The notes beneath the pieces are model-generated. The model was given only the letters and a program-made list of their open reading frames with translations. It ran no database searches and was not told the origin of the DNA. The position numbers were made by a program, and so were the translations under genes. From contig SXXK01000289.1 of assembly GCA_005791255.1 (NCBI GenBank), positions 1-35,553 on the forward strand: 35,553 nucleotides of DNA, read 5' to 3'. Source of the DNA: Planctomyces sp. Lineage in GTDB: Bacteria > Planctomycetota > Planctomycetia > Planctomycetales > Planctomycetaceae. Position 1 is the first letter of the stretch, and each line of letters starts with the position of its first letter. Below, piece by piece: positions 1 through 35,553 of the stretch.

Positions 1-489
1 CTTTTGAAGCAGCCGGTTTTTTCGAATGACCAGCTGGCAGCCTGCAGTGCAGAGCAGCTAAGCAAGGTCGTCGCGGACCTTAGGCACCGCCTGGAACTTA
101 GTGGCCCCTTCAATCAGTAGCTCAGTCAATCCGGCCTTGGGCTGCCGCTGGTTCTGCACAAAGATCGAGATGTCGGGCGCTGGTGCCGGAAGTTTGGAAA
201 TGATTGCCCGGACCTGCAAACAACTCCACGATTCCCACGATCGCCTGAATGTCCGGCGCGACGAAGGCTCGTATCCTGTACGGTTATCAGCAGGGCTTCG
301 AGATTGGCATGGCCCCGGGGCATCGAACCTGGGAAACTCCGCGGACAGGTTATCCTGCTGCAGCAACTTCTGAATCAGTCGGTTTTTTCTGAACATCAAC
401 TGGCAGCCTGCAGCACAGAGCAGTTAAGCGAGGTGGTCACGGACCTCGCTCGCAAATGTCCCGGCTGGTTTTTTTCCTTTCAAGGCTGA
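1..489 (+). other. Degenerate in-frame duplicated coding-like segment (two ~27-codon copies)
   Basis: Copy 1 (1..81): LLKQPVFSNDQLAACSAEQLSKVVADL. Copy 2 (367..447): LLNQSVFSEHQLAACSTEQLSEVVTDL. Same reading frame, separated by a single TAG at 118..120. Confidence 0.55.
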
Positions 490-530
490 CACTCAAGCTG
501 TTGTGACTTACGCAGGGCACGCGCCCCCCA

Positions 531-2537
531 CTACCTCTGCTTCCGGCCCGCGGTTCCTCCACCCAGCATCTGCTCGGCCATCTGCCGATGATAGTCGGCC
601 CGGTCCGCCATCCCCCGGTGCTCCCACGTCATCTGCAGCCACTGATGTGCCTGCACCAGCGAAGGATCCAGTTCCAAAGCTTTTTCCGCCGCCTGCACTC
701 CTCGACTATAGTCCTGCAGTTGCCCCAGGACATGTGCGTACCGACCGTGGTAGCGGGATCGATGAGGATTCACCTCCAGTAATTTTTCATAGGTAGTGCG
801 AGCAGAACGGATGCGGCCTGATTCGTGCTGTGCCGAGGCCAGCACCTCCAGCGCTGTCTCGTGCTTCGGTGACAGCTTCAAAAGGGCCTCCAGCGATTTT
901 ACCGCCTCCGGAAGTCGGCCCAGCTGGATCAGTGCCCGGCCGCGCGCCAGCAGAGCCTCGACATCAACCGCTTCCCTGGCAAGGGACTCATCCAGCAGCA
1001 CCACAGCTCGTGCGGCCGCTTCATTGCTGCCTCCGAAATAGGCCAGCTCAGACAGATAGATTCCGCTGGCTCGCGTCAGTTCGCCCGCCTCCTCCGGCAC
1101 GCCCGGTTCCCGCCAGGCAACCAGCGATCGCTCGTCCCGCTGCAGGGGCTGTCCCGCCTCCGGATTGGTCGCCATCACCGCTGCTGCCTCAGACACCAGC
1201 GGTCGTCGCAGCACACGGTGATCCGTCTGTGCTGAATGCACGTCAGCCGCCGGGTAAGCCGGCATGTGGCAGATGATGCACGAATCTCCGCGGCCATCAT
1301 TCGCGCGTCGCTCCGGCAGTTCACTGCACTCCACTCGACCCGCCGAATGACATTCGAGGCACTTTGCGCGGTAAAACGCGGACTCCTGCCCCGCTGCGGG
1401 GACCTCATGGGGATCATGACAACTGATGCAGTTCAGGCCACCACTGGTCTGCTGATAGCAGCGGCTGGCATGCATCTGTTCCACATGACTGACCGCCCCT
1501 GCCGGATCCTCAGTTCCCGCCGTCGTACCCTTCGTTTTGACAAACACCGTCCAAAGATCACTGACCCGCATCCCCGGACGGAAATCAAACTCTGAGTACC
1601 CATTCTTCAGCACACGCCGTTGTCCAGCCAGGTGACACTGGTTGCAGACCGCATCCAGTCGAGCATCCTGAAAATGCCCCGGATTAACGATTGGGTCAGC
1701 AGCGGGATTTCCGGAACCCACGCTCGCAGCGGAGCCTGCAGCGGCAATGTTCCTGTGCCACTGCACGTGCTGCTCCCCCGGGCCGTGGCAACGCTCGCAG
1801 CCAATAGACTCCTCCGCAAACAGCGGGTCCTGAAACCGATCAGGTTCACCCGCCAGTGGTATCGCTCGACCCGCATGGCAGGAGAGACAGGCATGTGTCA
1901 CCCGGCGTTCAAAACGATCGTGAAATTCCGGAGCATACCCCGGCGACAAACCCCAGTGCCCATCCTCCGAATACCACGTGATCGGTGACTGATACAACCG
2001 CCCCTCCACATTCCGCAGCCACGATCGGCCATGCGCCCCCGAGCCGACGGCAATTTCAAACGGCACTCGCTGATCATAGAGCACACTGCCGTCGGATGCC
2101 CGTCTCAACTCGTGATGCCACTGAACAGGCTGCCTCGAACCTGAATCAGCGGGCATTGAAGAAGTGCTCGGGCTGCCGGCAGGGAACCCTTCGTTGACCT
2201 CAACCCGATACTCAAGGCCCGCAGGACCAGAAAAACTCGTCTGCGAGAAGTTTTCAATTGCGGTCGCCTTGTCTGTTTTGGCCAGTGTGTGCCACATTGG
2301 ATGGCCCGTGTAACGCTCAAAGATCTGACTGTGGCATTCCCGGCAGGCTGTGCTGCCAAGCCAGCCGCTTGATGAGCTGACCTGTTCGGCACCGTCGGCA
2401 GATGTTGTTGCGGTCGAAGACGACGTAGCTTCAGACGATGATTCAGGACCGCGGCTGCAGCCGGCACACAGCCACACCAGCAGCACCAGCCCCGCTGGAG
2501 CGATCAGCGAAATTCGGTTTTGCGGGACTGACATCAT
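531..2537 (-). CDS. Multiheme cytochrome c / TPR lipoprotein (seven CxxCH motifs then C-terminal TPRs)
   Basis: ORF 531..2651(-). The likely start is the internal ATG at 2537 (MMSVPQNRISLIAPAGLVLLVWLCAGC, lipoprotein signal). CxxCH motifs: CRECH, CLSCH, CERCH, CNQCH, CISCH, CLECH, CIICH. C-terminus is TPR-like (LLARGRALIQLGRLPEAVKSLEALLKLSP...). Confidence 0.9.
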   Translation of the reverse strand: MMSVPQNRISLIAPAGLVLLVWLCAGCSRGPESSSEATSSSTATTSADGAEQVSSSSGWLGSTACRECHSQIFERYTGHPMWHTLAKTDKATAIENFSQTSFSGPAGLEYRVEVNEGFPAGSPSTSSMPADSGSRQPVQWHHELRRASDGSVLYDQRVPFEIAVGSGAHGRSWLRNVEGRLYQSPITWYSEDGHWGLSPGYAPEFHDRFERRVTHACLSCHAGRAIPLAGEPDRFQDPLFAEESIGCERCHGPGEQHVQWHRNIAAAGSAASVGSGNPAADPIVNPGHFQDARLDAVCNQCHLAGQRRVLKNGYSEFDFRPGMRVSDLWTVFVKTKGTTAGTEDPAGAVSHVEQMHASRCYQQTSGGLNCISCHDPHEVPAAGQESAFYRAKCLECHSAGRVECSELPERRANDGRGDSCIICHMPAYPAADVHSAQTDHRVLRRPLVSEAAAVMATNPEAGQPLQRDERSLVAWREPGVPEEAGELTRASGIYLSELAYFGGSNEAAARAVVLLDESLAREAVDVEALLARGRALIQLGRLPEAVKSLEALLKLSPKHETALEVLASAQHESGRIRSARTTYEKLLEVNPHRSRYHGRYAHVLGQLQDYSRGVQAAEKALELDPSLVQAHQWLQMTWEHRGMADRADYHRQMAEQMLGGGTAGRKQR

Positions 2538-2553
2538 CTGTCGAAACTCCACA

Positions 2554-4395
2554 TCAATTTCCCTGCACCAACCCCACGCCTTCCACAATCTGCACCGACA
2601 ATTGCTCTGCCGGAATCTCAAACGACTGTTCAGTTCCCGCCGGCCATGCAACGGTCAGTTGCAGACTGCCCTGCAGAGCTCCAAGCCCAAAATGCAGCAC
2701 TCGCTCATGGGATGCGGCGTAACTGGTTCCGCCCGCCAGTTCCTGCACCAGAGTCTCATCGGCACACCGCAGGGTGACGTGAGCATTCACGGCACTGCGA
2801 TTACTGGTTCTTCCTGTCAGCCGCACCACCAGACTGCGACCACTGCGAGAATCATTTCGCAGCAGGGCGGCGGGCGAATTGTGATGAACTACGCACAGAT
2901 CCAGATCACCGTCACGATCCATGTCGCCGGTGCCTGCTGCTCTCCCCACCAGTTCTCTCGCAAAAAATTCGCCGGACACCGCCGGTCGCTCACGCCAGCG
3001 CTGACCGTCAAAGGAAAACAGCTGAGGTACCATCTCGTAGCCCTCGCTCTCTTCATACCGGGGATCAATGTGGCCATTCGTCACAAACAGATCCATATGG
3101 CCGTCCGAGTTGAGGTCATCCATGATCGTTCCGAATCCCAGTTTGGGCAGCGAAGGTTCCCGCAGCCCGGTCAGATTGCTGACGTCGTGCAGCCCCTGAG
3201 CGCCCCGGTTCTGATACAGGGTGTTTGATTCACCGGTGAAGTGCGTCAGCAGCAGGTCAGGCCAGCCATTGCGGTCATAGTCACCAAATGCAACCCCCAT
3301 ACTGGCCTGCGGCTCGCCTGTGGAGCTGAACGCGCCCCCCAGCAACTGCGCGCTTTCGGTGAAAGCTGTCCCCGCGCCGTTGTTGATGAACAGGAAGTTG
3401 GCCGTCGTGTCATTGGCCACGTAGATGTCGGGCCAGCGGTCGCCGTTCATGTCGGCAATTACCACACCCAAAGCCTTGTTGCCACGCCCAAACAATCCCA
3501 GTTCCCGTGCGCATTCGACAAGGCGTCCATCACCCTCGTTCCGGAACTACAGGTCAGGTTCAGGTTCAACATTTCGAGGGTGACAGATGGAAGGAATGCC
3601 ATCCTTATCGAGGCAGGGGATCGGGTTGCAGGGGTCGTAAATGGCATAGTTGCAAACGTACAGATCCAGGTCACCATCGCGGTCCGGATCCCCCCATGCG
3701 GGGGTCGAGCTCCAGACCGGGCGCGCTCCGACCAGAGCCATCCCGGCGTCCTGCCACGTGCCGTCACCCAGATTCAGAAACAATCGACTGACCCCGGCAT
3801 TCGCGATAAACAGGTCATCAAAACCGTCGTTGTTCCAGTCGCCGGCTGCAACACCATGTCCGAAGCCTTCGTCCTGCAGGGCTGAGGGGGCGAAGACGTC
3901 GATGAACTGACCACCCACGGTTTGACGATACAGGGAATCGGGTACCCAGCGGGCGTCCGCGGGCGGACACGGGTCGCCACCCTGAGTCAGGTACAGGTCC
4001 ACCAGGCCATCTCGATCAAAGTCCAGCCAGCCGCAGCCACCACCGGTTGATTCCACCATCAATGCTCGCGGACTGGCGCCGTTGTCGTAAACGTGGCGAA
4101 TACCGACCGCTGCGGCGACATCCACGAGATCCGGGAAGGCGATCTGTGTTGCAGCGGTCACCGGAGGCGTTTTCCGGGGCACGTCTTTCGGGCGAAAATC
4201 AAATTTTGGGCGGCTTTCAGGCAAGCCCCCGGATGAGTCTGCCTTGATCAATTTGGCAGCATCCGCCCCCGAATCTTTCTGCGAATTGCAGCCAGCAATC
4301 AGCAGACTGACCAACAGCAGGCCGAGACTGCACCCGTTGCCCGTGAAACTCGAAACTGTGAGTTCAGCGAAGACTCGTCGTGCCCGACACTGCAT
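2554..4395 (-). pseudogene. CRTAC1-like FG-GAP/VCBS + ASPIC/UnbV protein, interrupted by one in-frame TAG at 3547..3549
   Basis: ORFs 3547..4542 and 2554..3495 are in the same frame. Reading through gives ...CHPRNVEPEPDL*FRNEGDGRLVECARELGLFGRGNKALGVVIADMNGDRWPDIYVANDT.... N-terminus is a lipoprotein signal (MQCRARRVFAELTVSSFTGNGCSLGLLLVSLLIAGC, ATG at 4395). C-terminus is ASPIC-like (ERVLHFGLGALQGSLQLTVAWPAG). Confidence 0.85.
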
Positions 4396-4444
4396 ACCCG
4401 TCTCCGGACGATTTGCCGACCGTTTTGCAGGAGTTTCAGCCAAC

Positions 4445-4474
4445 AAAAAACCGCATGGCAATGACTTGCCATGC
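4445..4474 (-). terminator. Rho-independent terminator downstream of the DUF1559 gene
   Basis: Minus strand reads GCATGGCAA-GTCA-TTGCCATGC-GG-TTTTTT: a 9-bp perfect stem, 4-nt loop and T-tract, about 70 nt after the stop at 4543. Confidence 0.85.
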
Positions 4475-4542
4475 AGTATCATACACAGGAACTGATCAGC
4501 AGCATCACGCGGAGCAGAAATTCGCGTCCGCGACAGCCGCAA

Positions 4543-5625
4543 TCAGAACTCGCCGATCACGTTGCCGTCGCGGCGATGTGAAAGGTTGTAACGGATGTTG
4601 TTGTCGATGGTTTCGCTGAGGAAGCGAACCGAACCGTCGCACAACACAACCTGGCAGCCACCGGTGTGGTTGCTGGAAGGTGATGAGCAGCGTGGGTCCC
4701 ACTCGTCGCCCGGCAACCATGCGCGGTTGGTCAGGTTGATGGGATTTCGCATCGTGTTCACGGCAGCCAGCGGAGACGCCCAGTTGGCATCAAACTTGGG
4801 CTCGCGGTTCAGACCGTTGCTGCTGGCACGCCAGTGCATTGATTCGAACAGCATGACGGTGTTGGAGGTCCCGTCGGAAATCTCATGGATACCGCGGGAA
4901 CCGCGGAACATGAACACGCCATTGATGTTCGGATTGTCATTGTTCCAGCGTTCGCTGATCCACGGAGTTCCAGCGGAACCACGAACAAATCGCCCGTTGG
5001 TGCTGGGGAAGTCCGGTACGGTCGGACAATCCTTCCAGCCCGCCCAAATGTGACCCATGTTGCCAACATAGTCCAGACCGCCAGCCGGACCCTGATATGG
5101 AGCAGTGCCCCAGCCACCGTTGTCGATTTCCATCAACTGATCGCGACGGACCTTGGTCTGATCATTCGACGGACAGATGAAGACCGGAATCACCTGCTCA
5201 GCCATCTTGCGAGGAGAAGGCAGACCGTTCACTGAACCGGTGAAACCCATGCCAATGTTTGGCAGAGTTCCATTTGCAACACTGAAGTAAGCAGAAATCT
5301 GCTGGTACAGGGGAGCCTGCTCCATGTAGGGCAACGCCATCACAGTCCACGGCCATGAGCCGTTCGGGTACCGCGGGTTGTTCGGGTCCGGCTGGTTCTG
5401 GTTGTCACCGTTGAACCAGTTCATCGGAAACTGGTTGTACGTGTCATGGTAGTTGTGACACGCGAGGCCCAGCTGTTTCAGGTTGTTCTTGCACTGGGTA
5501 CGACGGGCAGCTTCACGCGCCTGCTGGACGGCTGGCAGCAGCAATGCCACCAGAATCGCGATAATCGCGATTACAACCAGCAGTTCGATAAGCGTGAATC
5601 CGCGCTTCAGCGAACTCTTCTTCAT
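4543..5625 (-). CDS. DUF1559 family PulG-like pseudopilin
   Basis: MKKSSLKRGFTLIELLVVIAIIAILVALLLPAVQQAREAARRTQCKNNLKQLGLACHNYHD; C-terminal SHRRDGNVIGEF. Typical planctomycete DUF1559 protein. Confidence 0.95.
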   Translation of the reverse strand: MKKSSLKRGFTLIELLVVIAIIAILVALLLPAVQQAREAARRTQCKNNLKQLGLACHNYHDTYNQFPMNWFNGDNQNQPDPNNPRYPNGSWPWTVMALPYMEQAPLYQQISAYFSVANGTLPNIGMGFTGSVNGLPSPRKMAEQVIPVFICPSNDQTKVRRDQLMEIDNGGWGTAPYQGPAGGLDYVGNMGHIWAGWKDCPTVPDFPSTNGRFVRGSAGTPWISERWNNDNPNINGVFMFRGSRGIHEISDGTSNTVMLFESMHWRASSNGLNREPKFDANWASPLAAVNTMRNPINLTNRAWLPGDEWDPRCSSPSSNHTGGCQVVLCDGSVRFLSETIDNNIRYNLSHRRDGNVIGEF

Positions 5626-5724
5626 AACGAACTCCAAATAAGGAAAAGAACAAACACGACCAAACTATTGAAGCAGCCACCGCGCCTGCAGCGGTAATCG
5701 GCTTGACATGCTTAGGACTGCTGC

Positions 5725-6219
5725 TTAGGGGATGACAATATCGAATTCGTTGCCGGAGGTCCCAACTTCGTACTGCAGCGGGGTTTTCGAGGCGTCGCTG
5801 TATTCCTTCGGAAATGCTCCGCCGGAAGGATCGTTGGACGGAGCGGTGTTCTTCTTGCCGCTGCCACCACGCATTTTCATGTAGGCTTCCATCGCAGCTT
5901 TGGGGTCAGAGTTGCTGTCGACTGCTGCTTCCTGAACGGTCTGCAGAACCACCTTATGCTTGCCGGGAACAGCGCCGGCCTTTCCGTTCTGGCAAATCAG
6001 AGCAAACTTGCCGTCGGCGTCAGTGCGCCCTGCCGATGCCGGACCGCCCGCAGCAGGAGTGAAGGTCACGTTGATGTTGGCCAGCGGCTTACCGGCCTTC
6101 GTGACCTTGCCGGAAACTGAAGACAATGCCGGTCCGGACTCACCGCAGCCAGCAGTCGCAAATGCCGCCAGCAGTGCCAGTACGGACAGAGATCGGCGAG
6201 TCAGAAGAATGCAGGACAT
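5725..6219 (-). CDS. Small lipoprotein with carboxypeptidase-regulatory-like domain
   Basis: MSCILLTRRSLSVLALLAAFATAGCGESGPALSSVSGKVTKAGKPLANINVTFTPAAGG; lipobox AGC, beta-sandwich-like repeat, just upstream of a DUF1559 gene. Confidence 0.85.
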   Translation of the reverse strand: MSCILLTRRSLSVLALLAAFATAGCGESGPALSSVSGKVTKAGKPLANINVTFTPAAGGPASAGRTDADGKFALICQNGKAGAVPGKHKVVLQTVQEAAVDSNSDPKAAMEAYMKMRGGSGKKNTAPSNDPSGGAFPKEYSDASKTPLQYEVGTSGNEFDIVIP

Positions 6220-6601
6220 AGCAGGTTTTCTTCGATGATTCACAGTTTTAGAGCCAGGTTGCCAATTTGTGTCAGATTTATCCAGCAATCGCCTTCGAGA
6301 AACGTAACAGATGTCAGAAGCCCGTAAAGTGCCCGCAGGCACCTTCAACACAGCTCGCACGCTTCTTCAGGTTCAGTCACCTAGTGTGTCTAAATGTTCA
6401 CTTGCCTTGCCCGAGACGCGCATGCTGGAACCACCTGTGCTATGTTTGTAAGCGATGAATCGGCGCCCTTCAAGTTGCATTTGATGAAAACACGAGAAAA
6501 CTGAGGGTAAAGTTGCTGAAATCTTCACAAAATCGGTAATTGCGCGTGGGAAACAGTCAATTTGGTAGCCACTGCTGTACAGAAAACCGCCTTGCAGCCA
6601 G

Positions 6602-7855
6602 TCAGCGTTCCAGCCGTTTTGCCAGCCCTGCTGCCGCCTCCTGATCACCGCAGCTCTCAGCGTAACTCTGGATTTTCACCAGCAGTATGGGAGTCAGGTC
6701 GACTGCCGACGGCAGCAGCAGGATTTCACTGCGCAGGTCTCGACCGTAAGTCGCCAGCTGCTGTTCCCGTGCCAGTTCAGGACGCTGCTGAACGCGCAGT
6801 AAACTGGCATACTCGTGGTGCGCAAGCGGACTGAGCGGGTGAATGCGGATCGCTTCCTGCAGGGATTTCTCCGCTTCCGGGTATTCCTGCATTTGAATGT
6901 GGTACCAGCCACGATACACCCAGACCATGTGGTCCGCAGCAGCACTGTCATCCACGCTCTGCAGCAGTCCCGCCATTCCCTGAACATCTCCGGTGCGGTA
7001 CGCCTGATGCATCAGGTAGGACAGCAGCACAGGATCGTGCGGGTACTTTTCCAGGAACCAGCCAAGCTGCTGCTTTGCCTGCTGATTCAATTCCTGAATC
7101 TCGGGCGTGGGCGACGTGTCCTGATTCATCGCCAGCTGCATCGCTGTGTTGACGGCGAGACTGATTTTGAACCGCACTTCGTCCGGGCTGCTTTGAATCC
7201 ACTTTTCATTCAGCTCGCTGCCATTCGAAAATGACAGGACGTCGGCCATGACGAGGTAAGTCCAGGCTTCCCGCGGTTCGGCACCCGCCCTGAGTGCGGC
7301 ACGAATCGCCTTCAGCATGGCAATTCGCTGGCCCGTCATGGCATAGAACGAGATGATGCGCGAATGAGTATCCGTGAGTCGAGGTTCCAGCCGGACCGCC
7401 TGTTCACTTGTCTCAAGGGCCAGCAAAGGCCTGTTCAGAGCCGTCCATTCGACATTCGCTTTTTCTGCCAGCGCAAAAGCATAGTTGGGGTCACTGGCCG
7501 GGATCCGCGCCAGGCAGTCAGCAAGATCCTGAAACTCGTCCTGCTCCTGTGCCGCTTCGGCCGCCAGCCATCGCGGTCGCGAATCTGCCGGATCCCAGGC
7601 GGACCATTCGTCCGCCGCAACCCGCAGTTCGGCCCACAGACCCTCACGTTTCGCCTGATCGCAGCGCGACTGAAACTGTCCGCGAGTCCTGATTTCAAGC
7701 AGCCAGGCTGTTCCGCAGCCCAGTCCGGCCAGCAGCGTCAGCATTGCACAGATCAGGGCCAGCCTGCGGTACCGGGGCCTGAGGGCAACCTCGGCCGGCA
7801 CGAGGTGCCCGGAGTCGACTGGGTCAGGTTGGGAAAACTGAGCATCCACGGTCAT
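6602..7855 (-). CDS. TPR-repeat protein with N-terminal transmembrane segment
   Basis: 417 aa ORF with ATG at 7855; LALICAMLTLLAGLGCGTAWLLEI TM helix; TPR-like helices (EYPEAEKSLQEAIRIHPLSPLAHHEYASLL). Confidence 0.85.
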   Translation of the reverse strand: MTVDAQFSQPDPVDSGHLVPAEVALRPRYRRLALICAMLTLLAGLGCGTAWLLEIRTRGQFQSRCDQAKREGLWAELRVAADEWSAWDPADSRPRWLAAEAAQEQDEFQDLADCLARIPASDPNYAFALAEKANVEWTALNRPLLALETSEQAVRLEPRLTDTHSRIISFYAMTGQRIAMLKAIRAALRAGAEPREAWTYLVMADVLSFSNGSELNEKWIQSSPDEVRFKISLAVNTAMQLAMNQDTSPTPEIQELNQQAKQQLGWFLEKYPHDPVLLSYLMHQAYRTGDVQGMAGLLQSVDDSAAADHMVWVYRGWYHIQMQEYPEAEKSLQEAIRIHPLSPLAHHEYASLLRVQQRPELAREQQLATYGRDLRSEILLLPSAVDLTPILLVKIQSYAESCGDQEAAAGLAKRLER

Positions 7856-8063
7856 GGCAGTCCAATTCGACGGCAGGCGAGTGGCTTTTTTCGCAAACGC
7901 GGTTTAATTTAAGACCCGCAGGGATCTGAGTAAAGCCGGGGGCTTCCCCGGGCTGCGGCGGATTCCTGCATTCCGCCACTGTTTTCGGCCGAAGTCCGGC
8001 CTTTCACTGCCACTCATGCCCCTGCTCGACTTGTCCCCGTCTCTGTTCGCAGAAACCCGCGTT

Positions 8064-11006
8064 ATGTTTTCTCGACCATTCGGCCTGTCCAGGAGATTCG
8101 TTGCCGCCCACGGGCGACCGTGGTGCTGGTCGGTGGCAAGCCTGCTGGTGTGGTTGCTGGTCCCCGGCTGCGGCCCTCGCGATTCCTCGAGCACGCTGAA
8201 AGACGTTGAACGACAAATCGTCCGCGGTCAGCTCCGGGAAGCTCAGGAAAAACTCGAGTCGATCGACGCGGCAGACCTGGCGTGGCCGGCAGCGCGGCTG
8301 CAGCTGGGACGCCTTGCGTCGAAACGCCGCGATTGGTCCGCCGCCATTACATACTTTCGCGAGGTACCTCGCGATGGTTCCGCCAGTTCGCTCGCTGCCG
8401 CACAGCTGGAAGCGGAGCTGCACATGAAATTCTGCAGCCTGACCGATGCCGCGACCTGCTATGAATACCTGGTGGCCAGCAGTCCCGACGACACGGTTCT
8501 GAAATCCTTTCTGGCCTCACTGCTGGTCATTGGCGGAGAACGCACCAGAGCCGATCGGGTGCTGATGGAACTGCTGGTGGCCAATCGCATCAGTCTAAAG
8601 GACCTGATCATGCTGACACAGCGGGAACGTCAGCCCCCGGAAACTCAGCATCTGCTGCAGTGTTCCGACTACAGCGGCTCCGATCCCCTCACACTGTATG
8701 CCCTTGCCGCAGTCGATGCGGAAGCCGGCGATGCTGAGTCGGCCATTCGCCGTCTGCGGCAGGCGGTGGCAGCACACCCTGAATCCCTGCCCTGTCAGAC
8801 CTTGCTGGGCGAGCTGCTGCTGGATACGGCGGACAATCAGGCCGTGCTGGGCTGGATGCAGCAGGTTCCGGCCAGCCTGCAGGAAACGGCCGGTTTGTGG
8901 TATCTGCGTGGCCTGCTGGCGCGCCGCAGCGGCCGGACAGAAGCAGCCACTCGAGCCATGTGGGAAGCTGTCCGTCAGGAACCGCTGCATCGCCGCGCGA
9001 TGTTCCAGCTGGGACAGCTGCTGGGGCCGGTGCAGCCGGAAGCCGCGGCGGCGTTTCAGCTGCGAGCCGATGCGTTTCTGGAGTATTCCGGCAGGATGGA
9101 GCGCGTACTGAATGCGGCCGGTCAGGATGTGGCCGGCTTTACTCTGATGATCACAATTCTGGCCGAATCCGGTCGTGTTGCCGAAGCTGCCGCGTGGCTG
9201 CGGATGGACAACAATCGGCATGGCCGGCTGCAGCTCAGTCCCCTCGTCCGGCAGCGGTTAAACGAACTGCCTCAGGGCAGCATGTCCCGTTGCGAGCCTG
9301 CTGCCGATCTGACTTCGCGTTTCGATCTGTCCGCACTGCCGCTGCCGGACTGGCTGCAGCAGGTGGCTGACCTGCAGCGGTCTGCCGGTGGCAGCCTCGT
9401 TGCCGAACTGAATCAGCCGGTACAGTTCGCGGATGTGGCGTCGATCGCCGGACTGGACTTTACCTGGAACTCCGGCAGCACCGGTCGCCCCGGATCGATT
9501 CGCGTTTTTGAATCAACGGGTGGCGGAGTGTCAGTGCTGGATCTTGATCTTGATGGTCGCAGCGATCTGTTTTTCACGCAGGGGGAACCCTGGCCTGCCG
9601 GGGCTGATGCGCCGCAGCCATCGCCCGAGCTGAACGATCGACTGTTTCGCTCGCACCGTGGCAGGCTGACGGATGTGACGGCTGCGGCCATGGTCGATCC
9701 GGATGAAAGTTATGGCCAGGGCTGCTGCGCTGCCGATTTTAACAACGACGGTTTCCCGGACCTGTACGTCGCCGCCATTGGACGCAATCGGCTGCTGCAG
9801 AACAATGGCGATGGCACCTTTTCGGATGTGACGGAACAGGCTGGTCTGACGCAGTCGGCGTGGACCACCAGCTGCCTCGTGCTGGATCTGAACGCCGATG
9901 GTCACCCCGATCTGTACGACGTAAACTACCTGCAGGGTGAGTCGGTGTTTCGGGTGGAGTGCGGCGAAAACCGCTGTTCAGTGCTGTACTTTGACGGGGC
10001 ACCCGACGACGTGCTGCTGGCTGACGGCAGCGGTGGTTTTCGGCGGATTCCGGCGGCCACGCCCACTGTGACCCCCAAGGGGCTTGGGATCGTGGCTGTC
10101 CCGCTCCCCGGCGATTCCCGTCCGGCCCTGTTTATCGCCAATGATCAGGTGCCCAATTTCTTTCTGCTGCCGAATTCCGACGGCACCTGGCGGGACGAAG
10201 CACTGCCACGCGGACTGGCTGTGAACTATCTGGGCCGTCCGACAGCCTGCATGGGAGTGGCCTGTGGGGATCTGAACAATGATGGTCGGCGGGATCTGTT
10301 CGTCACCAATTTCGAAGCGGAAGCCAACTGTCTGTATCTGCAGCGACTGGATGGTTATTTCGAGGATGCCATACAGGGGACGGGGCTGTTTCAGCCGGGC
10401 ATCCCGTATGTTGGCTGGGGGACTCAGTGGCTGGATGCAGACAACGACGGGGACCTGGACCTGGCAGTCGCGAACGGGCATGTGGCCGACTTTGGTCAGC
10501 CGGGTGAACAGTACCGCATGCCACTGCAGTTGTTTCGCAACGCAGCCGGCGAGCTGTCGTTGCAGACGGCTGCGGAGGCGGGCGATGTGTTTGCCGCAGA
10601 GCGACTTGGGCGGGCCCTGGCGGTCCTGGACTGGAACCAGGATGGGGCTCGGGATTTCGTGGTGAGTTGTATTGGCAGTCCGGCGGTGCTGGCAGAGAAT
10701 CGCAGTGCGGTCGGAGGCTGGCTGCGTGTTCAGCTGCACGGCACACGATCAGCTCGCGACGCCTCGGCCGCTGCCGCGCAACTGACAACCGGCCAGCGCA
10801 GTGTCTGGCAGTTTGTGTCGGCGGGTGACGGGTATCAGTGCACAAACGAGCGAACGCTGCACTTCGGACTGGGGGCGCAGTCCGGTCCCTCGTCGCTGCG
10901 GATCGACTGGCCGGGAGGAGCTGTGCAGCGGCTGACGGGGATACCATCCGATGTCACGCTGCAGGTGGTGGAAGGACGTGACGAGGTGTACGTGCGTCCC
11001 GAGTGA
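8064..11006 (+). CDS. TPR + FG-GAP/VCBS + ASPIC/UnbV (CRTAC1-like) exported protein
   Basis: ORF 8016..11006; the likely start at 8064 (MFSRPFGLSRRF...VASLLVWLLVPGCG) gives a lipoprotein signal. DxNxDGxxD repeats (DFNNDGFPDLYVA, DLNADGHPDLYD, DLNNDGRRDLFVT) and C-terminal ERTLHFGLGAQSGPSSLRIDWPGG. Confidence 0.92.
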   Translation: MFSRPFGLSRRFVAAHGRPWCWSVASLLVWLLVPGCGPRDSSSTLKDVERQIVRGQLREAQEKLESIDAADLAWPAARLQLGRLASKRRDWSAAITYFREVPRDGSASSLAAAQLEAELHMKFCSLTDAATCYEYLVASSPDDTVLKSFLASLLVIGGERTRADRVLMELLVANRISLKDLIMLTQRERQPPETQHLLQCSDYSGSDPLTLYALAAVDAEAGDAESAIRRLRQAVAAHPESLPCQTLLGELLLDTADNQAVLGWMQQVPASLQETAGLWYLRGLLARRSGRTEAATRAMWEAVRQEPLHRRAMFQLGQLLGPVQPEAAAAFQLRADAFLEYSGRMERVLNAAGQDVAGFTLMITILAESGRVAEAAAWLRMDNNRHGRLQLSPLVRQRLNELPQGSMSRCEPAADLTSRFDLSALPLPDWLQQVADLQRSAGGSLVAELNQPVQFADVASIAGLDFTWNSGSTGRPGSIRVFESTGGGVSVLDLDLDGRSDLFFTQGEPWPAGADAPQPSPELNDRLFRSHRGRLTDVTAAAMVDPDESYGQGCCAADFNNDGFPDLYVAAIGRNRLLQNNGDGTFSDVTEQAGLTQSAWTTSCLVLDLNADGHPDLYDVNYLQGESVFRVECGENRCSVLYFDGAPDDVLLADGSGGFRRIPAATPTVTPKGLGIVAVPLPGDSRPALFIANDQVPNFFLLPNSDGTWRDEALPRGLAVNYLGRPTACMGVACGDLNNDGRRDLFVTNFEAEANCLYLQRLDGYFEDAIQGTGLFQPGIPYVGWGTQWLDADNDGDLDLAVANGHVADFGQPGEQYRMPLQLFRNAAGELSLQTAAEAGDVFAAERLGRALAVLDWNQDGARDFVVSCIGSPAVLAENRSAVGGWLRVQLHGTRSARDASAAAAQLTTGQRSVWQFVSAGDGYQCTNERTLHFGLGAQSGPSSLRIDWPGGAVQRLTGIPSDVTLQVVEGRDEVYVRPE

Positions 11007-11036
11007 ACCGAGCGATGAATGCACAAGGATGTGCTG

Positions 11037-11068
11037 TTTGCCGCGGAGACACGCGGAGACTCACGAGG
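11037..11068. repeat. Short intergenic CGCGGAGACACGCGGAG-type repeat fragment
   Basis: ttgccgcggagacacgcggagactcacgagg between two convergent genes; low-complexity purine-rich phrase. Confidence 0.4.
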
Positions 11069-11208
11069 TGCGTGATTTTTCGCGCTGCGGGTCCCCAGGC
11101 TGAGCACGAATGGAATCTGAACGCGTCCGGCGGTCCGGAGCCGTGGCAGCGCGGGGCAGGAACCTTTCTGTCTCGCCCCTTCGCCCTTCGCCCCTCGTTC
11201 CTCGTTCC

Positions 11209-12318
11209 CTACCCCCTGGCTTTCAGCTCTGCCAGATAGATTGCTGTCATCGGCTGGCCCTGGTCGGTCAGTTCGTGGCTTGAGTACCACGAAATCAGGG
11301 CTCGACCGTCCGGCAGTTCCACAAGGCCTGGGTAGGAATTATCACCGCCGCTGGGCAATTCCACCATCGGTTCCAGCCGGCCGTCGGTCAGCCACCAGAA
11401 CGCGGTGCGCGGGCTCGTATCCGGGACGGTCCGGCGACCGGCCACGACCCAGCGGTTTTGCCAGCGCGTCAGCAGCGGACCGCCGATCGGCTGACCGAGG
11501 TCGGTGCGAGTCCACGGGCCTCCGGGAGCGGGTGCCTGCAGGAGCCCGGCCGCGAGGCCTGCGCCGTGACGAGCAATTGCGAGGCCACTGCCGTCCGACG
11601 CAAACTGAAACGCCGTTTCATCACCCGCCTCAGACTGAAACTGGCCACCTCGCCGCCACACCAGCCCGTCATCACTTTCCAGTATCAGCGATTCCGTTTC
11701 GCGAGGTTCTCCCCTGGCCAGCACTTCAAACCCCGGTTTGCGGCGACCGCACAGCCAGGCTTTGTTGCCGGTTGCTGCGGCTCGCCAGATGTAATGTCCG
11801 AAAGTGCCTTCCAGCATGACCGGACTGTGCCAGGCTGATCCGTCATCTGTGAAGGCCGCGTATCCCAAATGCTGGTTCAGGTCGTAATCGCCACGTGGCA
11901 GGGTCGTTTTGCCGCTGTACCAGGTGCCCGTGTAAACGAACAGCCGGTCGCGGAATACGAGAAAGTGGGGGTCGCGAGTATCACGAAGCGGCACGCTGAA
12001 TCGGTGCATTTCCTGCCAGGTAACTCCCAGATCCTCGCTGCAAAGCACAATGATGCAGGAGGTGGGGTGCACCATGTGACCGTCGGGGCAGCTGCGGAAG
12101 GTCAGCCAGATGCGGTTGCGGAACCAGCACAGGTCGGTGAACGCATTGTGTTCGCCGTTCCAGAACGCTCGCCGCACGCCTGACACTTGCACGGCCGGCA
12201 GGGCGGTGGCTGCAGCCGGGAGCCGGGGGGCTGACCATCCGGTGGACAGTACCGCAGCGGCAGAAACCGGGGCCAGCAGCAGGCTTTGGCGACGTGAAAG
12301 CAGCCGATCTGTGGGCAT
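11209..12318 (-). CDS. Sialidase/exo-alpha-sialidase-like exported protein, Tat-type signal
   Basis: Start at 12318: MPTDRLLSRRQSLLLAPVSAAAVLSTGWSAP. Sialidase-like beta-propeller text (FWNGEHNAFTDLCWFRNRIWLTFRSCPDGHM, ILESDDGLVWRRGG). Ends in TAG. Confidence 0.75.
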   Translation of the reverse strand: MPTDRLLSRRQSLLLAPVSAAAVLSTGWSAPRLPAAATALPAVQVSGVRRAFWNGEHNAFTDLCWFRNRIWLTFRSCPDGHMVHPTSCIIVLCSEDLGVTWQEMHRFSVPLRDTRDPHFLVFRDRLFVYTGTWYSGKTTLPRGDYDLNQHLGYAAFTDDGSAWHSPVMLEGTFGHYIWRAAATGNKAWLCGRRKPGFEVLARGEPRETESLILESDDGLVWRRGGQFQSEAGDETAFQFASDGSGLAIARHGAGLAAGLLQAPAPGGPWTRTDLGQPIGGPLLTRWQNRWVVAGRRTVPDTSPRTAFWWLTDGRLEPMVELPSGGDNSYPGLVELPDGRALISWYSSHELTDQGQPMTAIYLAELKARG

Positions 12319-12931
12319 TTGATGCACTCCGGGCGAGGAACAGGGCGATCGTGCCCTGGATTCTTTCAGGCTGAAACCGCCGATGCAAGCCAGCATCCTC
12401 AGCTCAGATGCCCCGAAAAAAGTACGTATTTGAGGCATTTTTTACAGGGAATGCGCTGCTGAACTGTTTTCAGTCACAGCGATGGGTTTTCCTGAGCCCC
12501 TGAACTGGGACTGTCTGTGAAGGCCCGGCAAGGGAACGGCAGCGGGTGCCGTGGTGGCTGAGATTGAGGCTGACGTCCTGGTTTCAGGGCAGGAAACCTG
12601 GGTCCTTAAGGACATACGTCAATGCCGTTCGGGCGATCGGCCGATCAACGAAACAGGCAGATTTTCAGGCCAATCCGGCGATGCTCGCGGATTTTCAGCC
12701 AGTTTTGCCGTGAAATTCGTCTTTGCTGTCTGCTCTGGATTGTGAAAACCCCGTATATTCCCGTCGCAGGACCCGAAGATCTTGCTTTTCATCGGGGTTA
12801 ACTGTTAATTTTTTGTCCTTTGCCGGAGTAAGTTCAGCCCGATCTGACTGTTTCCGGTTCATTCCCGGTGCATGCTGCTGCGATTTTTGGGCTGCAGTCG
12901 CCGACCGATTTTTCTCTGCGGAGCCCGCAAC

Positions 12932-15055
12932 ATGCGTCGTCGCAACATTCAGCGTGCTGGTGGATCGTCCGTACTGGGCACTGCTGCGGATTCTGTTGAA
13001 GTCCGCGTGTTGCTTTCCGCTGAACCCGCGATGTTGATGTCTGACGCAGTTCCGGAAGGCGTGCCCGCCGATGGTTTCCAGCCCTGCGAAGACGTGGACG
13101 CCGACGGTCAGATTCAGCAGCAGTTTGCGGAACCTGAAATTGCCATCGATCCAGCGTCGGCGGACGTGTCGGTGTTTGCAGAGCCTGACGACGGTGCTCT
13201 GGTGACGATCGCCGAATGCGGATTCGTTCCTGAGGGTTACGGAATTCCCTTTGAAATGCCGCAGGTAGTGATTTGCGAACCTTACGATCCACGCTACGTT
13301 CCGGAAGCGCATGAGTGGCAGGTCGGTTCGGTCTCTGAAGAAACAGCAGCAGAACAATCCCAGGGGGCAGAAGCTGACGATTCCCAGGAACCTCTGCTGC
13401 TGGCAGCCAGTTCGGGCCTGGTGGGCACCGCCGGCCGGATGGCTCAGTACATTCAGATGACCAATCCGGTCGCCATGGTTTCGGGCGCGGTGACGGCTGA
13501 GATTGAGCTGGCCGGTTCGCCGCAGTATGACCAGGATGGAAATCTGACGGTCCCGGCCGTTCTTCATGACCGGCTCTCCGGCATTCAGTACTGGCAGCCC
13601 AAACAGGTGACTCTGCAGTCTTCGACTGACCTGACAGAACTGCTGCAGAACTACGGAATCACGGACTACAGTGCTGACGAGCAGGGAGTGTGGCAGATTC
13701 CGGTCAGTCCCGAGTATGGAGTCGAGCTGTTCAATCTGGCGACGGGACTGCTCGCGGACCAGACAGTGCGGGCTGAGTTGTGGCTGCAGCCGGTGGACGG
13801 TCAGGATGCGGCTCCGCTGCTGATTTCTCTGCCGGAATCCCAGATCAGCGTAAGTTATGAATCCAGCTGGACGGACCCGATCTGGCCGACCGGATGGCAG
13901 AATTCGTCCGTGCAGATTCAGGCCAGCGGTGCTTTCAATGGGACCCTGGAGGTATCGGAAGGTCCGCTGTGGGACGACGCGGGTCAGTTGATCTCTGCCG
14001 GTCTGCTGGTGGATGTGGCGACCGGGGTGCGTTATCAGTCTCCACAGACCCTGACGGTTTTTGGCGAGGCGATTGATCAGTTGGATCTGCTGCTGCAGGA
14101 CTCGCAGTGGTCAGCCGGTTTGGACACGAAGATTATCTCGGTGGATGTGCTGGATGCACAGACTCGTCTGCTGCAGATTGCACCGGGAACCGGCTACGAC
14201 GTGCTGCAGTTGGCCGGTCGACTGACGGAGCAGACAGGTTTAAGCTGTGTGGTGCGACTGACAGCGGCGGACGAAGGTGGCGAGGATCTTGAGATCAGTA
14301 CGCCCGGCACTGCGCTGTTCGTGGATTACCCCGTCTACATGTACTCTCGCGGGTCCGTCAGCGTGGGGACTCCGGAGGTTCAGTTCGGCGAAGTGCTGAC
14401 CGCGGTCGCTGACGGTCCGGTGCGTCCGGATGTGTTGCAAAGCTTTGGCGACTCGGTGAAGTTTGCTGGTGGAGTGGACGTGCCGGTGTTTGCCTTCGGC
14501 GGTGGAGTTGTCGGCGAGGACCTGCAGACAATGGCGACGACACGGCGTGATGTTGTGCGTGAAGCGATCAGCCAGATGTGGCTGGCTCGAGCACGCCAGC
14601 CGATGTCGGATCTGGTGCGTGACGTTTCGATGGCGCCCGCAGCGGACGATACACTGTCGCGGGTATCTGCGATTGCGGCGGCCGTGCCGACATCGGTTGG
14701 GCGAGTGTTTTCCGAGTCGGGTGACGATTCAAAGGACACCGAAGCCGCTGCGGTGCTTGAGTTTTCATCACTGAACCTGACAACAGAGATTCATGTGCAG
14801 CCGGCTGAATCCGTGCCAGAACTTGAATTGCTGAATCCAGGACTTCGTCGCCGTCAGCCGCGTCCGGTGCCGCCACAGCCTCAGCAGGAAGAGATTCCGG
14901 TCGACGTGCCGGTTGAGCAACCGGCGGTGCCCGTGGCACCGCAGTCTGAAAATCCTGCAGCCCGGTTTGGGCCCGGTGAGATTCCCGTGTCGCAGTCTGA
15001 CCCGGCGATTGACAGTCTGATGGCAGCATTCGCGGCCGCGGGCGTGACCCACTGA
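12932..15055 (+). CDS. LEPR-XLL-like exported protein with two tandem ~115-aa domains and Pro-rich tail
   Basis: MRRRNIQRAGGSSVLGTAADSVEVRVLLSAEP resembles the planctomycete LExRxLLSA N-terminal motif. The core region appears duplicated. Tail is RRRQPRPVPPQPQQEEIPVDVPVEQPAVPV. Confidence 0.75.
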   Translation: MRRRNIQRAGGSSVLGTAADSVEVRVLLSAEPAMLMSDAVPEGVPADGFQPCEDVDADGQIQQQFAEPEIAIDPASADVSVFAEPDDGALVTIAECGFVPEGYGIPFEMPQVVICEPYDPRYVPEAHEWQVGSVSEETAAEQSQGAEADDSQEPLLLAASSGLVGTAGRMAQYIQMTNPVAMVSGAVTAEIELAGSPQYDQDGNLTVPAVLHDRLSGIQYWQPKQVTLQSSTDLTELLQNYGITDYSADEQGVWQIPVSPEYGVELFNLATGLLADQTVRAELWLQPVDGQDAAPLLISLPESQISVSYESSWTDPIWPTGWQNSSVQIQASGAFNGTLEVSEGPLWDDAGQLISAGLLVDVATGVRYQSPQTLTVFGEAIDQLDLLLQDSQWSAGLDTKIISVDVLDAQTRLLQIAPGTGYDVLQLAGRLTEQTGLSCVVRLTAADEGGEDLEISTPGTALFVDYPVYMYSRGSVSVGTPEVQFGEVLTAVADGPVRPDVLQSFGDSVKFAGGVDVPVFAFGGGVVGEDLQTMATTRRDVVREAISQMWLARARQPMSDLVRDVSMAPAADDTLSRVSAIAAAVPTSVGRVFSESGDDSKDTEAAAVLEFSSLNLTTEIHVQPAESVPELELLNPGLRRRQPRPVPPQPQQEEIPVDVPVEQPAVPVAPQSENPAARFGPGEIPVSQSDPAIDSLMAAFAAAGVTH

Positions 15056-15198
15056 ATCGTCTGCCAGGAAACTGCGGCGTGCCGATCTGCATGAGTGCTT
15101 TTGCTCAGGTCTGCTGTTCTGCTCGTCAGAGATGGTTGACCTCACGCAAACCCACGATCGTCATTGCCCTGCACTGACAACTAATCACCCCGTGTCGC

Positions 15199-15241
15199 CC
15201 CCACTGCGTCTCCTCGGTGCTCTCCTTGCGTCTGTGGTTAA
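15199..15241. repeat. Short intergenic AACCACAGACGCAAGGAGAGCACCGAGGAGACGCAGTGG-type repeat
   Basis: ccccactgcgtctcctcggtgctctccttgcgtctgtggttaa in the gap between convergent genes; outside plausible coding sequence. Confidence 0.45.
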
Positions 15242-15389
15242 GGAAACACGCATGTTCCCCAACCCCATGGCACTGGTTCGACCGTGGCGACACCGCGAAG
15301 CAAAACACCGCGATTTTGATCAACCCTGAGGCACTCCGGATCACAGCCATGTTGCAGGCTGCTGCTGACGGCGATTTTGCCTGTCGCTG

Positions 15390-17114
15390 TCACCACATCG
15401 CGATGGCTCGGCCGGGGCCGCTGTGACAACCGCGGATGCGAATTGGGGCAAACAGAAAATAGCCGTTCGCCGGAACCGCTTCGAGATTGTGCAGGAATTC
15501 GACTGCCACCATGTCCGCACTGCCCAGTGCCCAGTACGTCATCAATCCGCGTTTCGGTTCCACTCCGGCGATATCCGGCGCATCCGTGGCCACACAACGA
15601 ATCCCTTTTTTATGCAGATAACGGATCGCGGCCGGGCCTGGAGCAGCCCAGCCTTCGCTGCGACCGGCCAGTGGGTCCAGCCAGACTCCTTTGTCGTCCG
15701 GGGCTGGTTTGAAGTGTCGATCAAGATGTCCCGTGCGGAAGATCACGATCTGACCTGCTCTGAATGCACCATGCTTCTTTTCATCCGCCTCGAGGTGCGC
15801 TGCCGTGATTTCCGGGGAACGCGGCTGATCGGAATTCGGCAGGGAACCGGCCAGTGCGCGGACATCGACAATCCGCACATCGCCGCAGGTCCAGTCGAGT
15901 GGAACCTTTTCCGTGGTACGATCACTGAAGCCTCGCGGACCATATGCCGCCTCATACTCCTGCAGCCAGCCCCGCACTTCCGGGGAGTATTCAGGAGTGG
16001 TTCCGGGCGCGGGCAGCGCAAACGACGGGGTGATCAGGTGAGTTCCGGCGGTGGCATCCATCAGATGAGTGTGATGCCAAAGGTCGAGGTCTGGTGAGTA
16101 CAGAAAGTCGACTTTGACGTAGACCTGCCGATGACGGCCCGCCAGACGTCCCGGGTTGGTAACCGGGTTTTTCATATCCAGGACAGGTGACAGGTCGGCA
16201 GCTCGTTTGTTGCGAGCGGCAGCGATCAGCCGCTGCGGCAATTCGCCACCTGTGATTGCCAGGGCTCGTGCCTCGGCATACATGCCATTCGCATGTCGAG
16301 GCGACAGCATCACATAGAAGGCTCCGGTCGCCGGCAGCTGCGAGAGCTGAGTCGCACCTTCCGTCCAGATCATACCGTATTTCAGGCCGGCGTAGTGTGT
16401 TGGTTCGGCCAGATTTGGCAGCGGCCCCATGCTGGCACTATCGGTACCGACTGTCAGTACGCCACGCTGTCCCAGAAACTCCATCGCCTCCGGACCCGGA
16501 TCAGGATACCCCGGAGCCAGTCGGTCGATGACGTCGGCAATGTACCGACTGCCTTCCGGGAATGGGCGATAGTAGCGATCGGAATAGTCGCTGCGGAACA
16601 GCACCACGTCACCGAAACCCACTCGGCGATGCTGACGCTCAAATGCCTCAATGTCCCCCGGCATGACCAGCGGACTGACGCCGTTGGGTGCCTGATCCAG
16701 CAGCCGTCGACAATCCACGACGCAGGCTTCACCGCCGAATTGCCACGCTTCGATTTTGTCGGTCCATGCCAGACCGTATGGGCCGGATTTCTCTCGTTTC
16801 AGTTCGGGACGCAGCACCGAGTGCGGAGGTACGTCCATCTGAGTTCCCGTGTTGCCGTCCATCAGCAGAACATCGATGTTGAAGGCACTGGCCGGACCAA
16901 TGGTCTGTTCGTGAATCAGCTGAAACCGGGGAAATGGATGAGTGGGCCACGTGACGGGGTATTCCGGGGCCACCATCAGGGAGCAGTCCACAAACTTCGA
17001 AGCAGTGGCCTGCTGACCGCAGGCGGGTGCCGACGGGATTCCGGCGGACAGCAGCAGACCGAGTACCGGAGCGGCGAACAGACGACGCAGATGAGACAGC
17101 AGATTCAGTGGCAT
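15390..17114 (-). CDS. Cyclase-family (kynurenine-formamidase-like) exported protein with two tandem domains
   Basis: MPLNLLSHLRRLFAAPVLGLLLSAGIPSAPACGQQ signal. First copy GNTGTQMDVPPHS...VLFRSDYSDRYYR...GVLTVGTDSASMG; second copy ATAGTHLITPS...VIFRTGHLDRHFK...GIRCVATDAPDIAG. Confidence 0.85.
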   Translation of the reverse strand: MPLNLLSHLRRLFAAPVLGLLLSAGIPSAPACGQQATASKFVDCSLMVAPEYPVTWPTHPFPRFQLIHEQTIGPASAFNIDVLLMDGNTGTQMDVPPHSVLRPELKREKSGPYGLAWTDKIEAWQFGGEACVVDCRRLLDQAPNGVSPLVMPGDIEAFERQHRRVGFGDVVLFRSDYSDRYYRPFPEGSRYIADVIDRLAPGYPDPGPEAMEFLGQRGVLTVGTDSASMGPLPNLAEPTHYAGLKYGMIWTEGATQLSQLPATGAFYVMLSPRHANGMYAEARALAITGGELPQRLIAAARNKRAADLSPVLDMKNPVTNPGRLAGRHRQVYVKVDFLYSPDLDLWHHTHLMDATAGTHLITPSFALPAPGTTPEYSPEVRGWLQEYEAAYGPRGFSDRTTEKVPLDWTCGDVRIVDVRALAGSLPNSDQPRSPEITAAHLEADEKKHGAFRAGQIVIFRTGHLDRHFKPAPDDKGVWLDPLAGRSEGWAAPGPAAIRYLHKKGIRCVATDAPDIAGVEPKRGLMTYWALGSADMVAVEFLHNLEAVPANGYFLFAPIRIRGCHSGPGRAIAMW

Positions 17115-17242
17115 CAGACGGATTCCTTGTGGGGCAGGAGGTCATCAGCAGAAGCAGGGATGTCACGCGACACTCGGCGCATCATCACTGCTGCAGCCCG
17201 GATTTACAACACTTCAGTCAAAGTCGTGTCGAGTACACAGAA

Positions 17243-17257
17243 TTGTCAAAGTGACAA
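17243..17257. promoter_or_regulatory. Candidate operator-like palindrome TTGTCA-AAG-TGACAA
   Basis: Perfect 6-bp inverted repeat with 3-nt spacer in the divergent intergenic region between the cyclase and csrA. Confidence 0.35.
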
Positions 17258-17287
17258 CACCCGCATCCGGGTTTTTCGGCCGAATGC

Positions 17288-17327
17288 AAATCCTACACGG
17301 TACAACCCCCCGGGCTTTATAGGATTT
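17288..17327. promoter_or_regulatory. Inverted repeat AAATCCTA-N24-TAGGATTT upstream of csrA
   Basis: Perfect 8-bp arms at 17288..17295 and 17320..17327. Confidence 0.3.
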
Positions 17328-17484
17328 ACAAATCGGCAGATCCTGCCACTGGTTGTAAGTGCTTGACCTGCATTGAGTTGCGAACAAATGAGACACGCGT
17401 GATCGGATTGCTGCGCAATTGGCACAGTTCTCGCAATATCTGTTTCATTGTGATGTCAATGGCCGGCTCGAGGTGAGTCTGGCA

Positions 17485-17514
17485 GGACGGATCAGGACGG
17501 TTCAAACAGCAGGA
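17485..17514 (+). promoter_or_regulatory. csrA leader with clustered GGA motifs overlapping the Shine-Dalgarno
   Basis: ggcaGGAcGGAtcaGGAcggttcaaacagcaGGAggcagaagtcATG; GGA is the core of CsrA/RsmA binding sites. Confidence 0.45.
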
Positions 17515-17524
17515 GGCAGAAGTC

Positions 17525-17755
17525 ATGTTAGTGCTTACACGACGTACGTCAGAGACCATACGAATTGGTGACAACATCGTGATCCGAGTCAATCGGGTTG
17601 GTCGCCAGCAGGTCAGTCTGGGGATTGAAGCTCCACCGGACGTATCGGTGCTGCGGGGAGAATTGAAGCGGATGCCGGACGGAGCGACGGGGAATCCGCC
17701 GGTGGCAGCCAGCCTCGTCCCGCTGGCTCCTGAACAGTTCCGGGTCTCTGCCTGA
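17525..17755 (+). CDS. csrA: Carbon storage regulator CsrA
   Basis: MLVLTRRTSETIRIGDNIVIRVNRVGRQQVSLGIEAPPDVSVLRGEL matches the CsrA core (MLVLTRR..E.I.IGD.I.I.V.......V.LGI.AP..V.V.R.E); AGGAGG Shine-Dalgarno upstream. Confidence 0.93.
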   Translation: MLVLTRRTSETIRIGDNIVIRVNRVGRQQVSLGIEAPPDVSVLRGELKRMPDGATGNPPVAASLVPLAPEQFRVSA

Positions 17756-17770
17756 AAACGCTGTCATTCA

Positions 17771-17790
17771 CTGAAAACTGAAAACTGAAA
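17771..17790. repeat. Tandem heptad CTGAAAA (almost 3 copies) just upstream of the S41 peptidase
   Basis: ctgaaaactgaaaactgaaa, immediately before gggag...ATG(17804). Confidence 0.7.
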
Positions 17791-17803
17791 GGGAGTTTGG
17801 GTT

Positions 17804-19585
17804 ATGAAACGTGCATTGAAGCTGTGTGTGGCCGGGATGTTGTCACTGGTGTCTGTGTCATTGCAGGCGGATGATGAGGCGACGTTCCGCTCGGAGTATC
17901 CGCATCGAATGGAGTTGTCGCGGAGCGGAGCGGCGGAGTTTCCGGCGTTTCCGACTCGTCGACGCGGGGCGACTTCGAATCGTGTGGTTCCGCTGAGTGA
18001 CAGCGACGACGATTTTCGTCGGGAGCCTGTAGTGCGTGAAGAGGGGCTGGACCCCTTCATACCAGCTCCGACCCCGAGGGCGGTGGTGGATGACGAAAGC
18101 GAGCGGATTAAGGTGGTCCTGACCGGGCGATACAGTAATCCGGCGACTGTGCGGGCTGTGCGGGCTCTGTCCGGACGTCAGGCGAGTGAGTTGTTCGCGG
18201 AAGTGTCCAGCAAAATTGACGAGCGATCGCTGGAGCCGACGAGTTACGACGTGCGGGTGCGGCGGGCGCTGCGGAATCTCGGCTTGGCTCTGGATAACGA
18301 AGCCTTCATCAGAGGGTTGCGGATTTCCAGCGACAGTTTTCGAACTGATGCTTTTCGGGAATCGCTGGGCCGGCTGGCCGGTCGCATGACGGTTCGCAAT
18401 CGCAGTGATGCGGTGGCTGTCATGAATTCGGTGATGAAGGAATCAGAGCGAGTATCGGGATTGACGGCCAGCGTAGTGGCGTGGGAGTTTGCTCTGGCCA
18501 GCCTCGACACGCTCGATAAGTTCTCTGGTCTGGACCCCGCGGACCCCGACGTGCGTCGGGGGGCGGAAGCAGATGGCTGGCAGACAGCAGCTTTGGACGA
18601 GGAGATTGTGGGAATTGGTGTGGAGGTTCGTGAGCATGCTGATGGACTGCTGGTGGTAAAGCCGCTGAAGGGCAGTCCGGCCGCCGAAGCGGGCCTGCGA
18701 GCCGGCGATGTGGTGACGGCGATTGACGGCCGCAAGATCGCCGGCTTGAAGATGACGGAAAGCTCTGACCTGATGAAGGGAACCGCCGGCACTCGCATCG
18801 TTCTGGCAGTGACTCGTGAAGACGGCAGTGAGCGGACTTTCACAATTCTGCGTCGAAAGGTGCGGATCTGGACAGTCAACGATGTGCGAATGCTGAACTC
18901 GACAGGCACCGCCTATCTGAGTCTCAGCCGGTTTTCGGCGGGATCGACGGCTGAACTGGATGCGGCACTGGAGTCGCTGTATTCGCGCGGCATGAAGTCG
19001 CTGGTGCTGGACCTGCGTGGCAACCCGGGCGGACTGCTGACGACCTGTGTTGAAATAGCTGACAGATTTCTGCCGGTCGGAACCATCGTCTCAACTCGTG
19101 GCCGACTGCCTGCTGACAACATGGTCGAAAAGGCCACGTTTGCTCGGACCTGGTCCATGCCGCTGGTGGTGCTGATTGACGGCGACAGTGCATCCGCGAG
19201 TGAAATTTTTGCTGCAGCCATTCAGGAGAATCGACGAGGTGTGGTGGTGGGTGTGAAGTCGTATGGCAAGGGGTCTGTGCAGACGCACTTCCCACTCAAT
19301 TCGATTGCCGGTGACCTGCGGATCACGACTGCACTGTTTTATTCCCCGAATGGTCGACGGATGGCGGGAGAAGGAGTGAATCCGGATGTGGAAGTGTCGG
19401 ATCGGGACGGGGTGGCCAACGGAGATCGAATGCTGCTGGAAGCGGAGCGTCTGGCGGGCAGCACAGAACTGCTGTCGATGGCTCGTTCTGCGGCCCGAGT
19501 GCGTCCGGCGGATCCCGCGAAACCTCGCTCCGCCGCACTGGATAGTATCGCGGATCCGGTTGGTGGTCGCACTGCGGTGCACTGA
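17804..19585 (+). CDS. S41-family C-terminal processing peptidase with PDZ domain
   Basis: PDZ-like VVKPLKGSPAAEAGLRAGDVVTAIDGRKIAG; S41 core LVLDLRGNPGGLLTTCVEIADRFLP, VVLIDGDSASASEIFAAAIQENRRGVVVGVKSYGKGSVQT (Ser/Lys retained); signal peptide. Confidence 0.95.
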   Translation: MKRALKLCVAGMLSLVSVSLQADDEATFRSEYPHRMELSRSGAAEFPAFPTRRRGATSNRVVPLSDSDDDFRREPVVREEGLDPFIPAPTPRAVVDDESERIKVVLTGRYSNPATVRAVRALSGRQASELFAEVSSKIDERSLEPTSYDVRVRRALRNLGLALDNEAFIRGLRISSDSFRTDAFRESLGRLAGRMTVRNRSDAVAVMNSVMKESERVSGLTASVVAWEFALASLDTLDKFSGLDPADPDVRRGAEADGWQTAALDEEIVGIGVEVREHADGLLVVKPLKGSPAAEAGLRAGDVVTAIDGRKIAGLKMTESSDLMKGTAGTRIVLAVTREDGSERTFTILRRKVRIWTVNDVRMLNSTGTAYLSLSRFSAGSTAELDAALESLYSRGMKSLVLDLRGNPGGLLTTCVEIADRFLPVGTIVSTRGRLPADNMVEKATFARTWSMPLVVLIDGDSASASEIFAAAIQENRRGVVVGVKSYGKGSVQTHFPLNSIAGDLRITTALFYSPNGRRMAGEGVNPDVEVSDRDGVANGDRMLLEAERLAGSTELLSMARSAARVRPADPAKPRSAALDSIADPVGGRTAVH

Positions 19586-19699
19586 TGCATGGGCTGGCAG
19601 ATTCGGTCGGCGGTCAGCGAACAGGGATTGTTCGCGGCTGACTGAATGGGGTTGATGGAGTGCTCTTTCAGGGAATTGAGTATGAGTGAAGTGAACAAT

Positions 19700-19771
19700 G
19701 CCCGGAGCTTTCTGAGTGTGCTGTGACTGGTCTCGTCGGACCGGTCCCAGCCTGCTCAGAAAGCTCCGGGC
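19700..19771. terminator. Long hairpin (17-bp perfect outer stem), probable bidirectional terminator or structured RNA
   Basis: GCCCGGAGCTTTCTGAG (19700..19716) pairs exactly with CTCAGAAAGCTCCGGGC (19755..19771). Inner stem GACTGGTC-TCGTCG-GACCGGTC (19725..19746). Followed by tttctgc. Confidence 0.65.
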
Positions 19772-19880
19772 TTTCTGCATCCGCTGCCGCAGGGGAATTG
19801 ATTCGAGGAACTGTTGCCGGCGCGGCAGCAGCAGACGGGAACGGCTGGACGGGGACTTACGCAGCGCGGCGTGGCCGGCG

Positions 19881-19976
19881 TCAGAACCACAGCAGCCAGT
19901 GAATCACCTGGCCCAGCACGGTTCGCAGCGACTTGTGCGAAGTAGATCCGCTTTGAGATCGTGAGCGTTCGGACAT
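19881..19976 (-). CDS. Candidate micropeptide A (31 aa), MSERSRSQSGSTSHKSLRTVLGQVIHWLLWF
   Basis: Shares the C-terminal KSLRxVLxxxxHWLLWF and TGA with ORF 20208..20327, with synonymous codon differences (AAG/AAA, TCG/TCT). Confidence 0.4.
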   Translation of the reverse strand: MSERSRSQSGSTSHKSLRTVLGQVIHWLLWF

Positions 19977-20207
19977 GAGCGTTCCGCCAGGATTTCGATT
20001 GCATGAAGAAAAGCTGCGACCAACGACTTCACTGAGATGCAAAACCTGTTCCTCACAGCCGAAATGATCGCAGGAATCGGCGCGACCGGTGAGATCCGTG
20101 CAATCGTCACAACAGTAGCAGCTCAACATGGTCCCTCGACAGGTGTTAATGAAACTGTACAAACTATTTACAGCCTGTTCGCTCGGCTGAACTGCAGTGT
20201 TTCATGC

Positions 20208-20327
20208 TCAGAACCACAGCAGCCAGTGCAACGCGCGAGTCAGAACAGCTCGCAGAGATTTGTCTGAGTTCTGGTTGCGTGACTTGCCGGAGTAACTGCA
20301 TTCGTGGATTCTGGAACGGCTGAACAT
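20208..20327 (-). CDS. Candidate micropeptide B (39 aa), MFSRSRIHECSYSGKSRNQNSDKSLRAVLTRALHWLLWF
   Basis: Paralogous C-terminus to 19881..19976; the final 21 nt (CACTGGCTGCTGTGGTTCTGA) are identical. Confidence 0.4.
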   Translation of the reverse strand: MFSRSRIHECSYSGKSRNQNSDKSLRAVLTRALHWLLWF

Positions 20328-20718
20328 GGCAAGTGGCCCCCGGCTGGTTGTTCGTGTTTGCATTTTCCCTGCAGATCGTGACGAGAAATGGCAGGCTGAT
20401 GACCTTGTCGCAGTGGTTCGCCGGTAAGCAACTGTCGTGCCACACATTCGCGGCTGTGACGCACGGGACGGGGTGTGAGTAGTCATCCGTGCGGGAACAG
20501 CGAGGCCTGGGGGTTTCACTAATCCGCAGGATCGTTGTAACTGGAAAAGTCAAATGGGAGTTTTCCGGATCACTTTTTCCGATCCCTGTCAGGTTCGGCA
20601 CAGTGGAATCTGAGGTCTGCGGGGCCCGGTGTATCACCACGTTAACAGTTTGAAAGTCAACGGGTTCAGAACGCTGAGCGATATTCGTCTGCAACGGAAT
20701 TCCGCTGACGGAATCTGA

Positions 20719-22065
20719 TCAGGGGCGAGGCTTTGCAGCGGTGGAAGATTTTACGGCGGTCTCCCTGATCAGCAGTGGGCGGTGTTTTCCGGTCAGCAGT
20801 CGAGCAGTCAGAGCCTGTTGCAGCAGGTCTTCAAATTGCGTGGCAGCGTTCTGCAGCGCCCGCTGCACGACAGCTCCCATGCCCAGTGCGGACTGCAGTT
20901 GCTGCTGCAGTCCGAGGGCGGCTGACAGTTCGGCGATCTGCTGTACCTGGGGATCGTTCTGCAGTGCTGCGAGATCGCTCGCCTGATTTTCACCGGCGGT
21001 CGCTGTACCCGTGGCTGCCGCAGTGAGGTGCCATTTTTCGTCCGCGGCCTGGTACCACAGGGAACGCCGAACGGCAGCCTCGCCGGAATTCAGATCCGTT
21101 GTGAATTCGGATACCACGACAGTGCGTTTCTGCCGGGCTCGAGCCATGTCTGCGGCGGCCGTCGGCAGAGTTTCCAGGACTCCGGTAATTGAGTCTTTGC
21201 CGGCGTTCAGTCTGACTGGCTGTCCTGATGCTTCATCCAGCAGGTCCTGCAACAGTCCGCGAGTGCTTTGGCCGGCAGCCACCTGCAGCAGTTGAGCGGG
21301 ATCCGGGCGACTGGCCTCGTCGATAAATGCAGTACCTGAACGCACCAGTTTCAGGGCTTCATTTGTGCGTACGTCGATGGCTGCGCGGATGCACCAGGCG
21401 ACCTGCTGCAGTTGTGCTTCGCTCATGTCCGCAGCAGGTTCCGCCATGCCAGGCGCGGCGGCTGCGGACTGCTGCAGCCGGGCTGCCACGGCTTTCCAGT
21501 GCATCTGTTCAAAATCTGTGATGTCGGCTGCCATGGCACGCAGTCCCAGCATTCGCTGTGCATCCGTGCGCAGATCCGCTGTCCGGAAGGATGATCGCAG
21601 CGATTCGACGACCACATGCGTCGGCAGCATGTCTTCATCCGGTTCCAGTCGCTGCAGAACTTCCTGCAGCAGTGTGGTGCGGGCCAGATTTCCAGGCGGA
21701 TCGGATTCTTGTTCACCAACTGGCTGTTTCGCTGCGGCCTCCGTCAGCAGGACCTTCAGCCGCTGTGCATTGGCTTGCAGGGATGTGCGAGCGACCGGGC
21801 GCACGGATCGCTCGAGGAAATCGGGAGCATGCTGTTTGAGCCAGCTGGTGCGTACCAGCAGTTGTGGCGGTTTTCTGGCGACGGCCACACCCTTGAGTCT
21901 GGTGCCATCCTGCAGCAGCATCTGGTCCACAACGGTGTCACGGACTGACCTCACCGGCGGATCATCCGCGATCAGGGGCGACAGGGCCAGTAACCATAAT
22001 GCCGGAGCGAGCAGCCGTGGCCGCTGACTGCAAACGCCGGGTTTATGAACTTCGATTCGGCCCAT
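20719..22065 (-). CDS. Exported protein of unknown function, Ala/Gln/Leu-rich
   Basis: Likely start at 22065: MGRIEVHKPGVCSQRPRLLAPALWLLALSPLIADDPP (signal-like). Long open frame with coding-like composition; no family recognised. Confidence 0.75.
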   Translation of the reverse strand: MGRIEVHKPGVCSQRPRLLAPALWLLALSPLIADDPPVRSVRDTVVDQMLLQDGTRLKGVAVARKPPQLLVRTSWLKQHAPDFLERSVRPVARTSLQANAQRLKVLLTEAAAKQPVGEQESDPPGNLARTTLLQEVLQRLEPDEDMLPTHVVVESLRSSFRTADLRTDAQRMLGLRAMAADITDFEQMHWKAVAARLQQSAAAAPGMAEPAADMSEAQLQQVAWCIRAAIDVRTNEALKLVRSGTAFIDEASRPDPAQLLQVAAGQSTRGLLQDLLDEASGQPVRLNAGKDSITGVLETLPTAAADMARARQKRTVVVSEFTTDLNSGEAAVRRSLWYQAADEKWHLTAAATGTATAGENQASDLAALQNDPQVQQIAELSAALGLQQQLQSALGMGAVVQRALQNAATQFEDLLQQALTARLLTGKHRPLLIRETAVKSSTAAKPRP

Positions 22066-22337
22066 TTCAGAACTCCCGAAATGCCCTGCTGCTGAAGGCA
22101 GCGGCAGGCAAGGTCCGGAGGATACCGTGGCATGTCGATCCGGGGAAGTGGCCGGCAATTCGTCAAAACCGGCAGTTTTTGCCGTTTTGCGAGTCTGAGA
22201 ACACCGCTGTGGGTTCAGGAACCCGGAATTCGCTGCTGGCTGCGCGTCGTTCGCCATGACATAATCCGAAAAGCTCTCAGAGATGAAGCTCTCGTCCTTT
22301 TCCCGTGTCACCTGCGGCGCAAGTAGGAACCTGCAGA

Positions 22338-22979
22338 ATGAAACAGCGTTTTTTATGTGTGCCGCTTTTTGGTCCGCCGGGCGTCGGCAAGGGGACTCAG
22401 GGCAAGATTCTGGCCACCATCCCGGGGTTCTTTCATCTGTCGGTGGGTGACGTGTTTCGATCGATTGATATCGGTTCGGACAACGGTCGGGAAGTCTACA
22501 AGCACATTTCGCGGGGCCAACTGGTACCCGACGATCTGACCATCAAGATCTGGCGAAAGGCTGTCGAAGCCTACGTGGCGCTCAGCTGGTTCAAGCCTCG
22601 GGAAGACCTGCTGATTCTTGACGGGATGCCGCGTAACGTGCATCAGGTGGAATTGGTCAAGGAATACCTGGACATCCGCAAGGTGATCTACCTGAAGTGC
22701 TCGGACGAAGAGGGCATGATCCACCGCATTCGTCGTCGTGCCATCCGCGAAAACCGGATTGACGATGCCAACGAAGAGGTGATGCGTCATCGCTTTCGGG
22801 TCTATCGGGAAGTGACCGAACCCGTATTGCAGAATTACGACAGTTCGATCATTCATGAAGTGGATGCCAACGGTTCACCGGCGGAAGTACTGCGGGCGAT
22901 TCTTGATTGTCTGATTCCCGTACAGAATGATCTGTTCGCCGCCAATCGTCGTGAAGAAGAAACAAAAACCGGCTCCTGA
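22338..22979 (+). CDS. Adenylate-kinase-like nucleoside monophosphate kinase
   Basis: P-loop GPPGVGKGTQ; LSVGDVFRS; GQLVPDD; DGMPRNVHQ; RIDDANEEVMRHRFRVY. ATG at 22338. Confidence 0.9.
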   Translation: MKQRFLCVPLFGPPGVGKGTQGKILATIPGFFHLSVGDVFRSIDIGSDNGREVYKHISRGQLVPDDLTIKIWRKAVEAYVALSWFKPREDLLILDGMPRNVHQVELVKEYLDIRKVIYLKCSDEEGMIHRIRRRAIRENRIDDANEEVMRHRFRVYREVTEPVLQNYDSSIIHEVDANGSPAEVLRAILDCLIPVQNDLFAANRREEETKTGS

Positions 22980-23000
22980 GGCCACAACAGCGAGTGCCGC

Positions 23001-23318
23001 ATGTCAGACAAGAAACTGTCCCACGTCGTCTTCTTCACCCTGAAGAATGGCTCGCCGGAAAACATTTCCGCGATGGTAGCCGCCTGTCATCGGTACCTGA
23101 AGAATCATCCCGGTGTCGCAGCGTTTTTTGCCGGCGAACTGGCCCCCGAGTATGCTCGACCCGTCAACGACCGGGCCTTTCATGTTTGTCTGAACGTGGT
23201 GTTCGATTCACGGGCGTCTCATGACATCTATCAGACCGCTGCAGATCATGTGAGGTTCATCGAAGAAAACCGTGACAAGTGGGCGCAGGTACGAGTCTTT
23301 GACGCGGACGTCACCTGA
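23001..23318 (+). CDS. Dabb-family (stress-responsive A/B barrel) protein
   Basis: MSDKKLSHVVFFTLKNGSPENISAMVAACHRYLKNHPGVAAFFAGELA...VVFDSRASHDIYQTAADHVRFIEEN, a typical Dabb pattern. Confidence 0.9.
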   Translation: MSDKKLSHVVFFTLKNGSPENISAMVAACHRYLKNHPGVAAFFAGELAPEYARPVNDRAFHVCLNVVFDSRASHDIYQTAADHVRFIEENRDKWAQVRVFDADVT

Positions 23319-23345
23319 GTCTCTGATGGGTGGAGCGGGCAAACC

Positions 23346-25469
23346 ATGGGGGCCGAGGAAGTCGTCAGTCATCGAATTCCGCGGACCTCCGAGTGGCTGC
23401 TGGCAATCTGTCTGGGTCTGCTGCTGCTGTGCTGGCAATGGACCGGGCTGCTGACCGGTGGTGGGTTGGTTGGTGGCGACACCTACCCGTACTTTTTTCC
23501 GCAAAAGCAACTGCTGTCTGAGGAATTTGCGGCCGGGCGGATTCCGCTGTGGCATGACCGCACCGCACTCGGTTATCCGCTGCTGGCGGAAAGTCAGGGC
23601 GGAATTTTTTATCCGCTGACGCAGGTGCTGTACCGCCTGTTGTCGGTCCACGCGGCCTGGCACGTCAGTCTTCTGCTGCACTACTGGGCCGCTTATGTGG
23701 CTGCATGGAGATATGCTCGCAGTCAGGGTTTGCGGCAGTGGTCAGCGCTGCTGGCGGCACTGGTGTTTGTCTACGGCTGGTTTCCTGCTCGATCATCGCT
23801 GGAGTGGAGCATCATCGGGGGTGTCTGGTTTCCGGTGTGTCTCTGGCAAACCACTCGGCTGCTGGAAAATCCAGGTCTGCGTCGACTGAGCCTGCTGGCT
23901 GCGGCCTTTGCCCTGCATCTGCTGGCCGGCCACTTTGCACTGGCGTTCATCACGCAGCTGACTTGTCTGGCGGTTCCAGTGTGCCATGTGCTGGTGGTGC
24001 CGTCACTGTCGGTGGCGGAGCGTTGGCGGGCAGCTCGCACTGGCCTCGGCTGGTGCAGCGTCGCATTGCTGACCGGCCTGCTGCTGTCCTCTGTCCAGTT
24101 GCTGCCGACGCTGGAGCTGCGGCGGGCCAGTCAGCGCGACGGGATTCGATCGGAGGCTGATCGCACGGTGGCCTTCAATCCTGCGTACGGGCACCTGCCG
24201 CCACTTTATGTGACGCAGCTGGCTGCTTCCTGGTGGTACTGGCATTCGCCTGAAGTGGTGCAATCGCGAGCCATGCTGAGGACGCCGGGTGCCTGCGGCG
24301 CTGATACCAACGCCGTGGAGGCTCATCTGTATCTTGGATTGCTGCCCCTCGGACTTTGTCTGCTGGCTTTGAACCGCCGGATTCGTCGGCAGCTGCCCGG
24401 ATCCGGCTGGAAGATCTGGCTGCTGCTGTCCGCCGCCGCTCTGATTTATGCGACCGGCTGGCTGGTACCGGTGCTGGGGCGTTTGCCGGGATTTGGATTC
24501 TTCATGGGCCCCGGACGTTATTCGATTGTCAGTCAGCTGGGGCTTGCGCTGCTGGCCGGACTGGTGCTGGATGTGATACTGCGGCGTCGCAGCGCGGTGC
24601 TGCGTGTGGGAGTTTCAGCAGCAGTGGCCGGGATCACGATGGTGGACCTGCAGTGGTCTGCACTGGCGGTCAGTGACGCCGTCGTCATTGCAAATCCCCC
24701 GCTGAAATCACTGCCGGACAGCTGGCTGGCTCAGACACTGCAGTCGGAGGATCGCCTGAGTCCAGTACGAGTGTTTGCGCCGGGGGCCAACATAGTGAAT
24801 TTGTGCGGTGTGAGCAGTGTGCCGCAGTATCTGGGACTGGGCCCGGCTGCCTATTTTCGAACAGAATTTCAGGCTGCATTTGCCATGGCCACCGATGCTG
24901 AGGATTACCCAGGTACAGCTCAGGCCGTGCAGCTTGATCGACTCGGTGTGACGCATCTGCTGACGACAGAACCGATCGCTCGACCTGCCGTCGGACTGCA
25001 GCTGCTGCGCTCTGCACCGGATGCCTTTCTGAATCGCGTCTGGGGGCGTGGTGTGGAGCCCTGTTTTCTGTATCGAATCAACGGCAGTGCCGGGCGACTG
25101 CAGTCTGAGCCTGCTGATGCGCTGCAGCAGGTTCGCTGGCTGCAGCGGCAGCCGGCACGGGTCGAATTTCAAGTGACCACGACAGCCGACTGTGTGCTGC
25201 GGCTGGCGGATCTGAGTTTCCCGGGCTGGTCGGTGCAGGTTCTGAATCAGGATGGCGTGTTGTTGAATGCCCCTGAGGCAAAGCCTGTCGAGGAAGACGA
25301 TTATCATCGCAGTGTCACTGTGCCGGCCGGGATTCACCGAGTGATCTGGACGTATGACTCCGGCAGCTTCCGACTGGGGCTGCTGTTGAGTGCAGGGACA
25401 CTGGCTGTACTGCTGGGATTGCTGCTGCGGGAGTCGCGGATGCGGGCGACTGTTAACGATCGCTCCTGA
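23346..25469 (+). CDS. YfhO-family multi-pass membrane protein
   Basis: GGDTYPYFFPQKQLLSEEFAAGRIPLWHDRTALGYPLLAESQGGIFYPLTQVLYRLLS; multiple TM helices; C-terminal FPGWSVQVLNQDG..VPAGIHRVIWTYDSGSFRLG. Confidence 0.85.
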   Translation: MGAEEVVSHRIPRTSEWLLAICLGLLLLCWQWTGLLTGGGLVGGDTYPYFFPQKQLLSEEFAAGRIPLWHDRTALGYPLLAESQGGIFYPLTQVLYRLLSVHAAWHVSLLLHYWAAYVAAWRYARSQGLRQWSALLAALVFVYGWFPARSSLEWSIIGGVWFPVCLWQTTRLLENPGLRRLSLLAAAFALHLLAGHFALAFITQLTCLAVPVCHVLVVPSLSVAERWRAARTGLGWCSVALLTGLLLSSVQLLPTLELRRASQRDGIRSEADRTVAFNPAYGHLPPLYVTQLAASWWYWHSPEVVQSRAMLRTPGACGADTNAVEAHLYLGLLPLGLCLLALNRRIRRQLPGSGWKIWLLLSAAALIYATGWLVPVLGRLPGFGFFMGPGRYSIVSQLGLALLAGLVLDVILRRRSAVLRVGVSAAVAGITMVDLQWSALAVSDAVVIANPPLKSLPDSWLAQTLQSEDRLSPVRVFAPGANIVNLCGVSSVPQYLGLGPAAYFRTEFQAAFAMATDAEDYPGTAQAVQLDRLGVTHLLTTEPIARPAVGLQLLRSAPDAFLNRVWGRGVEPCFLYRINGSAGRLQSEPADALQQVRWLQRQPARVEFQVTTTADCVLRLADLSFPGWSVQVLNQDGVLLNAPEAKPVEEDDYHRSVTVPAGIHRVIWTYDSGSFRLGLLLSAGTLAVLLGLLLRESRMRATVNDRS

Positions 25470-25797
25470 AAAGGGAGACGTGGCAGTGTGCAGTCTGGGG
25501 GGAATGATAAATCGGCCTGGGAAGTTGTCCCCCTGCGGGGGCGAGGGGAGGATTGGAGTTGCCAGTTGGTTTCCCTGGCGGCTTCGCGTGAGGGTTTGTC
25601 GGCTGCCTGTTTGCAGCGAACCTGTCGCTGTTGTTCATTTTCGTGCTGCCGCGGCTTTGCGTGGACCAGCGGCATCTGATCACCACGACCTCGCTGACAG
25701 GAAGTGGTGGGCGATGTTTTGTCCACGTGCCGGAATCGGTGTCTGATGCCGGTATCCGTTGTATCTGCAGGTCACGTGGGCGTTCTGAGAGATCAGT

Positions 25798-26889
25798 TCA
25801 GGTATTGAACAGGAAGTGGCAGATGTCGCCGTCCTGCATCACGTATGCCTTCCCTTCAACTCGCAGCTTGCCGGCTGCCCGGATTTCCTTTTCCGATTTG
25901 TACGTTTCCAGATCTTCCAGTGAGTAGACTTCGCAGCGAATGAAACCTTTTTCGAAGTCGCTGTGAATGACTCCGGCGGCCTGCGGGGCAGTGGCACCGA
26001 CCGGAATCGTCCACGCCCGTACTTCCTTCTCACCCGCAGTGAAATAGCTCTGCAGGCCCAGTGTCTTGTAGGCCGCCCGCGCCAGAGGGCCAAGTCCTGG
26101 TTCCGTCAGACCCACCGACTGCAGCATCTCGTTGCGATCGGCTTCATCCAGTTCGGCCAGTTCAGCTTCCAGTTTGGCACAGATCGGCACCACATTGGCC
26201 CCGTTCGTGGTGGCGTACTGACGGACCTGCTGCACCAGCGTTCCCTGACCATCCAGGTCATCTTCTGCAACGTTGGCAACGAACAGCACCGGCTTGGCAG
26301 TCATCAGGCCAATGGCCCTGACGACGGCTTTTTCTTCGTCAGTGAAGCTGCAGGTTCGCAGCGGTTTGCCTTCGTTGACCCACGCCTGACACTTCTCCAT
26401 CACCGTGGCTCGCAGTTTGGCTTCCTTGTCACCACTTTTGGCGGATCGCTGTGCTTTGGGCAGCGAGTTTTCAAGGGTCTGCATGTCGGCCAGCAACAGT
26501 TCAGTTTCAATCGTCTCAATGTCCGAAAGCGGATTTACTCCACCACCGACATGAGTGATGTCGTCGTCCACGAAGCAGCGAACCACCTGCATGATGGCGT
26601 CCACTTCGCGGATGTGACTGAGGAATTTATTGCCCAGACCCTCACCTTCACTGGCACCTTTGACGATCCCGGCAATGTCCACCAGTTTCAGAGCGGCCGG
26701 AATGACTTTCTGCGGCGGAATGTACTTCGTGATTCGGTGCAGTCGCTGGTCCGGAACGCTGACGATCCCCTCGTTCGGCTCAATCGTGCAGAACGGGTAG
26801 TTGGCGCTTTGAGCAGCAGTGGAGCAGGTCAGAGCGTTGAACAGGGTGCTTTTGCCGACATTCGGCAGGCCGACAATTCCGGCTTCCAT
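25798..26889 (-). CDS. ychF: Redox-regulated ATPase YchF
   Basis: [50 protein letters not shown] ... [46 protein letters not shown]-like C-terminus ([13 protein letters not shown]). Confidence 0.97.
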
Positions 26890-27106
26890 GAATCAGGTTC
26901 CAGCTGAGCAGAGGTAACAGAGGCCTCGAAAGGTCCGAGGCGCGGCGGGGGAGTGTAGCAGATTTTCGGGGCGTCGCAGGCCAGAAATTCCGCGGATTTT
27001 CGTCGTTGCCGGTTCAGAAAATGCCTGCCGACCGTGAGCAGCTCAGTGGAAACTGGTCTTGTCGATCGGCAGAAATTGCTGGTAGTCTGCCGACAGGAGA
27101 CAGTTT

Positions 27107-27466
27107 GTGAGGATCAGCCACCTTGAAAATTCTGAAGTCCCCCGGCTGTGCAGCGCGGTTTGGCGCGTCACGGCTGTGGTCGCCGTGTGTCTGGGCTGTG
27201 GCGGCTGCCTGAACCCCAATTTTGCTCGTCTGCCGCAGTGTCTGGCTGCTCAGCCCTCCCAGGAAACTCGCGCCTGGGAACACCACTACCCGTTTTCCGA
27301 ACCGGATCTTGGGCCTGCGTCAGAATCTGTTCCGCGGGGATTTGACCGGCCGCGTTCGGGGCCGCGTCGAGCGGCCGAGCAGCGGGTGTTTCAGGGACTG
27401 CCCGCCGGCCCGGAAGCCCAGCCGGCCGGCCCGGAAGCACGCAGCTACAGCCGTTCGGTCAACTGA
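27107..27466 (+). CDS. Small conserved-type lipoprotein
   Basis: GTG start; VWRVTAVVAVCLGCGGCLNPNF lipobox; HYPFSEPDLGPASESVPRGFDRPRSGPRRA; ends with a PAGPEAQPAGPEAR duplication. Confidence 0.6.
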   Translation: MRISHLENSEVPRLCSAVWRVTAVVAVCLGCGGCLNPNFARLPQCLAAQPSQETRAWEHHYPFSEPDLGPASESVPRGFDRPRSGPRRAAEQRVFQGLPAGPEAQPAGPEARSYSRSVN

Positions 27467-27507
27467 AAAAAGTTGACTTATGTGCGGAGGTTGCCCGCCT
27501 GCGGTTT

Positions 27508-27681
27508 TGAACCACGAATGAACACGAATGGACACGAATTCATGTAGCTCGGGCTTTCCAGCCCGAGATTTGTCCTGAAGAGGCTTCGCGAGGGGTGTTT
27601 TTTGAACCACGAATGGACACGAATGGGCACGAATGGGCACGAATGCGGGGTTGTTTTGCGTAGCTCGTGCTTTGGCTCGAG
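27508..27681. repeat. Composite intergenic repeat: (ACGAATGGAC)n tracts plus CTCGGGCT hairpins, two units
   Basis: tgaaccacgaatgaacacgaatggacacgaatt + CTCGGGCTTTCCAGCCCGAG (27548..27567); second unit tgaaccacgaatggacacgaatgggcacgaatgggcacgaatg (27603..27645) + ctcgtgctttggctcgag (27664..27681). Confidence 0.85.
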
Positions 27682-27897
27682 ATCTGCCCGGGCGCGTGCC
27701 GCGGTGCACCCTTCACTGATGCGGGCTGCGGGTTGTGCGTGATTGCTGCCGGGTGCCACCACCGTCTGCACAAATCGGCCGTCACCGTTTTTCCGCGGAC
27801 GCTGTGCTGACATGCCCTGTGCAACGCGGTATACTGGCCTCCCCTCCCCGCGAACGTTCGCCGTTCGCGTCGCCACCGCTGTTTCAGGATTCTGCTC

Positions 27898-30861
27898 ATG
27901 ATCGGTTCGCTGCTCCGAACAGTCATACTGATGTCAGCCGGTGTTTGGTTCATGGCCGGCATGTCCGTCTGCTGCGGGCAGCAGCAGGCGGCCGGTGAGG
28001 AATTCTTTGAACAGCGAATTCGCCCGATTCTGGTGCAGCGTTGCGAAGGCTGTCATTCCCGCACTGCCGGGAAAGCCGGCGGTGGTTTACTGCTGGATCA
28101 CCGCGAGGGCTGGTCAAAGGGCGGCGACAGCGGTACGGCAATCATTCCGGGTCAGCCGGATGCCAGTCTGTTGATTCAGGCGGTGCGCTACGCTGAAGAC
28201 GGCCCACAGATGCCGCCGCAAAGCAAAGGGGGCAAACTTCCGGATGCAGAGATTCGACTGCTGGAGGAATGGGTTCGCACCGGGGCTGTGGATCCGCGTG
28301 TTCCGTCAGCGCAGCTGGGCGGAATGTCTCCCGAGCAGGCTCGGACGTGGTGGGCCTTCCAGCCACTGCCCCTGCTGCATGCGCGGCTGCAGCCGGCCGA
28401 TCTTGATCGCGCCCTGCAGCGTCTTTGGCAGCAACAGGGGCTCAGTCCGGCTCCCCCCGCAGATGCTCGCACCCTGCTTCGCAGACTGCATTATGACCTC
28501 ACCGGGCTGGCTCCGGCCATGCACGATGTTGATGCCTTTGCAGCTGAGCCTTCAGCGGCTGCATGGCAGGCGCAGATCGAGCGACTGCTGCAGTCGCCGC
28601 AATATGGCGTGCACTGGGGCCGGCACTGGCTGGATGTGGTACGGTATGCCGACACCGCCGGTGAAAACACCGACCGTCCGCTGCCGCATGCCTGGCGTTA
28701 TCGCAACTGGGTGATGCAGTCCCTGAATGCAGATCTGCCATTCGATCAGTTTGCTCGGCTGCAACTGGCGGGTGACCTGCTGCCGGAAGGGCCTGGCCAG
28801 TCGAGGGCAGACGGCATTGTGGCCACCGGTTATCTTGCGATTGCCCGTCGATTCGGCCATGACATCGACAAGGACATCCATCTGATGTATGAGGATGTCA
28901 TTGACAATCTGGGCAAGAATTTTCTGGGACTGACGCTGGGGTGTGCTCGTTGCCATGATCACAAGTACGATCCGATCACGGCGGAAGACTATTACGCGTT
29001 GTATGGAGTGTTTGACAGTACGAAGTTTTCTTTTCCGGGGTGCGAGCCGAAGGGGCAGCCGAAAGATCTGGTGCCGCTGGCCGACGCCGCAGTCGTGGCT
29101 CAGGCGCAGCAGGATTACCAGCAGCGTCTGGCGGCGTTTGAGCAGCGGCAGCAGCAGCGGGATGCTGGTCGGCTGGCTGTCAGACAACTGGCTGCAGCCA
29201 GTCATCGAATTCTGGCGGGTGCAGCGGTGGGTGAAGGTCAGACGGTGACTTTGCAGACTGCTGTTCCGCAGGGTCAGCCGGGGGGCCTGGAATCACTGTT
29301 GCTGAAGCGTGGTGAGGTGCTGCAGCTGGCGATTCTGCCGAACGGCAATTACGGTGCTGATACGACTCGAGTGCAGCTGGAGATTCGGCGTACGTCCGGT
29401 TCGCAGCCGGCGACATGGTCCTTGCAGGATCTGATCGACGGCTTCGCGCAGGGGGGGCCGCTGCGTCAGCAGCGGGATGCGGCGTGGTGTTTTCTGGAGG
29501 TTACCGATGGTCCGCAGTTTTTGACGGATGGCAAACCGGCGGTTGAGGGGCGGCAGGAGCTGAGTGCGTGGGCCCGGGGTGACAACCCGGCGGTATTCGT
29601 GAATCAGGCGAACCAGCAGGTCGACGTATGGACTCGCCTGCCTGCCCGGACCGTATTTGTGCACCCCGGTCCTGATCGGCCAGTGGCGATTGCGTGGGTG
29701 TGCCCGGAGGACGGATTGTATCAGGTGCAGGGCCTCGTTGAGGATGCTCATCCGGCCGCGCTGGACGGCGTCAGTTTTCGATTTGAGCATTTTGCGAATC
29801 CGGAAATTGGAACGGCCCTTGTCGCTTTGGGGCAGGCTGTTGCGGTGCCTGCTGAGCCCCGTCCGTCTCCGCCGGTATTCCCCGTGGCTTATGCTGTATT
29901 TGAGTCGTCAGGGAAGAACGCCCGCGTGCATTTGCGGGGTGATCCGGAGCAGCCGGGAGCCGAAGTTCCGCGGCGCTGGCTGACAACATTTGGTGGCGGG
30001 CTGCTGACTGATGCCGCGGGTGGCAGTGGTCGGGTGCAGCTGGCTGAGGCTGTGGTGCGTCAGCCGCTGTTTGCGCGAGTGATCGTCAATCGCGTGTGGC
30101 AGTGGCACTTTGGTCGAGGTCTGGTGGCTTCGGCGAATGACTTCGGTTCCCGTGGTGCAGCGCCTCTGGATGTGCAGTTGCTGGACCTGCTGGCTGCGGA
30201 CTTTGTGGCGGGTGGCTATCGTCTGAAGGATCTGCACCGACTGATACTCAGCACCGACGCGTGGCGGCTGAGTTTGCGGACTGCGGGTGCTGCTGACCTG
30301 CGGGATTCTGAGAATCAGTATCAGGCGCGGTTCAGTCGTCGTCGACTGACGGCGGAGGAGCTGCGTGATGCAGTGCTGGCGGCATCGGGCGGGCTGAATC
30401 CGGATGTGCCTGAGGGGCATCCGTTTCCGCCGGAATCGACGTGGACATTTTCGCAGCATGCTCCGTTTAACGCGGTGTATGACAGTCCGCATCGCAGTGC
30501 CTTTCTGATGGTGCAGCGACAGCGGCGGCATCCGTATCTGGCGTTGTTCGACGGTGCAGACCCGAATTCCAGCACGGCGCAGCGACAGTCCACCACCGTA
30601 CCGACTCAGGCCCTGTACTTTCTGAACGACGCCTTCTTTCATCAGCAGGCCCAGCGGATAGCGGAGCGAGCGGAGTTGTCGGGGGATGATGGTGTGGCGG
30701 TGCAGCAGTTGTACCAGTTGCTGCTGCAGCGGCGACCGGAAGCAGACGAACAGGCGCTCGCGGTGGAATTTCTGGCGGGGTATCCGGGGACGGTGGCGGA
30801 GCGTCGAGCGGCGTGGGTGCGGGTACTGATGTCAGCCAGCGAATTTTCGTTTGTGGACTGA
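27898..30861 (+). CDS. PSD1/PSCyt1 (DUF1549/DUF1553) domain-containing protein
   Basis: CEGCHSRTAGKAGGGLLLDHREGW...MPPQSKGGKLPDAEIRLLEEWVRTGA; LDVVRYADTAGENTDRPLPHAWRYRNWVM; CARCHDHKYDPI; VNRVWQWHFGRGLVASANDFG; TVPTQALYFLND. Confidence 0.96.
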   Translation: MIGSLLRTVILMSAGVWFMAGMSVCCGQQQAAGEEFFEQRIRPILVQRCEGCHSRTAGKAGGGLLLDHREGWSKGGDSGTAIIPGQPDASLLIQAVRYAEDGPQMPPQSKGGKLPDAEIRLLEEWVRTGAVDPRVPSAQLGGMSPEQARTWWAFQPLPLLHARLQPADLDRALQRLWQQQGLSPAPPADARTLLRRLHYDLTGLAPAMHDVDAFAAEPSAAAWQAQIERLLQSPQYGVHWGRHWLDVVRYADTAGENTDRPLPHAWRYRNWVMQSLNADLPFDQFARLQLAGDLLPEGPGQSRADGIVATGYLAIARRFGHDIDKDIHLMYEDVIDNLGKNFLGLTLGCARCHDHKYDPITAEDYYALYGVFDSTKFSFPGCEPKGQPKDLVPLADAAVVAQAQQDYQQRLAAFEQRQQQRDAGRLAVRQLAAASHRILAGAAVGEGQTVTLQTAVPQGQPGGLESLLLKRGEVLQLAILPNGNYGADTTRVQLEIRRTSGSQPATWSLQDLIDGFAQGGPLRQQRDAAWCFLEVTDGPQFLTDGKPAVEGRQELSAWARGDNPAVFVNQANQQVDVWTRLPARTVFVHPGPDRPVAIAWVCPEDGLYQVQGLVEDAHPAALDGVSFRFEHFANPEIGTALVALGQAVAVPAEPRPSPPVFPVAYAVFESSGKNARVHLRGDPEQPGAEVPRRWLTTFGGGLLTDAAGGSGRVQLAEAVVRQPLFARVIVNRVWQWHFGRGLVASANDFGSRGAAPLDVQLLDLLAADFVAGGYRLKDLHRLILSTDAWRLSLRTAGAADLRDSENQYQARFSRRRLTAEELRDAVLAASGGLNPDVPEGHPFPPESTWTFSQHAPFNAVYDSPHRSAFLMVQRQRRHPYLALFDGADPNSSTAQRQSTTVPTQALYFLNDAFFHQQAQRIAERAELSGDDGVAVQQLYQLLLQRRPEADEQALAVEFLAGYPGTVAERRAAWVRVLMSASEFSFVD

Positions 30862-30882
30862 GGCAATGCGGAGGGTGGCGTT

Positions 30883-32277
30883 ATGACGGACTCGTGGAAT
30901 TTGCATCGTCGCGGTTTTGTGCGATCGGCGTCTGCCGGGTCCCTGCTGTTTTCCGGCGTCGTGAAACAGTTGCTGGCGGATTCCGGCGACCCCCTCGTGG
31001 CTCGTGAGGCTCCTTTTCCGGTGCGAGCGAAGCGGGTGATCTTTTTGTTTATGACCGGAGGTGTTTCGCATGTTGACACCTTTGACCCGAAGCCGGCACT
31101 GACGCGGGATCATGGCAAGGAGATTCAGGCGGATCATCCTGAGATTAAGGACCGGCCGGGCTATGAGCGGATTTTTCTGAAGCGTCCGCAGTGGCGTTTC
31201 CGGCCTCACGGGCAGTGCGGAACGGAAGTGAGCGAGTTGTTTCCGGAGGTGGCGGGGTGTGTTGATGACATTGCTGTGATTCGCTCGATGCACACGTCGC
31301 ATTCGAATCATTACAACGCCACGCTGGGCATGCACACGGGGTCATTCGCGTTTTCACGCCCCAGTATTGGCAGTTGGATGAGTTATGGGTTGGGGACAGA
31401 GAACCGCAATTTACCCGGATTCGTGGTGATTGCTCCGCAGCAGACCTACGCCGGGACTCAGGTGTACTCCAGCGACTTTCTGCCGGCCAGTCATCAGGGG
31501 ACGCTGGTGGTGCCCGGTGCGGAGCCGATAGCAAATGTGCGTCCTCGGGTTCCGCGGGACCGTCAGCAGCTGGAACTGGCGGCCTTGCGGCGGCTGAATG
31601 AGCGGCATTTGCAGCAGCGACCGGCGGATGCGGCTCTGACATCCCGGCTGCGTTCATTTGAGACGGCGGCGGGCATGCAGCTGGCGGTTCCGGATGCTTT
31701 TGATTTTTCCGGTGAAACGGAGGGAACTCTGTCGTTGTACGGACTGCAGCCGGGGCAGACCAGCGGGTTTGGCTGGCAGTGTCTGGCAGCGCGTCGGCTG
31801 GTGGAGCGTGGCGTGCGGTTTGTGGAGCTGATTGACACCGGCTCGTCCGGCAACTGGGATGCTCACGGCGACATGCTGTCGCATGTTCCGTTGGCGCGGA
31901 ACGTGGATCGTCCGATTGCAGGTCTGCTGAAGGATCTGAAGCAGCGTGGCATGCTTGAGGAGACCCTCGTCGTGTGGACGACGGAGTTTGGGCGGACTCC
32001 GTTCAACAACACCGCGGATGCGCCTGGGCGTGAGCATCATCCGTGGGCCTTCAGTTCATGGCTGGCTGGCGGCGGTGTGAAGGCGGGGATCACGTGGGGT
32101 GAGACGGACGAGCATGGCTTGCGAGCCAGCGTGAACCGGGTGCATGTGCATGATTTTCACGCCACGATTTTGCGGCTGATGGGATTTGATCATGAGCAGC
32201 TGACCTATCGCCATGCAGGTCGGGATTACCGGCTGACGGACGTGCATGGTCAGGTGGTGCAGGAGCTGCTGGCATAG
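30883..32277 (+). CDS. DUF1501 domain-containing protein, Tat-type signal
   Basis: LHRRGFVRSASAGSLLF; FLFMTGGVSHVDTFDPKPAL; VWTTEFGRTPFNNTADAPGREHHPWAFSSWLAGGGVKAG. Directly follows the PSD1 gene; ends in TAG. Confidence 0.96.
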   Translation: MTDSWNLHRRGFVRSASAGSLLFSGVVKQLLADSGDPLVAREAPFPVRAKRVIFLFMTGGVSHVDTFDPKPALTRDHGKEIQADHPEIKDRPGYERIFLKRPQWRFRPHGQCGTEVSELFPEVAGCVDDIAVIRSMHTSHSNHYNATLGMHTGSFAFSRPSIGSWMSYGLGTENRNLPGFVVIAPQQTYAGTQVYSSDFLPASHQGTLVVPGAEPIANVRPRVPRDRQQLELAALRRLNERHLQQRPADAALTSRLRSFETAAGMQLAVPDAFDFSGETEGTLSLYGLQPGQTSGFGWQCLAARRLVERGVRFVELIDTGSSGNWDAHGDMLSHVPLARNVDRPIAGLLKDLKQRGMLEETLVVWTTEFGRTPFNNTADAPGREHHPWAFSSWLAGGGVKAGITWGETDEHGLRASVNRVHVHDFHATILRLMGFDHEQLTYRHAGRDYRLTDVHGQVVQELLA

Positions 32278-32316
32278 CCGCATGGAGCTGCGGGGGCAAC
32301 GCGAGGGGTGTGGTTC

Positions 32317-32412
32317 TGAACCACGAATGGATACGAATGCAGGTGGCTCGGGATTGGCGGGCGCGGGGCATTATTCGTAGCTCGGGCTTTAGCCCGAGTT
32401 CTGTCCTGAGGG
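32317..32412. repeat. Third unit of the composite intergenic repeat (ACGAATGG + CTCGGGCT hairpin)
   Basis: tgaaccacgaatggatacgaatg (32317..32339) and CTCGGGCTTTAGCCCGAG (32381..32398) followed by ttctgtcctgagg. Confidence 0.8.
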
Positions 32413-32599
32413 ATCACCCGCAAGTACGATCTGCAGCGGTGTTTTAGGGTGCATGTGCCCCCTCACCCCCGGCCCCTCTTCTCCGTTCCGTGGGCGAGGG
32501 GAGGATTGAGCGGTCAGCGGTCAGAGTGGTGACACTCCGCCACTGACTCTGCTGTTTTCCGATTTTATCGCCGCTGCTGAAATCGTGACTCGGCAAGCC

Positions 32600-34693
32600 T
32601 CAGTGCACGCGGTGTCCCGGGACTGCTCCGGTGTCCGGTGACAGCAAAAACACTTCCGTGCCACCGGCACCGCTGGCACAGATCATCCCCTGGCTGAGTC
32701 CGAACTTCATCTGCCGCGGTTTCAGGTTGGCCACGCAGATCACCAGTCGGCCAACCAGATCTTCGGGTTTGTAGGCCGCTTTGATGCCGGCAAAGACATT
32801 GCGGACTTCACCGCCACCCAGTGACAGCGTCAGCTGCAGCAGTTTGTTGGCACCTTCCACATGATTCGCCTCCAGGACTCGGGCGACCCGCAGATCCACT
32901 TTCGTGAAGTCGTCAATAGTGCACTCGGAGGCCAGCGGTTCGTTCTGCAGGGCAGCGCCCGAATCCTGCCAGCGATCGGCCGGGTGAAACGCCGGGCCGG
33001 CCGGAGCTGCAGTTTCAGCAGCGGGTGCGGTGGCGGCGGACTGTTCAGCAGCGTTTTCCTGACGGCTTTCTTCAACCATGACCTGGACCTGTTTCATTTC
33101 AAGGCGTTTCATGAGGTGCTGGAACGGACTGACCAGTGTCCCGGTGAGGGGGCGGGCGGTTTCGTCCCATGACGTAATCGGCTGATTCAGCAGCTCGACA
33201 GTCTGCTGTGCCAGTCCCGGCAGGACTGGTGACAGATAGACCACGATCTGACGGAACAGATTCAATGTGACACTGCAAACGTCGCGAAGTTCGGCCGCGC
33301 GAGTCGGATCCTTGCGGATGACCCACGGCTGCTGTTCATCGACGTACTTGTTGGCCTTATCGGCCAGTGCCATGATTTCGCGGGTGGCTGCGTTGTAGTT
33401 GCAGTCTTCGTAGAATGCGGCGATGGCGTCACCGCGGGCTGCGGCTTCGGCAAACAGGCCACCATCGTCCGGGTACACATCGGCCAGAGTCTGCCCGGCC
33501 AGAAAGCCGGCGCAGCGAGATGCCAGGTTGACGACTTTGTTGACCAGATCCGTATTGACGCGCGCAACAAATTCCTCGACGTTCAGATCGATATCGTCGA
33601 GGCTGGGGCCCAGCTTGGTGGCGTAGTAGTAGCGGAGTCCTGCCGGGGGCAGATGCCGCAGCCAGGTGGAGGCCATCAGGAAGGTGCCCTTCGACTTGGA
33701 CATCTTCTCGCCATCCACTGTCAGAAAGCCATGCACGTGCACTTTTTTCGGCAGGTTCAGTCCGGCTGTGTGCAGCATGCCGGGCCAGAACAGCGTGTGA
33801 AAGTAGGTGATGTCCTTGCCGATGAAATGATGAATTTCGGCTGTGGAATCCGGGCCCCACCATTCTGAAGGCTGTTCACCCTGCTGACGGCACCATTCGC
33901 GAGTGGACGCGAGGTAGCCGATCGGCGCGTCAAACCAGACGTACCAGTAATTGCCGGGGTGATCCGGGATTTCAAATCCGAAGTAGGGGGCCGGTCGGGA
34001 GACGTCCCAGTCGCGCAGCGGGTCTCCCAGAAAATTGCCTTTGAGGTAGCGAGCAACTTCGGGCTGCAGGTGACCTCCATTCTGGGACCAGTCTTCCAGA
34101 AACGGACGCAGCTGTTCCAGTTCGATGAACAGGTGATCGGCAGATCGCAGTTCGGGGATGGCATTGGAAAGAATACTGCGGGGATCGCGGAGATCGGCGG
34201 GTGTGTAGGCGGCCCCGCAGACGCTGCAGTTGTCACCCGGCTGATCCGCCGCACCGCATTTGGGGCAGGTGCCGCGGACGAAGCGGTCGGCAAGGAATGT
34301 GCCGGCGACGGGGTCGAAGAGCTGTTCGACGCTGCGAATTTTGACGAGACCGGCGGCACGGATGGCAGCCCAGATTTCGTGGCAGGCCTCGCGGTTATCC
34401 GGACTGTTGGTGCTGCCGTAGTTATCGAACTGAATCTGGAAGCCGGCGAAGTCCCGCATATGGGCGGCCCGCATGTCGGCAATGACCGCCTCTTCCGACC
34501 TTCCTTCGCGACGAGCTCGAATCATGATAGCCGTGCCGTGCGTGTCATCGGCACAGACGAACACGCAGTGATGTCCGCGCAGCTTCTGGAATCGGACCCA
34601 GATATCGGTCTGGATGTATTCCACCAGGTGCCCGATATGGATGTGTCCATTGGCGTAGGGCAGTGCAGCGGTGACGAGGATCTTGCGGGGCAT
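32600..34693 (-). CDS. metG: Methionine--tRNA ligase with C-terminal tRNA-binding domain
   Basis: [35 protein letters not shown]; zinc motif [26 protein letters not shown]-terminal EMAP/Trbp-like [32 protein letters not shown] at 34693. Confidence 0.97.
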
Positions 34694-34910
34694 GCGACAG
34701 TTCTGCAGAGTGGGATCGGAGGGACTGTGGTTGCAGCGGGAAGTGTCCGCAGCCGGGTCGATTGCGTCAACATGCCGACCTTCGGGGAACAGCAACTTCC
34801 CGAAAATCAAGCATAATCCGGCCGTTTCGCGGCGGAATTCAGGCGATTTCTGCGGTTTTTGTGGCAGGAGCGTGGTGCTTGCCAGGGGGAGCGCGGGGGA
34901 CAGATCGCGG

Positions 34911-34937
34911 CCTGGGCTGTAGCCCGAGTACTGTCCT
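34911..34937. repeat. Fourth, hairpin-only copy of the CTCGGGCT..AGCCCGAG..TGTCCT repeat
   Basis: cctgggctgtagcccgagtactgtcct. Confidence 0.6.
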
Positions 34938-35046
34938 TCAGAATTCGCGGCATCCCCTGATGCAGAAGCAGCAGCGCGGGGGCCTGGTGCCGCTGCATGG
35001 GTACGCAGCGGTCAGGCGGGGGCATGGCGTCAGTCTTCCGACTGGC

Positions 35047-35553
35047 CTATTTGTTGTCCTGAGGTTTTGCATTCTGCATCTGCTGCAGGATCTGAGCAAA
35101 TTCGGGCAAATTGCGGACTCCGCGGAAATCGAGCTGTGTTTGAATGATCCAGCTGTCCTGCAGCCCTTCCGCCACCGCTCGCTGCAACTCGGCAAGGCAC
35201 CTCTGCCGGAGCTGCTCTTTCCCTGCAGGTTCAGCGGAGCTGTCAGCCAGCAGGCACAACGAGCGTGCCACGTCGATGCGGAGGTCCGGATTCTGCACGT
35301 CCAGGGCGGACAATTTCTGAATCAGAGTTTCACAGTCAGCCTGCAGGCCAAGTTGTGCCTGACTGAGCATCAGATCGACCTGGCTGGCAACGGATTCACC
35401 GGCCGCCAGAATGGCGACACGATTAAGACGCGAGCGTTCAAACATAGCCAGCGCTTCGTTGTTTTGCTGCTGCAGCTGGTGGGCGGTGGCGAGGTAGTAC
35501 TGAGCTGTGCCGAGCACTCTTTTGGCTGGCAGGTATTCCGGGTCCTGTGCGAC
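35047..35553 (-). CDS. C-terminal part of a TPR-repeat protein (5' end beyond window)
   Basis: The listed ORF starts at an internal GTG; the frame stays open to the window edge (VAQDPEYLPAKRVLGTAQYYLATAHQLQQQNNEALAMFERSRLNR...). Confidence 0.75.
   Translation of the reverse strand, partial: VAQDPEYLPAKRVLGTAQYYLATAHQLQQQNNEALAMFERSRLNRVAILAAGESVASQVDLMLSQAQLGLQADCETLIQKLSALDVQNPDLRIDVARSLCLLADSSAEPAGKEQLRQRCLAELQRAVAEGLQDSWIIQTQLDFRGVRNLPEFAQILQQMQNAKPQDNK

Follow-up and report, generated by a model that had tools for sequence, protein, structure and literature searches.

Two unannotated tandem micropeptide genes with an invariant HWLLWF C-terminus in a single clade of a Planctomycetaceae genus: putative membrane-associated regulators

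SpoVM is a small membrane-associated protein of bacteria. Together with YohP it is among the closest described counterparts of the two micropeptides reported here, pep1 and pep2: both proteins have fewer than 50 amino acids, and they share with the micropeptides the very small size, the lack of a catalytic domain and a helix that would contact the membrane. Neither matches pep1 or pep2 in sequence, and we know of no such small membrane-associated protein that combines a basic, Ser/Arg-rich disordered N-terminus with a strict HWLLWF-COOH tail. The type I toxins Ldr, Ibs, ZorO and Hok are likewise short, often found in tandem and narrowly distributed, however, pep1 and pep2 differ from them in that their hydrophobic part is too short, no antisense RNA was found and there is no match in Pfam, NCBIfam or Rfam. 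Proteases with PDZ domains such as Prc and DegS recognise nonpolar or aromatic C-termini. A hydrophobic or aromatic free C-terminus is a trait that the ligands of Prc/Tsp and DegS have in common with the micropeptides, whose genes adjoin that of a Prc-type protease; in contrast to these ligands, pep1 and pep2 have no signal peptide by reading, and relatives possess the protease without the peptides. A sequence-only reading of the locus had named the peptides as its best candidate for something undescribed. In line with this, they match no family in the libraries searched: Pfam and NCBIfam gave no match at E values up to 10, bar one chance match in Pfam at 0.2, PDB, PADLOC and PHROGs contained nothing above threshold for the peptides, Rfam has no match at the locus, and the HWLLWF motif was not found in the literature searched.

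The DNA analysed here, referred to as the window, is a stretch of 35,553 nucleotides of a Planctomyces genome. It encodes pep1 (31 amino acids, MSERSRSQSGSTSHKSLRTVLGQVIHWLLWF, positions 19881-19976) and its paralogue pep2 (39 amino acids, MFSRSRIHECSYSGKSRNQNSDKSLRAVLTRALHWLLWF, positions 20208-20327), both on the minus strand, each closed by a stop codon and both absent from the annotation. The two open reading frames and their translations, as well as the gap between the flanking genes (19586-20718, 1.13 kb) that houses them, are present as the sequence-only reading had described; the frames are neighbours, with an exact spacing of 231 nt instead of the 232 nt given there. The gap is bordered by a gene for an S41 C-terminal-processing peptidase with a PDZ domain (17804-19585, plus strand), which converges on pep1, and by a gene for a 530-amino-acid protein (20719-22311, minus strand), the upstream neighbour on the same strand. 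The identical tail claimed for the two peptides is borne out by their common HWLLWF end, while the proposed common start M-x-x-R-S-R is not strict, one orthologue beginning with MSSQSR. Of all C-terminal hexapeptides encoded by the 752 open frames of the window with 25 or more codons, HWLLWF alone is present twice, and order-2 Markov copies of the window contain on average 0.05 repeated C-terminal hexapeptides. Common DNA of pep1 and pep2 amounts to 56 nt with 77% identity and is limited to the 3' ends. Judged by their sequences, the two genes are paralogues that arose as tandem duplicates. With pep2 as query, pep1 is the sole other match in the host genome, and no further copies were found there. 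Elsewhere in the window, long open reading frames at 12872-15055 and 23346-25469 (727 and 707 amino acids) are without Pfam match, the latter resembling a multi-span membrane protein by reading, and overlapping frames at 27320-27960 with repeated HSCPFV.IRVHSWFK-like words look like a nucleotide repeat array and not like protein.

A single-sequence search of 59 relatives revealed pep genes in two metagenome-assembled genomes of the same genus. One of them (G010, LaPlata-b_bin-0686, record CAITYU010000340.1) has both genes in the order and orientation of the host genome (G000), namely a pep1 orthologue (L003:1168-1263, minus strand, MSARSRIQSGSSSRKSLRTVLGQMIHWLLWF and stop) and a pep2 orthologue of 41 amino acids (L003:1498-1623, minus strand, MSSQSRFHEGSHPEKQRNSNSNSARSARSMLTRVLHWLLWF). 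The other (G007) has one copy of the pep2 type with 39 amino acids (L004:1501-1620, plus strand, MSSRSRFEEGTYSGQYRQTGTGRSFRSIFSRALHWLLWF). Single-sequence E values of the orthologues were 2.5e-9 and 3.9e-9, and with a profile the E values of the relatives' orthologues reach 4e-22. Across 170 genomes of the family only the five genes are convincing profile matches (E 2e-14 to 1e-24), no other match lies below E 6e-4, and neither 15 further species of the genus nor 152 additional family genomes were found to contain the genes. In the genomes searched, the family does not span the planctomycetes but occurs in three species that belong to a single genus. The S41 protein tree groups the host with these two relatives (support 98/100), indicating that the family is restricted to a single clade within the genus. 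In G007, dispersed repeats of the GGGAGGGCGAGGCTCC..GCCGAGCCGAA type and others, which partly match each other, end both the contig with the pep gene (L004:1700-1950) and that with the S41 gene (L083:3600-3991). They probably cause an assembly break, and a second pep copy may hence be lost or unassembled in this genome. Downstream of the 530-amino-acid gene or the S41 gene in the remaining members of the genus, no divergent copies were recognised.

Several candidate matches were rejected. A profile match in G444 (a 51-amino-acid frame, E 6e-4 per genome) overlaps a sigma-54-activator-like gene on the opposite strand, has two weak matches elsewhere with 34-36% identity, one of them interrupted by a stop, and lacks a match in the sister genome from the genus of G444. 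Outside the window, the HWLLWF-stop DNA pattern gave only chance matches in 392 genomes of the phylum. A match to the HWLLWF pattern in G021 overlaps a gene that by reading is DUF1553-like, and its frame lacks the rest of the peptide; another in G317 ends in TGG without a stop. W-F/L-L-W-F patterns in G011, G014, G017 and others are not micropeptide-like. All six pattern matches in viral contigs are due to chance, phages gave only matches with E of at least 1 and plasmids none.

The reading frame is retained in all five genes, and several comparisons speak for selection on the encoded peptides. Between the host and G010, the pep1 genes differ at 12 of 96 nt, with a dN/dS of 0.30 in the called frame and of 0.64-1.58 in the five other frames. 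For pep2 the same comparison gives a dN/dS of about 0.31, with 0.75-1.16 in the other frames, and the pep2 copies of G007 and G010 show a value of 0.24; between the host and G007 synonymous sites of pep2 are saturated and dN is 0.32. Conserved residues are in excess over random placement of the same substitutions (P = 0.04, 0.01 and 0.0008, the latter two for pep2), each comparison comprising just 12 to 45 substitutions. This small number, together with the weak Shine-Dalgarno sequences of both genes, is what could be put forward for a non-coding explanation, in which an element conserved as DNA or RNA is open by accident. Such an element is extremely unlikely given that selection is confined to one frame, that synonymous changes are of the AAG/AAA type, that the only indel among pep2 orthologues is an in-frame one of 6 nt, and that no other copies are found in the genome. 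Conservation of pep1 is moreover delimited by start and stop codon, the identity between host and G010 being 87.5% within the frame, 51% in the 60 nt upstream and 38% in the 60 nt downstream. Identity falls off less sharply at pep2, from 69% in the frame to 61% ahead of it; its last 11 codons reach 88%. The ATG starts are supported by in-frame stops a short way upstream, in G010 for pep1 and also in G007. The sequence-only reading had named a lack of copies elsewhere and frame-disrupting indels as findings that would speak against its proposal; relatives carry orthologues, and no copy contains such an indel. Its view that conservation acts on peptides and not on a DNA repeat agrees with the single-frame selection and the drop of pep1 identity outside the frame. 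We consider it very probable that both genes encode proteins and evolve under purifying selection.

The S41 and pep1 genes, which converge, are separated by a long hairpin (19692-19779; minimum free energy -55 kcal/mol, z = -7.4) with 31 consensus pairs in three species, four with two-sided changes and few breaks. There is no clear U-tract; the hairpin probably terminates the transcript of S41 and perhaps that of pep1 too. The position of this hairpin and the lack of a same-strand gene after pep1 before the convergent S41 gene led us to discard a function as leader or attenuator peptide. About 200 nt upstream of pep2, a non-coding block (20508-20560) has 85% identity to G010 over 40 nt, compared to 50-60% around it. 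Its core, CAGTTACAACGAT..TGC.GATTAGTGAAACCC, is present in a single copy in its own genome, and the block was not seen in G007; it is a candidate promoter or regulatory site. A third coding frame on the plus strand of this block was dismissed, there being no coding signal and stops in most frames. No sigma-70-like promoter was found at the locus. The 530-amino-acid gene further upstream is shared by 16 of 18 genomes in the genus with 34-75% identity and exists without the peptides; its product has no Pfam or NCBIfam match and is an uncharacterised protein of the lineage. In G010 an insertion of about 220 nt directly follows this gene (L003:2050-2290) and has CCTTGTCATNACCCACGAA in common with the G007 repeat (L083:3721-3739), which marks it as a dispersed element.

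One alternative is that pep1 and pep2 are a type I-like toxin pair, that is, membrane-damaging peptides in tandem that are silenced by an antisense or structured RNA, as in Ibs/Sib, Ldr/Rdl and ZorO/OrzO. This would fit their small size and narrow spread, their duplication in tandem and a composition that is basic and rich in Trp and Leu, and duplicated type I loci have precedent (PMC3919570). However, neither an antisense promoter nor a conserved antisense unit was found at the locus, the region 20200-20560 folds no more stably than shuffled sequences (z = 0.36), no Rfam match was found, and the peptides are mostly polar, with a hydrophobic part of 10-12 residues that is not a transmembrane span. 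We regard a toxin function as unlikely.

In the five genes the N-terminal part changes freely, whereas the C-terminal hexapeptide is frozen: the HWLLWF-stop segment (19881-19901 in pep1 and 20208-20228 in pep2, minus strand) is invariant in all five at the level of the peptide, while the codons for Phe and for the two Leu residues differ by synonymous changes. Directly before it, residues at hydrophobic positions interchange freely (V/M/I, L/F, A/V/M, I/L). A need for hydrophobicity alone would permit exchanges in the tail as well, and therefore the pattern suggests that HWLLWF is recognised exactly. Whether the tip is specifically recognised, alone or in combination with membrane contact, appears to us an evenly balanced question on the sequences at hand. 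AlphaFold2 predicts a helix from residue 17 to 38 and an N-terminus of low confidence (mean pLDDT 68.7, about 78-89 in the C-terminal half and 89 in its last block), in a model built on five sequences with a pTM of 0.29. The net charge of the peptides is +3 to +5, and their last 17 residues have a mean Eisenberg hydrophobicity of 0.06-0.33 and a hydrophobic moment of 0.40-0.55, which is only marginally above that of shuffled tails (P 0.05-0.15).

We tentatively favour, as a whole, the reading that pep1 and pep2 are membrane-associated regulatory peptides with a specifically read C-terminal tip. Each gene would give rise to a basic cytoplasmic peptide of 31-41 residues. Its N-terminus, rich in Ser and Arg, would be disordered, and its C-terminus would form an amphipathic Trp-rich helix resting on the inner side of the cytoplasmic membrane or dipping into it. 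HWLLWF-COOH, the six terminal residues and their free carboxylate, would be the functional tip, which the membrane interface and probably also a specific protein partner would hold in place. Such a peptide would act as a small membrane-associated regulator and not as an enzyme. Membrane contact via the Trp/Leu helix, in line with the membrane-active or membrane-anchored peptides suggested by the sequence-only reading, is plausible from the model. Counted against the favoured reading as a whole are the weak Shine-Dalgarno sequences and the lack of a detectable sigma-70-like promoter, a hydrophobic segment that falls short of standard transmembrane length, the marginal moment, the low pTM and the fact that all comparative support comes from five genes in three genomes. 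Provided that the genes are indeed coding, action at the membrane has in our view about an even chance. An invariant short C-terminus behind a variable N-terminal part would also be in line with the precursor of a secreted or processed signal or antimicrobial peptide whose C-terminal part is the mature product, and the peptides are cationic and Trp-rich. Yet, by reading, neither pep1 nor pep2 has a Sec signal and no transporter or maturation gene was found among the named neighbours, making a processed peptide quite improbable.

Another alternative role for the tail concerns the neighbouring protease. It matches Peptidase_S41 (3.8e-49) and PDZ_2 (5.8e-14) in Pfam and TIGR00225 (prc) above the cut-off in NCBIfam, and HWLLWF-COOH might bind its PDZ domain, the peptides being substrate, activator or inhibitor. 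The invariant free C-terminus would suit such binding, as would the proximity of a Prc-type protease with PDZ domain, in a synteny that is found in two species and that the repeat-ended contigs of G007 permit there too. However, the genes are convergent and not co-transcribed, the S41 gene also occurs in other species of the genus that lack the peptides, and by reading a signal peptide is apparent in the protease (MKRALKLCVAGMLSLVSVSLQA) but in neither micropeptide, which would place the partners in different compartments. Binding to this PDZ domain is thus very improbable, and the prospect is slimmer still for a young family whose tail is a specific recognition signal, for instance for this domain, with the peptides as dedicated regulators of a housekeeping protease that is encoded tail to tail with them.

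On sequence grounds, pep1 and pep2 represent a new, narrowly distributed and clade-restricted micropeptide family. Genes this short usually escape annotation, and here two of them were found from raw sequence and are backed by comparison with relatives. They come from a phylum whose cell biology is unusual. The variable N-terminus set against the frozen C-terminal hexapeptide provides a clear and testable handle, and the narrow spread makes the family a candidate for a small gene that was born and duplicated recently.
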